Part shown: positions 1-64,000 of the stretch, one piece after another
Layout: every line of letters starts with the position of its first letter
How positions within the stretch are numbered: the stretch's first letter is position 1
From: Fluviicola sp.
GTDB taxonomy: Bacteria; Bacteroidota; Bacteroidia; Flavobacteriales_D; Crocinitomicaceae
Assembly: GCF_039596395.1 (NCBI RefSeq)
Contig: NZ_JBCNJT010000002.1
Location: 434,001-498,000, forward strand
Direction of reading: 5' to 3'
DNA: 64,000 nt
Notes under the pieces: generated by a model
Told to the model about the DNA's origin: nothing
Database searches by the model: none
What the model saw: only the letters and a program-made list of their open reading frames with translations
Position numbers and translations under genes: made by a program

Positions 1-123
1 GACGGAGATTTCAAGAACGGCGCACTTTGGGATGGAAAAGTATATGTCTATGACAGCGATGGAATCCTTCTGAAAGTTAAAGTCTACAAAGGTGGTGTAT
101 ACCATTCGGACGGACAATTATAA
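1..123 (+). CDS. MORN-like repeat protein, C-terminal end only
   Basis: An open frame enters from the left edge and ends at a TAA at 121-123, giving 40 residues. The tail has the Gly/Tyr-rich spacing of MORN-type repeats (DGDFKNG, LWDGKVYVYDSDG, YKGGVYHSDG). Proteins with such tails are common in Bacteroidota and are often labelled YwqK-family antitoxin or MORN variant. The start and most of the gene lie outside the window, so function cannot be judged. A good intrinsic terminator follows 33 bases downstream. Confidence 0.7.
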   Translation, partial: DGDFKNGALWDGKVYVYDSDGILLKVKVYKGGVYHSDGQL

Positions 124-155
124 AACGCAACCGAAGCAAACTTTATATAAATGGA

Positions 156-188
156 AGTCCCTTCTACTCCGGTGGAAGGGATTTTTTG
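156..188 (+). terminator. Intrinsic terminator after the MORN-like gene
   Basis: A 9-bp stem (156-164 with 175-183; core GTCCCTTC/GAAGGGAT with one G-T pair) and a 10-nt loop, ending in a run of T. Confidence 0.7.
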
Positions 189-230
189 TTTCAACCTCAT
201 GGAATAATAAACCTCATAGAATGGTAATTG

Positions 231-475
231 AACCACATAGGTACATAGGTCACATAGTTTTTTTAAACTGTCTGCAAGCAATACAACCCTTTTATTTAAA
301 ACCAGACATAATATTTCTATAAGGTTAATAGTATTAATCCTAGGCAAGACCTCTTTAATATTCCTCGAGGTGATCTATTTAGGTTGAAGAGAGTAATATT
401 CTTTCATATACCTATTGGATTTCTACACAAATTCAACATTCTTGATTTCTATGTGACCTATGTACCTATGTGGTT
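231..475. repeat. 27-bp perfect inverted repeat, intergenic, with a third partial copy
   Basis: The 27 bases at 231-257 (starting AACCACATAGGTACATAGG) are the exact reverse complement of 449-475. A shorter copy with one mismatch (ending ACCTATGTGGTT) lies at 550-567 in the same orientation as the right arm. The arms are 191 bases apart and the region between has no convincing gene. The rest of 189-592 is AT-rich and looks non-coding. The unit resembles the CTATGTG-type phrases scattered between genes in many Bacteroidota genomes (impression, not searched). Confidence 0.75.
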
Positions 476-592
476 AAAAGAAAATGAGAGCGGAGCGAAA
501 CTACAAATTACCAGCTTGAATAGCACTAATCAAAAAAAAACTCTGTGTTCTATATACCTATGTGGTTTTTAGATTGAACCTATGCGATTCCC

Positions 593-1534
593 TCAATGCT
601 TATCCCAAAACGTAGGTTCTGAGAAACGGATAATGGAAATGAAATTGCTGCTCACTTCTCGCATGATAATGGAATACAACAAGCCGGTCAATCCGCTGTA
701 GACAATCTGGTACTCGGTAATGAATACTCCATCCTTGTAAACATATTTTGCCTGCAAATTTCCAAAAGTGTCGTACGTGTAGCGTGATTCAGACATTGGA
801 ACGGTATCCGTGTTTTTATAAACGGCTACTTTCTCGATCAATCCTTTATCCGAATAGCTGTATTTGGTGGTAATCCGGTTGCGGGTAATGGTAAACAACT
901 CTTCTTCCCGGGCCAAATAGCCCAAACTGTCCTTGTATTGGGTCACTTCGAGGTATTGGTTTCCATAGCTGTTGAACACTTTCTTCTTGAATTGTCCTTC
1001 ATAAAGCTGGTATTCCATGGTTTCCGTATTCCAAAGCAAGCTGCGTTCAATAGCCGGTTTCAGGATGCTGTTCATGGTATCAATATCCCGGTAAACTTCC
1101 TCTTTTACAATTTGTCCCTCGGAATTATAGGTATAGTAAGTGGATAGGAAACCGCGTTTCTGACTGATTCTTTTGCGTACCAGTCTTCCGTCGGCGGTAT
1201 AATCGTAAAAACGGACATTGGTATCTGTGATCTGATCTCCTTTGGAAGTTTGATAATGGCGGACCAGGTTTCCCAGCGTATCAAAGTCGAAAACGTACAC
1301 ATAATTCGATTCACGCATGATATCACCCTGCTTCTTAAAGGTGAATTTCCCGTGAATTTCCTTGATTTTGCTGCCCTTCACAAATTTCGTATTGAAGAAG
1401 GGAATATCCGTGAAAGCAACTCCTTTCGTATTCTCAATAAGCTGTGCGGAAGATTGGAATGCTGGAAAAAGGAGCAGCAAAAAAAAGCTATACTTCAAAA
1501 ACATAGCACAAAAGTGGCGTGAATTTCGAAGCAT
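593..1534 (-). CDS. Secreted protein with YD/RHS-like repeats, function unknown
   Basis: 313 residues. An N-terminal signal peptide (FLKYSFFLLLLFPAFQSSAQ) predicts export. The body repeats a pattern of aromatic, charged and Gly residues (FYDYTADGRLVRKR, YTYNSEGQIVKEE, YSYSDKGLIEK, YTYDTFGNLQAK) like YD/RHS repeat strands, so an extended beta structure is likely. The start at 1534 gives an 11-residue n-region; the internal Met at 1504, right before the hydrophobic segment, is an equally good start. It lies 28 bases downstream of nuoN on the same strand and may be co-transcribed with complex I, but nothing suggests it is a complex I part. Confidence 0.7.
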   Translation of the reverse strand: MLRNSRHFCAMFLKYSFFLLLLFPAFQSSAQLIENTKGVAFTDIPFFNTKFVKGSKIKEIHGKFTFKKQGDIMRESNYVYVFDFDTLGNLVRHYQTSKGDQITDTNVRFYDYTADGRLVRKRISQKRGFLSTYYTYNSEGQIVKEEVYRDIDTMNSILKPAIERSLLWNTETMEYQLYEGQFKKKVFNSYGNQYLEVTQYKDSLGYLAREEELFTITRNRITTKYSYSDKGLIEKVAVYKNTDTVPMSESRYTYDTFGNLQAKYVYKDGVFITEYQIVYSGLTGLLYSIIMREVSSNFISIIRFSEPTFWDKH

Positions 1535-1562
1535 AGCTACTATTTTAAGAAAAATTGGTATC

Positions 1563-2945
1563 TCAATTCAACAAAGGAAGGATGAAGCTGAATCCCAGCA
1601 TACCAACCAATGCAATGGTCAAAACCGCAATTGTTAAAGGTGACAATTTGATCTTCTCTTGTTCCTGGTCTGCCGGAGAAGCAATCGTTACGATTACTTT
1701 CAGGTAGTAGTAAATACTGATCGCTGAGTTAATCAAAGCAATGATTACCAACCAGGAAGCACTTTTCCATGCTGCAGAGAACAAGACGTATTTAGCAAAG
1801 AAACCGGATGTAGGCGGAATTCCTGCCAATGACAACAAAGCTACGATGGCAACAATTGCCAGGAACGGATTGCGTTTTCCTAATCCTCTCAGTCCGTCGA
1901 TGCGGTCTTCCGGATCATTTACAGCAATCGCAACCGCGATAATTCCAACGATAGAGAATCCATAAGAGAACATGTAGAACCACAGGAATCCTGAAGAGAA
2001 GAAATAATCAACCTGTGATACGAAAAGGATCAGTGTGTAACCCACATGCGTAATGGAAGAGTAAGCCAATAAGCGCTTGAACTTCACCTGGCGCAGTGCA
2101 GATAAATTCCCGACAAACAAGGTAATGATGATCATAACGATCAGCGCATCTTTCCAGAATAGAAATAATTCGCCTTGTCCGAAACAGATTGCGAACATTT
2201 TCAGGAACGCATAGAATGCAGCGATTTTTACCACAGATGCCATGAAACCGGTTACTGCCGGTGGCGCTCCGTCGTATACATCCGGACTCCAGAAATGGAA
2301 TGGTGCTGCACCTACTTTGAAAATGAACGAAGCCATGATCAACAAGACTCCAATCATCAGGATCGGGCTCAAAGTGTCCATTTCCGCTACTTTCATGTAG
2401 ATTTCCGCCAATTTAAAGGTTCCGGTAGCACCGTAAACCCACGCCAAACCGAATAAGAAAATTCCCGTAGCGAATGAACCTGTCAGGAAATATTTCAAAG
2501 ATGCTTCCGAAGAACGTACATCCGCTTTGTTACTTCCCGCCATGACATAAATCGGAATAGAAAGAATTTCCAACCCCAGGAAGAACATGAACATGTCTGT
2601 GTAAGCTGTCATGATCATTGCTCCCGTTGCGGAGAACATCAATAAACCGACGTATTCCCCCGTATGTACCGGGTTTTCTTTGAATCGCTCGTATCCGATA
2701 CCGACAATCAATAAAGTCAAAACGCAAATTGCCAGACTGAACAGCAATGCGAATTGGTCAAAAGCCAATCCTTCGTATGTCAGGAAGTCAAAAAATGCCT
2801 TTCCTGTTTGAAGTTGCCCGATAATAACGATGATCGCAGCCAACAAACCTGCCATAGCAGATCCAACAACTAACCAAGGTTTCTTTGCAAAAGCAGCAAA
2901 TAAGGAAATCAATCCACTGGCAAAAACAATTATTAATGCATCCAT
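1563..2945 (-). CDS. nuoN: NADH-quinone oxidoreductase subunit N
   Basis: 460 residues, the usual length for NuoN. It is a polytopic inner-membrane protein of the Mrp-antiporter type that forms one of the proton-pumping modules of complex I. About 14 hydrophobic segments are visible. Family landmarks include the SLKYFLTGSF stretch, the KVGAAPFHFWSPDVYDGAP segment with a helix-breaking Pro and a conserved Lys, and LLAYSSITHVGYTL. It is the last gene of the nuo operon, one base after nuoM. Confidence 0.97.
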   Translation of the reverse strand: MDALIIVFASGLISLFAAFAKKPWLVVGSAMAGLLAAIIVIIGQLQTGKAFFDFLTYEGLAFDQFALLFSLAICVLTLLIVGIGYERFKENPVHTGEYVGLLMFSATGAMIMTAYTDMFMFFLGLEILSIPIYVMAGSNKADVRSSEASLKYFLTGSFATGIFLFGLAWVYGATGTFKLAEIYMKVAEMDTLSPILMIGVLLIMASFIFKVGAAPFHFWSPDVYDGAPPAVTGFMASVVKIAAFYAFLKMFAICFGQGELFLFWKDALIVMIIITLFVGNLSALRQVKFKRLLAYSSITHVGYTLILFVSQVDYFFSSGFLWFYMFSYGFSIVGIIAVAIAVNDPEDRIDGLRGLGKRNPFLAIVAIVALLSLAGIPPTSGFFAKYVLFSAAWKSASWLVIIALINSAISIYYYLKVIVTIASPADQEQEKIKLSPLTIAVLTIALVGMLGFSFILPLLN

Positions 2946-2946
2946 A

Positions 2947-4383
2947 TTATAAACCTGAAGGTGTTGAAAGTGTTTGTAATACTATTTTTAAACTCGGATT
3001 CACGAAATCCGTAATCAAAGCAGGATAAACTCCCAGGACTACTACTGCAATGATGATGATTGCCAATACAACCAACTCAGACCAATGTAAATCTGCAAAT
3101 TGTTCTCTGGTAACCGGACCATACATGCTCAACTGGTAAGCTCTGAAGGTGTAAACCGCTCCGAGGATCAGGGTTGTTCCGGCAATAATTCCGATGATCA
3201 TATCAAACTGCACCAATCCTTTCAACATCAGGAATTCCCCGATGAAACCACTTGTTAACGGAACCGAAACGGAAGCAAAAGCCAAGGCTGCAAACCAGAA
3301 CGCAAATTTCGGAGCTTGTTTTGCAAATCCTCCCAAATCAGCCAGGTTTCTGGTTCCTGTTCTGCGTTCGATAATTTCTACCGCTAAGAACAATCCTACT
3401 GCTACCAATCCGTGGTTGACGATCTGCACCATGCTTCCGGACAATGCGTCAAAGTCCCAAACCATAATTGCAGCGGCGATCAATCCAACGTGAGACATGG
3501 AAGCAAATGCAAATACGCGCTTCATATCTTTTTGTTTGATGGCGATTACAGCACCGTAAACTACTCCGATTGTTGCCAGAATAATTACCGGCCACTGAAG
3601 ACAATGAACCGCTTCCGGGAATAATGGAATCATCCAGCGGATCATTCCGTACAATGCCATTTTCAGCATAATACCCGAAAGAAGCATGGTACCTGCCATC
3701 GGTGATTTCGTATATGTGTCGGGCTGCCACGTGTGGAACGGGAAAACCGGGATCTTCACCGCAAACGCAAAGAAGAAACCTAACGCCAGCCAACAAGCTG
3801 TTTTCGATGTGAACACCACTGCTTTCAAATCTTCTATGTAGAAAGAAGGTGCATTTACTTTAATTCCGATCAATGCAGCCAGCATTGCCAAAGATCCTAC
3901 GAATGTGTAGATGAAGAATTTCATCAATGCCGCTTTTCTTTCCGGGGCTCCGAACCACCAGGAAATCAGGAAAATCGGAATCAATGTGATTTCCCAGAAA
4001 ACGTAGAACCACAATCCGTCCATTGAAACGAATACACCGATTAATCCCAATTGCATGAAGAAAACCATGCTGGTGAATAAACGGTTCTCCGCCAATTCAT
4101 TTTTGAAGTTTGAAACCAGGATCAACGGAACCAATACTGCTGTCAATAACAACATCAATAAGGAAATTCCATCGTATCCGAAGCTGATAGTAATTCCTGC
4201 AAGCCACGGCTGATGTGCAAACAACTGCACTGTTCCATCGTTGTTGTACTGCATCATACATGCTATCACAACCCCTAACACGGCAAGCGAACCGATAATT
4301 CCGTATGCCCGAACTCCTTGTTTCGGAACAATCAATACCGATAACGCAAAGAAAACTGGTAGTATAAATAAAAGTAGTGCCAC
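2947..4383 (-). CDS. nuoM: NADH-quinone oxidoreductase subunit M
   Basis: 478 residues, polytopic, a proton-pumping antiporter-like subunit of complex I. Landmarks: the Glu-containing FYVFWEITLIPIFLI helix (the conserved TM5 Glu), KIPVFPFHTWQPDTYTKSP with the pumping-channel Lys, and RVFAFASMSHVGL. It lies between nuoL (3 bases upstream) and nuoN (1 base downstream), as in the canonical operon. Confidence 0.97.
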   Translation of the reverse strand: MALLLFILPVFFALSVLIVPKQGVRAYGIIGSLAVLGVVIACMMQYNNDGTVQLFAHQPWLAGITISFGYDGISLLMLLLTAVLVPLILVSNFKNELAENRLFTSMVFFMQLGLIGVFVSMDGLWFYVFWEITLIPIFLISWWFGAPERKAALMKFFIYTFVGSLAMLAALIGIKVNAPSFYIEDLKAVVFTSKTACWLALGFFFAFAVKIPVFPFHTWQPDTYTKSPMAGTMLLSGIMLKMALYGMIRWMIPLFPEAVHCLQWPVIILATIGVVYGAVIAIKQKDMKRVFAFASMSHVGLIAAAIMVWDFDALSGSMVQIVNHGLVAVGLFLAVEIIERRTGTRNLADLGGFAKQAPKFAFWFAALAFASVSVPLTSGFIGEFLMLKGLVQFDMIIGIIAGTTLILGAVYTFRAYQLSMYGPVTREQFADLHWSELVVLAIIIIAVVVLGVYPALITDFVNPSLKIVLQTLSTPSGL

Positions 4384-4386
4384 GCT

Positions 4387-6312
4387 TTAGTTTTTATAAT
4401 AGATAATGTAATAAACGATCAACCCGATGATTCCGAAAACCATCCACAATAGGTAGTTATCGGTTCTTCCTGTCTGGATCTTGCGAACCAAATCACCTGA
4501 TTTACCAATCACTTTCCCGATAGTTACTACTCCGCGGTGAAGGAATGCGCCTTCGAAGTAATGTGCTCCTTTTTCAGAAATCCAAAGAACCGGTTTTACG
4601 AATAAGAAATCGTAGATCTCGTCGAAGTATAATTTCATGGCAGAAGCTTTCTCCCAACCTTTCAATTGGTCATCTTCTTTCGGAATGCTGTTCTTGGTGA
4701 CATAAACCGTGTAAGTAATCCCGGCAATAATTACTGCCATTGCTCCTGCAATACACATTAAGATCAATGTCATGGATGAATCACCGTGCTCACCAACAGC
4801 TACTCCCGGACCTGCCACGTTGTGCGCATAGTAATGCGACAACCAATGTGTTCCTTTATGAAGGAAAACTCCCGGTAAGTTCAGTAATCCACCGAAAACA
4901 GAAAGAATAGCCAAAATGATCAGAGGCAATGTCATAGACGCAGGCCCTTCATGCAAATGGTGTTCCTGCTCGTGTGTTCCTCTGAATTTCCCGAAGAAAG
5001 TCACGAAATACAAACGGAACATATAGATTGCTGTCAATGCAGAACTGAACATCAATGCTCCGAATACAAACTTATTGTCACCGAAAGCATGACCGATAAT
5101 CTCATCTTTCGAGTAGAACCCTGATAACAACGGAATACCTGAAATTGCCAGTGTTCCGATCAGGAATGTAACGTGCGTAACCGGAATTTTCTTGCGAAGA
5201 CCTCCCATTTTGCGGATGTCCTGTTCGTCAGACATGGCGTGGATCACACTTCCTGAACCCAGGAACAACAAAGCTTTGAAGAATGCGTGAGTGGTAACGT
5301 GAAACATCGCAGCCGTGTAAGCTCCCATTCCCAGGGCCACGAACAACATTCCCAACTGGGAAACGGTTGAATAAGCCAATACTTTTTTGATGTCGTTCTG
5401 GCGCATTGCAATGAATGCCGCAATGATCGAAGTTGCCAGACCCACGTACATGATAATTTCTTTCACCACATGCGCACCTTCCAGTTCATACAGGAAGTTG
5501 GAACGAACGGTTAAGAAAATACCTGCTGTTACCATCGTAGCCGCGTGGATCAATGCAGAAACCGGAGTTGGTCCCGCCATCGCATCCGGTAACCACGTAA
5601 ACAATGGAATCTGAGCCGATTTCCCGGTTGCACCGATGAACAAACAGATCGTGATTCCGAAGATCAGCATTTCAGAAATCTCAAATCCTTCCGTCATCAC
5701 CGCTTTCGCAACTTCAGCATATTCCAGGGTTCCGAATTTTCCAAGGATTAAGAACAATCCGACCAAAAGTCCCAAATCCCCGATACGGTTCATGATGAAT
5801 GCTTTTCGTGCAGCCAGTGTGTTTTTGAAATCCTGGTACCAGAAACCGATCAACAGGTATGAGCAGATTCCTACACCTTCCCATCCGAAGAACAGCATAA
5901 AGTAGTTGCTTCCCAATACCAGGGTCAACATGGCGAAGATGAAGAGATTCAGGTAAACAAAGAATTTGTAATATCCCGCATCGTGCTTCATATAACCCAT
6001 TGAGAACAAGTGGATCAATGTTCCGATCCCTGTTACGATCAAAGTCATCCAAAGGGACAAGTTATCTGCAAACAAACGCGCATTCAGAGAGAATGAACTT
6101 GTTTTGATCATCGTGAACAAATGAACGGTTACCGGCTCGCTGTGCTGAACTTGCATAAAAGCCATTACAGCAAAAACAAACGAAATCGCCATAACACCGG
6201 TCCCGATAGCTCCTACCATCACTTTTGAAAGTGATTTTCCGATTGTACCGTTAATAAAAGCCCCAATTAATGGAAGCAAAAGAATCAAAGGCAGTAATTG
6301 TGATACCGACAT
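4387..6312 (-). CDS. nuoL: NADH-quinone oxidoreductase subunit L
   Basis: 641 residues, the usual size of NuoL with its long lateral helix. It is the distal proton-pumping subunit of complex I. Landmarks: FFGWEGVGICSYLLIGFW (conserved Glu helix), IPLFTWLPDAMAGPTPVSAL (channel Lys region and Pro), IHAATMVTAGIFL, and KKVLAYSTVSQLGML. The C-terminal part (LKGWEKASAMKLYFDEIYDF onward) is the amphipathic/anchor extension. The next gene upstream, nuoK, ends 3 bases before the start. Confidence 0.98.
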   Translation of the reverse strand: MSVSQLLPLILLLPLIGAFINGTIGKSLSKVMVGAIGTGVMAISFVFAVMAFMQVQHSEPVTVHLFTMIKTSSFSLNARLFADNLSLWMTLIVTGIGTLIHLFSMGYMKHDAGYYKFFVYLNLFIFAMLTLVLGSNYFMLFFGWEGVGICSYLLIGFWYQDFKNTLAARKAFIMNRIGDLGLLVGLFLILGKFGTLEYAEVAKAVMTEGFEISEMLIFGITICLFIGATGKSAQIPLFTWLPDAMAGPTPVSALIHAATMVTAGIFLTVRSNFLYELEGAHVVKEIIMYVGLATSIIAAFIAMRQNDIKKVLAYSTVSQLGMLFVALGMGAYTAAMFHVTTHAFFKALLFLGSGSVIHAMSDEQDIRKMGGLRKKIPVTHVTFLIGTLAISGIPLLSGFYSKDEIIGHAFGDNKFVFGALMFSSALTAIYMFRLYFVTFFGKFRGTHEQEHHLHEGPASMTLPLIILAILSVFGGLLNLPGVFLHKGTHWLSHYYAHNVAGPGVAVGEHGDSSMTLILMCIAGAMAVIIAGITYTVYVTKNSIPKEDDQLKGWEKASAMKLYFDEIYDFLFVKPVLWISEKGAHYFEGAFLHRGVVTIGKVIGKSGDLVRKIQTGRTDNYLLWMVFGIIGLIVYYIIYYKN

Positions 6313-6315
6313 GTT

Positions 6316-6645
6316 TTAGTTTTTTAATTTATTAAACAATCGAATATCTGTAGAACGCGTATTCCGGTAAAGCAATACCAGAATCGACAAACCGACCGTA
6401 GCTTCAGCGGCCGCAACGACCATGATGAAGAATACGAAAAGTTGTCCGTCTGCCTGCCCGAAATACGTGGAGAACGCTACGAGTAATAAATTCACCGCGT
6501 TGAGCATTAATTCAATGCACATCAACAAAATGATCGCATTTTTTCTGTAAAGCACCCCGAATACACCTATCACGAACAATGCCGTAGCAAGGACCATGTA
6601 GTGCTCGATCTTTACACCTGATTCAAATAATGTCGCTAATAACAT
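6316..6645 (-). CDS. nuoK: NADH-quinone oxidoreductase subunit K
   Basis: 109 residues with three membrane segments. Small membrane subunit of complex I near the E-channel. The segment [22 protein letters not shown] carries the conserved buried Glu in the IELMLNA motif, and [17 protein letters not shown] the second acidic site. Spacing to nuoJ and nuoL is 1 and 3 bases. Confidence 0.97.
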
Positions 6646-6646
6646 A

Positions 6647-7159
6647 TTACTCTATCGTTTGTTTTTCACGTTTTGCTAAAAGAACTGCTCCCACCATTGC
6701 TGCAAGGAACAACACGGAAGAAACCTCAAAAGGAAGTACGTATTTCGTAAACAATACTTTTCCCAGGTTTTCAACCAATCCCACCTGATGCGAATTCGTA
6801 TCGATCATCGGAGCTGCAAGAATTGCCTCACGCATAGCTGCAACTACCACCAAAAACAATCCTCCGCCGGCAATTGCCGCACCGATGGTCATCAACGGTG
6901 AGTGTTTCGGTTCGTTTTCCTTGTTCAGGTTCAGTAACATCAATACGAAGAGGAATAGTACCATGATAGCCCCCGCATAAACGATGATGTTTACAATGGC
7001 GATAAACTGGGCGTTCATCAATACATAATTCGCAGAGATCAGGAAGAAAGTAAGTACCAGGTACAATACACTTCTCACCGGGTGCTTACTCAAAACAACC
7101 ATCAAAGCTGTTCCGATCGTTAATCCGCCCAGGATGTAAAATATAATATCCAAACTCAT
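6647..7159 (-). CDS. nuoJ: NADH-quinone oxidoreductase subunit J
   Basis: 170 residues, five hydrophobic segments, as expected for NuoJ, a membrane subunit in the coupling region of complex I. The [21 protein letters not shown] helix is the typical glycine-containing TM3 of this family. The start codon overlaps the nuoI stop by one base (TAATG-type junction), which suggests translational coupling. Confidence 0.96.
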
Positions 7160-7698
7160 TACGCAGGTCTTTTTCCGGTTAATTGTCTCTTACTGATATC
7201 CACACGCTGATCAACCGGTTCTACCAGTTTATCTTTCCCATATATGAAATCGTTGCGCTCAAAATAGGTAGGAACGATACGATCTGTCAGGAAAATTGCT
7301 TCTTTCGGACATGCTTCTTCGCACAAACCACAGAAAATGCAACGCAGCATGTTGATCTCATACGTGGAAGCATATTTTTCTTCGCGGTACAAGTGCTCTT
7401 CGCCTTTTTTGCGTTCTTCGGAAGTCATGGTAATTGCTTCTGCCGGACATGCAACTGCACATAATCCGCAAGCAGTACAATTCTCTCTTCCCTGTTCGTC
7501 ACGCTTCAATACGTGCTGTCCGCGATACACAGGAGCAAACTCGCGTTTTACTTCCGGATATTTAACGGTATTGTGTTTCTTGAATAAATGCTTAAAGGTG
7601 ATCCACATACCTCCCAGAATTGCCGGGAAGTACAGTTTCTCCATGAAGGTCATCTTCTTGTTCGAAACAACTTTTTTACGATTTGATAAACTTTCCAT
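7159..7698 (-). CDS. nuoI: NADH-quinone oxidoreductase subunit I (2x[4Fe-4S])
   Basis: 179 residues. A ferredoxin-like peripheral-arm subunit that carries clusters N6a and N6b and passes electrons toward the quinone site. Both CxxCxxCxxxCP motifs are intact: CTACGLCAVACP and CIFCGLCEEACP. The N-terminal ~45 residues (FPAILGGMWITFKHLFKK) form the amphipathic membrane-contact segment. It lies 8 bases downstream of nuoH. Confidence 0.97.
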   Translation of the reverse strand: MESLSNRKKVVSNKKMTFMEKLYFPAILGGMWITFKHLFKKHNTVKYPEVKREFAPVYRGQHVLKRDEQGRENCTACGLCAVACPAEAITMTSEERKKGEEHLYREEKYASTYEINMLRCIFCGLCEEACPKEAIFLTDRIVPTYFERNDFIYGKDKLVEPVDQRVDISKRQLTGKRPA

Positions 7699-7706
7699 TC
7701 GAATAT

Positions 7707-8837
7707 TTATAAGCTATTTCCGGTTTTCGTCTTTTCAAAGGATGTATTGACACCCAAAGGCTGTTCTACTTTCGCATTGCTTGCAGATTCGTTGTCCTTG
7801 TTTTTGGAGAACCATCCGGAAGTGTAAGCGATAACAACACCTGTGATCAACAGGTTGATCAATGCGATCGGAATCATTTTTTTCCAGCCGATGTGCATCA
7901 ACTGATCGTAACGGAAACGCGGCAATGTCCAGCGGATCCACATGAATACGAAAATAAAGAAGAACGTTTTTGCGAAGAAAACCAGTGTTCCCAGGATCGC
8001 CAAAGTGTTTCCGGAGAAATGATCCATTCCCGGGAAGTTGTACCCTCCGAAGAACAATGCGGAGATTACTGCACAGGAAATGAACATGTTTACGTATTCC
8101 GCAAATAAGAAGAACCCTAATTTCATCGCACCATATTCCGTGTGGTAACCACCGATCAACTCGGATTCACATTCCGGTAAGTCGAACGGAGCGCGGTTAC
8201 ATTCTGCCAAAGCAGTAATTAAGAATACCACGAAACAGATCGGCTGCTTGAATACGTTCCAGGAGAACCATCCGTCGTGCCAGAAACCGTGCTGTTGGTC
8301 TACGATCTCTCTCAGGCTCAAAGATCCGGTCATCATCACGATCGTGATCACGGAAACTCCCATCGCCAATTCGTAGGAGATCATTTGCGAACTTGCACGG
8401 ATTGCTCCGAACAAGGCAAATTTATTGTTGGAAGCCCAGCCTCCGATCATGATTCCGTAAACTCCGATGGAAACTGCTCCCATAATGAAGAGGATTCCGA
8501 TGTTTACATCTGCCACCTGCAGGGAAATCTGCTCACCGAATAATTTCAGATCCGGTCCCCACGGAATGACCGCACCCGTAATGAGTGAAGTAAACATGGC
8601 AATTCCCGGCCCGATGATGAACAACCACTTATCGGCGTTCGTTGGGCGGAAATCTTCCTTGAAGAACATTTTTCCACCGTCAGCCAACGGTTGAAGCAAA
8701 CCGAATGGTCCCGCTCTGTCCGGTCCGATACGGTCCTGCATCCAGGCAGCAACTTTTCGTTCCATCAGGGTCAAATAAGCTGCAATTCCCAGCGTAACCG
8801 CGAATAAAACAACAACTATGATTAATTTAATGATCAT
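7707..8837 (-). CDS. nuoH: NADH-quinone oxidoreductase subunit H
   Basis: 376 residues with about eight membrane segments. NuoH forms much of the quinone chamber. Landmarks: ERKVAAWMQDRIGPDRAGPFGLLQPLADG near the N-terminus, the acidic loop AECNRAPFDLPECESELIGGYHTEYG, and FVFMWIRWTLPRFRYDQLM. A polar tail of about 30 residues (from KNKDNESASN to the end) extends past the last helix. The next gene, nuoI, is 8 bases away. Confidence 0.97.
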   Translation of the reverse strand: MIIKLIIVVVLFAVTLGIAAYLTLMERKVAAWMQDRIGPDRAGPFGLLQPLADGGKMFFKEDFRPTNADKWLFIIGPGIAMFTSLITGAVIPWGPDLKLFGEQISLQVADVNIGILFIMGAVSIGVYGIMIGGWASNNKFALFGAIRASSQMISYELAMGVSVITIVMMTGSLSLREIVDQQHGFWHDGWFSWNVFKQPICFVVFLITALAECNRAPFDLPECESELIGGYHTEYGAMKLGFFLFAEYVNMFISCAVISALFFGGYNFPGMDHFSGNTLAILGTLVFFAKTFFFIFVFMWIRWTLPRFRYDQLMHIGWKKMIPIALINLLITGVVIAYTSGWFSKNKDNESASNAKVEQPLGVNTSFEKTKTGNSL

Positions 8838-8838
8838 C

Positions 8839-9801
8839 TTAATTCAATTTTTTGGTTTCAAGACGTTCGTCAACGATGTATTTATTTTGAGAGATCACGG
8901 AGTGACGATTGATCACTCGTGGTCCTTCAATATTCCATTTGGTCTTGTCTTTCTTGTCGAAGCGGCACTCGTTGCAAATCCATGCTGTTTTCCCGTCGAT
9001 GTCTTCGATCTCACCGTATTTGTCCTTGCGGCCTGTTACGCGGTAAATTTCGTCTCCGAACATCCAAACAACTGCTTTTCCGGCACATTTCGTACACTCA
9101 CAGGAAGCTTCCATCGGTTTTAAGAACCACACACGGCTTTTGAAACGGAATGTTTTATCAGTCAATGCTCCTACCGGACATACGTCGATGACGTTCCCCG
9201 AGAAGTCATTATCGATTGCTTTTTCGATGTACGTTGAAATCTCCGCATGATCTCCGCGGTGCAACACCCCGTGAACACGCTGATCCGTCAACTGGTTTGC
9301 CGTGTAAACACAACGGTAGCAAAGGATACAACGGTTCATGTGCAGCTTAATCTTGTCACCGATATCGATCGGATCGAACGTTCTGCGTTTCTCTTCGTAA
9401 CGTGTTCCTTCTTTTCCGTGTTCGAATCCAAGATCCTGCAAGTGACATTCTCCGGCCTGGTCACAGATCGGACAATCCAACGGGTGGTTAATTAGCAAGA
9501 ACTCAGTTACTGCAGCACGGTTATCGTATACACGCTCTGAAGTTTTGTTCTTTACAACCATTCCATCCATTACCGGAGTTGAACACGATGCAACCAATTT
9601 GGGCATCGGGCGCGGATCTGCTGCTGAACCTGCGGCTACTTCCACCAAACAAGTTCTGCATTTTCCACCGCTTCCCTGCAGTTTGCTGTAATAGCACATT
9701 GCAGGAGGAACTACATCTCCACCGATCTTACGAGCAGCATTCAGGATGGTTGTTCCCGGTTCTACTTCTACTTCGATATCGTCAATGATAACTTTTACCA
9801 T
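8839..9801 (-). CDS. nuoG: NADH-quinone oxidoreductase subunit G, short form
   Basis: 320 residues, compared with roughly 700-900 in proteobacterial NuoG. The N-terminal iron-sulfur part is complete: a [2Fe-2S] site (Cys36, Cys48, Cys51, Cys73), the N5 site with His106, Cys110, Cys113 and Cys119, and the N4 site with Cys158, Cys161, Cys164 and Cys208. A further Cys set (Cys234, Cys236, Cys239, Cys276, Cys279) lies where the molybdopterin-type Fe4S4 domain would start, and then the protein ends. The large molybdopterin-like domain is absent. There is no stop-rich or frameshifted remnant downstream: nuoH starts one base later. I read it as a natural compact NuoG, not a broken gene. Confidence 0.93.
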   Translation of the reverse strand: MVKVIIDDIEVEVEPGTTILNAARKIGGDVVPPAMCYYSKLQGSGGKCRTCLVEVAAGSAADPRPMPKLVASCSTPVMDGMVVKNKTSERVYDNRAAVTEFLLINHPLDCPICDQAGECHLQDLGFEHGKEGTRYEEKRRTFDPIDIGDKIKLHMNRCILCYRCVYTANQLTDQRVHGVLHRGDHAEISTYIEKAIDNDFSGNVIDVCPVGALTDKTFRFKSRVWFLKPMEASCECTKCAGKAVVWMFGDEIYRVTGRKDKYGEIEDIDGKTAWICNECRFDKKDKTKWNIEGPRVINRHSVISQNKYIVDERLETKKLN

Positions 9802-9811
9802 GATCTCTGTT

Positions 9812-11155
9812 TTATACTAAAGGCATGTGATTTGACGCAATTCCGAAGTTGCGTTTTACTGCTTCATCCGGATGTGTCACGTGCCATTCAAATTCTTCTC
9901 TAAAATGACGGATTGCTGCTGCTACCGGCCATGCTGCTGCATCACCCAGCGGACAAATCGTATTTCCTTCTATTTTTTTGTTGATCTCTGCCAACAGGTC
10001 AATGTCGTGCATGTGACCTTGTCCGTGCTCCAAACGGCGAAGTACTTTCTCCATCCATCCGGTTCCTTCACGGCAAGGCGAACATTGTCCGCAAGACTCA
10101 TGGGCGTAGAAACGCGCGAAGTTCCAGGTATTCCGAACGATACACTGATCTTCATCAAACACGATGAAACCTCCTGAACCCAACATGGATCCGGTTGCGA
10201 AACCACCTTCAGCCAAACTTTCGTAAGACATCAAACGGTCTGTTCCTTCAGCTGTTTTGGTAATCAGGTTTGCAGGCAGGATCGGAACGGAAGAACCACC
10301 CGGCACGCAAGCCTTGATTTTCTTACCGTTTGCAATACCTCCGCACCACTCGTCGGAGTAAATGAATTCTTCTACGGATAATCCCAGTTCGATTTCGTAA
10401 ACCCCCGGTTTTACCAGGTTTCCACAAGCTGAGATCAATTTGGTACCGGTACTTTTCCCGATACCGATTTTCGCGTATTCAGCACCTCCGTCGTTAACGA
10501 TCGGAACAACTGCTGCGATAGATTCTACGTTGTTTACTACGGTCGGACATCCCCACAATCCTTTTACGGCAGGGAATGGCGGTTTGATGCGCGGGTTTCC
10601 GCGTTTTCCTTCCAGGGATTCGATCAGGGCAGTTTCCTCCCCACAGATGTAAGCTCCACCTCCCGGTGCAATAGCCAAATCCAGGTCGTATCCCGAACCT
10701 AAGATATTTTTCCCCAGGAATCCGTTTGCGTATGCTTCGGCAATTGCTTTTTCCACAATTTCCAACACCCACATGTATTCCCCGCGGATATAAATGTACG
10801 ATTGGTTACATCCCAATGCATAGGAAGAAACGATCATTCCTTCTACCAGCAAATGCGGGATTTTCTCCATCAAGTAACGGTCCTTGAAAGTACCCGGCTC
10901 AGATTCGTCGGCATTACACAATAAGTAACGCGGAACTCCTTCCGGCTTTGCCAGGAAAGACCATTTCATTCCTGTCGGGAAACCTGCTCCTCCGCGACCT
11001 CTCAGTCCGGATGCCTGAACTTCTTCCACCACATTTTGCGGCGACATCGTTTTCAAAGCTTTTTCTACAGAACGGTAACCTCCGTTTCTGCGGTAAACTT
11101 CAAAAGTTTCGATTCCGGGAACGTTTGCATGTTCCAATAATAATTTTCTTCCCAT
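9812..11155 (-). CDS. nuoF: NADH-quinone oxidoreductase subunit F (FMN, NADH site)
   Basis: 447 residues. This subunit accepts hydride from NADH onto FMN and holds cluster N3. Visible motifs: RGRGGAGFPTGMKW (glycine-rich loop), ICNADESEPGTFKDR-type segment (here LLCNADESEPGTFKDR), GGGAYICGEETALIESLEG (FMN/NADH), and SCGQCSPCREGTGWM with a further downstream Cys in NTICPLGDAAAWP for the [4Fe-4S] cluster. nuoE ends two bases before its start. Confidence 0.98.
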   Translation of the reverse strand: MGRKLLLEHANVPGIETFEVYRRNGGYRSVEKALKTMSPQNVVEEVQASGLRGRGGAGFPTGMKWSFLAKPEGVPRYLLCNADESEPGTFKDRYLMEKIPHLLVEGMIVSSYALGCNQSYIYIRGEYMWVLEIVEKAIAEAYANGFLGKNILGSGYDLDLAIAPGGGAYICGEETALIESLEGKRGNPRIKPPFPAVKGLWGCPTVVNNVESIAAVVPIVNDGGAEYAKIGIGKSTGTKLISACGNLVKPGVYEIELGLSVEEFIYSDEWCGGIANGKKIKACVPGGSSVPILPANLITKTAEGTDRLMSYESLAEGGFATGSMLGSGGFIVFDEDQCIVRNTWNFARFYAHESCGQCSPCREGTGWMEKVLRRLEHGQGHMHDIDLLAEINKKIEGNTICPLGDAAAWPVAAAIRHFREEFEWHVTHPDEAVKRNFGIASNHMPLV

Positions 11156-11157
11156 TC

Positions 11158-11694
11158 CTATTTCTCTGAATGTTCTTTACGCAAGGTGTCCAATAACTCG
11201 TCTACTTTCGCAGGAGTCAAATGTTCGTGGTAGTGCTTTCCGCATTGCAGCATCGGCCCGTAACCACAAGCTCCCAAACATTCGGCAGTTTTCAATGTAA
11301 ACATTCCGTCTGCTGAAGTCTGGCCAACTTTGATATCTAATTTGTTCTCGATGTATTCGATGATCTGATCCGAACCAACCAACATACATGGCCCCGTTCT
11401 GCACACTTCCAAAACAACTTTCCCAGGTTTTTCAATGTTAAACATGGTATAGAAAGTGGCTACTTCGTATACTTCGATCGGTTGGATATTCAACAAGCGG
11501 GCAACGTAATTCATGGTCGGAACGCTTAACCAGCCTCCGAACTCTTCTTCTGCCAAATGAAGAATACGCATCAACGCACTTTTCTGTTTTCCTTCCGGAT
11601 ACATGCTGATGAAGCGTTGTACTTCCAACAATTTTTCAGCGCTAAACTCCGGTTCAGGCTGATCTGTATAATTATGTGTAACTGATATACTCAT
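11158..11694 (-). CDS. nuoE: NADH-quinone oxidoreductase subunit E ([2Fe-2S])
   Basis: 178 residues from the ATG at 11694 (MSISVTHNYTDQ). That start lies just after the nuoD stop; an upstream ATG at 11718 would overlap nuoD and adds no conserved sequence. NuoE is a thioredoxin-fold subunit carrying cluster N1a. The four Cys ligands are seen in CRTGPC and CLGACG. Typical family helices FGGWLSVPTMNYVARLL and YEVATFYTMF are present. Confidence 0.96.
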   Translation of the reverse strand: MSISVTHNYTDQPEPEFSAEKLLEVQRFISMYPEGKQKSALMRILHLAEEEFGGWLSVPTMNYVARLLNIQPIEVYEVATFYTMFNIEKPGKVVLEVCRTGPCMLVGSDQIIEYIENKLDIKVGQTSADGMFTLKTAECLGACGYGPMLQCGKHYHEHLTPAKVDELLDTLRKEHSEK

Positions 11695-11695
11695 C

Positions 11696-12913
11696 TTATG
11701 CGTCCAATTCTCCTGCAATCACATTCAAACTACTTAAGGTCAAAACGGCATCTGAGATGGTTTGCCCTTTAATCATTTCCGGATATGCCTGGTAGTAAAT
11801 AAAACAAGGTCTTCTAAACTGAAGTCTGTATGGTGTTCTTCCTCCGTCTGAAATCAGGTGGAACCCTAATTCCCCGTTTCCACCTTCAACCGCGTGGTAA
11901 ACTTCTCCGACCGGAACCGGTGTTTCACCCATTACGATTTTGAAGTGGTAGATCAACGCTTCCATTTTCGTATAAACGTCTGCTTTCGGAGGCAAATAGA
12001 ATTCAGGAACGTCCGGTGAAAAGTGTTTTCCTTCCGGCATGTTCTTATACGCCTGCTCAATGATTCTCAAACTCTGACGCACTTCTTCCTGGCGCACACA
12101 GAAACGGTCGTAAGTGTCTCCATGTGTTCCGACAGGGATTTCAAAGTCGAAATCTTCGTAGGAAGAATAAGGTGTCATCACTCTTACATCGTAATCCACA
12201 CCTGCCGCACGCAAGTTTGGCCCCGTGAATCCGTAATCCATTGCACGCTCTGCGCTGATTGGCCCGGCTTTAATGGTACGGTCCATGAAAATACGGTTAC
12301 GCAATAACAGGTCGTCGAACTCCTGGAAACGCTTCGGGAATTCCTGAAGGAATTTCTTTAATTTCGTGTGGAACGCCGGTGAAAAATCGCGCTCAAATCC
12401 TCCGATACGGCCGATGTTGGTGGTCAAACGTGCACCACATACTTCTTCGTACAATTCGTAGATTTTTTCACGCTCCTGGAACATGTAGGTAAATCCCGTC
12501 AATGCCCCGGTATCCACCCCGATTACCGAGTTACAAACCAAATGGTCTGCAATGCGCGCCAATTCCATGATGATCACACGCATGTAATCCACTTTCTTCG
12601 GCACCTGCACCCCGATCAGTTTTTCCATCGTCATTTCCCAACCCATGTTGTTGATCGGGGAAGAACAATAGTTCAATCGGTCTGTGATCGGTGTAATCTG
12701 GTTGTAAGGCCTTCTTTCAGCCAGCTTTTCAAAAGCACGGTGAATGTAACCTACTGTTTGAACCGAATCCAGGATTTTCTCACCGTCAACGGTCAACACG
12801 TTCTGGAAAATTCCGTGTGTTGCCGGGTGAGTCGGCCCAAGGTTCAGCGTCGCGATTTGTCCGTCGATGGTTTCATCGGCAAACAGGCTTTTGTTATTTG
12901 GAGTATCGCTCAT
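11696..12913 (-). CDS. nuoD: NADH-quinone oxidoreductase subunit D (49 kDa)
   Basis: 405 residues, the NiFe-hydrogenase-related core subunit that lines the quinone pocket. Landmarks: LGPTHPATHGIFQNVLTVDGE, GYIHRAFEKLAERRPYNQI, DRLNYCSSPINNMGW, GRIGGFERDFSP and the C-terminal GELDA. It is separate from nuoC, unlike the nuoCD fusion of E. coli. nuoC lies 10 bases upstream. Confidence 0.98.
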   Translation of the reverse strand: MSDTPNNKSLFADETIDGQIATLNLGPTHPATHGIFQNVLTVDGEKILDSVQTVGYIHRAFEKLAERRPYNQITPITDRLNYCSSPINNMGWEMTMEKLIGVQVPKKVDYMRVIIMELARIADHLVCNSVIGVDTGALTGFTYMFQEREKIYELYEEVCGARLTTNIGRIGGFERDFSPAFHTKLKKFLQEFPKRFQEFDDLLLRNRIFMDRTIKAGPISAERAMDYGFTGPNLRAAGVDYDVRVMTPYSSYEDFDFEIPVGTHGDTYDRFCVRQEEVRQSLRIIEQAYKNMPEGKHFSPDVPEFYLPPKADVYTKMEALIYHFKIVMGETPVPVGEVYHAVEGGNGELGFHLISDGGRTPYRLQFRRPCFIYYQAYPEMIKGQTISDAVLTLSSLNVIAGELDA

Positions 12914-12923
12914 AGTTTTTTAA

Positions 12924-13430
12924 TTACCGACCGAAGAAGCGATCGTCTTTATCTTCTCTTGTTGCATCTTCCAAATGGTATTCTTTACGCATCGGGAAGT
13001 AATCCATATCGTCTTCATTCAGGATACGAGTCAGGTTCGGATGTCCTTCGAAAATTATCCCGAAGAAATCATACGATTCACGCTCCTGCCAGTCAGCTCC
13101 TACATAAATATCCGTAATGGACTGAATGCTCGGGTTTTCGATCGGAAGAAATGCACGAACGCGTAAACGCACATTGTTCACGAAGGAATGCAGGTGATAG
13201 TTTACACAGATCTCGCGTCCTTTATCGTTTGGAAAATGAGCTCCACCGATCAGGGTCAGGAAAGAAACTTTCAAAACCTCATCTGTTTTCAACCATTGGA
13301 TCAAATCATGAGCTTTCGCAGCTTCAATCTCGATGGTCAATAATCCGTAAGGTTCTTCGGCATTGCGAACAGCTTCTCCGAATTTTCCCTGGATACGGCT
13401 CAGTACCGCTTCGTTTGTCAAATTACTCAT
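12924..13430 (-). CDS. nuoC: NADH-quinone oxidoreductase subunit C (30 kDa)
   Basis: 168 residues. Peripheral-arm subunit without cofactors. The C-terminal family signature is clear: DWQERESYDFFGIIFEGHPNLTRIL, followed by YFPMRKEYHLED. The start overlaps the nuoB stop by 8 bases, so coupling is likely. Confidence 0.96.
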   Translation of the reverse strand: MSNLTNEAVLSRIQGKFGEAVRNAEEPYGLLTIEIEAAKAHDLIQWLKTDEVLKVSFLTLIGGAHFPNDKGREICVNYHLHSFVNNVRLRVRAFLPIENPSIQSITDIYVGADWQERESYDFFGIIFEGHPNLTRILNEDDMDYFPMRKEYHLEDATREDKDDRFFGR

Positions 13431-13971
13431 CGTTCAAATCGTATTTCTTCAACAAATGCTTGTATTCATCCGAATAACGTCGGCGCAATGATTCGTTTTT
13501 CACCAAACGGTGAATGTTCATACATCCTTCGATGATTTGCTCGGGTCTTGGCGGACATCCCGGAACGTAAACGTCTACCGGAATCACGCGGTCAATTCCC
13601 TGCAATACGGAGTATGTATCAAAAATTCCCCCCGAACAAGCGCATGCACCCACAGAAAGAACCCATTTCGGCTCTGCCATTTGTTCGTAAACCTGTTTCA
13701 GGATCGGAGCCAGTTTTTTGGAGATTGTACCGGCAACGATCAACAGATCTGCCTGGCGTGGAGAAAAGGACATACGTTCCATTCCGAAACGCGCCACGTC
13801 GTAGTTACTCCCCATTGTTCCCATGTATTCGATACCACAGCAAGAGGTAGCAAACGGCAGGGGCCACACGGAATTTGCACGAGCAGCTCCGATGACCTTG
13901 TCAAGCATGGTCAATTGGAACCCTTCTCCGTTAATGGTTTCTACACCATTGATAATTTCTACTTTTCCCAT
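13423..13971 (-). CDS. nuoB: NADH-quinone oxidoreductase subunit B (cluster N2)
   Basis: 182 residues. Holds cluster N2, the last iron-sulfur centre before quinone. All four ligand positions can be seen: the tandem Cys in FATSCCGIEYMG, the Cys in SVGACACSGG, and the Cys in YVPGCPPRPEQIIEG. The start overlaps nuoA by 13 bases. Confidence 0.98.
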   Translation of the reverse strand: MGKVEIINGVETINGEGFQLTMLDKVIGAARANSVWPLPFATSCCGIEYMGTMGSNYDVARFGMERMSFSPRQADLLIVAGTISKKLAPILKQVYEQMAEPKWVLSVGACACSGGIFDTYSVLQGIDRVIPVDVYVPGCPPRPEQIIEGCMNIHRLVKNESLRRRYSDEYKHLLKKYDLNDE

Positions 13972-14324
13972 TCTAAAGCACCTTTTTTAAGTACGTAGAA
14001 AAATCCGGTCAGGAAGAATGCTACGAAAACAATTACCGCGATCAATCCGTCGGACTGCAGGAATTTAAAATTCACCGCGTACGGGTAGAAGAAGATTACT
14101 TCCACGTCGAACAGTACGAACAAAATTGCGGTTAATAAATAACGAATGGAGATCGGAAAACGAGCGTTTCCAACTTCTTCAATACCACACTCCCAGTTGG
14201 CATTTTTCTTTTTTCCGAATAGTTTGGGACCCAACATCGGGGCAACTACCAAAACCATTACAACAAAGCCCAGGGCAACACCTGCCTGGAGCAATATCGG
14301 TAAGTAATCTTCTGCAGAAGACAT
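13959..14324 (-). CDS. nuoA: NADH-quinone oxidoreductase subunit A
   Basis: 121 residues, three membrane segments. First gene of the complex I operon. The loop NANWECGIEEVGNARFPISIRYLL matches the conserved NuoA loop (normally YECGxEP..), and the FDVEVIFFYPYAV helix carries the conserved acidic residues. A 260-bp intergenic region upstream should hold the operon promoter. Confidence 0.96.
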   Translation of the reverse strand: MSSAEDYLPILLQAGVALGFVVMVLVVAPMLGPKLFGKKKNANWECGIEEVGNARFPISIRYLLTAILFVLFDVEVIFFYPYAVNFKFLQSDGLIAVIVFVAFFLTGFFYVLKKGALEWEK

Positions 14325-14389
14325 AATCTCTAATTTTTAAGACAGGCGAATTTAATACTTTTTAACAAGACAAAACCGCGAAAAAAACT

Positions 14390-14408
14390 ATTTAGATTTA
14401 ATCTAAAT
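14390..14408. promoter_or_regulatory. Palindrome upstream of the nuo operon (possible operator)
   Basis: A perfect inverted repeat with 9-bp arms around one base (ATTTAGATT-T-AATCTAAAT), 66 bases upstream of the nuoA start. Downstream of it on the minus strand is a weak promoter-like sequence: TTG, a 16-base spacer, then TAAATTCG, one mismatch from TAnnTTTG. AT-rich palindromes can arise by chance, so the regulatory reading is tentative. Confidence 0.35.
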
Positions 14409-14584
14409 TACAGGGTAAATACTTTTAAAACCCAGTAAAACCGTTGGTCGAAGAAAAGGTTTTGTAGAGCGATGATAAAGGCGTATTGATGTGATGGGAT
14501 CTAAAAGGAGTGGTGTGAAAATGAAAATGTTAAAAGATTTTTTTAACGAATTTCCAGTTCATTTTATGAAAAAATTTCTTGATT

Positions 14585-15148
14585 TCACCAATCACTGTTC
14601 AAAGGAATAGTGACAGTCAGATTGAAGTAATCGTTGTTCAGCCCGAACGGATTCCGTTTCGACCCGAAGGAATGCAGGTATGTGATATCCAGGAAACTCA
14701 GGAGCGAAAATCCGATTTCTGCAGAAAAGCGGTGTTCGGAATCGGATTTGAAATCGGTAAGATAGGAGTAACCCACTCTTGCCAGGAAAACGGCGTAACG
14801 GCCCTCAAACGTAAGCTTCGGTACATAAACCGCGGATTTAGTGAGCCGGAAGTCCATTCCCGCCGCAAATCCGATGTGTGCCTCGGGGATGTAGCCGATA
14901 TTGTGCCACATAAATGCTCCGGAAACCCCAAGGAAGCCGTGTTTTCCCTGCATGTAACTGACCCGGGGGCCGGTCCAGAATGTATCGAAATAGCCATTGT
15001 GTATGCGCATGCTGCGAATAACACTTTCGCGAGACGCCGCAGGCAACCCGGATCCTTCCGAAAACCGGTCTGTTTGAGCGTGGCTGCCAGTTGACAGGAA
15101 CCAGCTTAAAACAATCAGGAAAAACAACACATTACCGGATAACTTCAT
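14585..15148 (-). CDS. Exported outer-membrane-like protein, unknown function
   Basis: 187 residues from the ATG at 15148, chosen because a signal peptide follows at once (MKLSGNVLFFLIVLSWFLST, ending in SHAQ). An upstream ATG at 15166 adds six residues. The mature part alternates hydrophobic and polar residues with many aromatics (GPRVSYMQGKHGFLGVSGAFMW, FEGRYAVFLARVGYSYL, FNLTVTIPL at the end), which suggests an 8-strand outer-membrane barrel. No catalytic motif is seen. It stands alone, convergent with nothing close, with about 260 bases to nuoA. Confidence 0.65.
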   Translation of the reverse strand: MKLSGNVLFFLIVLSWFLSTGSHAQTDRFSEGSGLPAASRESVIRSMRIHNGYFDTFWTGPRVSYMQGKHGFLGVSGAFMWHNIGYIPEAHIGFAAGMDFRLTKSAVYVPKLTFEGRYAVFLARVGYSYLTDFKSDSEHRFSAEIGFSLLSFLDITYLHSFGSKRNPFGLNNDYFNLTVTIPLNSDW

Positions 15149-15319
15149 TTCATTTGGTTTCTGCAAACTTGCGAAAATGATTCGAGATTGTTGTTGCGAT
15201 TTTCCGTACTTGAAATGAATGACTAGTTAGTAGTCTGAATAACCCGCAAAAACATTTGTCTGCTTCGCCGACCCTGAAAATTTCATCCTCCTCTTTAACA
15301 AACAGCCCGGTTTGCTGCA

Positions 15320-15560
15320 CAGTGACTTCCGTTGCCCGCAGATTGACTTCGGTTCACTTTCCACGAGCATCGGTTCGTTGGATATTGGCTTGGGTTTGTT
15401 TTCTACGAGCATCGGTTTGGCGGAAGATTGATGTAGGTTCGCTTTCCACGAACATAAGTTGGTTGGAGATTGACTTCGGTTTACTTTCCACGAACATAAG
15501 TTGGTTGGAGATTGACTTCGGTTTACTTTCCACGAGCAGAGGTTGACGGGAGATTAACAA
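15320..15560. repeat. Degenerate tandem repeat, unit about 42 bp
   Basis: Five units can be aligned: about 15320-15361, 15362-15403, 15404-15446 (43 bp), 15447-15488 and 15489-15530, then a partial unit. The last two full units differ little or not at all. The common core is GGAGATTGACTTCGGTTT. Shorter derivatives (TGGAGATT, GAGATTAACA) continue to about 15660. Open frames run through it on both strands, but the 43-bp unit shifts the minus-strand frame, so I do not call a gene. The whole gap 15149-15678 holds no other feature that I can support. Confidence 0.7.
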
Positions 15561-15678
15561 AGGCTTCCGAGTTATTAACAAAAGTCTCTGCGCTATTAAC
15601 AAAGGTTCGTTGGAGATTGACTTGGGTTTGCTGGAGATTAACAGAGGTTGGCCGGAGATTTAGTGGTCTTGTGGTTCA

Positions 15679-15909
15679 GGAGAGACTCGCTTTGCTAATC
15701 TCAAAATATCCTTACGAATCTGTAGTTGTTTCCTTCACCCGTTTGCTCCCACTGGGGTAATCCAAAGTGGAACGGTACATAACCACCGGTACATTCGGAA
15801 TTCCTTGTCCCGTAACAGGGTTCAAAACACGGCCTTTTATGGTCATATTCTTCCCGAATTTGGTGCAACCCAAAACAAAAATCAAAATTGAGAATAGCAG
15901 TAAGCGCAT
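15679..15909 (-). pseudogene. Truncated third copy of the TKFGKNMT lipoprotein gene
   Basis: From the ATG at 15909 it encodes a lipoprotein signal (MRLLLFSILIFVLGC), then the family's CTKFGKNMTIKGRVLNPVTG and VPVVMYRSTLDYPSG. The frame stops at a TAA near 15712 where the intact neighbour has GAA (...TTNSEGYF): a single G-to-T nonsense change. Homology to the next gene then continues out of use to about 15679 and is cut off beside the repeat tract, so the last two thirds are missing. The surviving ~190 bp are almost identical to the gene at 15914-16576, with about six differences, which points to a recent duplication. It begins four bases after the stop of that gene. Confidence 0.8.
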
Positions 15910-15913
15910 AGAA

Positions 15914-16576
15914 TCAATAGTTGATATTCCAAATTTTAGTCTCTCCTTCACTTAAATAGATACTATCTCTTTTTGCAGTTACAATTCCATTCTTTGTAAC
16001 AGTTCCATTATACTTATACCAACCCATTGGAGCTTTATTCATATTCCCTGTTTGATTTATACACCCCATATAAACCGCTGGGTTAGGAACATTATCATAA
16101 AAACCAACAATTGAATGAGTTCTGTAAATTTTTAATTCATCGTTTGAGTCAAAACAAGAAGTGTTATTAATATTAATCTGTAGGTTTCCATAAGGTACTG
16201 CGTAAAAATCGGCATGCATGGTTTTACCCTTTTTAACACTGATGGTAAAAGCATCAAACAAAGGAATGTCATCCTTCTTTTCCCAACCTATAATATAATA
16301 GTCACCTACTTCGGTTACATGACAAGTCAGGTAACATTTGGAGAGACTCGCTTTGCTAATCTCAAAATATCCTTCCGAATTTGTGGTCGTTTCTTTCACC
16401 CGTTTGCTCCCACTGGGGTAATCCAAAGTGGAACGGTACATAACCACCGGTACATTCGGAATTCCTTGTCCCGTAACAGGGTTCAAAACACGGCCCTTTA
16501 TGGTCATATTCTTCCCGAATTTGGTGCAGGAAGAAAATATTGACAATATCAAAACGAGAATGAAAACAGACTTCAT
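15914..16576 (-). CDS. Lipoprotein with carboxypeptidase-regulatory-like domain, paralog 2
   Basis: 220 residues from the ATG at 16576, selected because it opens a lipoprotein signal (MKSVFILVLILSIFSSC, lipobox SSC). A longer frame from 16654 would overlap the upstream gene. After the lipid Cys comes TKFGKNMTIKGRVLNPVTG and a beta-sandwich region (EGYFEISKASL, FDAFTISVKKGKTMHADFYAVPYG) like transthyretin/carboxypeptidase regulatory domains. Residues 40-150 closely match the gene upstream at 16578-17237, while the C-terminal third differs (MGCINQTGNMNKAPMGWYKY). The start lies one base after the upstream stop, so the pair is probably translated together. Predicted outer-membrane or periplasmic lipoprotein; function unknown. 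Confidence 0.75.
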   Translation of the reverse strand: MKSVFILVLILSIFSSCTKFGKNMTIKGRVLNPVTGQGIPNVPVVMYRSTLDYPSGSKRVKETTTNSEGYFEISKASLSKCYLTCHVTEVGDYYIIGWEKKDDIPLFDAFTISVKKGKTMHADFYAVPYGNLQININNTSCFDSNDELKIYRTHSIVGFYDNVPNPAVYMGCINQTGNMNKAPMGWYKYNGTVTKNGIVTAKRDSIYLSEGETKIWNINY

Positions 16577-16577
16577 A

Positions 16578-17237
16578 TCAATAGTCAATATTATAATATG
16601 CCTGACCATTTGCAGGAACACTGACAATATGAGTATAGTCATTACTTGTGCCATTCCTTATTACTGTCCATTCAACTAAATACTCGCCACTTGGAACCTT
16701 AGCGAAAACCCCATCATTATCATAACAGCCTGTTAAAGTGAATGGTTGAAAGACAGAAATTCCATTTAGTGAGACGTAGCTTCTTTTATAAATCAGGGTA
16801 TCATTTGCCCCTTGGCAATTTACGTTATGAATACTGATTTTAAGTTCTCCGTATGGTACAGCATAATAATCCGCATGCATGGTTTTACCCTTTTTAATAC
16901 TGATAGTAAAAGCATCAAACAAAGGAATGTCATCCTTCTTCTCCCAACCTATCGGATAATAATCGCCCACTTCCGTTACATTACACGTTAAGTAACACTT
17001 AGAAAGGCTTGCCTTACTAATCTCAAAATACCCTTCCGAATCTGTCTTTGTTTCTTTTACTTTTTTCTTTCCACTGGGATAATCCAGTGTAGAACGATAC
17101 ATGATCAAAGGTGCATTTGGAATTTTTTCACCCGTAATTGGATTCAATACTCTTCCTTTCACTGTCATATTTTTCCCGAATTTGGTGCAACCTCCAACAA
17201 ATAGGAATACCAAACTAAAAATTGCCAATTGCTTCAT
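16578..17237 (-). CDS. Lipoprotein with carboxypeptidase-regulatory-like domain, paralog 1
   Basis: 219 residues. Signal peptide with lipobox (MKQLAIFSLVFLFVGGC). The family block CTKFGKNMTVKGRVLNPITG, then KKVKETKTDSEGYFEISK and a conserved TISIKKGKTMHADYYAVPYG, followed by a variable C-terminal part with two Cys. Its ATG overlaps the TGA of the 978-residue T9SS gene upstream as ATGA, which is a strong sign of translational coupling. Placement after a large secreted protein, plus the duplication, suggests a role linked to that protein (inference). Confidence 0.78.
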   Translation of the reverse strand: MKQLAIFSLVFLFVGGCTKFGKNMTVKGRVLNPITGEKIPNAPLIMYRSTLDYPSGKKKVKETKTDSEGYFEISKASLSKCYLTCNVTEVGDYYPIGWEKKDDIPLFDAFTISIKKGKTMHADYYAVPYGELKISIHNVNCQGANDTLIYKRSYVSLNGISVFQPFTLTGCYDNDGVFAKVPSGEYLVEWTVIRNGTSNDYTHIVSVPANGQAYYNIDY

Positions 17238-20170
17238 AATACAACCAATTTATGTGTTTCAGTTTTTGAACCGGTACTTACCTGGATCAAATAGGTCCCT
17301 GTGCTTAATGCGGAGCGGTGATGGTATTCCAATGTTTCCATATTGTTTGTTTCACTGATCAAAACCCCAAACATGTTGTAGATCCGGATAGCTGAAATTA
17401 GCACTTCCGGGTCAGCTTTCAAAGAAAAAGTCCCGTCAAGCGTCGGATTGGGATAGATCCGGACTGATTTCCAGACTCTCCTCAACTCCTCCGTATCCAG
17501 CTTTCGCTCAGGATGTTCCGAACCGGTATACTCCCCCGGAGAAGTTTCACCAGGTGTCAAATCAGTAGCCTCACAGCGTTCAAATTCAATTTTCAGATGC
17601 ACGGTTGAACCATTCATGAAATGCACTCCGGGTTTCAGGTTGATCTCGTCTCCCGCGCGTAGATCCACTACCGCATTTGCCCGGGTTACATAATCTCCCG
17701 GATCGGTAGCGGGAGTTACCAGGTGTCCCACTGTAATCCAATGGAGTGCCCGGCGACGCACGTAGTATTTATAATTGGATCGCGCTCTGGAGCCGACGTT
17801 TTGGTTCTGCAGTTTCAGATACCAGGGCTCTGCTTCGTCAAAGATGAAATCATTCAGAGCTTTGAGGTCAGTAGCTTCATCATCCTTTAAAATAATGTGT
17901 GGATTGATTTTGTTGTCGATATAAATGGCTTCAAAAGGAGTGACCTGGAAATGGTCATTCGGACGTCCCAAATTCGGATAACCATAATGATTTGACTGGG
18001 GAATATTAACTATGTCAAATTGATTGTACATCAATCCCAAATCCTTTACATTCACTGTCATACTGCCGTCTGCCGGCCAGAGATTCCGGTTAATCCCCAG
18101 AGCCGTCACTACCGATTTGTGGCTGTAGAAGGCTTTCCCGTTGTAAATCTGGGTGATGGGGAAAAAGGTCCAATCGGACACCGAAATGAAATTCCCGACG
18201 CCATTCATAAACGAACCGGATACATTGTCAATTTCCTGCATTAGGGATACATTGACCTCGTGTTTGCAGACGGTCTGGAACGGGTTCAGGAATAAAGGCG
18301 GCAATTGCCGTTTAAAGATCTGGAAGGTTTGCCCGGATGGCATGTACTTCGCTGTTCCAACCCGGAACCGGTAGCCCAGGAAGGAAATATTCTGCCAGTA
18401 TTCTCCTGCATTGTTGTATTCCTCGGTCCCATCGCTGTTTTTTCCTTCAATTTTTCCCAAAGAAATAGCGATGTTCCTTGTTGCTACCGGCATCGGGAAA
18501 ATGTGTTCACCGTTATCTACCTCAGTCAGAGCATCCAGGAAATTCTGTCTTCTCCAATGATAGGAAGGTTCCGTATAATTAATTTCCTGTATGGGAGACA
18601 AGAAGATGTTGTCATTATCGAACGCCGCATGATAAGCCACCAGCTCTTTGAATGATTTTTGATTGACGGTTGCCAATAAAAAAGTGCTTAAAAAATAATG
18701 CACCCCATTTATCAGCGGTGTAGGAGTCATGTATCCGTTACCCCCGAGAATATTACTCTTGTAATAATTCGCACTATAAACCTGGTACTGGTAACCCAAC
18801 GGAATATTCGCCCCGAAGAAATTGGCATCGTAAGCATTATTCAACCTTGTGTGGTGATGCGGATAATTCTGGCTGTAGTCCATGTGCTTTTTTTCCATGC
18901 GCAACAAGGTTAAACGGGCAATTTCTTCTCCCATGGAAGAACCCTGGATAATGTTTTCAAAATACTGCCCGGTTTTCAGGTTCATGTTCAGATCAATCAG
19001 GAATGTTTCGAGCAATTCGGCCGACTCCTGCATCCCATGCTTATAAGGTTTACCGGCCATATTAAATTTCACAATAAAGATGTCGTATTCCTGTCCACGC
19101 AGGTTTTGGAGCAGGTTATCGTGCCAATCGTTATAAATGGTCCACGTTTTTTTGAATCCCTGGCCGAACATCGGCGGACGGTACCCGGTGACTAAAATAT
19201 AGGGTTTTTCAGGACGGTATCTTCCACATGCCGGGATCATACACCATTTCAATTTGTTCCCATCTTTTTGGATCATGCCACATCTGGTACAACCCGCTCC
19301 TTCTTTGTCTTTTTTCTTGCAGCCGGTTGCATAATCATCGTCGTCACCTTCCCATTCTCCCGGATCGAAAAAAATCTTGGGCTTGTCTTCCTGCAGTACT
19401 TCCGGAGTATTCAGGATAAAACCAAATAATTTTGAAGTACTGTCGGTATAAGTAATTCGTATTTGGAAGAACTGAATGGAGTCATAGTGTGGAGCGAAAT
19501 AGGTTACTTCGTCAAACATGATGGTTTTCCAGGTACTATCCCGACCTAATTCAACGGACTGCACGTCACTGATACTCCTGATATTGCTTATGAAAAAGTC
19601 GCTTTTCAGCACTATTCCCATGACGTCACTCGAAAAATAATCGAATAATGGCCCGGCAAGCAGGGATGTATCCGTTGAAACAATCGATTGATCCAACGGA
19701 TCCAGATCAGAGAATACAGAAGTTTCTTTTCCCAATATTCCATTGCTTAACCCAAGCTCTTCATCTACAGTATTATATTCCAGTTCAAAGATGCCTATGG
19801 GAACAACGATGATCTCCAGTTCGAAATCCATTTCACCCACGTAGCTGTAAGCTTCATTGAAAACAGAATCCATAGGTGGTAAGAGCGTCTTATCAAATGC
19901 CATGCTGTTCATCTCATACAACCATTGGATCATCCTGTCGGCATTTGATTTATACCCGGTGGAATCACCCTCAAATTGACCGGTTTTAAGCAAGAGGCTA
20001 TCCACAGGCAAAAGCGTTAGTTTATTCGCCAAATACCCGGTTGGGGCCTTGGCCGACAACTTATGATAAATGGTATCTGCCAGTTTTTCCTGTGATAAGA
20101 AAACGGTGTCTATTTGTCCCCACCCATTTAATCCCATGAGCAGGAACATTCCTGTTATAAACTTTCTCAT
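17234..20170 (-). CDS. Large T9SS-secreted protein with lipase-like nucleophile elbow
   Basis: 978 residues. N-terminal signal peptide (MFLLMGLNGWGQ; the start may be Met1 or Met8). Residues ~1-270 are unrecognised. A Cys cluster follows (Cys284, 294, 297, 310, 315), possibly a metal site. Residues ~322-430 look like an alpha/beta-hydrolase core: a hydrophobic strand YILVTGYRPP, then DIFIVKFNMAG, then IIQGSSMGEEIARL, where GSSMG fits GxSxG with Ser412 as candidate nucleophile. The C-terminus (VRIYPNPTLDGTFSLKAD ... ALSTGTYLIQVSTG ... KLVVL) is a type A sorting domain, so export by T9SS and surface release or anchoring are expected. It starts four bases after the S74-like gene and is coupled to two lipoproteins downstream. 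The acid and His of a triad were not identified. Confidence 0.8.
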   Translation of the reverse strand: MRKFITGMFLLMGLNGWGQIDTVFLSQEKLADTIYHKLSAKAPTGYLANKLTLLPVDSLLLKTGQFEGDSTGYKSNADRMIQWLYEMNSMAFDKTLLPPMDSVFNEAYSYVGEMDFELEIIVVPIGIFELEYNTVDEELGLSNGILGKETSVFSDLDPLDQSIVSTDTSLLAGPLFDYFSSDVMGIVLKSDFFISNIRSISDVQSVELGRDSTWKTIMFDEVTYFAPHYDSIQFFQIRITYTDSTSKLFGFILNTPEVLQEDKPKIFFDPGEWEGDDDDYATGCKKKDKEGAGCTRCGMIQKDGNKLKWCMIPACGRYRPEKPYILVTGYRPPMFGQGFKKTWTIYNDWHDNLLQNLRGQEYDIFIVKFNMAGKPYKHGMQESAELLETFLIDLNMNLKTGQYFENIIQGSSMGEEIARLTLLRMEKKHMDYSQNYPHHHTRLNNAYDANFFGANIPLGYQYQVYSANYYKSNILGGNGYMTPTPLINGVHYFLSTFLLATVNQKSFKELVAYHAAFDNDNIFLSPIQEINYTEPSYHWRRQNFLDALTEVDNGEHIFPMPVATRNIAISLGKIEGKNSDGTEEYNNAGEYWQNISFLGYRFRVGTAKYMPSGQTFQIFKRQLPPLFLNPFQTVCKHEVNVSLMQEIDNVSGSFMNGVGNFISVSDWTFFPITQIYNGKAFYSHKSVVTALGINRNLWPADGSMTVNVKDLGLMYNQFDIVNIPQSNHYGYPNLGRPNDHFQVTPFEAIYIDNKINPHIILKDDEATDLKALNDFIFDEAEPWYLKLQNQNVGSRARSNYKYYVRRRALHWITVGHLVTPATDPGDYVTRANAVVDLRAGDEINLKPGVHFMNGSTVHLKIEFERCEATDLTPGETSPGEYTGSEHPERKLDTEELRRVWKSVRIYPNPTLDGTFSLKADPEVLISAIRIYNMFGVLISETNNMETLEYHHRSALSTGTYLIQVSTGSKTETHKLVVL

Positions 20171-20173
20171 GGT

Positions 20174-21148
20174 TTAAGGTTTTGATTGGTGTTCCAGTTT
20201 CCGGATCAATTCCTGTTGCAGGCGGATGGTTTCTTCCTGCTGTTTCAATAATTCTTCCTGCGTCTTTAGCCTTTCGTTGATCTGAAGCACGTAAAGAGTC
20301 AATTCTTCGATCTTTTCCATCAGCATCACGTTGTTCTTTGCCAAATTGATTCCTGATTCTTCCATTTCACAAGCGCCCGGAACGTCTGGCAAGTGGTTGT
20401 TCTTTTGAATAAATGCCTGCAATTCGTTCAAAGGCATCAACCGGTAATTGGCATCGAACACATAATCCGGCCAATTATCCAGATTTACTTTTACTTCACG
20501 GGCATAAAGCAATCCATCGTTGTCCAGTTCCAGTAATTTATAGTTAGTTGGACTTCCCTGTAAGTATTTGTCTATGATTAATGGATGCGTAGTTTTGTTC
20601 AGAGCGGTTGTGATATGCAGTTTTGAGTCCGGATCATTCTGGCCGATTCCCACTTTAACATCGGGAACGCAATGATGGCTGGTGTATATTTTACCCGGAC
20701 CATTCAACCAAACAGGAGAGGCAGGTGTAGTATTTCCACCGTTATCGTCTTTGCAAGGCACATAGGTTGATTCGGAATAAACCAAACTCTTTAAATCACC
20801 GCCTCTTTTGAGATTTCCGGTAGAGTCGATCAGGATTACTTCATCATTCGCCAAGGTGGAGTCACGAAACGCATTGAGTATCAAACGTCCTTCAAGTGTG
20901 GTATTTCCATCCACCTGCAAATCGCTGCGGATGTGTGCATCCCGGTTTACGATCATGGAATCGTTTATGGTTAAGGTAGAGTCAATCCTGGCAGATCCGT
21001 TGACTTGCAACTTGGCTGTGGGCGCAGCGCCGGTTCCAATCCCTACATTTCCCGTAGCCGGGAATGTATTGGTTTGGGAATAAGAATGATTGGCAATTAC
21101 TAATACGGTGGTTAAGGCATACATAGCCTTTTGAACAGCAGGTTTCAT
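20174..21148 (-). CDS. S74-peptidase/tail-fibre-like repeat protein
   Basis: 324 residues. Signal peptide ending NHSYSQ. The N-terminal half has the GNVGIGTG and AKLQVNGSARIDSTLTIN patterns of trimeric fibre proteins, and a second VGIGQNDPDSKLHI. The C-terminal part, NWPDYVFDANYRLMPLNELQAF through KNNHLPDVPGACEMEESGI to the coiled coil EKIEELTLYVLQINERLKTQEELLKQQEE, is the chaperone-of-endosialidase-like tail that is common in Bacteroidota surface proteins. Expected to be an exported, trimeric fibre. It heads the operon with the 978-residue protein and the lipoproteins. Confidence 0.8.
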   Translation of the reverse strand: MKPAVQKAMYALTTVLVIANHSYSQTNTFPATGNVGIGTGAAPTAKLQVNGSARIDSTLTINDSMIVNRDAHIRSDLQVDGNTTLEGRLILNAFRDSTLANDEVILIDSTGNLKRGGDLKSLVYSESTYVPCKDDNGGNTTPASPVWLNGPGKIYTSHHCVPDVKVGIGQNDPDSKLHITTALNKTTHPLIIDKYLQGSPTNYKLLELDNDGLLYAREVKVNLDNWPDYVFDANYRLMPLNELQAFIQKNNHLPDVPGACEMEESGINLAKNNVMLMEKIEELTLYVLQINERLKTQEELLKQQEETIRLQQELIRKLEHQSKP

Positions 21149-21320
21149 ACTTTTGAACAGTTTAAGATTTCAGTTAATGGAATAAATGTAAAAAACTTTT
21201 TTGGTTACACTTCCGTGAAACAAAAATTTAACATTTGAAACCTTAAAGTTCTTTGAAAGGTGAAACTAAATTTCAATACACTGATTAATAGCTGTTCAAT
21301 GATAAAAGATGAACCGGTGA

Positions 21321-21336
21321 CTGAACAGAGTCGAAA
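21321..21336 (-). repeat. Degenerate CTTCGACTnnGCTCAG element at the 3' end of the TPR gene
   Basis: On the minus strand this reads TTTCGACTCTGTTCAG, inside a small hairpin (GTGA...TCAC) beginning at the stop codon of the TPR gene. The same motif sits in terminator loops at 49957-49972 and 59977-59992. Confidence 0.5.
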
Positions 21337-23169
21337 TCACAGATCCTCCGAATCGGATACATCTCCGCGCAATGCCCGGTATCGTTTACGTGCTTCAACT
21401 GTCAATAGGCTTCCTTTGCATTCAAAAAGGATTTTTTTGTAGTATTCCGCGGCTTTTTCCTTGTCGTGGAGGTTCTTCTCATAGATCTCAGCGATGGTGA
21501 ATATCGCATCGTCGGATAGGATGTCATCCATGTGATAGGTGACAATTTTGTTCAGGTAATCGAGTGCTTCCTGCCATTTTCCCTGGTATTGCATGGCTTG
21601 TGCCTTGCGGAGCAAAATTTCATCTGCTAATCCGTGTGCCGGAAATGCCTGATTGATCGAATCGTATAGGGTAAATGCCCGCTCGTATTGGTGCTGTTCC
21701 AAGAGCAAATCTGCCTGTGCAAACTGGTACATGGCGGTGTAATTGCTGTCCAGGCCCAAATTGTCTGTGATCAGCACGGATAGTTTCATCGCGTCGTTTG
21801 CAATGAGCTTGCTGGTCGATTCTTTGAGGATGTCTAATTGCGACTGCGCAAATTTGAAATCGCCGTCGTAATAGAAAATGCGGGCATTCTTGAATTTCGC
21901 TTCGGAACCGATTGCTTCAAACTTGAAATCCTTGTCGATCTGCATGTAGTAAAGCGATGCCTGCCAGATATCGTCCTGGAGTACCAATACGTCTGCCAAT
22001 GCCATTTTGATCTGTGCCTTTTCCAGGTCGGATAATCCGTTTACAGCCAGGCAGCTATCCAGCAAATCGGCTGCTCCTTTGGCGTCGTTTCCGTAATAGG
22101 CTTTGATCTCGGCCAGTTCTTTTGCCGTATAAACCGCGTTTCTTCCCCAGCCCAAAAGCTTCAACCCTTCACGGTATTCTTTTTCTGCTTCCCGGATATC
22201 CTGCGGCTGGTATTTCTTTTCGATGGTAATTTCGCGGTAACGGATGTTCAGCAACGCACTGTATGCCGCATAGTAATTCGGGTTTTGCGGCCCCTGGTCG
22301 ATGACGTACCTGTATGCCGAACGCGCTGTTGTGTAATCGCTGTTTTCCACGCAGGTTTCCGCCAAATCCATCACGCGGTTCCCGTTTCCTTTCTCACGAC
22401 GGTCCAAAGCCTGGGTTTGTGTCAACGCCGATTTGAACTCCTTTTTTTGGATGAACAGCCAGATCAGCATTTCGGAATACACAAAATCGTTCGGCTTCTT
22501 CTGGATGCGCACCAATAGTTTGTCTTTCAGTTTCTGATAAACACCTGTTTTATCTTCCGAGAAATCGATCTGTTTGGTCAAAGCATTCTGAATGTTGCTG
22601 CTGTAGTTCGGATACTGGTCCAGGACATCGAAATACTCATCGATCATTTCATCGGTTCTTCCCAACAGGGAATAGACTTCCGCAAACTGGATCTGCAAAG
22701 GATAGTTCTTCTTCAATTCTTTTCTTCCCGCTTCGAGGGTTTTCAGTCCCCACTCTACTTTTCCTTTTTTGATGAAGGAATTGTACAATTCAACTACTTC
22801 ATAGCCATTCGACGCGACTTGTTTGATACGGTCGTTGTACAATTTTTCGGTTTGCGAAGTGCGTTCTGTCCGTTCGTATAAATCTCCGAGCGCAATCGTA
22901 TAATCGAAATCATTGGAATTGGCTGAAACCAGTTTTTTCAGGAATTTCTCAGCATCTTTTACCTGGTTGGTTTTCTCCAGGCAATCCACATAGCGCAACT
23001 GGTCAAACTTCGTGCTTTGCTTAGTAATGATCTTCTCGAAATACGGAAGTGCTTTTTCGAATTCGCCATTGTTGTAATACAAATTCGCCAATTGCTGGTC
23101 GGTACTGGTTTGTGCCGAACCCGCAAAAGAAAGAAGAAGAAGACAACAGAAAATCAGCGCTTGTTTCAT
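21337..23169 (-). CDS. Exported tetratricopeptide repeat protein
   Basis: 610 residues with a signal peptide (MKQALIFCCLLLLSFAGSAQ). Most of the protein is helical TPR-like repeats, for example DQQLANLYYNNGEFEKALPYFEKII, DYTIALGDLYERTERTSQTEKLY and ERAFTLYDSINQAFPAHGLADEILLRKAQAMQYQGKWQEALDYLNKI near the end. Likely a periplasmic scaffold. It lies three bases... after the lipoprotein gene's stop at 23177 (7-base gap), so the two are probably one operon. No specific partner can be named. Confidence 0.78.
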   Translation of the reverse strand: MKQALIFCCLLLLSFAGSAQTSTDQQLANLYYNNGEFEKALPYFEKIITKQSTKFDQLRYVDCLEKTNQVKDAEKFLKKLVSANSNDFDYTIALGDLYERTERTSQTEKLYNDRIKQVASNGYEVVELYNSFIKKGKVEWGLKTLEAGRKELKKNYPLQIQFAEVYSLLGRTDEMIDEYFDVLDQYPNYSSNIQNALTKQIDFSEDKTGVYQKLKDKLLVRIQKKPNDFVYSEMLIWLFIQKKEFKSALTQTQALDRREKGNGNRVMDLAETCVENSDYTTARSAYRYVIDQGPQNPNYYAAYSALLNIRYREITIEKKYQPQDIREAEKEYREGLKLLGWGRNAVYTAKELAEIKAYYGNDAKGAADLLDSCLAVNGLSDLEKAQIKMALADVLVLQDDIWQASLYYMQIDKDFKFEAIGSEAKFKNARIFYYDGDFKFAQSQLDILKESTSKLIANDAMKLSVLITDNLGLDSNYTAMYQFAQADLLLEQHQYERAFTLYDSINQAFPAHGLADEILLRKAQAMQYQGKWQEALDYLNKIVTYHMDDILSDDAIFTIAEIYEKNLHDKEKAAEYYKKILFECKGSLLTVEARKRYRALRGDVSDSEDL

Positions 23170-23176
23170 GATTTAT

Positions 23177-23704
23177 TTAGTGTACAGCTTTAAAACGCTC
23201 AAATGTAGGTTTAAATTGCTCGTAAGATTGTTTAAAATCCATAAATTCTTTTTCCAGGGATAAACTATGCAAGCGAATCTGTCGGGCTTCTCTCCGTTCA
23301 AACTGAACCTGTTCGTAATAGGCCGAACGGTCGCCCGCCCCATTCTCAATATCCGACTGCAATTTCTGCAATCTTTCCTGCTGATCTTTTTGCGCCTGGC
23401 GCAACTGCCTGATTTCCGTAGTGAAGAAATCCGTAGCACGGTATGCCCGGATAAACCCATCGATCTCTCTGGCCGTTTCAATGTCGAGCGTGTCATTTCC
23501 CAATTCTATATTGAAATTCAGCAGCATTCTTTTGGATTTTCCGCGCAGTTTCAGAACCTGGTTGGTATCCAGTTCCCGGAGGAGAACCTGAACGGAATCA
23601 TTGGTAGCTTTTGAGAACAGCACATCTTCTTCAAACTTGCCCAGTTTGCCTTCGCAGGAAGCGAGGGTGGCAAGCAGTATTACAAAAGACAGGATTCTCA
23701 GCAT
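23177..23704 (-). CDS. Lipoprotein with coiled coil, unknown function
   Basis: 175 residues. Lipobox in MLRILSFVILLATLASC. The middle and end are charged and helical, with a likely coiled coil around RQLRQAQKDQQERLQKLQSDIENG and FERREARQIRLHSLSLEKEFMDFKQSYEQFKPTFERF. It stands 7 bases upstream of the TPR gene on the same strand and may be its partner. No family recognised. Confidence 0.7.
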   Translation of the reverse strand: MLRILSFVILLATLASCEGKLGKFEEDVLFSKATNDSVQVLLRELDTNQVLKLRGKSKRMLLNFNIELGNDTLDIETAREIDGFIRAYRATDFFTTEIRQLRQAQKDQQERLQKLQSDIENGAGDRSAYYEQVQFERREARQIRLHSLSLEKEFMDFKQSYEQFKPTFERFKAVH

Positions 23705-23733
23705 TTTACTAAATTACATAAAATCACCAGAAA

Positions 23734-23767
23734 CAGGTAGGGGCGTAAAATTTTACCCCCCTACCTG
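23734..23767. repeat. Palindromic GTAGGGGCG repeat, copy A
   Basis: Two 17-bp arms with no spacer and one mismatch (left arm CAGGTAGGGGCGTAAAA). It lies between the end of the SprB/PKD gene (23780) and the lipoprotein start (23704). It shares the GTAGGGG-N-G core with copies at 48754-48781 and 49278-49306. Confidence 0.7.
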
Positions 23768-23779
23768 TGTATTTGTTAC

Positions 23780-26700
23780 TTAACGCAGCAGACTCAAATG
23801 CCCGTTTTTTTCATGCAAGGTATTTGTCAAATCTTTAAACCGGATTACCCAGGTGTATGTTCCGTCCTGAACACGTTCTGTACCTGCGCCGTATGAACCG
23901 TCCCAACCAATTTGCATGTTATGGGATTCAAAAATCAATTCGCCCCACCGATTGTAAATCTCCATCGAAAAATCGGTTTCCAGTATTCCATAACCAGTCG
24001 CCATAAACGTATTGTTGAATTCATCTCCGTCCGGAGTAAATGCATTCGGCACAAACAATTCGAAAGAAGGTTTTACCGTCACAACCAGGTGAGCCTGATC
24101 CGGGCAGTTGTATTCGTTATTTGCATTCAATGTAACCGTGAATTCTCCATAGGTATCGTAACTGTGAGTCGGATTCGTGACATAACTCATATCATCATCT
24201 CCGAAATGCCACTCATATTCCGAAGCATTCTGGGAAGTATTGGTGAAATGAAATACCGGATCGATGGTCGTAACTTCTGTTCTGTCTGAGGTAAAAGAAG
24301 CAACCGCGCGTGGATTGACCGTCACGGTGCCGCTTGCAGCTGCAGCACTTTGACAGCCGAATTGATTCACGATTGTCAAACTGACGTCGAACTGACCTGC
24401 CGTATTGAATACGTGAACCGCAGTCATATCATGTGAAACAGTTCCATCAGCGAAAACCCAGGTATAAATCCATGACGGATCATTCGTTCCCGAATTTGAC
24501 ACAGAAAAATATTCTCCCTGGCAATAAGTTCCCAGATCCGGGTTTAAATTCACCACAGGAGGTTCAGATACGATTACTGTTACATCAGCACTAATCTGCT
24601 GATTGCATTGATTTGTTGCCGAAATGGTATAGGTAGTAGCGGTTGACGGCGCAATGGTTTGCGTAATCGGACAGGAAGAACAATGAGTCCAGGAGAGTAC
24701 AACGGTTTGGTCCGAACCGGTATAAGCCCCGCTTATTGTTACTTCTTCTCCCACACAGATAGCTGAGTCTGAAATAGTCGCGTAAATATCTGCCGGATTC
24801 AAAGAAATCATGGAAACAGTCGCTGAAGATCCGATCAAACATCCGTTCGCATCTGTAATAGTACAGGTATAAGTGGTCTGAACAACCGGCGAAACTGTTA
24901 GTTGATTGGAGCTTCCTGTTTGTGGTGACCAATCGAAGGAGTAAGTTCCCGTACCACCGCTTACCTGAACGCCAAGTGTTATCGGGCTTCCGGGACAAAT
25001 GATGGTATCGGGTGAAATGGTCATGGCAAGAGGTGCTGGTTGCGGAACAAACACATTCTGAAGTAAAGTACAACCGTTTAAATCCGCGATTGTTACCGAG
25101 TAGTTCCCTGAAAGGAGTCCGTTAATAGCATTTCCGTTCCCGCCGTTATTCCAGTTATAAGAATATGGAGCCGTACCACCTGAAACCACTGCCTGGACAC
25201 TTCCATCATTGAATCCGTTACAGCTTGGCTGAATAACGGTAAAGTTATTTGCCAGTGGTAAAGGTTCGCTGACTGTCAGGGTCAAATTGCTTGTACATCC
25301 ATTCTGATCCGTAAGTATTACCGTGTAATTTCCGGCGCTTAAACCGGTTGCCGTTGCGGCAGTCTGTACCGGATTCGTATTCCAGCTATTAACATATGTG
25401 CCGTAACCTCCCGTTCCCTGCACGGTGACCGATCCATCGGAACCACCCGAACAAGAGACGTTCGTAATATTGACCTGGCTCACTTGTAAAAGCGGTGGTT
25501 CATTAATAACAAATAACAACAGTGTATCACAACCGATGGAATTCAAGATATTTACCGTGTGTTGTCCCGGTGCCAAATTCATAACTGAATTGGAAGCGGT
25601 ATAAGCTCCTCCGTCAAAGGCGAAAGAATAAGGACCGGTTAATCCTGTCATAGTTACCATCGCCGTACCATTAGCCATTCCAAAACAAGAAACGTCCTGC
25701 GTTTCGATAAGTACTGTCTCCAAAACCGGATTAAAGGCAATTTGCGTACTGTCCGAAGCTTCCGGGCAACCTGTGTTATTTACCGTTCCTATTCCGATTT
25801 GGACAATTCCGGTACTGAACTCACCTGCACCGGGATAATAGTCCACAACCATCGATGTATCACTCGGTGAAAAAGTCCCGGTTCCTCCCGACCACAAAAC
25901 TCCCTGGGTATTGGAAGCAGTTGCTGTTAATGTAATTGCTCCGATGTAATTCAAACAAACATCTATTGCAGGACCTGCATCAACAGTTGGAGCAGGCAAT
26001 TGCGTAACAGTAACAAAAGCCTGCCGGATGATGCAGTTTGTTGCATCTGTAACGCTTACGGAATGTGTTCCGACTCCTAAAGCCGTTCCGGAAGTATTTG
26101 CCCCGTTAGACCATGTAAATGCATACGGAGGTGTTCCGCCTGATGCCTGGGCAGTCACCGGAACAGTCAGTTCGTTCGGACAAAGAATTGTATCAGGGGC
26201 TAGGATTGCCGCAGTCAGCGGCGAGGCAAAAGTAACCGTCATCGTATCGCAAATTGGTGCGCTTGTGCACCCATTTGCAGCCATTCCGCAAACCAGGTAA
26301 TCCACAACCGGAGGAGCCAATGAATTGTTGGATGCAACTACCGTATCACAGGCAGCCGTGCAGGATAGCAGTCCGTTTTCTGAGCCCGGTGTTCCCGGAT
26401 TGATACTGTTCCATGTAATGGTGCTTTCATCGTAAAATTGTACCCATAATTCATCCGAACATCCATCTCCCAGCGTCAGGTTGGGGCCAAATATCGGATT
26501 AGGAATGGTTTCAATGGAGAAGGTATTGGTATTGTTCCCGGGTTTACAAAATGTAAGATGAAACGGGCCTGTACCATACAAACAGATCGGTGAACCAACC
26601 GGCGTGGGTGTTCCGCAATCAATCTGGTAGAACAACGCCCCCGGAGGCACCGCTCCCGAAGCAATATTAAATACAATAGCTGCGGAATTCGGATTCAGTG

Positions 26701-26923
26701 TAATGACAAATTCCAGGCATTTATCCGGTGCGGAAGCCCCGCAACAAAAACCATCTCTGTCGGTAGTGGGGCTCACCCAGGTCATATACGGACTTGCAGA
26801 CAGGTCCACATTGAATGTCGGTGTGATAGAATCGCAGTACTGCCCATTGGAAATCAGGGGGACGAAAAGACATGCGCCAAACAGGAGGTTCAGCACACGA
26901 AGGAGTGGCAATCTAGTCTTCAT
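23780..26923 (-). CDS. SprB-repeat/PKD protein with T9SS type B sorting domain
   Basis: 1047 residues from the ATG at 26923 (MKTRLPLLRVLNLLFG, signal peptide ending SNGQ); a longer frame to 26959 has a poor N-terminus. A Cys-rich N-terminal region (YCDSITPTFNVDLSAS, FCCGASAPDKCLEF) is followed by several SprB-type repeats, such as VSCFGMANGTAMVTMTGLTG, NVSCSGGSDGSVTVQGTGGYG and PSCNGFNDGSVQAVVSGGTA, each ending in a GNYTVILTDQNGC-like turn. PKD-like domains follow (EYEWHFGDDDMSYVTNPTHSYDTYG), then the C-terminal LFVPNAFTPDGDEFNNTF ... YNRWGELIFES ... DGTYTWVIRFKD sorting domain of gliding-motility type. Expected to be a large cell-surface adhesin-like protein. Confidence 0.85.
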   Translation of the reverse strand: MKTRLPLLRVLNLLFGACLFVPLISNGQYCDSITPTFNVDLSASPYMTWVSPTTDRDGFCCGASAPDKCLEFVITLNPNSAAIVFNIASGAVPPGALFYQIDCGTPTPVGSPICLYGTGPFHLTFCKPGNNTNTFSIETIPNPIFGPNLTLGDGCSDELWVQFYDESTITWNSINPGTPGSENGLLSCTAACDTVVASNNSLAPPVVDYLVCGMAANGCTSAPICDTMTVTFASPLTAAILAPDTILCPNELTVPVTAQASGGTPPYAFTWSNGANTSGTALGVGTHSVSVTDATNCIIRQAFVTVTQLPAPTVDAGPAIDVCLNYIGAITLTATASNTQGVLWSGGTGTFSPSDTSMVVDYYPGAGEFSTGIVQIGIGTVNNTGCPEASDSTQIAFNPVLETVLIETQDVSCFGMANGTAMVTMTGLTGPYSFAFDGGAYTASNSVMNLAPGQHTVNILNSIGCDTLLLFVINEPPLLQVSQVNITNVSCSGGSDGSVTVQGTGGYGTYVNSWNTNPVQTAATATGLSAGNYTVILTDQNGCTSNLTLTVSEPLPLANNFTVIQPSCNGFNDGSVQAVVSGGTAPYSYNWNNGGNGNAINGLLSGNYSVTIADLNGCTLLQNVFVPQPAPLAMTISPDTIICPGSPITLGVQVSGGTGTYSFDWSPQTGSSNQLTVSPVVQTTYTCTITDANGCLIGSSATVSMISLNPADIYATISDSAICVGEEVTISGAYTGSDQTVVLSWTHCSSCPITQTIAPSTATTYTISATNQCNQQISADVTVIVSEPPVVNLNPDLGTYCQGEYFSVSNSGTNDPSWIYTWVFADGTVSHDMTAVHVFNTAGQFDVSLTIVNQFGCQSAAAASGTVTVNPRAVASFTSDRTEVTTIDPVFHFTNTSQNASEYEWHFGDDDMSYVTNPTHSYDTYGEFTVTLNANNEYNCPDQAHLVVTVKPSFELFVPNAFTPDGDEFNNTFMATGYGILETDFSMEIYNRWGELIFESHNMQIGWDGSYGAGTERVQDGTYTWVIRFKDLTNTLHEKNGHLSLLR

Positions 26924-26959
26924 AATACAGTAATTAAACTCAACACCCCAATGACGCAA

Positions 26960-27272
26960 AAAAAATCGAACCGTCTAGTCCGGTAAGAATTGACGGGTTA
27001 TTTCATTTCATCTACAAAAAGCCGGTACTGGTCTTTTCAATCAAACTATTGGGCTTTGAAAATTGCACGAAACCTTTCAAAATATGAAATTAATTGTTGT
27101 ATCAATTAACCTTTTGCATGAATATTTCACCGCTACAAATGAATATTTAACGACCACCAAACAAAAAAAACGCATGCGGCCAAGTGTCCCGTAATTTTTC
27201 ATAATGGAAGTGTGCAAGATTCTCTTTGCACTTTTATTTTCTTCGCGGTTAAAATAAAAAAGTATGCTACAA
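26960..27272. other. Intergenic region without a gene
   Basis: About 300 bp between the SprB/PKD gene and the serS terminator. AT-rich. A hairpin GTGCAA-N8-TTGCAC followed by CTTTTATTTT (about 27213-27240) looks like a plus-strand terminator, but no plus-strand gene precedes it. No clear TAnnTTTG promoter for the SprB/PKD gene was found. Confidence 0.5.
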
Positions 27273-27304
27273 CAAAAAATCCCTCCGGTAAAACCAAAGG
27301 GATT
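27273..27304 (-). terminator. Intrinsic terminator after serS
   Basis: On the minus strand: AATCCCT (27304-27298) pairs with AGGGATT (27284-27278), with an inner GGT/ACC pair in the loop, then TTTTTTG. It begins about 19 bases after the serS stop. Confidence 0.75.
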
Positions 27305-27322
27305 CTTTTATTCGTAAAATCC

Positions 27323-28594
27323 TTAATCGATTCTCGTAAATCCAGTGTATTTATGCAACACCTCCGGGATTTCAATTCCGTCCAGTGTCTGGTAATTTTC
27401 CATAATGGAAGCCATGATTCTCGGCAATGCCAAAGCTGAACCGTTTAAGGTATGTGCCAGGTAATTTTTCTTGTCACTTCCTTTGAAACGCAACTTCAAA
27501 CGGTTTGCCTGAAAGGTATCAAAGCGGGAACAAGAGCTCACTTCCAGCCATTTTTCCTGTGCTGCGGAGAACACTTCGAAATCGTAAGTCATAGCTGAAG
27601 CGAAACCGGTATCTCCACCACATAAACGCAACACGCGGTAATGCAATCCCAGCTTTTCCAGTAATCCTTTCACGTGATCCACCATTTCGGTCAAAGCACG
27701 TTCTGTATTTCTCGGATGTTCGATACGCACGATCTCCACTTTGTCGAATTGGTGCAAACGGTTCAATCCGCGTACATGCGCCCCGTAGCTCCCTGCCTCC
27801 CGACGGAAACACGGTGTATAACCGGTCAGTTTGATCGAGAAGTTCTCATCCGGAAGAACGACATCGCGGTAAATATTCGTCAACGGAACTTCAGCTGTCG
27901 GGATCATGTATAAATCGTCGACCGGCATGTGGTACATTTGTCCTTCCTTATCGGGAAGTTGTCCTGTACCGTAAGCGCTCGCTTCGTTTACTACGTGAGG
28001 CACAATAAATTCTTCGTAACCTGCTTTCTCGGCTTCTTCCAGGAAGAACTGGATCAATGCACGCTGCAATTTCGCGCCTTTTCCTTTATAAACCGGGAAT
28101 CCTGCTCCGGTGATCTTTACTCCCAATTCGAAATCGATCAGGTCGAATTTTTTGGTCAATTCCCAGTGTGGAAGCGCATTGTTATGCAAAACAGCCGGTT
28201 CACCGACTACTTCGATGGTTTCGTTGTCTTCTTCGTTTTTCCCGGCAACAACCAATGCATTCGGAACATTCGGAATTTGGTAAAGCAAGTGCGTGATTTC
28301 GTCTTCAAGTGCATCTACCTGCACTTTTAACTGATGCTCTTCCTGTTTTAAATCCGCAGTTTTTGTTTTAGCAGCTTCTGCTTCTGCAGTTTTACCGCTT
28401 TTGAAAAATTCCCCGATTTCTTTGGCAATCTTATTCAATTCGGATGCGATCGATTCCATGGATGTTTTTGCTGCACGCCATTGCTGGTCTTTTGCAATAA
28501 TTGCATCAATCGTCTCTGTCACATCAATGTTGCGCTTCTTGAGTGCGGTGATGATCTCATCACGTTCAGCGCGGATTTTGGTCATTTCTAACAT
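27323..28594 (-). CDS. serS: Seryl-tRNA synthetase
   Basis: 423 residues from the ATG at 28594 (MLEMTKIRAERDEIITALKK), the usual length and N-terminus of the family. A longer frame to 28702 runs through the rpmA terminator and is not used. Class II synthetase that charges tRNA-Ser. The N-terminal coiled-coil arm that contacts the tRNA long variable arm spans about residues 25-100 (ELNKIAKEIGEFFKSGKTAEAEAAK). Motif 2 is FRREAGSYGAHVRGLNRLHQFDKVE and motif 3 NGSALALPRIMASIMENYQ, with TAEVPLTNIYRD before. Flanked by terminators on both sides, so probably monocistronic. Confidence 0.98.
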   Translation of the reverse strand: MLEMTKIRAERDEIITALKKRNIDVTETIDAIIAKDQQWRAAKTSMESIASELNKIAKEIGEFFKSGKTAEAEAAKTKTADLKQEEHQLKVQVDALEDEITHLLYQIPNVPNALVVAGKNEEDNETIEVVGEPAVLHNNALPHWELTKKFDLIDFELGVKITGAGFPVYKGKGAKLQRALIQFFLEEAEKAGYEEFIVPHVVNEASAYGTGQLPDKEGQMYHMPVDDLYMIPTAEVPLTNIYRDVVLPDENFSIKLTGYTPCFRREAGSYGAHVRGLNRLHQFDKVEIVRIEHPRNTERALTEMVDHVKGLLEKLGLHYRVLRLCGGDTGFASAMTYDFEVFSAAQEKWLEVSSCSRFDTFQANRLKLRFKGSDKKNYLAHTLNGSALALPRIMASIMENYQTLDGIEIPEVLHKYTGFTRID

Positions 28595-28660
28595 AATGAA
28601 TTGAATTTGAGTGTTAGCCCGCCGAAGCGAACCGGGTTTAAAATTGGTAAAATTAAAAAT

Positions 28661-28707
28661 AAAAAAAGGCGAACCCCGAAACTTCCGGAACTCGCCTTTC
28701 AAAAAAT
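28661..28707 (-). terminator. Intrinsic terminator after rpmA
   Basis: Minus-strand stem AAAGGCGA...TCGCCTTT around a GC-rich loop, then TTTTTTT. It separates rplU-rpmA from serS. Confidence 0.8.
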
Positions 28708-28720
28708 ATTGATTATTCGA

Positions 28721-28990
28721 TTAAGCTTCCGTAGTTTCAAATGGAACTACCGATACAAACGAACGATTATCTCTTTTTTTACGGAACTCAACTGTTCCGT
28801 CAGTCAATGCGTACAATGTGTGATCTTTCCCGATCCCAACATTTTCTCCCGGATGGTGTGCAGTTCCGCGTTGACGAACAATAATGTTCCCAGCGATTGC
28901 CATTTGTCCACCGAAAATTTTCACTCCTAAACGTTTGCTTTCTGATTCGCGACCGTTTTTAGAACTACCGACTCCTTTTTTGTGTGCCAT
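28721..28990 (-). CDS. rpmA: 50S ribosomal protein L27
   Basis: 89 residues. The sequence [20 protein letters not shown] is the classical L27 start, whose N-terminus reaches the peptidyl-transferase centre. There is no Firmicutes-type cleavable N-terminal extension. The core [26 protein letters not shown] is typical. Follows rplU by 33 bases in the usual rplU-rpmA pair. Confidence 0.98.
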
Positions 28991-29023
28991 GCTTTCTAAT
29001 TTTTTATCTGTCTGCTGACAGAA

Positions 29024-29335
29024 TTACGCTGTAATACCTGTAATTGTAATTTGTGTAAAAGATTGACGGTGTCCGTTTCTTTTCACGTATCCTTTTCTGC
29101 GTTTTTTGCGGAAAACGATAACTGTATCACCTTTAACGTGATCATTCACTTGAGCAGTAACTACTGCTCCTGCGATAGCCGGGGCGCCAATATTCACTTT
29201 TCCTCCGTTGTCAACCAATAAAACACGATCGAATTCTACTTTTGATCCTGCCTCAGCATCCAAACGGTGTACAAAGATTTTTTGGTCTTTTTGCACTTTA
29301 AATTGCTGCCCTGCTATTTCTACTATTGCGTACAT
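29024..29335 (-). CDS. rplU: 50S ribosomal protein L21
   Basis: 103 residues from the ATG at 29335 ([18 protein letters not shown]), the conserved L21 N-terminus; an extra 11 residues upstream lie inside the leader. The C-terminal [20 protein letters not shown] is the rRNA-binding signature. A strong promoter lies just upstream. Confidence 0.98.
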
Positions 29336-29365
29336 AACAGATGTTTTAAAATTTAATTTGGAGGG

Positions 29366-29394
29366 CAAAGATAGTAAAGTTTTCCAACAATCAA
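29366..29394 (-). promoter_or_regulatory. Promoter of rplU-rpmA (TTG-N18-TATCTTTG)
   Basis: On the minus strand a TTG at 29394-29392 and a perfect Bacteroidota -7 element TATCTTTG at 29373-29366, spaced by 18 bases. The leader to the rplU start would be about 25 nt. Confidence 0.7.
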
Positions 29395-29662
29395 TACAGA
29401 ACCCCTATTTTTTCTTCCGGAACTCTTCAAATTCACCTGCCGGAGATCAGTGCTGGAAGGAATAATGTATAAACCATTTTGATGCAAAACCAAATGGGTT
29501 CTGTTTTCCCGCAAATGACAAATAGCTAAGGCGCTAACATCAAACAATGAACTTAACACAGGATTTTTTACGCGCAAATTTTCATAGTTATACATCTGCG
29601 AAAATCCGCGCCATCCGCGTGCTTTATAATCTCTTTTTAATGCCCAAAAGATTTCCGGAAAA
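29395..29662. other. Intergenic region with a dispersed-repeat-like phrase
   Basis: No gene seen. At about 29592-29621 the plus strand reads ATCTGCGAAAATCCGCGCC followed by ATCCGCGTG, a phrase that I associate with scattered intergenic repeats in Flavobacteriia (impression). An 80-codon frame on the minus strand here has no recognisable feature. Confidence 0.4.
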
Positions 29663-29692
29663 CAAAAAACCCCGGCATCGACAGCCAGGGTT
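29663..29692 (-). terminator. Intrinsic terminator after the 54-residue membrane protein gene
   Basis: Minus-strand stem AACCCTGGC/GCCGGGGTT (9 bp, one wobble) with a 7-nt loop and a T-run. Confidence 0.75.
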
Positions 29693-29712
29693 CTTCAATA
29701 TAGTTGTGCAAA

Positions 29713-29877
29713 TTACTTTGCTTCTGTGTCGTCTTTTTCAAATACACGCTTCGGGCGCATTTGCTGATTGATTCCCAATGTAATCCAAAAAGGAAGAACA
29801 AATCCCATTAAGAACAAAAGCATCCAAAATGCCATACCTCCGATCAAAAGAAACAATACGATACCAAAAACGCTCAT
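29713..29877 (-). CDS. Small membrane protein of 54 residues, unknown function
   Basis: ATG at 29877, TAA at 29713-29715. Begins MSVFGIVLFLLIGGMAFWML and continues as one long or two short membrane segments to FWITLGI, then a charged tail NQQMRPKRVFEKDDTEAK. A clean intrinsic terminator follows 21 bases later, which supports a real transcript. The hydrophobic stretch with a positive then acidic tail suggests an inner-membrane miniprotein. No family recognised. Confidence 0.65.
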   Translation of the reverse strand: MSVFGIVLFLLIGGMAFWMLLFLMGFVLPFWITLGINQQMRPKRVFEKDDTEAK

Positions 29878-29965
29878 GATGTATTAATTTGTGTTTTGTG
29901 GGGTAAAAGTAGTAAAAAAATCAAAAGTGAATCTTTTTACGTCAACTTTTCTGTGAAAAAAGGCT

Positions 29966-31738
29966 TCAGGATGGTAATTGCTTCAGCAAGTTCTCCGCAT
30001 TTGCCAGTAGCTCTCTTGTTTCTAAGTGCTCAGCACCAAATCCATAGCGGTATTGATCGCAGATTTCAATGATCTCCCGCAACCCTTTGGCAATCTCCGG
30101 CTTGGTATCAAGTAAGCGGTCAAAAGCTTTCTCACGCGACTGGAAATTGCATTTTTCACATTGCTCGATGCGCTGGATAATCGCTTTCGGTAAAAGGATA
30201 GCAAACACCCCCGGATCTTCCAGGTGATTTTCGGCATCTTTCCAGTAATCTATAGCTGCAGCCGGAGTTTCCGGTTTTGCATCATCCAGGAAAACAGGTT
30301 TTCTGACCAGGTCGTCTGTCTCGGAAACTGTTATTTTCTCCACTTCTTTTTTCTTGCGTTTTCTGACCACCAAAAGCAGGAATAAAAGTCCCAGCAAACT
30401 GGTCGGAGCAACAATTCCTACCCACAATCTGGATTTGGAAGAAGTACTCGTATTTGTTGCTGAAGTGGTTGTTTTCTGAGTTTTCAGGTCAACCATGTCT
30501 GTGTGCGTTCCGGAAGCCGGATCTGATAAAACAACCGGGTTAAAGCTCTTATCCGGAATGACGTTGATATTGAACGCATTTCCCTTAATGGCAATATAAC
30601 GTTCCTTTTCCGGGTCGAAATAACTGACAGATGGTGCTGTAAAAGCCAGGTCATGGCCTTCGAGTACCTGAATATTAAACCGATAAGTGATTGTTCCTTC
30701 TGCACCACTTTCTGTAAATTCAATGTCTTCTACGCGCTCCGGATCTCCGTAAATGGAACAGCCTTTGGGCAGTTTTAATTTCGGCGCATTCGAATTGTGC
30801 AGGTTCCCTACACCGGAAATAATAAGTTCTAATGTGAAAACATCGCCTTCTTTGACTTCTTTTGACGGATTTTTCTGTGAAAGGCGGTATTCACCTACTG
30901 CACCGATGAAATCTTTCGGAGCATTCCCCGGCAATGGCTTGATATTGATTGTGAGCCCGGAAGAACGGAAACGCATGGTTTTCGAAAACAGCGAACCGTG
31001 GCAGCGCAAAGCCATTTCGTATGGTTTGATGTGGCATTTTCCTGTTCCTACGGGAATCAATAACTGCTTTCCGTATTCGAACGCCAGGGCATCTTTTCCG
31101 TTTACACGCGTTTGTTCCACTTCCACACGTCCGTTCGGGAACGCGTGTTCTTCCATGGAAAGATCTGCTTTGAAGTCCGAATATCCTTCCAGGTATTCAA
31201 TATTGATATAAGAGAATACTTTGGCTTTCAGTAAGATCGGTTCTCCTTCGTAAACAGTCGTCTTTTTGCATTGGATGAAACCAAAAACAGGATCGTTGGA
31301 ATTGACCTTATCATCTTCTTCCGAAGCTTCATTGACTTTAATGGTAATCTTGTTGGATCTGTAGGTTTTATTGCGGTAAGTCGTATAGGCGTAAAACGAA
31401 TAGGTTCCTTCTTTTTTGAAAGCTCCCGTTTGCTGCATGTAATAATACGTTTTGATCTTACCGCTCGGGTCCATTTTCTGTTCCATTCCATGCATGACGT
31501 TCAAATCTACTTCGAACTCCACCGGGAAATCGATCTTCATGGATCCTTCTACGTTGGAAGTAACGGTAAAGCCAACGTGCTCGTTCGCCCCGACTTCCTT
31601 CTTATCGGACGTAAGGGCAACAATCGGTTTTTGGGCAACAGAAATCTGGCTCACAAATGTGAACAAAAGCACTAAAAATTGCCATTGATTACCAGTCTTT
31701 TCTTGCACTTTTACCACCTGTAGTACCTTTTGAACCAT
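29966..31738 (-). CDS. batD: BatD-family oxygen-tolerance protein
   Basis: 590 residues. A signal-like segment (WQFLVLLFTFVSQISVAQ) at about 19-36, a large periplasmic region of Ig-like domains (TVTSNVEGSMKIDFPVEFEVDLN, ILLKAKVFSYINIEYLEGYSDF), a membrane helix near 455-475 (VGIVAPTSLLGLLFLLLVV) and a basic, then acidic cytosolic tail. This fits BatD, the last gene of the Bat operon. The ATG at 31738 overlaps the end of batC by 50 bases; a non-ATG start closer to the hydrophobic segment is possible. Confidence 0.85.
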   Translation of the reverse strand: MVQKVLQVVKVQEKTGNQWQFLVLLFTFVSQISVAQKPIVALTSDKKEVGANEHVGFTVTSNVEGSMKIDFPVEFEVDLNVMHGMEQKMDPSGKIKTYYYMQQTGAFKKEGTYSFYAYTTYRNKTYRSNKITIKVNEASEEDDKVNSNDPVFGFIQCKKTTVYEGEPILLKAKVFSYINIEYLEGYSDFKADLSMEEHAFPNGRVEVEQTRVNGKDALAFEYGKQLLIPVGTGKCHIKPYEMALRCHGSLFSKTMRFRSSGLTINIKPLPGNAPKDFIGAVGEYRLSQKNPSKEVKEGDVFTLELIISGVGNLHNSNAPKLKLPKGCSIYGDPERVEDIEFTESGAEGTITYRFNIQVLEGHDLAFTAPSVSYFDPEKERYIAIKGNAFNINVIPDKSFNPVVLSDPASGTHTDMVDLKTQKTTTSATNTSTSSKSRLWVGIVAPTSLLGLLFLLLVVRKRKKKEVEKITVSETDDLVRKPVFLDDAKPETPAAAIDYWKDAENHLEDPGVFAILLPKAIIQRIEQCEKCNFQSREKAFDRLLDTKPEIAKGLREIIEICDQYRYGFGAEHLETRELLANAENLLKQLPS

Positions 31739-32471
31739 CCAATCGTTTCTTCGTATTCATTTCCTGTTTGCTAAACTCGTCGAGTTTTCGCTCAGTCTCT
31801 TTATCCTGTAATTTTTTTTGTTCGCTCTTCTGTTGCTGAGACTGCTGATTTTGTTGGTTTTGGTTTTGTTGTTTATCCTTTGAATTATTCTGTTGATTCT
31901 GTTGATTCTGTTGATTCTGTTGATTCTGTTGATTCTGTTGATTCTGTTGATTCTGTTGATTCTGATTATTATTTTGCTGATTTTGATTCTTGTCTTTGTT
32001 CTGTTGGTTATTCTCTTTGTCTTGTTTGTTCTGTTGTTGTTTTTTCTGCTGTTCCAATAATCTTTTCGCCTCAACCAACCGCTGTCTTGCTTTTTCGTTG
32101 TCCGGATCCATTCTCAGAATCTGCTTATAATTATCCACCGCACTTTGAAAATCCTGTTGCTTCATACGGGATTCTCCCAAACTTGTTCTGGCGCGGATCT
32201 CTTTTTCTTTCGTTTCAGCATTATTCACCTGACGTTCAAAGTTTTCCGCAGCCGTACCAAAATCATTGGCGCGGTAAGCAGTCTGACCTATTTCCTGAGA
32301 CAAATCTACATCATTTGGAGCTATTTGTTCGGCTCTTTTATAATACTTTAACGCTTCTTTGTAGTTTCCTTTTTTGTATAAAGTCCTGGCCTGGTTGAGC
32401 GTTTCTTTCCATTCCTGCCCATAAGCATTGAAAGTCCAGACACACAAAAGAATCATCCATGCTGTTTTCAT
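31689..32471 (-). CDS. batC: BatC-type TPR protein with NQQ repeat
   Basis: 260 residues. Signal peptide MKTAWMILLCVWTFNAYGQ, then about three TPR motifs (LYKKGNYKEALKYYKRAEQIAPNDVDLSQEIGQTAYRANDFGTAAENFERQ, DFQSAVDNYKQILRMDPDNEKARQRLVEAKRLL) and a low-complexity Gln/Asn/Lys tail. Eight exact 9-bp units (31888-31959) encode NQQ eight times. The ATG overlaps the batB stop as ATGA. BatC is thought to act with the Bat VWA proteins in the periplasm. Confidence 0.87.
   Translation of the reverse strand: MKTAWMILLCVWTFNAYGQEWKETLNQARTLYKKGNYKEALKYYKRAEQIAPNDVDLSQEIGQTAYRANDFGTAAENFERQVNNAETKEKEIRARTSLGESRMKQQDFQSAVDNYKQILRMDPDNEKARQRLVEAKRLLEQQKKQQQNKQDKENNQQNKDKNQNQQNNNQNQQNQQNQQNQQNQQNQQNQQNQQNNSKDKQQNQNQQNQQSQQQKSEQKKLQDKETERKLDEFSKQEMNTKKRLDGSKGTTGGKSARKDW
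31888..31959. repeat. Eight perfect 9-bp tandem repeats in batC
   Basis: TTCTGTTGA on the plus strand, eight times, encoding NQQ in batC. Loss or gain of units keeps the reading frame. Confidence 0.9.
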
Positions 32472-33595
32472 GACTTATCGGGATTAATGATGATGGGTAA
32501 AAAGAAGTAGCAGATCATACATAAAAGTGCCAAAGTTGCAGGAATGTAAAAATAGTTTTTATCTACTTTAAATTCCACTTTCATAACCTGCTTATTTTTT
32601 GCGTTCTTATAATTGGTTGCGATATCGTAAATGTTCGGGAACGGGCTATCGGATGTCACCAGGATGCTCCCGGATGCACTTGCCATGCGTGTCAATCCTT
32701 GTTTATCAATCTTTGATACCACGGCATGTCCGTATTCGCGCTTGTATCCTTCGGATTCATCGTACGGATTATTCGGAATCAATCCTCCCTTGGTGGAACC
32801 CAGACCCAAATAAGCTAATTCCACGTGTTTCTTTTTGAGTTTCTCCAGCTGCTGCTTCCACAGTGCTTCGTGGTCTTCTCCGTCGGTTATCACCAGGATC
32901 GCTTTCCCCGACTCCGTATCCTTAAACTGGTCCTGCGCCACTTCCAATGCTCTTCCGATGTTCGTTCCCTGATCTGAGATCATCGACGTTTCAATATCCG
33001 GAACGAAGAGTTTTGCCGCTCCATAATCCATTGTTAACGGAAGCTGCGTGTAAGCATCATTGGCAAAAATCACTACGGCAATCCGTTCGCCTTTGAGTTG
33101 GTTCAGCAATTCACCGATGGCCTGTTTTGCTGCCGTCAAACGGCTGGACTGATTCCCTCCCATGTCTTTGGTATTCATGGAATTCGAAATATCCAGGCAA
33201 ATTACCAGGTCGAGTACGCGCTTGGAACCATTAACCTTGCGGGAACCTGCAACAGGCTGTGCCATGGCGAGAACGATGAAGAAATAAGTGCTCCGAAGCA
33301 GGAAATAATGCAAAAAGGCTTTTACCGGTTCAAATTTCACCCATAACATGCGGGTAGAACCGTAGCCGGAATACTGTTCATAAATGCGTGCTTTCCACCT
33401 CCATTGGATCCAGGATAATGCCGCCAATGCCGGGATAAGCAGCCACAAACCGAGCATTTCACTATGCAGCAGTTTTACTCCCCAGCTGTCGAACGGAACA
33501 AGCACATAGCAAATCAGCACCAGCGACCACCAGATTGCTTCCGAAACCGCTAACAGTTTCACCAAATGATTGTATGTACTCTTTCCTTTAATCAT
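32468..33595 (-). CDS. batB: BatB, VWA-domain membrane protein
   Basis: 375 residues. Membrane helices near the N-terminus (EAIWWSLVLICYVLV and LGLWLLIPALAALSWI), then FFIVLAMAQPV, a von Willebrand A domain with an intact MIDAS (Asp135-x-Ser137-x-Ser139 in CLDISNSM, plus ITDGEDHE), and a C-terminal helix YFYIPATLALLCMICYFFLPI. The first ~45 residues with an extra helix are longer than in most BatB proteins. The ATG overlaps the batA stop by eight bases. Confidence 0.88.
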   Translation of the reverse strand: MIKGKSTYNHLVKLLAVSEAIWWSLVLICYVLVPFDSWGVKLLHSEMLGLWLLIPALAALSWIQWRWKARIYEQYSGYGSTRMLWVKFEPVKAFLHYFLLRSTYFFIVLAMAQPVAGSRKVNGSKRVLDLVICLDISNSMNTKDMGGNQSSRLTAAKQAIGELLNQLKGERIAVVIFANDAYTQLPLTMDYGAAKLFVPDIETSMISDQGTNIGRALEVAQDQFKDTESGKAILVITDGEDHEALWKQQLEKLKKKHVELAYLGLGSTKGGLIPNNPYDESEGYKREYGHAVVSKIDKQGLTRMASASGSILVTSDSPFPNIYDIATNYKNAKNKQVMKVEFKVDKNYFYIPATLALLCMICYFFLPIIINPDKS

Positions 33596-34613
33596 CCAGT
33601 TTGAATTTCAGGCGTTGGACTGTCCAGGCTGTGACGGAAAACAAGATACTCCAAATGAAAAAAGGAAACAAGGTCAGTGGCGGTTCCGAAGCCAAATGCT
33701 GGTCTTCCATTTTCCGTTTTTCCAGTTTATCAATTTCGGCATAAATTTTTACGAGCGATTTTTCGTCTTGCGCCCGGAAGTATTTTCCATTGGTCAGTTT
33801 GGAAATATCTTTCAGGATTCCTTCGTCAATTTCTACCGGAACATTCTGGTAAATAATCCCGAACGGTGTTTGGACCGGAGTCGGTGCCATGCCGTTCGCT
33901 CCCACTCCGATGGTATATACTTTACATTTCTTTGCTTTCGCCAGTTCGGCCGCTTCCATCGGGTCCGGGCCGGTATTGCTGCTTCCGTCGGTGAGCAGAA
34001 TTATGACTTTGGAGATCAGGCTGTCACTTCTCAAACGGGTCACAGCAACTCCCAAACCACTTCCGATTGCTGTTCCGGGCTCTAAGTATCCCGGTTCGAT
34101 GGCCCCGATCTGCTCTTTCAATAATTTGTAATCCAAGGTCGCCGGACAAGCCGTGTAAGCTTCTCCTTCGTAAACCACCAAACCCACGCGGTCGCCTTTC
34201 CGGGAATCCACAAATTTTTTGGCAACACGTTTGGCAGCTTCCAGGCGGTTCGGATCAAAATCCTGGGCAAGCATTGACCCGGAGGCATCAATGGCTAAAA
34301 TGATATCAATCCCGTTCTTATAGTCGATCTTCGGCGGATCAATGGACGTGTTGTAGGGTTCTGCCAGTGTGAGCACCAGACAAGCCATCGAAAGCGCGTA
34401 AAAGGTATTGATTCCCCAACGGATGTAGCGCACCCAGCCTATCGAATAGGAAAGTTGTTCCTGCTCCGAATTCGCATATTTCAGCTGACCGACGCGGTTT
34501 TTTTGCAGGTATTCCCAAAAGAACAAAAGTACCGGGATAGCCAGCAACAGCCACAGCATCTGCGGATTGTAGAAATCATATTCCCAAAAAAATATGTTGA
34601 AATAACGGCTCAT
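33588..34613 (-). CDS. batA: BatA, VWA-domain membrane protein
   Basis: 341 residues. Helices at ~18-33 and ~68-84, then a VWA domain with MIDAS residues Asp109-x-Ser111-x-Ser113 (LAIDASGSM) and the supporting Thr/Asp in LLTDGSSNTGPDP, and a C-terminal helix (FFIWSILFSVTAWTV). Typical BatA. It follows the preceding gene with an ATGA-like overlap of 4 bases and leads into batB. Confidence 0.9.
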   Translation of the reverse strand: MSRYFNIFFWEYDFYNPQMLWLLLAIPVLLFFWEYLQKNRVGQLKYANSEQEQLSYSIGWVRYIRWGINTFYALSMACLVLTLAEPYNTSIDPPKIDYKNGIDIILAIDASGSMLAQDFDPNRLEAAKRVAKKFVDSRKGDRVGLVVYEGEAYTACPATLDYKLLKEQIGAIEPGYLEPGTAIGSGLGVAVTRLRSDSLISKVIILLTDGSSNTGPDPMEAAELAKAKKCKVYTIGVGANGMAPTPVQTPFGIIYQNVPVEIDEGILKDISKLTNGKYFRAQDEKSLVKIYAEIDKLEKRKMEDQHLASEPPLTLFPFFIWSILFSVTAWTVQRLKFKLDD

Positions 34614-35524
34614 TCGGGTATTTCCAGGGGACTTAATTCTGTAACTATTTCTTCCAGGCGGAACAAGCTCGATTGAATGTGCATATCGTTCAATTCCGTT
34701 TTGGCAAATTTCACCATATCTGCTTCTCTCAGCAGCACTTCAATTCTCCGGACCATATTCAGATCCAATCCTTTCAGCTTCAGCAGAGAGATCGTTTCGT
34801 AAGTCGTGCGCTCCATCAGGTTCAGTTCGTAGCGCGAACTCAAATACTGTTTCAGGATGGCAGAAAAACCGACGTAATGTGATTTGGTTCTGCCGTGAAG
34901 CCAGTCTTCTTTTTTCCGGAGTTGCTGAATGGCAAGCAAGGTCCGTTCGCGCAAACTCAGTTCGTCGGTCTTTTTAATGGTTCTTCTCCTGTTCCAGAGA
35001 ATGACAATAACGATTCCCGCAACTACAGGGAGTAAAACCCACCAGTATTTTTTCACCAGTCTCCAGGTTTCATTTTCCGGTTCGATCGGAATTTCCTCAA
35101 TTCCGTCTTTTACTTTCTTTTTGACGAAACCTACGTAAAGGTTCGGTGCACGGAAAGCGAAGGTCGAATCTTTCCATGTCATCCACAATTCCGGCAGGCG
35201 GTATTTGGCAGAATCCCATGCAATTAAGGTATAAGTTCCTTTCCAGTAGTTAATTCCGTTTTGCGTATAGGAAGTATCTTCAAACGATTCGATTTCCAAT
35301 TCTCCTCCCGGTTTCCAAAGCGTTTGGCCTTTGTGGTTCACATCACAGATAAACACATCCGAAATCGGGTTGTAATCAAATTGTTTCGGTTTGTGCTTCA
35401 CCAGGATCGTCAATTTTGCCTTATCCCCGATACGCACGGAATCTTCCGCCCAATAAACGCGCTTTGTTTGTGCAAATCCTGCTCCCAAACAACACATGGC
35501 CGCTATGGATAAAAGGATTCTCAT
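34610..35524 (-). CDS. Bat-operon membrane protein, BatD/DUF4381-like
   Basis: 304 residues from the ATG at 35524 (MRILLSIAAMCCLGAGFAQ signal peptide). A longer frame to 35692 lies inside the upstream gene and is not used. A periplasmic beta domain (VYWAEDSVRIGDKAKLTILVKHKPK) precedes a membrane helix at about 163-180 (YWWVLLPVVAGIVIVILW) and a helical cytosolic part (ELSLRERTLLAIQQLRKKE). This position between DUF58 and batA is usual in Bacteroidota. The ATG overlaps the DUF58 stop as ATGA. Confidence 0.75.
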   Translation of the reverse strand: MRILLSIAAMCCLGAGFAQTKRVYWAEDSVRIGDKAKLTILVKHKPKQFDYNPISDVFICDVNHKGQTLWKPGGELEIESFEDTSYTQNGINYWKGTYTLIAWDSAKYRLPELWMTWKDSTFAFRAPNLYVGFVKKKVKDGIEEIPIEPENETWRLVKKYWWVLLPVVAGIVIVILWNRRRTIKKTDELSLRERTLLAIQQLRKKEDWLHGRTKSHYVGFSAILKQYLSSRYELNLMERTTYETISLLKLKGLDLNMVRRIEVLLREADMVKFAKTELNDMHIQSSLFRLEEIVTELSPLEIPE

Positions 35525-36390
35525 TTGCGGCGTTTGAATAATTGAAGTAAAGGCAAATAAACGTGGTCTCCGACATCGAAAAATGCCGCGTCGATTCCCA
35601 ATTGCTGGAAAAAGGCTTGATTTCGTTCTTTTCGCAACCTGTAATTTTTTTCGTAGTCCTTTCTCACCTGCGGGGAAGAACTGTCGATCCAATTGGTAGC
35701 ACCGGTTTCTGCATTCAGCCAGCGCACAAATCCCACATTCGGAAGGTTTGCTTCACCGGCATCACTGACGCCAAGAGCCACCAAGTCGTGCTTTCGGGCC
35801 GTATTCGCGAATCCTTCCTTGCTCAATTCGGATTGGGAAAAATCACTGATCACAAAGCAAATGCCCCGTTGCTTGAAGATATTCCGGGCATATCTTAATC
35901 CCGTATCCAGGCTCGTTCCGCCGGATTTCGGTTTCAGGTTAATGAGTTTGCGCAGCAGAAAGTGCACGTGGCCGAAGCCTTTTTTAGGTGGAACGTAATA
36001 CTCTACTTCATCCGAAATAAAGATCGCTCCTACTTTATCGTTTTTCTTTGCCGCTGAAAAAGCCAATGTTGCAGCCAATTCAACAGCCAAAGATATTTTG
36101 GAATCTTTTCCCTGTCCGAAATACATGGAACCGGAAACATCGATCACCAACAGAACAGTTAATTCCCGTTCCTCTTCGAAAATCTTGATATAAGGTTCTC
36201 TGAAACGCGCCGTTACATTCCAATCGATGGTACGCACGTCGTCTCCGACCTGGTAAGACCTTACTTCACTAAAAGACATACCACGTCCTTTAAACGCAGA
36301 CTGGTATTGTCCTGCGAATACTTGTTCAGTCATACCGCGAGTTTGAAGCTCAATGGTACGAATGCGCTTCAGTAAGGCTTCCTTATCCAT
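35521..36390 (-). CDS. DUF58 domain protein
   Basis: 289 residues, cytosolic. The DUF58 signature GRGMSFSEVRSYQVGDDVRTIDWNVTAR is clear, with a VWA-like segment LLVIDVSGSMYFG that keeps DxSxS. Such proteins always sit beside MoxR ATPases and may link them to the VWA membrane partners. moxR lies 6 bases upstream. Confidence 0.9.
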   Translation of the reverse strand: MDKEALLKRIRTIELQTRGMTEQVFAGQYQSAFKGRGMSFSEVRSYQVGDDVRTIDWNVTARFREPYIKIFEEERELTVLLVIDVSGSMYFGQGKDSKISLAVELAATLAFSAAKKNDKVGAIFISDEVEYYVPPKKGFGHVHFLLRKLINLKPKSGGTSLDTGLRYARNIFKQRGICFVISDFSQSELSKEGFANTARKHDLVALGVSDAGEANLPNVGFVRWLNAETGATNWIDSSSPQVRKDYEKNYRLRKERNQAFFQQLGIDAAFFDVGDHVYLPLLQLFKRRK

Positions 36391-36396
36391 GGTGAT

Positions 36397-37413
36397 TTAT
36401 GGAACTTCTACGCGCTGCAATAAACGTTCAATGATCTGTTCCGGTTTCACTCCGTCGGCTTCTGCTTCGTAGTTCAAACCTACCCGGTGACGCAATACGT
36501 CCATAGCAACTGTCCGCACATCGTCCGGGATCACGAAACCACGCTGTTCCAAAAATGCATTTGCTTTTGCTGCCAATGCCAGGTTGATGGTTGCGCGCGG
36601 AGATGCCCCGTAAGACAGGTATTTCGAAATTTCAGAAACTCCGGCCGTAGCAGGATTACGTGTCGCATCAACGATATCAACGATGTAACGCTCTACTTTT
36701 TCATCCAGGTAAATGGAACGTGTCAGATGCTTTCCTTTGATCAGATCTTCCGGATGCATGACGTGCGAAATCTTTTCCAATCCTTCCGGTCTTACATTGG
36801 AACGCAGGATCAGCTGTTCTTCCTGTTTGGACGGGTAGCCCATGAATACTTTCAGCATGAAACGGTCTACCTGCGCTTCCGGAAGCGGATATGTTCCTTC
36901 CTGTTCGATCGGGTTTTGAGTTGCCAGTACTAAAAACGGTTTCGGCAGTTCATAGGTGGAATCACCGATCGTAACCTGGCGTTCCTGCATGGCTTCCAAT
37001 AAAGCTGCCTGAACTTTTGCCGGTGCACGGTTGATCTCATCCGCCAACACGAAATTGGCGAAGATCGGCCCCTTTTTCACCGAAAACTGTTCCGATTTCT
37101 GTTGATAGATCAAGGTTCCCGTTACGTCCGCCGGAAGTAAATCCGGAGTAAACTGAATGCGGGAAAATTCTCCCGAAACAGCATTGGAAAGCGTGCGAAT
37201 TGCAAGGGTTTTTGCCAGTCCCGGAACACCTTCCAACAGGACGTGCCCGTCTGCCAGCAAAGCAATCAGCAGACTTCGAACCATGTTCTCCTGTCCAACA
37301 ATTACTTTCCCGATTTCGCGACGCAATAAATCGTATTTCAGTCCTTCTGTTTTAATCTCAGTTGCAACTACCTGCAACTGCTCCGAAGGAGATAAATTAG
37401 GTATGTCCATCAT
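36397..37413 (-). CDS. MoxR-family AAA+ ATPase
   Basis: 338 residues. AAA+ ATPase that heads the Bat operon and is thought to remodel VWA-protein complexes. Walker A-like GVPGLAKTL (with Ala where many ATPases have Gly, normal for this family), Walker B VLADEINRAP, sensor 1 region LATQNPIEQEGTYPLPEAQVDRFML. The start is MMDIPNLS at 37413, or the second Met at 37410. About 100 bases of AT-rich intergenic DNA precede it. Confidence 0.93.
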   Translation of the reverse strand: MMDIPNLSPSEQLQVVATEIKTEGLKYDLLRREIGKVIVGQENMVRSLLIALLADGHVLLEGVPGLAKTLAIRTLSNAVSGEFSRIQFTPDLLPADVTGTLIYQQKSEQFSVKKGPIFANFVLADEINRAPAKVQAALLEAMQERQVTIGDSTYELPKPFLVLATQNPIEQEGTYPLPEAQVDRFMLKVFMGYPSKQEEQLILRSNVRPEGLEKISHVMHPEDLIKGKHLTRSIYLDEKVERYIVDIVDATRNPATAGVSEISKYLSYGASPRATINLALAAKANAFLEQRGFVIPDDVRTVAMDVLRHRVGLNYEAEADGVKPEQIIERLLQRVEVP

Positions 37414-37517
37414 CGTTTTAGCCTAAGGTCGCAAATATGTGAAAGAATGTCCTTTGGGGGGTTCAAATGCTGTTAATTTATGTTAAGCCTCCTGTTAATA
37501 GTGAGTTTTCCAACTCT

Positions 37518-38045
37518 TTAATGCGAGATCTCAACCAGCTTCTGAATTTCCGTATTCTCCAAAGTCATTGCCAGGGAATGCGCAGTTTGTCCATCCTTAT
37601 TTTTCAACGATAGATCTGCTCCTGCTTTTTTCAATGCACTTACCAACTCGGGATTCTGATTCAACACAGCATACATCAATGCGGTATTCCCGTCCGGGCC
37701 TTGCCCATTCAACTGTGCACCTTTGGAAATCAGCAGTATTCCAAGTTCGGTATTATTTTGATAGCAGGCCGCCTGCAAAGCACTTCCTTCCGCAGAAGCA
37801 CTATTCACATTTGCACCCTGTTTGATCAAAAACTCAGCACATTTGGTTTGTCCGCGGTAACAGGCAATCATCAGCGGATCAAAGCCCATTTTGTTTACTT
37901 TTTGAATGGTGTCTTTGTCCAGGGCAATCAGCTTTTTCAGTTGCTTAATATTCCCCGTGCGTGCAGATTCAAAAACATCCTGAGCATTCGCTGATATTCC
38001 TATGAAAAGGAAGAAACCAAGAAAAAAGGCGCTTTTAGTCCACAT
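37518..38045 (-). CDS. Exported ankyrin-repeat protein
   Basis: 175 residues with a signal peptide (SAFFLGFFLFIGISANAQ). About four ankyrin repeats: ARTGNIKQLKKLIALDKD, GFDPLMIACYRGQTKCAEFLIKQGANVN, GSALQAACYQNNTELGILLISKGAQLN and GNTALMYAVLNQNPELVSALKKAGADLS. Likely a periplasmic interaction protein. Its start overlaps the end of the upstream T9SS gene by 11 bases. Confidence 0.8.
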   Translation of the reverse strand: MWTKSAFFLGFFLFIGISANAQDVFESARTGNIKQLKKLIALDKDTIQKVNKMGFDPLMIACYRGQTKCAEFLIKQGANVNSASAEGSALQAACYQNNTELGILLISKGAQLNGQGPDGNTALMYAVLNQNPELVSALKKAGADLSLKNKDGQTAHSLAMTLENTEIQKLVEISH

Positions 38046-40143
38046 AAATCCGGAAGAAAGAAGGTGTGTTGCTTGCCTGTATTCTCACCACGTAAATTCC
38101 GGCCGGAAGGTTATCCAGAACAGTCGATTTTGCATTCAATTTGCGCACAACACGTCCTGCAGCATCGGTAATTTCTCCGGAAGAATAAGCTGTTTTGATC
38201 ACCAGTTCTTTTCCGTTCCAGGAATAGTCATTCAGGCTTAATTCCTGTAACCCGTTTTCCAGCACTGCTGTGAAAGACCATGCAGTAGTATCTGATATTC
38301 CCGCAAATGCATTCCCGGCCGCATCCATTACTGCATCGTTATCGATCAGGATGTGGTAATTAAAGGTAATGTTCAACCCGGTTTGGTTCAATGCAACGGA
38401 ATTGCCCGTCACAGTCGTGTTGCCAAGAGCCGTGCTGAATTCCTGGATTACGCCGTTATTTTCACATACCAGGTAGAAACTTCCCGGGCCTGCTACCACA
38501 TTTTCACTAAAGGTAACCGTTGGTGTTACATCCAAAAGCACATTGATGCTGTTATCCGCCGGATTCAGGTTGGTAATATCCGGTGCCGTGAAATCTCCCG
38601 TTGTGAAGTTCCACGTAGTATTGGTTGTAATCCCGGCGTAGTCATTTCCGCTCAAATCTTCAATAAACCCGGGCGTAATGTGAACATAGTAAGCCGTGTT
38701 TTCACTCAGCGGGTTGGTCGTTGAAATAGTTACTGTTGTTCCACTTACTGACAGTTGAGCAGATCCCGACCCGAATGATTCTATCAAAGTTCCTGCGGAA
38801 GTGAACAGTTCAATAACTCCTGAAGTTGCCAGTTGTACATCTTCGGAAAACGAAATGCTGAGATTCCCGGCAACAGAGACATTCGTTGCATCATCTGCCG
38901 GAGAGAACGGAGCAACAGCCAACGGAGCAACGACATCATTCGTGTTGAAGTTCCAGGTCGTGTTATTCGAAAATCCTGCGTAGTTGTTGTTTGACATATC
39001 CTTGATTGCTCCCGATTGAACATTTACGTAGTAACTGGTATTCAGAACCAAATCCGTAGGGTTGATCGTTACTACAGATCCTGAAAAGGAGATTAACGGG
39101 CTGGTAAGCACGTCGTAAGATTCAACCAGTGTTCCTGCACCGCTATACAACTGGATTTCTCCTGTTCCTGCCTGAATTGCTTCATTGAAAGTCAAAGAAA
39201 GCGGCGTTGTGATTGCAACCCCTACGGAATTATCAGCCGGAACAAAAGGTGCGGCAATCAATGCCGGTGGCGTCAGATCATTGGTATTGAAATTCCAGGT
39301 CGTATTATCCGAAATACCTGCAAAGAAGTTATTCGCAGCATCTTTAAACGCCGTAGCGTCTATCTGGATGTAATATGGTGTATTGATTACCAGGTTAGCC
39401 GGCGGATTGTAGAACACATTCGACCCGCTGATGGTCACATTCGGATTCCCGCTGGAAACTGTCTGAATGACGTTGTTGCTTCCGTCGTAGAGTGTGAATG
39501 AACCGGTTCCCCAGGAGACATTCTCCGAAAAATTGATCGAAATATTAGTTGTAATGCTCACTCCAGCTGCGTTATCTGCCGGGCTGGTACTTGAAATCGT
39601 CGGAGGTGTCACATCCGGAACTACCCAGTTGCGGACAATTCCACTGGCCCGGTTGCTTGCACCGTGATACTGCAATTGGTTTGTTGCGCTCGGCCCTTTG
39701 GACCAAAACAAATTCTGGCTGGTTGCTGCAAAATTAAATACCACATCGTTCGCATCTCCGGTATTTAACACTCTCGACGCTACAATGGTCCTGTTTCCTC
39801 CCGAAACATTGTTCGAAATAACGGTCCAGTCCTGCTGTGCATCTACGGAAGGTTCTACTCCCTGTCCGATCATGCGGTGATCGCGCAATTGAAGCGGTGC
39901 AGCTCCGGTTCCTAAGGTTGACCAGATAATGGCATCATTTCCGGTAGCCATTCCGGTTCCGAAACCAAAAGCGATAAAGCGGTCCGACGGCCCCTGGACT
40001 GTTACGGTAATATCAGTTGTTGTCATCACTGCCCCGAAATACATCCCGCTGCCGGGAGTTAGTTCCGAAAAGGCTATTTCCTTTGTCTGGCCCAATGACA
40101 ACAAGGGACACATTGCGAACAGCAAAAAGTGGATTTTCTTCAT
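38035..40143 (-). CDS. T9SS protein with DOMON-like domain and four Ig-like repeats
   Basis: 702 residues from the ATG at 40143 (MKKIHFLLFAMCPLLSLGQ signal peptide); a longer frame to 40194 has no signal. Residues ~20-170 resemble a DOMON domain (DRFIAFGFGTGMATGNDAI, RTIVASRVLNTGDANDVVFN), a fold that often binds heme or sugar. Then come four repeats of the Big_5/Ig-like kind, each opening PADNSVGV/PADDATNV and ending GISDNTTWNFNT. The C-terminus (ITDAAGRVVRKLNAKSTVLDNLPAGIYVVRI) is a type A sorting domain. Surface or secreted role expected; ligand unknown. Confidence 0.8.
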   Translation of the reverse strand: MKKIHFLLFAMCPLLSLGQTKEIAFSELTPGSGMYFGAVMTTTDITVTVQGPSDRFIAFGFGTGMATGNDAIIWSTLGTGAAPLQLRDHRMIGQGVEPSVDAQQDWTVISNNVSGGNRTIVASRVLNTGDANDVVFNFAATSQNLFWSKGPSATNQLQYHGASNRASGIVRNWVVPDVTPPTISSTSPADNAAGVSITTNISINFSENVSWGTGSFTLYDGSNNVIQTVSSGNPNVTISGSNVFYNPPANLVINTPYYIQIDATAFKDAANNFFAGISDNTTWNFNTNDLTPPALIAAPFVPADNSVGVAITTPLSLTFNEAIQAGTGEIQLYSGAGTLVESYDVLTSPLISFSGSVVTINPTDLVLNTSYYVNVQSGAIKDMSNNNYAGFSNNTTWNFNTNDVVAPLAVAPFSPADDATNVSVAGNLSISFSEDVQLATSGVIELFTSAGTLIESFGSGSAQLSVSGTTVTISTTNPLSENTAYYVHITPGFIEDLSGNDYAGITTNTTWNFTTGDFTAPDITNLNPADNSINVLLDVTPTVTFSENVVAGPGSFYLVCENNGVIQEFSTALGNTTVTGNSVALNQTGLNITFNYHILIDNDAVMDAAGNAFAGISDTTAWSFTAVLENGLQELSLNDYSWNGKELVIKTAYSSGEITDAAGRVVRKLNAKSTVLDNLPAGIYVVRIQASNTPSFFRIYVD

Positions 40144-40271
40144 AATCAGTAGTGTTTTACAGGCAAATCTATTGGATAAACAGTTAACTATCAATAATTT
40201 TTAAGATTATTATCGCGTTTTTGTGTAAATCGACTATTTTTCAACATCAATTCACGAAATCACTGGATAAC

Positions 40272-40634
40272 ATGACAGATCGAAAATGTCTCGAATGCGG
40301 TCAAAAACTGAGCGGCCGGAAAGATCAGAAGTTTTGTTCCGACTACTGCAGGAATACCTACAACAACCGATTGAATGAAGACGCGACCAAGTATGTGCGG
40401 CGCATTAATAACATTTTAAGGAAGAACCGGCGCGTTCTGTCAAGTCTCAATCCCAGCGGAAAACGAACCGTGGATGCTATTACACTGGCCGAAGAAGGGT
40501 TCAATTTCCATTATTACACGAACACTTATCAAACCCAAAAAGGGAATACTTATTTTTTCTGCTACGAACAGGGATACACGAAACTGGATGGCGATCAGTA
40601 TATGCTGGTGCTGAAACAGGATTATGTGAAATAG
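40272..40634 (+). CDS. Small zinc-ribbon protein
   Basis: 120 residues from the ATG at 40272 (MTDRKCLECGQKLSGRKDQK); the ATG at 40221 is upstream of any conserved sequence. Four Cys in CLECG...KFCSDYC form a zinc ribbon with the GRKDQKFCS.YCRN pattern of a family common in Bacteroidota. The C-terminal part (ITLAEEGFNFHYYTNTYQTQKGNTYFFCYEQGY) looks like a small beta domain. Function unknown. Divergent from the T9SS gene and convergent with the TraB gene, only 3 bases from its stop. Confidence 0.75.
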   Translation: MTDRKCLECGQKLSGRKDQKFCSDYCRNTYNNRLNEDATKYVRRINNILRKNRRVLSSLNPSGKRTVDAITLAEEGFNFHYYTNTYQTQKGNTYFFCYEQGYTKLDGDQYMLVLKQDYVK

Positions 40635-40637
40635 AAT

Positions 40638-41504
40638 TTACTTCAGTTTTACAGGCTTTACAGTATACCCGTCTTTTCGCAGTTGGGAAATAATTCCGCA
40701 TTCTCCGTACAAATGGTATAAGCCTACAATGATCATCAAGGAATTGTTCTGTTGGATAAAATCTTTGATCAGGGGCATCCATTTCTCATTTCGCTTTAGC
40801 AGGATCGGATCGTTTTCTGCACATTTAGCATTGAACTGGTAATCCAGACGCAGCTTTAAGTAAGCTTGTGTCAACCCACAAATTTCGGACTGGTTTTTAT
40901 CATCCTGAAAATTCGAGACCCATACATGAACGGCATCTTTCGCTTTTTCCCAGGTAAAATCTTCCCCGTTGATACTGTTGATGGCCTCAAACTGATCGGC
41001 AAAGCTTTCAAGGCCTTCCGTGCGGACATTGTTGTTTCTTGCCAATGACAACAGATAATCGTCCATGTGACTGGTTGTGTCGGTTGGTTTTACACCGCCA
41101 CAATTCATTTTCACGTATTCCTGCTGCAGTTTCACCAATAATTCCGCGGGTTTTTGCTTACTGACCGGAACTTTCCAGTATTTGGAGAATTTTTCCAGGA
41201 ACTCCAGGTCTTCTTTCAGCAGGAATTCCCGGTAAGAAAAATCATCCGGTCTTTGCAGCATTACATTGATCACCTTTTCATACTTATCTTCTACGCTTTC
41301 GAAAATGACTATGTCCGATTGGAGCAACAACTCTTTAATCACCGGTTTCCCATCGACAAAAGAATTCCCGGTTTGGTGAAATGTTCCCAACACATAAGAC
41401 GTTTGGGGGGATCCTGGTTTTTGAATGGACCACAAAATGGTGTTTTGGGCAAACGAGGTTGTCAGAAGGAAAGTGAAAACAAGAAGGCCGGGTATTTTTT
41501 TCAT
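40638..41504 (-). CDS. TraB/GumN-family protein
   Basis: 288 residues from the ATG at 41504 (MKKIPGLLVFTFLLTTSFAQ signal peptide). Family motifs: ILWSIQKPGSPQTSYVLGTFH near the N-terminus, with the conserved GTFH, and IIVGLYHLYGECGIISQLRKDGY at the C-terminus, with the second conserved GxxHL-type His. Members resemble TIKI-type metalloproteases; activity here is not shown. An array of TTCAAAA repeats lies 57-140 bases upstream of the start. Confidence 0.85.
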   Translation of the reverse strand: MKKIPGLLVFTFLLTTSFAQNTILWSIQKPGSPQTSYVLGTFHQTGNSFVDGKPVIKELLLQSDIVIFESVEDKYEKVINVMLQRPDDFSYREFLLKEDLEFLEKFSKYWKVPVSKQKPAELLVKLQQEYVKMNCGGVKPTDTTSHMDDYLLSLARNNNVRTEGLESFADQFEAINSINGEDFTWEKAKDAVHVWVSNFQDDKNQSEICGLTQAYLKLRLDYQFNAKCAENDPILLKRNEKWMPLIKDFIQQNNSLMIIVGLYHLYGECGIISQLRKDGYTVKPVKLK

Positions 41505-41560
41505 TCGGATCATAATCTGATACAATGTTAGATTATTTTCCCGGTTTTATGCGGAACAAA

Positions 41561-41644
41561 TTCAAAATTCAAAATTCAAAATTCAAAATTCAAAATTCAA
41601 AATTCAAAATTCAAAATTCAAAATTCAAAATTCAAAATTCAAAA
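41561..41644. repeat. Twelve perfect tandem copies of TTCAAAA
   Basis: 84 bases, period 7, no interruptions. It lies between the divergent TraB/GumN gene (start 41504) and the S23-type gene (start 41708). The reverse complement of the unit is present once at 42103-42112 (ATTTTGAATT) on the other side of the S23-type gene. Two to three copies of the same unit also occur at 48646-48673. Confidence 0.95.
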
Positions 41645-41707
41645 TTTTAATATAAACTGTTGAAGCAAAAGTCATTTTCTTTTAAATTAAATAAGAAACA
41701 TCTAAAA

Positions 41708-42070
41708 ATGACTAAAAATAAACCATTCGATATCAAAGATCGATCTTTCCTGTTTGCACTGGACTGTCTTAAACTTTGCAAAACGATTTCCAGTGAAAAC
41801 AAAGAATACATTTTGACAAAACAATTAACAAGATCGGCATCTTCTGTAGGTGCGAATATCAGAGAAGCGCAGAACTCAGGTACAAAAAAAGATTTTGTTT
41901 ATAAACTTTCAATTGCCCAAAAAGAATGTAATGAAAGTATCTATTGGATAGAATTGTTAAACGCGTTTTTGGAAATGAATTCTAAAGAAGTTATTGATTT
42001 ACAGTATGAAGCAAATGAGTTGTTGCGAATACTCAGTTCAATCATACTCCATACAAAACAAAAAATGTGA
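41708..42070 (+). CDS. Four-helix-bundle protein of the S23/IVP family, copy 1
   Basis: 120 residues from the ATG at 41708 (MTKNKPFDIKDRSFLFALD); an upstream in-frame ATG at 41660 adds a basic stretch without conservation. Family core: TRSASSVGANIREAQNSGTKKDFVYKLSIAQKECNESIYWIELL, and EANELLRILSSII. Relatives are encoded in intervening sequences of 23S rRNA genes and, as Avd, in diversity-generating retroelements, where the pentameric bundle binds nucleic acid. No rRNA gene, reverse transcriptase or variable repeat is near. Lower GC than its neighbours. About half of its residues match the copy at 53002-53376. Confidence 0.88.
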   Translation: MTKNKPFDIKDRSFLFALDCLKLCKTISSENKEYILTKQLTRSASSVGANIREAQNSGTKKDFVYKLSIAQKECNESIYWIELLNAFLEMNSKEVIDLQYEANELLRILSSIILHTKQKM

Positions 42071-42114
42071 TCAGACTAACTTTTTTGAATGCTGAATGCA
42101 TCATTTTGAATTCC

Positions 42115-42492
42115 TTACATGTTCCACTTTTCCTTGAAAAGCTCCATTTTCGGATGATCTTTTACTCCTTCGCTTCCGATGAACAATACATCTTTGCACT
42201 TCGTGCGGTCGAAGAATAAAGACAGGTGAGATAAAGCCACATTCATGGTTCCGCTCAGGTCAATTTTATGGATCGGTGCCTGGTGAACTTCAAACAAATC
42301 GCGCAGTTCAGCAGTGCGTTTATCGAAGTTGTGGTTATCGTGAAAAATAACTACAGCGTCGATCTTTTCAGTTAATTCATCATTTTCCTGAAAGGGCAAA
42401 ACGTGAAAGCCTTTTCCTTCCAACCAGGAATTTACGGTCTCAGCAAACGGTGTCTTGTCTTCGGTATAAATGGTCTGAATATGTGTCGTCAT
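42115..42492 (-). CDS. Conserved hypothetical protein
   Basis: 125 residues without signal peptide. Starts MTTHIQTIYTEDKTPFAETV; a Rossmann-like alternation (FHVLPFQENDELTEKIDAVVIFHDNHNF, DVLFIGSEGVKDHPKMELF) suggests a small alpha/beta cytosolic protein. Downstream of arginine decarboxylase on the same strand but separated by 240 bases, so a separate unit. Function unknown. Confidence 0.6.
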   Translation of the reverse strand: MTTHIQTIYTEDKTPFAETVNSWLEGKGFHVLPFQENDELTEKIDAVVIFHDNHNFDKRTAELRDLFEVHQAPIHKIDLSGTMNVALSHLSLFFDRTKCKDVLFIGSEGVKDHPKMELFKEKWNM

Positions 42493-42732
42493 TCTTCCCT
42501 GATTTGTTATTTTTCGTTTACGTTTCTTAAAAGAGAGTGCAAAAATACTGTAAACTTTTAGTAAAGCCTGTTTAAAATTGAATTAATTGCTCTTTTTATT
42601 CGAATTAGCCATGCAATATTCCGGAAATCATTTGATCCAGAAGGAATTAAACGCAGAGCCTATCCAGATTGAAAAATACAACAAATCCAACTAAAAACCT
42701 AGAACAAACTAACTAATTCGATTTAGCTAATT

Positions 42733-44133
42733 TTATGGTTGATAACCGAGTATTCGCATAAAGTCATCAGCTGTCTGTTCCTTGGAAAACAACTCTGACA
42801 CGATTTTCCCGTGTTCATCGCGCTGGATAAGCACATGTTTCGGCTCCGGAATCAGGCAGTGTTTTAAGCCTCCGAAACCACCGATTGTTTCCTGGTATGC
42901 GCCGGTATTAAAGAATCCAATATAAAGCGGTTTATTTTTGTCGAACTTCGGAAGGTAAATAGCATTCGAATGCTGTTCCGAGTTGTAATAATCATCCGAA
43001 TCACATGTTAAACCGCCGAGCAATACGCGTTCGTAATCGTCATTCCAGCGATTGATCGCCAGCATGATGAAACGCTGGTTGATAGCCCAGGTATCCGGAA
43101 GGTTTGTCATGAACGAACTGTCGATCATGTTCCACTTCTCCCGGTCGTTTTGTTGTTTCTGATGCAGTACATTGAAAATCGCACCACCGCTTTCGCCAAC
43201 TGTAAATGATCCGAATTCGGTATAAATGTTCGGTTCGGGAATATCGTTATCGCTGCACACGCGTTTCACCTGCATCAGGATCTCACGCACCATGTAGGCA
43301 TAGTCAAAATCAAAAGCCAGTGATTTCTTAATCGGGAAACCACCACCGATGTTCAGTGAATCCAAGGTCGGACACACTTTTTTCAGATCGGAGTAAATAC
43401 GCAAACACTTCGTTAATTCGTTCCAGTAGTACGACGTATCGTTGATCCCGGTATTGATGAAAAAGTGAAGCATTTTGATCTGCACGCGCGGATTGTCCTG
43501 GATAAATGCCTTGTAAAAAGGAACGATTTCCCGGTAACGGATTCCCAGACGCGAGGTATAAAACTCGAACTTCGGTTCCTCTTCCGATGCGATCCGGATC
43601 CCGATCTTTAATTCGTTCTCGCCCGTTGCAGCAATTAAATCGTGGATTTCGGCCGTATTATCTACCACAGGAATCACGTTCAATCGTTTATCATCGATCA
43701 GATCTGCGATATTCTGAATGTATTGCGGCGGTTTGAACCCGTTGCAAATCACATAACTTCCTTCCTTCAGTTTCCCGGCGTTCAGTACATTTTTTACGAT
43801 ATCAATATCAAACGCAGAAGATGTTTCAATGTGAACATCGTTCTTCAGTACCTCATCCAATACAAAAGAGAAGTGAGAGCTTTTGGTACAATACGAATAA
43901 TAATAATTTCCGGAATAACCCAGGTTGTTCATCGCTTCGCGGAACCAACCCTTGGCCCTTTGGATATTGTGAGAAATCTGAGGTAAGTAATTGAATTTTA
44001 ATGGCGTGCCATATTCTTCAATTAATCGCATCAAATCAATACCATGAAACATCAAACGATCTTCTCTCAAGTGAAATTCATCTTGCGGGAAATCAAATGT
44101 CTGATCGATAAGGTCAATGTACTTTGTTCTCAT
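42733..44133 (-). CDS. speA: Arginine decarboxylase (alanine-racemase-fold, PLP)
   Basis: 466 residues. A fold III PLP decarboxylase of the kind annotated in Flavobacteriia as arginine decarboxylase; product agmatine for polyamine synthesis. The PLP lysine is Lys84 in YYSYCTKSSHFSF. Other sites: LNIGGGFPI (phosphate-binding glycines), EFGSFTVGESGG, and the active-site Cys at GGLTCDSDDYYN from the partner subunit. It is shorter than E. coli SpeA (~650 residues) and lacks its extra domains. Substrate is inferred; a related diamino acid is possible. Confidence 0.8.
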   Translation of the reverse strand: MRTKYIDLIDQTFDFPQDEFHLREDRLMFHGIDLMRLIEEYGTPLKFNYLPQISHNIQRAKGWFREAMNNLGYSGNYYYSYCTKSSHFSFVLDEVLKNDVHIETSSAFDIDIVKNVLNAGKLKEGSYVICNGFKPPQYIQNIADLIDDKRLNVIPVVDNTAEIHDLIAATGENELKIGIRIASEEEPKFEFYTSRLGIRYREIVPFYKAFIQDNPRVQIKMLHFFINTGINDTSYYWNELTKCLRIYSDLKKVCPTLDSLNIGGGFPIKKSLAFDFDYAYMVREILMQVKRVCSDNDIPEPNIYTEFGSFTVGESGGAIFNVLHQKQQNDREKWNMIDSSFMTNLPDTWAINQRFIMLAINRWNDDYERVLLGGLTCDSDDYYNSEQHSNAIYLPKFDKNKPLYIGFFNTGAYQETIGGFGGLKHCLIPEPKHVLIQRDEHGKIVSELFSKEQTADDFMRILGYQP

Positions 44134-44216
44134 TCGCTACACGTTGCACTCCTCCTACGGAAATCTTTTCTTAAAAGTTTACAAACCAACCTAATTATTC
44201 TACGAATAATCAGGTG

Positions 44217-44224
44217 CAAATTTA
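44217..44224 (-). promoter_or_regulatory. -7 element upstream of the arginine decarboxylase gene
   Basis: Minus-strand TAAATTTG, a perfect TAnnTTTG match about 84 bases upstream of the start. No good TTG at the expected -33 position. Confidence 0.45.
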
Positions 44225-44302
44225 GAGTAAAGATTGGGATGTGGCCTGTAAAAAATCAAAAATTGATCGGCTTTTTCAATATGTCTTTCCGGCGAGTACC
44301 CG

Positions 44303-44326
44303 AAAACCGCTTTTTTGCACGGTTTT
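44303..44326 (-). terminator. Intrinsic terminator at the 3' end of the beta-propeller gene
   Basis: Minus-strand AAAACCG...CGGTTTT with a 10-nt loop, directly after the stop at 44328. Confidence 0.6.
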
Positions 44327-44327
44327 A

Positions 44328-45581
44328 TTAGTCAAGACGCAGTTTGGAAACCCACATTTTTTCGATCTCGCCTTCCTTGATTTTTCCAACTGCAATTAAT
44401 TCTTTACCATGGACAATCAAAGCTTTTGGCTTGCTGTATTTTCTCGGTTTGAAACGCTTTTCCTTCACCAACCCGTTCAGGTCAAAAAAACTGATCACAA
44501 ACTCGTCTGCTTTGCTCACATTCAGAACGGCCCAATGACTTTCATCGATTTGTGCAACTACCGGTTCCTCTCCGAAATCGCCGTTGAACCCTTTTTTGTA
44601 AATCGTGTCTCCTTTGGTATTGAAGAGAAAAACAAAACTCTGCGGGGTTTCGTGCAGGTCCTGGCCAACTACAAAAACGTATTTATCAGAAGCAGTCAGA
44701 TCGTTTACGTACGCACCCACTTCATTCCTGAACCGGTCTCTGTGGGTAAATACTTTTGCGGTCATCTTGCGAAAATCCTTATCGAACTGCACCAAAGCCA
44801 TTGGATTGCTTGTTCTTGCGTCGTGGATTCCTCCTTCGGTTCCAAGTACTTCGCCACAAAGCCAGAACGAATCATCCGCACCTTTTGCCAGGCCCAAACC
44901 GTCAAAAGTCCGTGCATAATATTTGCTTTTCGTGAACCAAACCGGGTACAGACAAATTGTATCCCGTAAAGTTGCACCCTGATCATTCGTACGGATCAGG
45001 CGCAGGGAATACACGTCGTGTAAACCTATATTCGGGTCGGGGCCGGTAAATGCAGATGCGGCGATGATCAATCCGTTCTCGGAATCGAAAGTCATGCCGA
45101 AAGGGGTAGAATTATAGAATGACGGGTATATGTTGTAATTGCTTCCTTCCAGGGTGGAATCCAGGAAAACGCTGAAAACGCCCTGGCCTCGGTCCTGTTC
45201 GTAATTCTTTTCGCGGTAATCGTTCATAAAGCCACAAACAGCTAATCGGTTATCGGATAATAAAACAATGTGCTGGGCTTCGATTCCCGGAAGAAAAATC
45301 CGCTTCAGTAATTTTCCGTCCGGGCTTATTTTCCAGACAAACGGACTCGTACCAAAAGGTAAAGTTGTGTCGGCATAAACGGTTTGTCCGTTTACCGTTT
45401 TAAAGAAAGCGATTCCTGTTTCGTAACGACCAACGATATAGGTATTTCCTTTGGAGTCCGTTACGGCATCTCTCGAATCAAAATCAGCCACGTTGCTGCC
45501 CAATACTTTTTCCCAAACAACCTGCTGCGCTGACAATTGGCTGGAAAAGACTAAAATAAAGAGACTGAAAAACCATTTCAT
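44328..45581 (-). CDS. Exported beta-propeller-like protein (SBBP-type)
   Basis: 417 residues from the ATG at 45581 (MKWFFSLFILVFSSQLSAQQ signal peptide); the longer frame to 45647 has no signal at its start. The repeat DSRDAVTDSKGNTYIVGRYETG, and later LSDNRLAVCGFMNDY and TASDKYVFVVGQDLHE, follow the SBBP pattern of secreted propellers. No C-terminal sorting domain is visible (ends VGKIKEGEIEKMWVSKLRLD). Function unknown. Confidence 0.75.
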   Translation of the reverse strand: MKWFFSLFILVFSSQLSAQQVVWEKVLGSNVADFDSRDAVTDSKGNTYIVGRYETGIAFFKTVNGQTVYADTTLPFGTSPFVWKISPDGKLLKRIFLPGIEAQHIVLLSDNRLAVCGFMNDYREKNYEQDRGQGVFSVFLDSTLEGSNYNIYPSFYNSTPFGMTFDSENGLIIAASAFTGPDPNIGLHDVYSLRLIRTNDQGATLRDTICLYPVWFTKSKYYARTFDGLGLAKGADDSFWLCGEVLGTEGGIHDARTSNPMALVQFDKDFRKMTAKVFTHRDRFRNEVGAYVNDLTASDKYVFVVGQDLHETPQSFVFLFNTKGDTIYKKGFNGDFGEEPVVAQIDESHWAVLNVSKADEFVISFFDLNGLVKEKRFKPRKYSKPKALIVHGKELIAVGKIKEGEIEKMWVSKLRLD

Positions 45582-45647
45582 GCTGCAATGATAGGCAGAA
45601 AACCAATGCACCATTGATAAACAGGTCAAATCCTTTTCAATTCTCAA

Positions 45648-45971
45648 TTATGCATTCCCCTGGTTTTTCGTCAAATGTTCCACCAATTTCGAAGCCCGGT
45701 AACTGGAATACATTCCAAAAGCGTTTACAACAACTCCTTTTACGTCCTTGCTGTCGGAGGAAATCGCATAAACAATCATTTCGTCGCCTGGATCGGTCAT
45801 TCCTTCGAACCGGTATACTTCATCAATGGTAAAATCTTCGGGTGACAACTCAGTAGCCGAACCGCTGCAAACCAGGCAATCGCGTTCTGCTTCCATGGAT
45901 AAATCGGCCGTGTACCCTCGTTTCTTCAAATCATTTACTGCTTCACTGACTGTTTCGTAATCGTGTACCAT
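45648..45971 (-). CDS. Small conserved protein, unknown function
   Basis: 107 residues, no signal peptide. Pattern YETVSEAVNDLKKRGYTADLS...ELSPEDFTIDEVYRFEGMTDPGDEMIVYAISS is typical of small Bacteroidota proteins that databases often name phosphoribosylpyrophosphate synthetase; no such domain can be seen and I do not adopt the name. 66 bases upstream of the beta-propeller gene on the same strand. Confidence 0.7.
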   Translation of the reverse strand: MVHDYETVSEAVNDLKKRGYTADLSMEAERDCLVCSGSATELSPEDFTIDEVYRFEGMTDPGDEMIVYAISSDSKDVKGVVVNAFGMYSSYRASKLVEHLTKNQGNA

Positions 45972-46125
45972 CGTTACTTGTTTTGATTCCTTCTAAAGGT
46001 AATGAAATTACGTGATCGTGGTTATAAAATTTAGATCGTGATTAATCTTGTGTCTGCATTTTATTATTTCATGGAAGCAACTTCAGGAAATTCCGGGCCG
46101 TCTACCTTACACTAAAGAATAAATC

Positions 46126-47004
46126 ATGAAGAATCTACTACTAAGTATTTCCCTGCTTCTGGGAATCAATTCTGCTTTAAATGCTCAATGCAGCGTACAG
46201 GTTAATGACAGTTTACTGAGCAATTACGACTATGTACTAAATGCTGTTAACCCGACGGGAACTGCTCCTTTTACGTATAACTGGACCGTGACAAACGGAG
46301 TCGGGATGCCAATCCAGGTCACATACAATATGGGCGGAGACAGCCTTACCATTGACGCATTTACGCTGCAAAACAGCTACGGCTGCATCATTTACCAATT
46401 GTGTATGACAGATGCGAACGGTTGTACAACCTGCACCGGCGATACGTCGATCTCGCAAATCCCGTATCCTTGTCCTTCCGCATTTACCTCCTCCATTGTA
46501 GGACCTAACCAGGTATCTATTGATCATATGTTCGCCATGCCGATGCCACAGTTTATGATCCTGAACCAGTTTTTAACCTGGACAGACGGGAACGGACAAA
46601 CTCAAACCATGCCTTTCACAGGACCAACAGTCATCGATTACACTCCCGGACCTTCTAATAACAGTAACAAATTTTTCTGTTGCGTTATGACAACCACCAT
46701 GAATGGCGGATGCATTTCATGCGATTCCATCCAATACACGAATTCAGGTTTAGGTTTGGAAACTTTCGGGAATAACGGGTTGAGCCTGTCTCCTAATCCG
46801 GCGTCATCGGTAGTAAAAATCGAAGGTTCTTCACCGATTGAAACCGTGCTGTTATACAATGCCCAGGGACAAAAAATTACCGTAAACTACGTATTGAACG
46901 GAAATACGGCGCAATTGAACATTGCCGAACTTCCAAAAGGAATTTACACGGTTGAAGTGACCAATGCATCCGGCACTTTCAAAGACCGGTTGATCCGGGA
47001 ATAA
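46126..47004 (+). CDS. Secreted protein with T9SS type A sorting domain
   Basis: 292 residues. Signal peptide MKNLLLSISLLLGINSALNAQ. A PKD-like strand region (NPTGTAPFTYNWTVTNGVG) and several Cys pairs (CMTDANGCTTCTGDT, FFCCVMTT, GGCISCDS) that probably form disulfides. The C-terminus (LSLSPNPASSVVKIEGSSPIETVLLYNAQGQKI ... LPKGIYTVEVTNASG) is a clear type A sorting domain. Function unknown. Confidence 0.8.
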   Translation: MKNLLLSISLLLGINSALNAQCSVQVNDSLLSNYDYVLNAVNPTGTAPFTYNWTVTNGVGMPIQVTYNMGGDSLTIDAFTLQNSYGCIIYQLCMTDANGCTTCTGDTSISQIPYPCPSAFTSSIVGPNQVSIDHMFAMPMPQFMILNQFLTWTDGNGQTQTMPFTGPTVIDYTPGPSNNSNKFFCCVMTTTMNGGCISCDSIQYTNSGLGLETFGNNGLSLSPNPASSVVKIEGSSPIETVLLYNAQGQKITVNYVLNGNTAQLNIAELPKGIYTVEVTNASGTFKDRLIRE

Positions 47005-47020
47005 AACAGAGTTCTTTTTG

Positions 47021-47093
47021 ACCGCAAAGTAGCAAGGAGCGTAAAAGGGAAAGGGTTCTCCCGGCGTTACTTGAGGCTTTGCGGTTTTTTTTT
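47021..47093 (+). terminator. Intrinsic terminator, plus strand
   Basis: ACCGCAAAG (47021-47029) pairs with CTTTGCGGT (47077-47085), followed by a run of nine or more T. It ends the 46126-47004 transcript and abuts the convergent arsC-like gene. Confidence 0.75.
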
Positions 47094-47442
47094 ATTTAGC
47101 CAGTAAATCTTTGATGAGAGAAGGAGGCCTTCCGACAACCGCCTGATCGCCGCGTACCACGATCGGCCGTTCGATCAGAATCGGGTATTTCATCATGGCC
47201 TGGATCCATTGTTTCCGGGTACGCGTTTTTCCCGCGTATTTTTCCAGGAAAATATCTTCTTTCTTACGAATGATATCCAACGGTTTAGCCTTCAACAATT
47301 TCAACAAGTCGTCCAATTCTTCATAGGTCGGAGGGACCAGCAGGTAATCGCGGATTTCCACATCAGCTCCCAGGTCTTCCAGAATGCAAAGTCCTTCCCG
47401 GCTTTTGGAACAACGGTTGTTATGGTATATGATTGTTTTCAT
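47092..47442 (-). CDS. arsC: ArsC/Spx-family reductase-like protein
   Basis: 116 residues with a thioredoxin-like fold. Starts MKTIIYHNNRCSKSREGLCILED, where Cys11 is the catalytic Cys of glutaredoxin-type arsenate reductases. The ERPIVVRGDQAVVGRPP segment holds the conserved arginines and cis-Pro. Probably an arsenate reductase or a YfgD-like paralog. No ars regulator or pump is adjacent. Confidence 0.85.
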   Translation of the reverse strand: MKTIIYHNNRCSKSREGLCILEDLGADVEIRDYLLVPPTYEELDDLLKLLKAKPLDIIRKKEDIFLEKYAGKTRTRKQWIQAMMKYPILIERPIVVRGDQAVVGRPPSLIKDLLAK

Positions 47443-47472
47443 AGAGCGGATTTTAGGACTTTAAGACCTCAG

Positions 47473-47523
47473 GATATCAGGACTTAATCTTGAAGTTTTC
47501 AAAATAACTTCAGTCCTGATATC
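47473..47523. repeat. 51-base hairpin between arsC and prfB
   Basis: 12-bp perfect arms GATATCAGGACT (47473-47484) and AGTCCTGATATC (47512-47523), with an inner TGAAGTT/AACTTCA pairing (47491-47497 with 47506-47512). No T-run on either strand. It may be a processed 3' end or a dispersed repeat. Confidence 0.7.
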
Positions 47524-47549
47524 TTAAAATCCTTAAGTCTTGAAGTCTG

Positions 47550-48632
47550 TTAGTTCCCGTACATCATCAGGTAGGATTTCAGGAATGGCAATAAATCGCC
47601 GTCCAGAACTTTATCCGGGTCATTTACAGTATAATCTGTCCGGTGATCTTTCACCCGGCGATCGTCCAATACGTAACTTCTGATCTGGGAACCCCATTCG
47701 ATCTTTTTCTTTCCTGCTTCAATTTGCTCACGCGATTCGGCACGTTTGCGCAATTCGATCTCGTATAACTGTGAACGAAGCAACTGCATCGCTTTTTCCT
47801 TGTTGGCAAGCTGTGAGCGCGATTCGGAGTTCTCGATAATAATTCCGGAAGGAGCGTGTCGCAAACGCACGGCTGTTTCAACCTTGTTTACGTTCTGTCC
47901 GCCGGCACCACCCGAACGGAAGGTTTCAAAGGTAATATCTGCCGGATTCACATAAATCTCGATCGTATCATCTACGGAAGGATACACATATACGGAAGCA
48001 AAAGAGGTCATCCGTTTTCCCTGCGAGTTGTAAGGGCTCACACGAACCAAACGGTGAATTCCGTTCTCACCTTTCAGGTAACCGAAAGCAAATTCTCCTT
48101 CGATCTCCAGCGTAACGGTTTTGATTCCCGCTACATCGCCTTCCTGGAAGTTCAATTCTTTGACCTTGTAGCCACTCTTTTCAGCCCACATCAGGTACAT
48201 ACGCATCAGCATTCCGGCCCAGTCACACGCTTCCGTACCGCCCGCACCTGCCGTAATTTGCAATACTGCGCTCAATGCATCTTCCTCGCCGGAAAGCATG
48301 TTTTTCAACTCTACTTCATCAAGCGTAACCAACAAAGAGGCATACGCTTCATCACATTCGGATTCTTCTGCAGCGCCTTCTTTTACGAAATCCATCAGGA
48401 CTTCCAGGTCTTCAGCCTGGGATTTTAAGCGTGTATACGATTCGATCCAGAACTTCAGTCCACGAATCTCTTTCATTTGTGCCTCAGCTTTCTTTGGGTC
48501 ATCCCAAAAGCCCGGGTCCTGCGTTTTCAATTCACTTTCACGCAATTGCATCTGCTTTTCGGGAATTTTCAAATAGCTTGCAATCGCATCGATGCGCTGA
48601 TTAATTTCTTTGAGTTGGTCACTGTTTACCAT
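47550..48632 (-). CDS. prfB: Peptide chain release factor 2
   Basis: 360 residues in one uninterrupted frame. Terminates translation at UGA and UAA. The GGQ loop is [10 protein letters not shown] (Gly244-Gly245-Gln246) and the C-terminus [22 protein letters not shown] is typical. The tripeptide anticodon, SPF in E. coli, reads Ser199-Pro200-Tyr201 ([16 protein letters not shown]). The programmed +1 frameshift found in most bacterial prfB genes near codon 26 is absent: the region reads [10 protein letters not shown] straight through, without an in-frame TGA. Confidence 0.97.
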
Positions 48633-48645
48633 ATCGCAAAGTTAA

Positions 48646-48673
48646 TTCAAAATTCAAAAGGCAAAATTCAAAA
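48646..48673. repeat. TTCAAAA copies upstream of prfB
   Basis: TTCAAAA at 48646-48652, 48653-48659 and 48667-48673, with a degenerate unit between, 14 bases upstream of the prfB start. Same unit as the array at 41561-41644, but here without an S23-type gene. Confidence 0.7.
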
Positions 48674-48753
48674 AAGTGAAAAGGTAAAGTGAGAAGTTTA
48701 AAAAGAACTGACGGAAATGTGAAAAGTTGGTATTGAAAGCTGTTATGAGAATA

Positions 48754-48781
48754 GTAGTGGTGAAAATTTTTTCGCCGCTAC
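48754..48781. repeat. Palindromic GTAGGGGCG repeat, copy B
   Basis: 28 bases, GTAGTGGTGAAAA / TTCGCCGCTAC; in RNA an 11-bp stem with two G-U pairs. It is 12 bases upstream of the gcvH -7 element, where a -33 site would lie. Confidence 0.65.
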
Positions 48782-48792
48782 CTAAAAAAAAT

Positions 48793-48800
48793 TACATTTG
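48793..48800 (+). promoter_or_regulatory. -7 element of the gcvH promoter
   Basis: TACATTTG, a perfect TAnnTTTG match 34 bases upstream of the gcvH start. The -33 region holds TTCG (48771-48774) inside palindrome copy B, not a clean TTG. Confidence 0.6.
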
Positions 48801-48833
48801 CACCGAGAAAAAGACTTTAAAACGAATAACAAG

Positions 48834-49211
48834 ATGAATATTCCGGCAAATTTAAAATACACAAAAGACCACGAATGGGTAAGTGTTGAAGGTGATGTTG
48901 CAACAATCGGTATTACTGATTTCGCTCAAGGTGAATTAGGAGATATCGTTTACGTTGAAATTGAAACAGTGGGCGAAACAATGGACCAGGAAGAAGTTTT
49001 CGGTTCCGTAGAGGCAGTAAAAACAGTTTCTGACTTGTTTATGCCGGTTTCCGGAGAAATCATTGAGTTTAACGAAGGTTTGGAATCGAACCCTGAGGCA
49101 GTAAACAAAGATCCTTACGGAGATGGCTGGATGATCAAAGTAAAATTGAGCAATCCTTCCGAATTGGATAGTTTATTGGATGCAGCAGGTTACCAGGCTT
49201 TGGTAGGATAA
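48834..49211 (+). CDS. gcvH: Glycine cleavage system H protein
   Basis: 125 residues from the ATG at 48834 ([20 protein letters not shown]), the standard N-terminus; a frame to 48798 overlaps the promoter. It carries the lipoyl arm between the P, T and L proteins of glycine cleavage. The lipoylated Lys is Lys63 in [16 protein letters not shown]. The C-terminal [14 protein letters not shown] is typical. Stands alone with its own promoter and terminator, as often in Bacteroidota. Confidence 0.97.
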
Positions 49212-49231
49212 TCCTTATTAAAACATATAGG

Positions 49232-49264
49232 AATCCTGATCGGTTATGCTGATCAGGATTTTTC
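49232..49264 (+). terminator. Intrinsic terminator after gcvH
   Basis: Perfect 10-bp stem AATCCTGATC/GATCAGGATT with a 9-nt loop, then TTTC. Confidence 0.8.
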
Positions 49265-49277
49265 TTGTATTAAATTC

Positions 49278-49306
49278 AGTAGGGGCGAAAAATTTTCGCC
49301 CCTACT
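49278..49306. repeat. Palindromic GTAGGGGCG repeat, copy C
   Basis: Perfect 14-bp arms (AGTAGGGGCGAAAA) around one base. Located 67 bases after gcvH and 81 before the next gene. Confidence 0.8.
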
Positions 49307-49386
49307 AGTATGTTTTCGGGGCATGGTTTTTGAATTTTTCGATCCCAACAAATTTTTAATAGTACTTTCACTAAAATATTTATCTG

Positions 49387-49947
49387 ATGAAAATAGCGTT
49401 ATATATCACAGGACTTTTGATCTTTTTGAATTCCTGTACCATTGTCACTTCTACCAATGCACCCGGAAAACCGGAAAAAGCATTCCCCAAAGCCATGATC
49501 GGGAAATACGAACTGATCTACCCGGAAAGTTTCCAGGGAATGATGGAAGGTGCAGACATGAAGACAATCGTGGAGATTAAATCCGATGAGTTGATCATGA
49601 ACAGCGGGGAAGGCGATTCTCATATGAAACTGAACGATTCCATTTCTGTCAATAAACTGGGAAAACAATTCTACCTGTGCATGGGGAAAGAACCTGCATT
49701 GAATGTGTTTAAAGTGATCAAAAAAGGAAAAGATTGGGAACTTCATTCCATGAATGCCAAAGAAGGTGTTACTGCCGAGCAGCTGAAGCCATTCTTCTCA
49801 CAAGTGACCACCAACACGGATCTGGACGAGGAAACAGGAGAATTGACCGAATCCTATATCGTAACAATCGACGACAGTAAAATTGACAGCTATTACAAAA
49901 GTGATGTGATTCACATTGAGCCATTTACACTAAAAAGAACGAAATAA
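49387..49947 (+). CDS. Lipoprotein, unknown function
   Basis: 186 residues with a lipobox (MKIALYITGLLIFLNSC). The mature part is a beta-rich domain (AMIGKYELIYPESFQGMMEG, TIVEIKSDELIMNSGEGDSHMKL, SYIVTIDDSKIDSYYKSD) reminiscent of lipocalin-like or DUF-type periplasmic lipoproteins. No partner gene. Ends with a hairpin terminator. Confidence 0.72.
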   Translation: MKIALYITGLLIFLNSCTIVTSTNAPGKPEKAFPKAMIGKYELIYPESFQGMMEGADMKTIVEIKSDELIMNSGEGDSHMKLNDSISVNKLGKQFYLCMGKEPALNVFKVIKKGKDWELHSMNAKEGVTAEQLKPFFSQVTTNTDLDEETGELTESYIVTIDDSKIDSYYKSDVIHIEPFTLKRTK

Positions 49948-49951
49948 GGAG

Positions 49952-49981
49952 GTTGACTTCGACTCCGCTCAGTCAACTTTT
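49952..49981 (+). terminator. Terminator with CTTCGACTCCGCTCAG loop
   Basis: GTTGACT (49952-49958) pairs with AGTCAAC (49971-49977), then TTT. The loop holds the dispersed motif CTTCGACTCCGCTCAG (49957-49972). Confidence 0.65.
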
Positions 49982-50017
49982 AGATTTACCTATGCTGGAT
50001 GCCTGAGAATAAGAAAT

Positions 50018-50049
50018 AAAAAAAGGGGCTGTCCCTATCTTACAGCCCC
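50018..50049 (-). terminator. Intrinsic terminator, minus strand
   Basis: Minus-strand GGGGCTGT...ACAGCCCC stem (50042-50049 with 50025-50032) followed by seven T. It ends the transcript of the coiled-coil protein gene. Confidence 0.8.
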
Positions 50050-50075
50050 GATTTATGTGTTTAATCTGCTACGAA

Positions 50076-50657
50076 TTAAACAACCTCATCAATCTCTTCG
50101 TCGAGGTAAACAAAGAATGCATATACATCATCTTTCAAAGCCTCGGCTTTCTGAGTTTTCAATTCTTTTTTAAGCGTTAGTTTTTCTACCAAAGCTCTAT
50201 CACCTTTTAAATCGGCGGTATTTCCCTGGCGTTCGTCTTTACGCAATTCTTTTTTAGCTGCACAAAGCTCTTTTTTCGCTTGTCTACGCTCTAAATTCGC
50301 CTGGTGAATTGCAACATTCTGATCGGCTTCTAAGTCTCGTCGGTCAATACGTAAGTATTTTTTATCCCTTTTTAAATCGGCTTTCGCTTTTCGGATTTCT
50401 TTTTTACTCATGTGTGACTCGATGACCAAACCTGCCTCTTTGTTTGTTTTGAATGCAGCTTTGTGGAAGGCGATACGGTCGCGGTCGTTTTCAATACGTG
50501 ACATGGATGCTTTCATGTCTTTGTACTCTTTACGATGCAAGAATCGATTTCCCTGGATTGAACCTTCATCATTCGCAGCAAAGGAAGGCGTTGTCGCTAA
50601 TAGTCCTGCTACCATCGTCCCGATCATAAACAGGTTCTTTAATTTCATCTTTTCCAT
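50076..50657 (-). CDS. Exported, highly charged helical protein
   Basis: 193 residues with a signal peptide (NLFMIGTMVAGLLATTPSFA). The mature protein is almost all Lys/Arg/Glu/Ala helix (SKKEIRKAKADLKRDKKYLR, ANLERRQAKKELCAAKKELR) and probably forms a coiled coil in the periplasm. The end turns acidic (YLDEEIDEVV). No family recognised. Start at 50657, or the Met three codons in. Confidence 0.7.
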   Translation of the reverse strand: MEKMKLKNLFMIGTMVAGLLATTPSFAANDEGSIQGNRFLHRKEYKDMKASMSRIENDRDRIAFHKAAFKTNKEAGLVIESHMSKKEIRKAKADLKRDKKYLRIDRRDLEADQNVAIHQANLERRQAKKELCAAKKELRKDERQGNTADLKGDRALVEKLTLKKELKTQKAEALKDDVYAFFVYLDEEIDEVV

Positions 50658-50859
50658 GACTATTCATTTTTATGGTTCGATTAACCACAGACAATGGATG
50701 TGCCATGAATGGAAAAATTTCCTGAAACGCTTGTGTAGCAAGGAATAGCGAACGATTATTCAAAATGAAAAGAAATGTGAAATTTTTTCAAAATGAAAAA
50801 ATGCGCTTCGAAATGACATTTTGGCCTCTTCATGTCCTTCCAAAAAAGATGTTAGAATG

Positions 50860-51582
50860 CTATTTTCCTATCCGAAGTAAAACCGGGAAAGAGATTTCTA
50901 CTGATTCAAAGTCGGGCAATTCCGGAAGAATCAAATCAATCGGATTCATTTCATGCTGGTTCTTATAATGGTTCACAGATGACCAGGTGTTCAAATAACC
51001 AAGCAATTGTTCTCTTCGCCACGTATCGCGGATAACAAATTCCGGATGGGCGATTTCTTCGAAAGGAAACGGGATGGTTTGGTAATTTTCATCAATATAC
51101 CTGCGTTCCGTATCCCAATAAGCTTCCAGGATTTCAGAAGAAAGTTTGTCAACCAGCCGGATAATTTCGCCGTCATCTACTTCAATATTGCCGTAACCCA
51201 GAACCACCAGTAAGCCATCCGGTTTCAAAACCCGTTTTGCCTCTGCGTAGAATTTATCGAAATCGAACCAATGAATAGCCTGGCCTACAGTAATGCAATC
51301 AAAGTAAGCATTCGGGAAATCAGTTTGCTCAGCCAATTGTTTCGTATAACGGATCCTCGGATGAGAAAACGCATGTTTCAGTTGATTTTTACTTAAATCT
51401 GTTGCCTCCACCTCATCAAACAAATCTACCAGCTTCTCAGCAATTTGCCCGGTTCCGGTTGCACAATCCCAAACACGCTCTTTACCGTTAAGAATGGTTT
51501 GAAGGAATGTGAATACTTCATTCGGATAAGATGGCCGATATTGCGCATAAAGCGGGGAATTATGTGAAAAATTGTCTTTCAT
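50860..51582 (-). CDS. SAM-dependent class I methyltransferase
   Basis: 240 residues. Motif I is VWDCATGTGQIAEKL (Gly-rich SAM loop), followed by the acidic EATDLSKNQL and the motif IV region FDCITVGQAIHWFDFDKFYAEAKRVLKPDG. This is the methyltransferase type 11 pattern of small-molecule enzymes. The substrate is not evident. Monocistronic. Confidence 0.88.
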   Translation of the reverse strand: MKDNFSHNSPLYAQYRPSYPNEVFTFLQTILNGKERVWDCATGTGQIAEKLVDLFDEVEATDLSKNQLKHAFSHPRIRYTKQLAEQTDFPNAYFDCITVGQAIHWFDFDKFYAEAKRVLKPDGLLVVLGYGNIEVDDGEIIRLVDKLSSEILEAYWDTERRYIDENYQTIPFPFEEIAHPEFVIRDTWRREQLLGYLNTWSSVNHYKNQHEMNPIDLILPELPDFESVEISFPVLLRIGK

Positions 51583-51659
51583 TTAGTCGCTCTTTGGAAT
51601 AAAAGATACAACATATCGAAAAACCGGAAAAGAAAAATGAAAGAATTTACCCATTGATT

Positions 51660-52070
51660 TCAACAGGAAACGCACCAGGACGGACGAGAACAATTTTCTT
51701 TATTCTGCTTTTCTTTTTTCCGGTTAAAATGCCGCATCAATTTAAAATAAAGGAAGAGCCCAAAAGAAATTACAAAGAATAACTGAGCCCATACCGGTAC
51801 TATTTCTACATCCGGTAACAGAAGTGCCCTGAAAAAAAATGCTCCGAGCACTAAAGATGCGTTCTCTAAAGTCCGGATTATCCGGATGTTTTCGGGAAAC
51901 CAGGAAGCTATCAGAAAACCCAGCGTAAAAAGAAATAAGAGTGATGCCAGCCGTAATTGTTCTTCTGAATGCCTGTTGCCGGGAAACATAAAACCAATCA
52001 TTAATATAGTCCGGGTAATGACTAACATTACAATCAGTGCAATAAAGTAGGCAAACTTTGCAGCTTTCAA
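51660..52070 (-). CDS. Small integral membrane protein, unknown
   Basis: 136 residues with four hydrophobic segments (FAYFIALIVMLVITRTILMIGFMF, LRLASLLFLFTLGFLIASWF, ENASLVLGAFFFRALLL, VWAQLFFVISFGLFLYFKLM) and a basic Cys-containing tail. It begins 11 bases after the short ALDH-like gene and may be the last gene of that operon. No family recognised. Confidence 0.65.
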   Translation of the reverse strand: MKAAKFAYFIALIVMLVITRTILMIGFMFPGNRHSEEQLRLASLLFLFTLGFLIASWFPENIRIIRTLENASLVLGAFFFRALLLPDVEIVPVWAQLFFVISFGLFLYFKLMRHFNRKKEKQNKENCSRPSWCVSC

Positions 52071-52081
52071 AGATCCTCTAT

Positions 52082-52963
52082 CTAATAACTACTCGTCGCA
52101 CCTCCCACATTCTCGATCGGGTGCCAGGTCGTTTTCAGTTCCTGCAAATCGGTAATGTAATACGGATTTTCATCTGCTTCCCGGGTGAAGTCTTTTTCAT
52201 AGATAAATACGCGTTTCACGTTGCAGTCAGCACCGGATTCAATCGCCCATGCATATTCGTTGTTTCCGCCAGCATATACTACCGCATTCACATCCATGTG
52301 GCTGTGGAATTGATCTACCAATTCTTTCTCGGTTCCTGTCAGGATGTTTACTACGCCGCCAGTCAGGTCTGAGGTCGCTAAAACCTCTGCAAAAGTGATC
52401 GCACACAGGGGCAGGTTCTCCGAAGCCAGGACCACACATGCATTTCCTCCTGCAATAACCGGTAAAATAGTTGAAACCAGGCCGATCAACCCATTGGTCT
52501 GCGGAGCGATGATTCCCACCACTCCCATCGGTTCCAAAGCCGAGAAATTAAAATGACTGCTGGCCACCGGGTTCACGGAAGAGAAAACCTGCTGGTACTT
52601 GTCGCACCAGCCTGCATAATACACGCAGCGGTCGATTGCAAGTTCTACTTCCTGCTTCGCTTTTGCTTCGGAACTTCCCTGTTTCACCAATTCTTCTACA
52701 AACTGAGCTTTGCGTCCTTCCAGCATTTCGGCAATGCGGTACAGGATCTGTCCGCGGTTAAAAGCCGTTTTCTCCGACCAGGAACCAAAAGCTTTTCGCG
52801 CAGCTACCACTGCATTCCTGAAATCTTTCCGGGAAGACAGGCACATATTCGCCAAAGGCTGTCCCTTTTGATCCAGCGGAGTGTAATACCTTCCGGATTC
52901 CGTGCGCGGGAATTGTCCGCCGATGAAGATTTTGTATGTTTTTAGTATTTCCAAACGTTCCAT
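52082..52963 (-). CDS. Short aldehyde dehydrogenase-like protein lacking the catalytic part
   Basis: 293 residues from the ATG at 52963 (MERLEILKTYKIFIGGQFPR). It matches the first half of ALDH (RKAFGSWSEKTAFNRGQILYRIAEML, PMGVVGIIAPQTNGLIGLVSTILPVIAGGNACVVLASE, LTGGVVNILTG), then diverges after VVYAGGNNEYAW, where a true ALDH has FTGS. It ends without the ELGG glutamate and the GxxC cysteine that its neighbour has as Glu271 and Cys305. The frame is intact, so I read a conserved pseudoenzyme or partner subunit. Pairing of deoC, a full ALDH and a short ALDH is also known in other phyla (recollection). Confidence 0.8.
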   Translation of the reverse strand: MERLEILKTYKIFIGGQFPRTESGRYYTPLDQKGQPLANMCLSSRKDFRNAVVAARKAFGSWSEKTAFNRGQILYRIAEMLEGRKAQFVEELVKQGSSEAKAKQEVELAIDRCVYYAGWCDKYQQVFSSVNPVASSHFNFSALEPMGVVGIIAPQTNGLIGLVSTILPVIAGGNACVVLASENLPLCAITFAEVLATSDLTGGVVNILTGTEKELVDQFHSHMDVNAVVYAGGNNEYAWAIESGADCNVKRVFIYEKDFTREADENPYYITDLQELKTTWHPIENVGGATSSY

Positions 52964-52965
52964 TC

Positions 52966-52993
52966 TAATTATCAATGTTTAATTATCAATTAT
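52966..52993. repeat. Flanking repeat of S23 copy 2, left side (TAATTATCAAT x2)
   Basis: TAATTATCAAT at 52966-52976 and 52980-52990. The reverse complement occurs twice on the other side of the S23-type gene, at about 53457-53466 and 53478-53488. Confidence 0.75.
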
Positions 52994-53001
52994 TAAGTAG
53001 T

Positions 53002-53376
53002 TCAACGCTTCGTCCATTTTGAATTTTCTTTGGTCCGCAAACTAATTGTCTTAATAATTCTAAGTAGTTGATTCGCTTCATCGTGAATGGTTAAAAGATG
53101 CTCTTTTTCTTCATTCAATAATGCCATTAACAACTCTAACCAATATATACTTTCGTCACATTCTTTTTGACAGATACTTAGTTTATGAATGAAATCTGCT
53201 TTACTTTCTGCATTTCTAGCTTCTCTCATATTTGCTCCTACAGATGTAGATGATCTCACCAATTGGTCTGTCAAAATAAACTCTTTATGTCTTTCTTTTA
53301 TTCGTCTGCAATTCTTTACGGTGCTTAAGGCGAAATCGAAACTTCTTTCTCTGATGTCTTGTTTGTTAGTGATCAT
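53002..53376 (-). CDS. Four-helix-bundle protein of the S23/IVP family, copy 2
   Basis: 124 residues, MITNKQDIRERSFDFALST start. Core VRSSTSVGANMREARNAESKADFIHKLSICQKECDESIYWLELL and EANQLLRIIKTISLRTKEN. Same family as the gene at 41708-42070. It sits between two ALDH genes on their strand and is edged by AT-rich repeats in opposite orientation on its two sides. No rRNA, reverse transcriptase or variable-repeat gene is near. Confidence 0.88.
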   Translation of the reverse strand: MITNKQDIRERSFDFALSTVKNCRRIKERHKEFILTDQLVRSSTSVGANMREARNAESKADFIHKLSICQKECDESIYWLELLMALLNEEKEHLLTIHDEANQLLRIIKTISLRTKENSKWTKR

Positions 53377-53456
53377 TTTTCCCGTTTCTTATTTAATCTA
53401 CGCAAAAACATCTTCTAAAAAACAAATTATTCTTCAAAAAAATTGAAGCCTGCACC

Positions 53457-53488
53457 TTGATAATTAATCAATTAATAATTGATAATTA
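53457..53488. repeat. Flanking repeat of S23 copy 2, right side (TTGATAATTA x2)
   Basis: TTGATAATTA at 53457-53466 and ATTGATAATTA at 53478-53488; this is the reverse complement of the left-side repeat. The TAA stop of the ALDH gene (53486-53488) lies inside it. Confidence 0.75.
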
Positions 53489-54967
53489 TCTTTCTATTTT
53501 CAAATAAGCTCCCAATCCCTGCAAGCCGCCTTCTCTTCCGAATCCGCTTTCTTTGTAACCTCCGAAAGGGGAAGTCGGATCGAATTTGTTATAAGTGTTT
53601 GCCCAGATCACTCCGGCGCGCAGTTTTGTTGTCAGGTTAAAGATCCGCGATCCTTTATCGGTCCAAACTCCGGCTGCCAGTCCGTATGGTGAATTATTCG
53701 CTTTTTGGATCACCTCATCAATGGTGCGGAAAGTCTGGATAGTTAGAACCGGACCGAAAATCTCTTCCTGTGCAATTCTGCTCGACTGCGCTACATCCGT
53801 GAATAATGTCGGACGAACGAAATATCCTTTTTTCGGGATCTCGCAGGAGCTTTCGTACATGCTTGCTCCTTCGTCTTTCCCAATTTTGATGTATTTCTGA
53901 ATCGTTTCCAATTGTTCTTTGGAATTGATCGCTCCGATATCGGTATTTTTATCCAATGGGTCGCCTACATACAACGTATCCAAACGGTCTTTTAGTTTTT
54001 GAATGACTTCTTCTGCAACGGATTCCTGTACGAACAAGCGCGAACCCGCACAACACACATGGCCCTGGTTGAAGAAAATCCCGTTCACGATTCCTTCCAC
54101 AGCCTGGTCGATCGGTGCATCTTCAAAAATAATATTGGCCGATTTCCCGCCGAGTTCCAAGGTCAGTTTCTTTCCTGTTCCCGCAACGGCTTTTTGAATG
54201 ATTTTCCCAACATGGGTAGAACCTGTAAAGGCAATTTTATTGATATCGGGATGATTGACAATTGCTGCTCCGGTATCACCGTAACCCGTCAAAATATTTA
54301 CAACACCTGCCGGCAAGCCGCTTTCGTGAATAATTTCTGACAGTAGCATGGCTGTCAAAGGTGTTGTTTCTGCCGGTTTCAAAACAACCGTATTTCCTGC
54401 TGCCAAAGCAGGGGCAATTTTCCAGGCTGCCATCAAAAGCGGGAAATTCCACGGGATGATTTGTCCCGCAACACCCAAAGCGCTTACTGTTCTGTTCGGA
54501 AACGCGTATTCCAGTTTATCTGCCCAACCGGCATAATAGAAGAAATGGTTGCACGCCAGCGGAACGTCTACATCACGTGATTCGCGAATAGTTTTCCCTG
54601 CATCCAGTGTTTCAACAACCGCTAGTTCACGTGCTCTTTCCTGCATCAAACGCGCAATACGGTAAATGTACTTCCCGCGCTCTTTGGCAGACAACTTTGA
54701 CCAAACGTTTTCGTAAGCCTTACGTGCTGCTTTCACCGCTTTGTCAACATCCGCTTCGTTGGCATACGCTACTTCTGCCAGCACCTGCTCATTTGCAGGG
54801 TTAGTCGACTTGAAATATTTTTTCGAAGCCGGAGCAACAAACTTCCCGTCGATATACAGGTCGTAACGCTCTTTCAGTTTCACGTGACTGGTACTTTCCG
54901 GGCTTGGACTGTAATCCCATCCGCCGTTGAAATCGAACGTTGTTTTTTCTTTCATCTTTTTTGACAT
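53486..54967 (-). CDS. NAD(P)-dependent aldehyde dehydrogenase
   Basis: 493 residues, full length. Oxidises an aldehyde to the acid; with deoC next to it, acetaldehyde is the likely substrate (inference). NAD-binding and catalytic motifs: IIPWNFPLLMAAWKIAPALAAGN, FTGSTHVGK, LELGGKSANI with Glu271, and FFNQGHVCCAG with catalytic Cys305. C-terminal PFGGYKESGFGREGG as usual. It starts 9 bases after the deoC stop. Confidence 0.95.
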   Translation of the reverse strand: MSKKMKEKTTFDFNGGWDYSPSPESTSHVKLKERYDLYIDGKFVAPASKKYFKSTNPANEQVLAEVAYANEADVDKAVKAARKAYENVWSKLSAKERGKYIYRIARLMQERARELAVVETLDAGKTIRESRDVDVPLACNHFFYYAGWADKLEYAFPNRTVSALGVAGQIIPWNFPLLMAAWKIAPALAAGNTVVLKPAETTPLTAMLLSEIIHESGLPAGVVNILTGYGDTGAAIVNHPDINKIAFTGSTHVGKIIQKAVAGTGKKLTLELGGKSANIIFEDAPIDQAVEGIVNGIFFNQGHVCCAGSRLFVQESVAEEVIQKLKDRLDTLYVGDPLDKNTDIGAINSKEQLETIQKYIKIGKDEGASMYESSCEIPKKGYFVRPTLFTDVAQSSRIAQEEIFGPVLTIQTFRTIDEVIQKANNSPYGLAAGVWTDKGSRIFNLTTKLRAGVIWANTYNKFDPTSPFGGYKESGFGREGGLQGLGAYLKIER

Positions 54968-54976
54968 ATCCTCCCG

Positions 54977-55909
54977 TTAATCTATCGAAAAATAATCGGC
55001 ACTTTGATAATGCCCTGTTTCCTGTTTCACCAATTGCATCAGCACGTCATTTGCCAGAGAACTCGCCCCGAAGCGGAACCATTCGTTATTCAACCAATCG
55101 TTTCCCAGGGTTTCTTTCACCATCACCAGGTTATGCAATGCCAGTTTGGAAGAAGAAATACCTCCCGCAGGCTTCATTCCTACTTTTACTCCTGTTTTGC
55201 GGTAAAAATCCTTGATGGCACACAACATGGTGTAAGTGACCTGCATGGTTGCGGCGGGCTGAATTTTACCGGTAGATGTTTTGATAAAATCCGCACCGGC
55301 ATACATGGCAATATCACTTGCTCTGCGCACCTGGTCCAAAGAGGCCAATTCGCCGGTTTCGAAAATTACTTTCAGCCGGGCTTTGCCGCATGCTTCTTTG
55401 ATGGCTGCAATTTCATCGAACACAAAATTGTAATCTCCGGCCAAAAATTTGCCGCGTGAGATCACCATGTCTATTTCGTCCGCTCCGTTATCGACCGCAA
55501 ACTGCGTGTCCAGCAATTTGATTTCCCGGGTGGATTGTCCGCTAGGAAATGCCGTTGAAACGGATGCTACTTTAATCCCCGAATCGCCTAGTGCCTTTTT
55601 GGCTTCCGCCACCATGGTCGGATAAACGCAAACTGCAGCAACAGTGGGCAATCCTTCCTGCAAATCGTGCAAGTGCTGTGCTTTGTAACACAATTGACGC
55701 ACTTTCCCCGGAGTATCTTTTCCCTCCAGCGTTGTTAAGTCAATCATATTCAAGACCATTTTCAATCCCTGAACTTTCGATTCGTTCTTGATACTTCGGG
55801 TTTGAAAACGGGCAACACGTTCTTCCACGCCTACTTTGTCCACAGAGGGAGAAAGTTTGAAGTCGGGAATATTTTTGAATGTTTTATTTCTATTCATGTA
55901 TGATGACAT
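54977..55909 (-). CDS. deoC: Deoxyribose-phosphate aldolase
   Basis: 310 residues. Cleaves 2-deoxyribose-5-phosphate to acetaldehyde and glyceraldehyde-3-phosphate in deoxynucleoside catabolism. The Schiff-base lysine is Lys200 in AGADFIKTSTGK; the second active-site Lys lies in VGMKPAGGI. Other landmarks: NMIDLTTLEG, AAVCVYPTMV, EIDMVISRG, VIFETGEL. Start MSSYMNRNK; Met5 is an alternative. First gene of the deoC-ALDH operon. Longer than E. coli DeoC (about 260 residues) by an N-terminal ~50-residue segment. Confidence 0.96.
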   Translation of the reverse strand: MSSYMNRNKTFKNIPDFKLSPSVDKVGVEERVARFQTRSIKNESKVQGLKMVLNMIDLTTLEGKDTPGKVRQLCYKAQHLHDLQEGLPTVAAVCVYPTMVAEAKKALGDSGIKVASVSTAFPSGQSTREIKLLDTQFAVDNGADEIDMVISRGKFLAGDYNFVFDEIAAIKEACGKARLKVIFETGELASLDQVRRASDIAMYAGADFIKTSTGKIQPAATMQVTYTMLCAIKDFYRKTGVKVGMKPAGGISSSKLALHNLVMVKETLGNDWLNNEWFRFGASSLANDVLMQLVKQETGHYQSADYFSID

Positions 55910-55919
55910 GTGATTTAAC

Positions 55920-55927
55920 CAAAGATA
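55920..55927 (-). promoter_or_regulatory. -7 element upstream of deoC
   Basis: Minus-strand TATCTTTG, a perfect TAnnTTTG match, only 11 bases from the annotated start, so the leader would be very short or the Met5 start would be used. No clear TTG at -33. Confidence 0.45.
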
Positions 55928-56059
55928 CAGATAGGAAATTAACTGGCGGTTAAATTCGGGGAAGAAATGGTGCTAAAAGGAATTAGTGATCTGATCCTTT
56001 GAAAGAATTACCCGCCATTTACAGGTATTATTTCTTTCCCTCTGATGCACAGATTATTT

Positions 56060-56086
56060 GAGACGCTTACCGGCCGTCTCTTTTTT
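56060..56086 (+). terminator. Orphan intrinsic terminator in the cysQ leader
   Basis: GAGACG (56060-56065) and CGTCTC (56075-56080) with a 9-nt loop, then six T. It points in the plus direction, but no plus-strand gene lies upstream (deoC is divergent). The cysQ start is 38 bases downstream. It could be an attenuator or the end of a short RNA. Confidence 0.55.
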
Positions 56087-56123
56087 CACTTATTTTATTG
56101 CATTTTCTTGCTACTTTTAACCA

Positions 56124-56942
56124 ATGGTTACTTCAGAAATTCAGTCTTTTATCCCTGTCGTTTTGAAAGCTTGCGTAGATGCTTCCAAAGCCATTATGGG
56201 AGTCTACGAAACAGATTTTGATCCTTCCCTCAAAAATGACGGCAGCCCGGTTACCAAGGCCGACCTGCTATCCAATGCAATCATCAAAAGCGCATTGGAA
56301 CAAACCGGAATTCCTGTCATCATGGAAGAAATCATCAATTCTCCCTATGAAATCCGGAAAAACTGGGAAACGGTTTGGGTAGTTGACCCATTAGACGGAA
56401 CAAAAGAGTTTATCAAAAAGAACGGGGAATTTGCCATTTGCGTCGCATTGGTACATCAAAATCAACCGGTCTTAGGCTTCATTACTGCACCGGCTAAAGA
56501 AGAAATACTTTTTGGCGGGAAGGAATTCGGCACTTCATTCCTGAGTTTCGACCAGGTTGAACAACAAGAACATTGGAAAACGATCCATCCGAAAACGGAA
56601 ACAAATACACCGCTGCGAATTTCGGGCAGCAGGTCCCATCATTCCGGGAATGACCTGAAGTTCAACGAATCCATGCGGCAGATTTTCGGGGAAGTGGAAT
56701 TTACTAAAATGGGAAGCGCCTTAAAGTTTTTCGACCTGGCGTTGGGAAAAGCAGATGTTTACCCGAGATTTGCACCGACTATGGAATGGGATATCGCTGC
56801 CGGGCAAGCAATCATTGAAGCATTGGGCGGAAGCGTGGTACATGCAGAAACGGATCAGCCGCTCCGGTATAATAAAGAGAACTTGTACAATCCTTATTTC
56901 ATTGTGAAAACCAAACCTGTTATTGAGCGATTGACTAAATGA
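56124..56942 (+). CDS. cysQ: 3'(2'),5'-bisphosphate nucleotidase
   Basis: 272 residues of the inositol-monophosphatase superfamily. Hydrolyses 3'-phosphoadenosine-5'-phosphate to AMP, recycling the by-product of sulfate assimilation and sulfotransfer. Metal-binding motifs: NDGSPVTKADLLSN, EE in IIMEEI-like VIMEEIINS, WVVDPLDGTKEFI (the DPLDGT signature) and the C-terminal APTMEWDIAAGQAII (WDxAA). The stop overlaps the ATG of the next gene. Confidence 0.93.
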   Translation: MVTSEIQSFIPVVLKACVDASKAIMGVYETDFDPSLKNDGSPVTKADLLSNAIIKSALEQTGIPVIMEEIINSPYEIRKNWETVWVVDPLDGTKEFIKKNGEFAICVALVHQNQPVLGFITAPAKEEILFGGKEFGTSFLSFDQVEQQEHWKTIHPKTETNTPLRISGSRSHHSGNDLKFNESMRQIFGEVEFTKMGSALKFFDLALGKADVYPRFAPTMEWDIAAGQAIIEALGGSVVHAETDQPLRYNKENLYNPYFIVKTKPVIERLTK

Positions 56943-58480
56943 AAATATTCCTGAACATCTTTTTTTCATGTTTGCTGGCTTCCACTGTTCTCGGACAGGA
57001 ATACCGTGTGTTGCCAATCGAAACATACTTTAAAGATGCTTCTTTTTTCACCGACTCTTCCTTCGCACCCGTTTTCCCGGTAACCGATAACCAGGTGAAT
57101 TATTACGGCGCAACCAAAGAAAATAAAACCCGGTACTCAAACATCGGTTATTACATCTATCAGCGGGAACTGATCCAGTTTGTCCGGAACAACGGAGCTA
57201 TTTGGGTTAGTCCGATCCTGGATATTCAAATGGGACGGGAACAAGGCGATACCAACATGCGCCAATACTTAAACGTGCGCGGTGTCCGCCTGGAGGGAAG
57301 CATGAAGAACAAGGTCTTCTTCTCCGGCTCTTTTTACGAAAACCAGGCTATTCTGCCTTATTATTTACAGCAATATGTAACAAATCGGGGCGAATTTTAT
57401 CCGAATAGCGCTGATTCAAGCTATTACCAGGTGAATGCTGTTATTCCGGGAAGCGCACGCACCAAACCTTTCAAAACCAACGGTTTCGATTATGCCTATG
57501 CAACGGGAATGGTGCAATGGCAGGTATTGAAAAGCTTATCAGTTTCTGTTGGGAACAATCCTGTTTTTATCGGGAGTGGTTACCGGTCGGTGATTTATTC
57601 CGACAATTCATTGCCGACGATGAATTTCCGCATCAATTACTCCCTGGGTAAAAAGTGGAACTTCCAGATGATCCGCATGCAGGGATTGAACATGCTGCGC
57701 GTTCCGTATTCCGCAAACGGGGAAGCACTGTATGAACGCAAGGCGCTGAGCATCGGAACGATCTATTTCCAGCCGACCGAACACTTAAGAATAGGATTGG
57801 TTGAAGGCGGAACCTGGACACGCGGAGATTCCATTCAGAAACAAGCTGTTGAAGGCGGGTTCTACATTCCCATCCCGGGAGCTGCAACGATCCAGCAAGG
57901 AATCAACGGAAAAAGCTATGGGTATCTGGGATTGGACCTGAACTGGCGATTCTGGAAAGTCCTTTTATACGGTCAATACGGAAGAAATCCATATTCCAAA
58001 TCGAGTGATGTGGGGCAAATCGGGATTCGCTACTGGCCGTTCAAATCTCCGAACTACCTGGTTCACGTGGAATACAACCACACAGCTGCAAATGCTTACC
58101 AATCTTCCAATCCACGGATCAATTACAGCAATTTCAACCTTCCGGTCGGGCATCCGATGGGAGCCGGAGTGGACGAAGTTGTTTTGAGGATCCGCGCGGA
58201 ATGGAACCACTTGTTTATTAGCTCATCGACCAATTATTACATCAATCAATCCGGTAATTACCGGCAATTGCTTCCCGTTTATGAAACAAACCCGGGGGTG
58301 AACCAGCAGGTATTTTATGAAAACCTGGAATTGGGATATAATTTCAACCACATTTACGGCCTGGAAATTTTCGGTTCAGCCAAATTGCGCATGGTCAACA
58401 ATCCTTTACAAAACGCACAATCTTACTGGTTCAACATCGGGATCCGGACCGCTCTTAACAATCATTATTTCGACTTCTGA
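56939..58480 (+). CDS. Outer-membrane barrel protein, Wzi-like capsule assembly type
   Basis: 513 residues. Signal peptide MKIFLNIFFSCLLASTVLGQ. The mature protein is a large beta barrel with regular aromatic strand ends, e.g. IWVSPILDIQMGREQGD, VFFSGSFYENQAILPYYLQQY, GFDYAYATGMVQWQVLKSLSVSVGNN and the signature-like GSGYRSVIYSDNSLP. It resembles Bacteroidota proteins annotated as capsule assembly Wzi. The ATG overlaps the cysQ stop (ATGA) and its own TGA overlaps the next ATG, so three genes are coupled. Confidence 0.78.
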   Translation: MKIFLNIFFSCLLASTVLGQEYRVLPIETYFKDASFFTDSSFAPVFPVTDNQVNYYGATKENKTRYSNIGYYIYQRELIQFVRNNGAIWVSPILDIQMGREQGDTNMRQYLNVRGVRLEGSMKNKVFFSGSFYENQAILPYYLQQYVTNRGEFYPNSADSSYYQVNAVIPGSARTKPFKTNGFDYAYATGMVQWQVLKSLSVSVGNNPVFIGSGYRSVIYSDNSLPTMNFRINYSLGKKWNFQMIRMQGLNMLRVPYSANGEALYERKALSIGTIYFQPTEHLRIGLVEGGTWTRGDSIQKQAVEGGFYIPIPGAATIQQGINGKSYGYLGLDLNWRFWKVLLYGQYGRNPYSKSSDVGQIGIRYWPFKSPNYLVHVEYNHTAANAYQSSNPRINYSNFNLPVGHPMGAGVDEVVLRIRAEWNHLFISSSTNYYINQSGNYRQLLPVYETNPGVNQQVFYENLELGYNFNHIYGLEIFGSAKLRMVNNPLQNAQSYWFNIGIRTALNNHYFDF

Positions 58481-59964
58481 TGCGATACCTGATTCACATA
58501 GCAGTTTTATTTATTGTTCTCACGGGGCATTCCCAGGGAACAATAGACCGAATCCGTTATTTGAACCTGAAACCGAATATCGCGGACTCCAGAATGATCC
58601 ATCATTCGGTGCAGCCGATGATCCGCTATACCGGAGCAAAAACGATTAAAACAGATACACTCGTTTTCGATGGCGATACCTCTATTTTTAATGCTTATTT
58701 CAGCCCGAAAGGTTCCAAACGCGGTTTTGCCATTCTTCCGGCAACCGACAGTTATTTCCAATACGACACCGCCATCAGTTATCGTGCAGCAGTTGGTTTT
58801 AACTTTGAAAAGACGTGGGGAAAATGGTACAATCGTACCTTGCTGACTTCCGGCTGGAGCTTGCGCGAAGATTACACGCAAACTCACGTTGCCTTTTCTC
58901 CTTTACAGGACAGAAGTTCATTCTGGTTCACGGATATCCGCACGCGTTTCGGGTATACGCCCGGCGACATGCTCCACATCAGCGCTGGAATCGACAACCA
59001 GTTTTTCGGGGAAGGATACCGCTCATTGATCCAGGGAGACCAGGTTGCCCCCAATCCGTTTGTCCAGTTCCGCGTGAATTTCTGGAATTTAGAATATGGT
59101 CTTCTTTACCAGTTCTTACATGATAATAATTACGCAAATAAAACCCGCGACTGGAAATACAATACCACGCATTACCTGAGCATGAACATCGGTCAGAATT
59201 TCAATATCATGTTATTGGAATCGGTCATTTTCCAATCGAAAGACAGCACTTACAAACGTGGTTATGAGGTCGAATACCTGAATCCGTTCGTATTTTTCCG
59301 CCCACAGGAATATAGTTTGGGATCTACAGATAACGTGTTGCTGGCTTTGCAATCTTCCTATTATTTCTCACAAAAGAAGCACTGTGTGTACTTTCAGCTT
59401 CCGCTGGACGAATTTGTGTTGAAAGAGATCACTAAGCGCTCGAAATGGTGGGCGAATAAATACGCGGTGCAATTGGGTATCAAAGGGCGATTCAAACGCT
59501 GGTCTTACCAGCTGGAAGGAAATCTGGTCAGGCCCTATACTTTCTCCCATATTTCTTCCGGACAGAACAATGGTTCTCTGGGCTTGCCGCTCGGACATTA
59601 CCTGGGAAGTAATTTTGCCGAACTGCTTGCAACGGCGCAAATTCCGTTCAAGCATTTTCAATTGACACTTTTCTCTTCCTTTTACCTGAAAGGATACGAT
59701 GATTCAGCAATCAGTTACGGAGGCGATATTTACAAAAGCTATGTTTCCCATCCGAAGGAATATGGAAATACCATTGGCCAGGGAATTACCCAACGCACTG
59801 TTTCGCTGCAGGCAAATGCTTCCACTACTTTAAACAAACTGCAGATGGAACTGTATCTCCAGGCAGGATTGCAATACAGTTGGGGAGAGATGGGAACAAG
59901 TGCTACTCCGCTCATTTGCGCGGGAGTTCGCAGCAACCTGTTCAACGAACGCAAAATCCGGTAA
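58480..59964 (+). CDS. Outer-membrane barrel protein, second Wzi-like paralog
   Basis: 494 residues. Signal peptide MRYLIHIAVLFIVLTGHSQ. Same barrel architecture as the preceding protein: YRAAVGFNFEKTWGKWYNRTLL, GIDNQFFGEGYRSLIQGDQVAPNP (matching GSGYRSVIYSDNSLP of the neighbour), FVFFRPQEYSLGSTDNVLL. The pair is coupled by a one-base stop-start overlap. Expected in the outer membrane, perhaps in surface-polysaccharide attachment. Confidence 0.75.
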   Translation: MRYLIHIAVLFIVLTGHSQGTIDRIRYLNLKPNIADSRMIHHSVQPMIRYTGAKTIKTDTLVFDGDTSIFNAYFSPKGSKRGFAILPATDSYFQYDTAISYRAAVGFNFEKTWGKWYNRTLLTSGWSLREDYTQTHVAFSPLQDRSSFWFTDIRTRFGYTPGDMLHISAGIDNQFFGEGYRSLIQGDQVAPNPFVQFRVNFWNLEYGLLYQFLHDNNYANKTRDWKYNTTHYLSMNIGQNFNIMLLESVIFQSKDSTYKRGYEVEYLNPFVFFRPQEYSLGSTDNVLLALQSSYYFSQKKHCVYFQLPLDEFVLKEITKRSKWWANKYAVQLGIKGRFKRWSYQLEGNLVRPYTFSHISSGQNNGSLGLPLGHYLGSNFAELLATAQIPFKHFQLTLFSSFYLKGYDDSAISYGGDIYKSYVSHPKEYGNTIGQGITQRTVSLQANASTTLNKLQMELYLQAGLQYSWGEMGTSATPLICAGVRSNLFNERKIR

Positions 59965-59968
59965 TAAA

Positions 59969-60010
59969 AAAGGGCCCTTCGACTATGCTCAGCGACCCTT
60001 TCTGTTTCAT
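59969..60010 (+). terminator. Terminator with CTTCGACTATGCTCAG loop
   Basis: AAAGGG (59969-59974) pairs with CCCTTT (59996-60001), then a T-rich stretch. The loop holds CTTCGACTATGCTCAG (59977-59992). It ends the cysQ transcript and faces the convergent DUF4382 gene. Confidence 0.6.
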
Positions 60011-60027
60011 TTTAGTATACAAGACTT

Positions 60028-60807
60028 TTAGATCTGGATAGAGCCTACATTTTTTATCTGGCCCTTCGTAACCGTTACGTTTTGTATACTTTCCTGAGAT
60101 GTTACCACTTCACCTTGTGCTTTCGCTTCAATGTTCAAAGTATATGTTCCGTCGGGAACACCTTTGATCATAAAATATCCGTTGCTGTTAATGAACGTAC
60201 TTGCATTGTATGAAGCATTACTTAAAGTAATTGCTGCCTGCGAAGCTCCGCTTACCTGTCCCTGCACACCTGTCGACGGATCGACAATCTCTGCAATTAC
60301 CGGGTTCAGTGTATAACCACCACCCGCTTGTGCAATGGATGAGCCAACGTTGAAATCCAGCAAAATACTTGCCGTTACACCGCTGCTAACCGTACAATGG
60401 ATCGGAACTTCAACCTGTCCCTGGAAACTGGATCCGAAAGAAAGGTTTACCGTGTTTGAACCATTCGATCCGTTAAACGTTAAACTGTTCTCACCACTAA
60501 AAGTCAATTTTAGTTTGGTATATGTTCCCGGTTGAACAGTTGTTGCACTTGCAAGTGTAACCTCTGCCCCATTTGTCAAAGTCATGATGTTAATTTCATG
60601 GGAAGATTCATTGATGGTTACCCACCCGGAATTCTGGAGATAAGCTTCGATTTTCACGATTTCCACATTCAGCGCTACGAAATCACCCGGTGAATCGGTC
60701 ATTCGAACTTCCATTTGTCCCTGAGAGACTTTATTGTCTTTCTTACATGATTGAATAGTGAATCCTGCACAAACAATCATCAACGTAAATACTAGTATCC
60801 TTTTCAT
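60028..60807 (-). CDS. DUF4382 lipoprotein
   Basis: 259 residues. Lipobox in LVFTLMIVCAGFTIQSC. Residues ~30-170 are a DUF4382 domain (GQMEVRMTDSPGDFVALNVEIVKIEAYLQN, ... LLDFNVGSSIAQAGGGYTLNPVIAEI). The C-terminal ~80 residues form a carboxypeptidase-regulatory-like fold (VQGQVSGASQAAITLSN ... GYFMIKGVPDGTYTLNIEAKAQG). Probably an outer-membrane lipoprotein; function unknown. Confidence 0.85.
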   Translation of the reverse strand: MKRILVFTLMIVCAGFTIQSCKKDNKVSQGQMEVRMTDSPGDFVALNVEIVKIEAYLQNSGWVTINESSHEINIMTLTNGAEVTLASATTVQPGTYTKLKLTFSGENSLTFNGSNGSNTVNLSFGSSFQGQVEVPIHCTVSSGVTASILLDFNVGSSIAQAGGGYTLNPVIAEIVDPSTGVQGQVSGASQAAITLSNASYNASTFINSNGYFMIKGVPDGTYTLNIEAKAQGEVVTSQESIQNVTVTKGQIKNVGSIQI

Positions 60808-61006
60808 AATCGTGTATTTTAATCCGGAAATGGGCTAAACGAAGTTTGTGCCAAAGGAATAATTGCAGCCTGCGAATTTGTGCGATTCGTCCGAAAAATA
60901 AAGGGGTTTCAGAATGATATAGGAATGGTGCCAAGAAGCGAACCGGTGTGTTTTCCGGTTCAATTTGAAAAGGCCGTTTTCAATTTGAAAAAGGAATTTT
61001 CAGGGC
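60808..61006. other. Intergenic region without a gene
   Basis: About 200 bp between the DUF4382 start and the candidate small RNA. Contains two copies of TTTTCAATTTGAAAA-like sequence (60958-60992). No clear promoter for the DUF4382 gene was identified. Confidence 0.4.
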
Positions 61007-61100
61007 AAAAAAAAAGAGGGAGGCTTACCACTTCCTCCCTCAAACTAACACACCTATGACCCGATTTTTGAGAATCCATGTTTGGATCTCATAACCTGAT
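61007..61100 (-). ncRNA. Candidate small RNA of about 95 nt
   Basis: A perfect -7 element (TATCTTTG, 61114-61107) is followed, in the minus direction, by hairpin 1 (GAGATCC / GGATTCTC, 61090-61070) and then a strong intrinsic terminator: GAGGGAGG (61041-61034) pairs with CCTCCCTC (61023-61016), followed by nine T. Transcription from about 61100 would give a ~95-nt RNA that ends before any gene. A 12-codon frame MRSKHGFSKIGS (61092-61054) lies inside, so a leader peptide is possible, but the DUF4382 gene starts 200 bases further on. No Rfam family assigned. Confidence 0.5.
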
Positions 61101-61106
61101 ACAGAA

Positions 61107-61114
61107 CAAAGATA
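61107..61114 (-). promoter_or_regulatory. -7 element of the candidate small RNA
   Basis: Minus-strand TATCTTTG, a perfect TAnnTTTG. The -33 region lacks a clean TTG. Confidence 0.5.
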
Positions 61115-61281
61115 TCTTTAAAGTTAAATGAAACCTTCAGGAATTAATAAGAGGTAAGAACCAAGTAACATTTGGTTCATTTTAAAGAATACTTGAAATA
61201 ATTATTATCTAAAATCAATCTAATTTATACCTGTTTTGAAATTTTGAATTCGAGTTGGGTACAACTTGGCAAGTTGATGCT

Positions 61282-61289
61282 TACATTTG
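61282..61289 (+). promoter_or_regulatory. -7 element of the ctaB-cox promoter
   Basis: TACATTTG, a perfect TAnnTTTG match 24 bases upstream of the chosen ctaB start. TTG occurs at 61255 and 61266, not at ideal spacing. It supports the start at 61313 over the longer frame at 61244. Confidence 0.6.
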
Positions 61290-61312
61290 CACCATCTTTA
61301 AAAAGAGTAATT

Positions 61313-62212
61313 ATGGGTATTGGCAAAAAAGTGAAGATGTACATGAATTTCACCAAATTCAGACTCTCAGCCCTTGTTATTCTATCGGCACTTTCCGGAT
61401 ATTTATTTGTTGGCGGTCGTGACGGACTGGAAATGACCTACTTAATACTTGGTGGTTTATTGGTAACTGCTGCCTCCAACGGATCCAATCAAATCTGGGA
61501 ACGCGAACTGGATGTTTTGATGAACCGTACCGGGAAAAGACCGCTTCCCATGGGAGAAATGTCTGTTAACGAAGGATTAATTGTCATCGCACTTTGTTTA
61601 CTTCCGGGATTGTGGATGCTTTATCAATTGAACCTGGGTTGCATGCTTCTTGGTTTAGCCGCATTTGTCTCTTACGTTTTTATTTATACCCCGATGAAGC
61701 GCATTTCTACATGGGCTGTTTTTGTGGGGGCATTTCCCGGAGCACTTCCTCCAATGATCGGAGCTGTTGCCGGATCCGACAGCTTTGGTTTGGTGCCGGG
61801 CGTATTGTTTTTCGTGCAATTTGTGTGGCAATTCCCGCATTTCTGGGCCATTGCCTGGGTGGTTTACGATGATTACCAGCAAGCAGGATTTTCCTTACTG
61901 CCTTCCAAACAGGGAAGAACCAAAGGATCGGCTTTCCAGATCATGATCTACTCACTGGCATTGATTCCGTTTTCATTATTGCCATGGCTGATGGGCTGGA
62001 CAAGCGACATTACTTTAATAGTAGCCGGAAGTTTTTCCATCTTATTCTTCCTTCAAGCTTATAAATTATTCCTAAGCCTTACTATTGCCGATGCCCGGAA
62101 ACTGATGTTTGCATCTTTTATCTGGTTACCGGTTGTTCAATTTTTATATGTGTTCGACAGAAAGCTTCCTGAAATTATGGACGCTTTGTGGCAGCACGGT
62201 ACTCTTTTTTAA
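61313..62212 (+). CDS. ctaB: Protoheme IX farnesyltransferase (heme O synthase)
   Basis: 299 residues from the ATG at 61313 (MGIGKKVKMYMNFTKFRLSALV). A polytopic UbiA-family prenyltransferase that converts heme B to heme O for heme-copper oxidases. The first Asp-rich site is in NGSNQIWERELDVLMNRTGKRPLPMGE (N-x3-D-x2-D pattern with the RTxxRP motif). The loop after it, YTPMKRISTWAVFVGAFPGALPPMIG, and HFWAIAWVVYDDYQQAGF are typical. It lies six bases upstream of the cytochrome oxidase genes. Confidence 0.95.
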   Translation: MGIGKKVKMYMNFTKFRLSALVILSALSGYLFVGGRDGLEMTYLILGGLLVTAASNGSNQIWERELDVLMNRTGKRPLPMGEMSVNEGLIVIALCLLPGLWMLYQLNLGCMLLGLAAFVSYVFIYTPMKRISTWAVFVGAFPGALPPMIGAVAGSDSFGLVPGVLFFVQFVWQFPHFWAIAWVVYDDYQQAGFSLLPSKQGRTKGSAFQIMIYSLALIPFSLLPWLMGWTSDITLIVAGSFSILFFLQAYKLFLSLTIADARKLMFASFIWLPVVQFLYVFDRKLPEIMDALWQHGTLF

Positions 62213-62218
62213 AAACGT

Positions 62219-63274
62219 ATGTCACAAATTGATTACGACAAAGAATTAACTCCCGAGGTTCGGGAGAAAATGAAAAAAAATCTCATCTACGTAGGGATTT
62301 TCGGTATCATCATGTTGTTTGCGGGTTTATCCTCCGGATACATTGTAAGCGCAGGAGATACTTTTTGGGTGAAGTATAATTTCCCGCCAGCATTCTATGT
62401 TTCAACAGCATTGATCGTACTGAGCAGTATGATTCTCTTTGTGGGCATCAAACTGGCTCAGAAAGGAAATCCGGGCATCCTGAAAACCATTGTTCCTTTA
62501 ACTTTCATCCTGGGAGTCGGATTTGCTTATTTCCAGTTTAAAGGATATAAGGAATTGTACCAGAACGGGGCATTTTTATCTTCCAAAATCACTGTTTCCG
62601 AGGGCCGTTACGGGTCTTATTACGAACTTCAGGTAGATGGAAAATACATGGAGGTAGACGGAAATGATTACCTGATAGCCGGGAAGCTGGTTTCGGAAGA
62701 ACAGAAAAAACAAATCAGTGCATTCGCAAAGCAGTTTGAACGAATCACTAAAGAAAAGCATCCGAAAATTGCTGATCTGGACAAATACACCATTCTTTAC
62801 AAACACCAGGCAGTAAGCCTGAAAGATGGAAAATTCTATGTCCAGGATACGGTCGAATTACAACATGTAGACCTGATCCGGCTGGAGGAATTTTCCTGGC
62901 ATATCCGCGACGGAAGGGGTGATTTTTTCCATTCCGGGAAATATGGAAAAGACTTTAAGATCTATTACAAAAACCAGGAACTGGATTACAAAGACCGGAC
63001 ACTTTATTATAAAGGAGTTCCGCTAAGTGCGCCGCTTCAGCTCAAGATGGATTCCTCTTCGGACACAGCAACATCCTACCTGTATATCCTCACTTTTTTA
63101 CACCTGTTACATATTTTGGTAACGCTGATTTTTGTTTTAAAGGCTTCAATTCGTTCATTCTCAGGTAAATTAGCAGTTGATAATTTCCTTCCTGTACGCA
63201 CCCTTGCTATTTTCTGGCATTTTTTAGGCGTATTATGGATTTATTTATTGCTTTTTTTGCTTTTTATTCATTAA
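62219..63274 (+). CDS. Cytochrome c oxidase subunit III-like protein with large insertion
   Basis: 351 residues. Five membrane segments in two groups: residues ~20-43, 58-77 and 88-107, then ~286-308 and 329-350. The last two (ILTFLHLLHILVTLIFVLKA, AIFWHFLGVLWIYLLLFLLF) match the C-terminal helices of heme-copper oxidase subunit III. In ordinary members (about 195 residues) QNGxFF is followed at once by the next helix; here residues ~122-278 form an inserted hydrophilic, Lys- and Tyr-rich domain (YGSYYELQVDGKYMEVDGND, HIRDGRGDFFHSGKYGKDFK). Frame is intact. First of two subunit III genes. Confidence 0.82.
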   Translation: MSQIDYDKELTPEVREKMKKNLIYVGIFGIIMLFAGLSSGYIVSAGDTFWVKYNFPPAFYVSTALIVLSSMILFVGIKLAQKGNPGILKTIVPLTFILGVGFAYFQFKGYKELYQNGAFLSSKITVSEGRYGSYYELQVDGKYMEVDGNDYLIAGKLVSEEQKKQISAFAKQFERITKEKHPKIADLDKYTILYKHQAVSLKDGKFYVQDTVELQHVDLIRLEEFSWHIRDGRGDFFHSGKYGKDFKIYYKNQELDYKDRTLYYKGVPLSAPLQLKMDSSSDTATSYLYILTFLHLLHILVTLIFVLKASIRSFSGKLAVDNFLPVRTLAIFWHFLGVLWIYLLLFLLFIH

Positions 63275-63295
63275 ACTTGCACAAAAAATTGTAAA

Positions 63296-64000
63296 ATGGC
63301 TGGACACGCTACAACACACGTCGACGCAGCAACCGCTTGGGGCGGGAAGACTTCACCGTTTAACGTAAGTTACGGTAAGTTAATGATGTGGTTTTTCTTG
63401 GTATCGGATGCATTGACATTCGGTGGATTGTTAGTTGCTTATGGTTATACGCGCCACACTACACAGAGCGCATGGCCGATCGGTGAAGAGACTTTTGACT
63501 CCTTGCCTTTCTTAGGTCACGGTTATCCATTGATGTACGTTGCATTGATGACCTTCATTTTGATCGTATCATCCGTAACGATGGTATTGGCGGTTGAAGC
63601 CGGTCACCGAATGGACAAAAAAGGTGTTATGAAGTGGATGATCGCTACGATCATCGGTGGTTTCTTCTTCCTGGGTTCTCAGGCTTGGGAGTGGTCTCAC
63701 TTCATTCACGGTTCTCATTTCGGAAGCGTTGAAATCCTTTCCGGAGAGCACACAGGTTCACGTGCAATCGTAAAAGGTCATTTCGGAGAGTTGGAAAGCT
63801 TTACAGTTGTTGAAGCAGGAAGACACCACAAAGTAGGTGATGTGATCAAAGAAACTCCGGACGAATTGTTCCACCATTTCCGCACAGCGGTTATGAACGG
63901 ACAAGTGAAAGACGGAAAAATCACTTTGCATGACGGTTCAGTTGCTACCTGGAAAAAACACAACGACGAGCACATGGAATTGATCATCAAAACGGATGGA
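63296..64000 (+). CDS. Cytochrome c oxidase subunit III, cut by the window end
   Basis: First 235 residues, start MAGHATTHVDAATAWGGKTS, 21 bases after the preceding gene. Three membrane segments (KLMMWFFLVSDALTFGGLLVAYG, YVALMTFILIVSSVTMVLAVEAG, WMIATIIGGFFFLGSQAWEW) fit the N-terminal part of subunit III, including the Trp/Glu-rich SQAWEWSHFIHG. From residue ~140 a hydrophilic stretch follows (SVEILSGEHTGSRAIVKGHFGELESF to the edge), again an insertion before the remaining helices. The end is outside the window. Confidence 0.87.
   Translation, partial: MAGHATTHVDAATAWGGKTSPFNVSYGKLMMWFFLVSDALTFGGLLVAYGYTRHTTQSAWPIGEETFDSLPFLGHGYPLMYVALMTFILIVSSVTMVLAVEAGHRMDKKGVMKWMIATIIGGFFFLGSQAWEWSHFIHGSHFGSVEILSGEHTGSRAIVKGHFGELESFTVVEAGRHHKVGDVIKETPDELFHHFRTAVMNGQVKDGKITLHDGSVATWKKHNDEHMELIIKTDG

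Follow-up and report, generated by a model that had tools for sequence, protein, structure and literature searches.

A gene of the S23 (four-helix-bundle) family that stands between two aldehyde dehydrogenase-like (ALDH) genes in Fluviicola sp., together with the inverted repeats at its edges, is one case of an architecture that recurs around S23 genes, which makes it a broader phenomenon than the initial annotation of the block had described. Read across the genomes compared, the architecture suggests a type of mobile hairpin that has drawn little notice. Among close relatives, one and the same spacer is found with the unit present, absent, internally deleted, or of another S23 lineage with other arms, and S23 genes that are close relatives but occupy different sites often resemble each other in their arms; movement of the unit, i.e. 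transposition, is what we infer to be the cause. S23 genes are widespread and unexplained, and an orphan gene annotated as "four helix bundle" within an operon may mark an inserted element instead of a member of the pathway.

The S23 unit of the window

The features of the window, i.e. the whole stretch of 64,000 nucleotides analysed, are collected in Table 1. The S23 gene has the two ALDH-like genes as its neighbours, with deoC further upstream, and its arms (33 bp at 53456-53488 and 32 bp at 52966-52997, the latter ending 2 bp before the ALDH1 start codon at 52961-52963) together span the region from the ALDH2 stop to the ALDH1 start. Both the S23-type gene between edge repeats of opposite orientation and the overlap of the right repeat with the ALDH stop codon had been proposed in the initial annotation, and both hold (Table 1). 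The repeat had further been counted twice on each side: the left does have two exact copies of TAATTATCAAT (52966-52976 and 52980-52990, plus strand), but the right has one exact reverse complement (53478-53488) and one copy with a single mismatch (53456-53466). By itself this 11-mer is not rare, with 6 matches at up to one mismatch in the window against 2.57 expected, and as many in 3 of 100 shuffles; the arms are variants of a 7-bp unit (AATTATC, AATTATT, AATTGAT).

Table 1. Coordinates of the S23 units, their neighbours and an S23-free hairpin in the window.
Feature	Position	Strand	Remarks
Copy 1, left array, ~12 AATTCAA units	41559..41646	+	by reading
Copy 1, S23 gene	41708..42070	+	TIGR02436 E 5.2e-27; PF05635
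Copy 1, right arm, inverted AATTCAA/AATGATG-like units	42083..42112	-	score 12.5, rank 15/64, weak
S23-free hairpin, 8-bp units (AGGATTTT dialect)	47449..47547	.	arms 47449-47487 and 47509-47547; fills spacer between two ORFs
ALDH1-like gene, downstream neighbour of S23 gene	52082..52963	-	ATG from sequence; ORF list starts at TTG, 52975
3' arm of unit (S23 sense)	52966..52997	+	inverted array of degenerate heptamers; pairs with 53456-53488
S23 / four-helix-bundle gene	53002..53376	-	124 aa; PF05635 E 1.5e-20; TIGR02436 E 1.6e-26; PDB 2rld E 1.1e-21
5' leader motif TTAAATAAGAAA	53385..53396	-	also precedes copy 1; similar in other ALDH-site copies; by reading
5' arm of unit, TAATTATCAATTATTAATTGATTAATTATCAAG	53456..53488	-	overlaps ALDH2 stop codon 53486-53488
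ALDH2 gene, upstream neighbour of S23 gene	53486..54967	-	profile match

Arms were scored by comparing the left 250 bp of an ORF with the reverse complement of its right 250 bp, over 57 window ORFs that include both S23 genes. The gene at 53002-53376 comes out at the top with 19 (median 8.5, 95th percentile 12.5), and by local score its arm pair (52966-52997 with 53456-53488) ranks third among 64 right flanks. A score of at least 14 is reached by one further ORF, 48834-49211 (gcvH-like by eye), which has GGGGCGAAAAATTTTCGCC-type repeats on either side. The initial annotation had considered that such repeats might be equally common at S23-free positions; with 2 of 57 ORFs bearing such arms, one of them the S23 gene, they proved rare at the other genes of the window. 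In the minimum-energy RNA fold the ends of the unit pair (z -2.2, 3 of 100 shuffles as good), and the centroid structure pairs them only partly; arm scores and fold together show that the terminal inverted repeats can pair as a stem. The other S23 gene of the window, described earlier as copy 1 of the same arrangement, does show a similar layout, but a weaker one (Table 1).

Concerning protein content, the profile searches run on the S23 product gave only PF05635 and TIGR02436 above cut-offs and found no nuclease, recombinase or other catalytic domain. The S23 ORF is the sole family match in the unit, and no transposase was found in it, an 85-aa ORF on the opposite strand having lain outside the search.

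One spacer in fourteen genomes

The genus comparison comprised 14 genomes (G000-G013), the window's own included. At the ALDH site an S23 gene is present in seven (one with a TAA stop), a relic that retains both arms and both gene ends with the middle deleted in one (G011), and nothing of the kind in six, namely G007, which is nearly empty, and G001, G005, G008, G009 and G013, which have a C-rich repeat (by eye). The S23 copies at this site are of at least four kinds, each with its own arms: AATTATC-type in G000, G006, G012 and the G011 relic, AATTGAA/AATGTAA in G003 and G010, and one further type each in G002 and G004. The block behaves as a discrete unit, as had been supposed, being missing in 6 of the 14 genomes, a relic in one, and represented by different S23 lineages and arms at a single site; the empty-site comparison suggested for it thus showed that the gene is not constant here among relatives. 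That the neighbours would otherwise abut is roughly right, the ALDH match ends lying 22-162 bp apart in the six S23-free genomes, and the neighbouring frames are kept, in agreement with the claim of insertion without breakage of reading frames.

Within a copy the left and right arms match, and between S23 lineages they differ. A fixed repeat at the edges, as first envisaged, is consequently ruled out; the edges are lineage-specific inverted heptamer arrays, and S23-free hairpins of the same make lie in other spacers.

Another spacer, site 3, lies between two fatty-acid genes (by eye) and is filled in G005 and only a 29-bp spacer in G012, with flank pieces 97-98% identical; in G011 it holds S23 and arms of a lineage found elsewhere between thiS and thiC (by eye), and in five other species another lineage. 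The L055 unit is present in G005, and G012 has a GGGGCGAAAAATTTTTCGCCCC hairpin at the corresponding place. Several S23 sites are common to many species, and related S23 units also occur at different sites. No target site duplication was seen by eye in the filled and empty pairs, whose junctions are blurred, and the comparative data caught neither a strain pair differing by the unit alone nor an excision product. As a side observation, two units (L001, L046) lie between thiS- and thiC-like genes (by eye), and both loci contain a TPP riboswitch.

Arms and proteins were compared over 35 loci with an arm score of 13 or more and a protein of 100 aa or more. Different-site pairs with 60-80% protein identity have a mean arm similarity of 0.50 (12 pairs), against 0.23-0.25 below 60% identity, with L037/L039 as an exception (66% identity, arm similarity 0.23); over all different-site pairs arm and protein similarity are weakly correlated (rho 0.10, 23 of 2000 permutations as high). 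Within a given identity band, pairs from one site resemble each other slightly more than pairs from different sites.

Inverted heptamer arrays around S23 genes

For each S23 locus, the left flank was matched against the reverse-complemented right flank of that locus and, as swapped pairs, against those of all the other loci. In the genus, where 64 of 67 matches were used (three are second pieces of genes already counted), own pairs have a median score of 14.5 against 9.0 for swapped pairs (p 1e-27), with 35/64 at 14 or more and 29/64 below. Twelve of these loci, belonging to the MFDFEKL-type lineage and fragments, are armless (0/12 at 14), and they were dropped from the genus autocorrelation and the periodic-segment counts after their armlessness had been seen. 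In the phylum set, whose 30 loci are the best-scoring of the phylum search and not a random draw, 11/30 own pairs reach 14 against 21/870 swapped. The cross-phylum set of named genomes (76 of the best 80 loci, according to flank length, from at least 582) gives 47/76 against 100/5700, with 31/49 for Bacteroidota and 16/27 for the others. Edge repeats therefore do recur around other S23 genes, a point that the initial annotation had raised, in the genus, phylum and cross-phylum sets. Of 296 genomes drawn from the window's phylum, 235 have a match to PF05635.

Autocorrelation of both left and right flanks peaks at 7 and 14 bases, the lag-7 values being 1.22 and 1.33 in the genus without the 12 armless rows (controls 1.01), 1.25 and 1.25 in the phylum set, and 1.45 and 1.30 outside Bacteroidota. 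Lag-7 segments, with a median of 33 bp, were found in 127/316 flanks compared with 5/252 segments taken 540-700 bp away; in 79 of these 127 the unit is repeated four or five times. Each arm is thus an array of degenerate 7-8-bp units, usually 4-5 of them, inverted with respect to its partner, and the features of the heptamer class (tandem degenerate units, about four of them, convergent pairs) are found in S23-unit arms as well as in S23-free hairpins. Unit words in the genus include AATTACG, AAGACTN, AGGATTTT, GTTCAAAT, AATTGAC and AATAGTG, and beyond it GGGAATC (Xanthomonas, L200), GGAACTC (Geobacter), AGTAGTC, CGTGAAC and others.

A plasmid search with one query gave S23 in two cyanobacterial records. 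These Nostocales-plasmid genes stand between operon-like genes annotated as ribonucleotide reductase subunits and as secretion proteins, and have arms of GGGAGTA (Nostoc plasmid, L231) and, weakly, TTAGCTG (Calothrix plasmid, L230); one query against phages gave no S23 match. An rRNA location of the genus units was rejected, since no rRNA match was found in the 20 loci scanned of the 64, and the window copy is flanked by protein genes.

It should be noted that the MFDFEKL/MFEF-type lineage without heptamer arms (L058, L059, L060, L070, L072, L074, L081, L089, L069; related L005, L075, L077) has features of its own. Copies at places that are otherwise unrelated have some 90-300 bp of flanking sequence in common (e.g. 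93% over 148 bp, 99% over 92 bp), three matches lie inside about 8.5 kb of contig G002:C19, and L060 contains a tRNA; this lineage looks like a cassette array.

Hairpins without S23

Hairpins of the same kind also stand alone. At the 47.4-kb spacer of the window, read at 11 of the 13 loci matched and unmatched in G005, the 8-mer dialect (Table 1) is found in G000, G012, G009, G013 and G001, an AAGACT dialect in G006, G011 and G002, and an AATT dialect in G004, with no hairpin seen in G007 and G008; at least four changes are needed. Twelve S23-free places that were read are compact hairpins or arrays in gene spacers. The L254 spacer has AAGACT in G005 and G002 and AATTATC in G012 and G000; the L253 spacer has AAGACT in G005 and G006, AATTCAA in G000, an unrelated palindrome in G012 and a short spacer in G002. 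One spacer may hence hold, in close relatives, another dialect, another palindrome or almost nothing.

The AATTNNN array pattern occurs in 13/14 genomes, with 0 to 86 instances per strand and genome against 0-1 for the reversed pattern (overlapping matches counted). There are 91 AAGACT clusters in the genus, four of them adjoining S23, and 13 of the S23-free clusters form hairpins, all 13 facing inward as S23 units do; three pairs among these look orthologous, which leaves about 10 independent cases. In G004 the reversed control pattern of AAGACT exceeds the true one (22 vs 6). A de novo scan of 464 kb of G000 gave 7 hairpins, and 400 kb of G003 gave 13, of which two are linked to S23 and three belong to a seemingly unrelated CCCACGAATT type; in 400 kb each of G007 and G013 there was a single hairpin, that of G007 being no heptamer array by eye. 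Lags 10 and 11 together gave 1, 0, 0 and 0 in G000, G003, G007 and G013. In an earlier scan with other thresholds over G000, G003 and the window, lag 7 gave 4, 12 and 0, lag 8 gave 0, 2 and 1, lag 9 gave 4, 0 and 0, equal to lag 7 in G000, and lags 5, 6, 10 and 11 gave none.

No significant tie was seen between the dialects of S23-free hairpins and the S23 lineages of their genome, with agreement in 9 of 19 hairpins, three of which look like another repeat, against 6.2 expected (534 of 5000 as high). AAGACT counts do not agree with S23 presence, G013, G012 and G002 having 24, 11 and 13 without the AAGACT S23 lineage. Counts of GTTCAAAN are high where its S23 lineage exists (G000 177, G005 76, G013 131), with mismatches in G012, which has 190 and in which the lineage was not found, and in G011, which has 3 though an S23 fragment is present; these genomes are related.

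Some further repeats were met in the same spacers. Window positions 49278-49307, L096, L097, L113, L114, L117 and the ALDH site of five genomes (G001, G005, G008, G009 and G013) hold other recurrent repeats (the GGGGCGAAAAATTTTTCGCCCC hairpin and a C-rich CTCCCCCTCGGTCCCCCTCC type), which apparently alternate with heptamer hairpins. L256, L257 and L258 have long perfect arrays of the 8-mer GTTCAAAT with a degenerate inverted partner, which looks like one freshly expanded arm facing an old one. In L249 (G005) and its orthologs L261 (G012) and L267 (G000), heptamer or octamer arms enclose a terminator-like hairpin (by eye), so the loop can hold things besides S23.

Proposed spread of the unit and alternatives

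We give about an even chance to the reading that the block is a stem-loop element, akin to rRNA intervening sequences (IVS) and REPINs, that carries S23 in its loop, perhaps replaces resident stem-loops, and whose S23 protein likely binds the arms. Such an element would consist of two inward arms, each mostly of 4-5 degenerate 7-8-bp units, with the gene between them. It would spread by structure-guided replacement of stem-loops in spacers, with no target duplication seen, so that neighbouring frames survive. S23 proteins form pentameric rings, and there are five chains in PDB 2rld, the closest structure; the protein probably binds to the unit arrays in single-stranded form, DNA or RNA, and guides their annealing, perhaps with one heptamer per subunit (a guess from the 4-5-unit arms), and host or trans-acting enzymes would do the cutting and joining. 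The arms may also pair as RNA, as in rRNA intervening sequences, and this may limit the harm to the host operon.

Replacement predicts that orthologous sites lacking S23 hold another hairpin. This is so, at a score of at least 12, in 17/35 S23-less sites, called from flank distances or by reading (only some were read), against 28/116 length-matched spacers (p 0.004, with rows that are orthologs and not independent). Since the rows are not independent and site 3 gives 0/6 and the ALDH site 1/6, resident stem-loops can be named as targets only tentatively. The failure of this test at the two best-studied sites weighs the stem-loop reading down and raises ordinary homologous recombination of the flanking genes, by which spacers would be exchanged, the S23 units and hairpins being old and not transposing at present. 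This alternative, which we consider unlikely but by no means negligible, would account for different dialects at exactly equal spacers, for the lack of target duplications and for several sites being common to many species. At the ALDH site, however, the flanks give no sign of the exchange: G002 and G006 are both 84% identical to G000 in the flanks, yet their S23 DNA is 65% and 85% identical, respectively, so the G002 unit does not look like a resident copy that has changed at the usual rate. Related S23 units are found at different sites, moreover, and for their first insertion some other process is required.

It is improbable that the gene is a beneficial accessory gene passed on vertically and lost many times, with arms that are slippage-prone microsatellites kept complementary by RNA structure. 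The seven ALDH-site proteins do form one side of a branch (83/78) in a tree of 55 of the 64 loci (those of 100 aa or more), and the unit ends do pair in the minimum-energy fold, though not in full in the centroid. Against this, a smaller S23 tree does not resolve the ALDH-site group into a single clade. In the flanking-gene tree G002 groups with G000, G012 and G005 (97/99), whereas in the S23 tree it falls outside G000, G006 and G012, and forcing the host grouping G000+G012+G002 on the S23 tree is rejected (p-AU 0.00076; the group was picked with both trees known, and G002 is on a long branch). Vertical inheritance would further imply 5 changes for S23 presence and 7 for dialect states on the flanking-gene tree, and dialects change at an S23-free site as well.

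Movement of the hairpins by an enzyme encoded elsewhere, either a Y1 (RAYT) transposase or a reverse transcriptase, with S23 as a passenger, is very improbable. The organisation does resemble that of REPINs as described in part of PMC3116915, and Y1 matches occur in 11/14 genomes; G002, G004 and G005 have none (G004 and G005 are 83-84% complete). However, lag-7 arms were found at 0/17 Y1 loci (17 of 23 matches tested; 3/17 have other inverted repeats) versus 27/64 S23 loci, and RVT_1 is unmatched in 7/14 genomes, five of them at least 99% complete. A RAYT-type mover was rejected on the lack of heptamer arms at the tested Y1 loci, S23 itself not being Y1, and a reverse transcriptase partner on the lack of RVT_1 matches in half of the genomes.

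The least probable alternative is a host element for mRNA processing or regulation, with a stem cut by RNase III that insulates operon genes and S23 as regulator: the unit ends do form a stem, units lie between operon genes, and a role in translational regulation is suggested for Beggiatoaceae heptamer repeats in a passage of PMC4679880, but the patchy presence, the relic, the stop codons, and the occurrence of units in either orientation relative to their neighbours (by eye, raw ORF calls) speak against it.

Comparison with known systems

The comparison links S23 to inverted heptamer arrays, the separate pieces being already in print. Degenerate, mostly intergenic heptameric repeats are described, in passages of PMC4692102, for Xanthomonas (GGGAATC) and Nostoc (GGGGA(C/T)T); the Xanthomonas repeats mostly have four units, and convergent inverted pairs number 70 and 75 in the two genomes concerned, and the Nostoc-type genome has few pairs, with none on plasmids. 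Excerpts of PMC4679880 report TAACTGA heptamers of Beggiatoaceae and heptamer repeats in cyanobacteria and five Bacteroidetes, and one of PMC2700814 heptanucleotide elements of Geobacter. The Xanthomonas pairs, as far as those passages go, resemble the S23-unit arms in their degenerate 7-mers, about four units and the same convergent polarity. Among the S23 loci compared here, a Xanthomonas S23 gene has GGGAATC-type arms (L200) and the Nostoc plasmid gene has GGGAGTA arms (L231). In the Nostoc trnL intron, a section of PMC4476775 describes a P6b stem of complementary 7-nt repeat classes with several independent class replacements, its origin stated as not known; this is like our units in having heptamer stems and a dialect-type swap at one place, and unlike them in being located in a group I intron. 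The main texts of these four papers (PMC4692102, PMC4679880, PMC2700814, PMC4476775), as far as available, do not mention S23, nor "four helix" in PMC4692102, PMC2700814 and PMC4476775 or "helix bundle" in PMC4679880. An earlier link of S23 to flanking or heptamer repeats was not found in the open-access literature, the search having left most subscription papers outside its scope. A figure legend of a CRISPR survey (PMC10910872, in part) lists "23S rRNA IVP" among protein domains, and repeat arrays near S23 could perhaps play a part in that listing.

Insertion sequences and MITEs differ from the units in that the terminal repeat sequence here is not conserved, arms differ by lineage and no transposase is matched. 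Stem-loop-replacing transposition of IS1272, in which a resident inverted repeat is replaced with no target duplication (described in part of PMC5678879), is like the swapping at fixed spacers seen here without visible target duplication; IS1272, by that partial account, has its own transposase and 16-bp ends, whereas the S23 unit has no transposase match. Diversity-generating retroelement (DGR) Avd proteins are unlike the window copy, which has no reverse transcriptase beside it, RVT_1 being unmatched in 7/14 genomes.

Intervening sequences of 23S rRNA are, in a passage of PMC4990558, S23 ORFs in a loop closed by terminal inverted repeats, termed selfish, with mobility among the hypotheses and their origin given as open; part of PMC11270868 reports 23S_rRNA_IVP ORFs in rRNA insertions of CPR bacteria. 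The likeness lies in an S23-family ORF within terminal inverted repeats that can close a stem, and the difference in the location in spacers of protein genes, the degenerate 7-8-mer arrays with dialects, and the S23-free relatives. REPIN/RAYT systems consist of dispersed inverted hairpins beside few gene-bearing loci, in several classes (passages of PMC3116915). They are matched here by dispersed inverted-doublet hairpins, namely the 13 inward S23-free AAGACT hairpins and those of the de novo scan; on the same partial source, REPs have a conserved sequence and go together with a tyrosine transposase, unlike the tandem heptamers and the protein without a known catalytic domain found here.

The link between S23 and heptamers offers a single testable answer to the puzzle of the S23 genes and to where rRNA intervening sequences and the heptamer stems of Nostoc come from. 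In its widest form, which we put forward tentatively and think somewhat doubtful, S23 units would belong, as the members that carry a gene, to a class of mobile elements found across many phyla and consisting of inverted-heptamer stem-loops read by an S23 ring in lineage-specific dialects. The heptamer repeats described for Xanthomonas, Nostoc, Beggiatoaceae and Geobacter, the Nostoc trnL stems and the rRNA intervening sequences would then be members or derivatives. Among the systems compared, the S23 hairpin unit is a variant close to intervening sequences and to REPINs that fails one defining feature of each.
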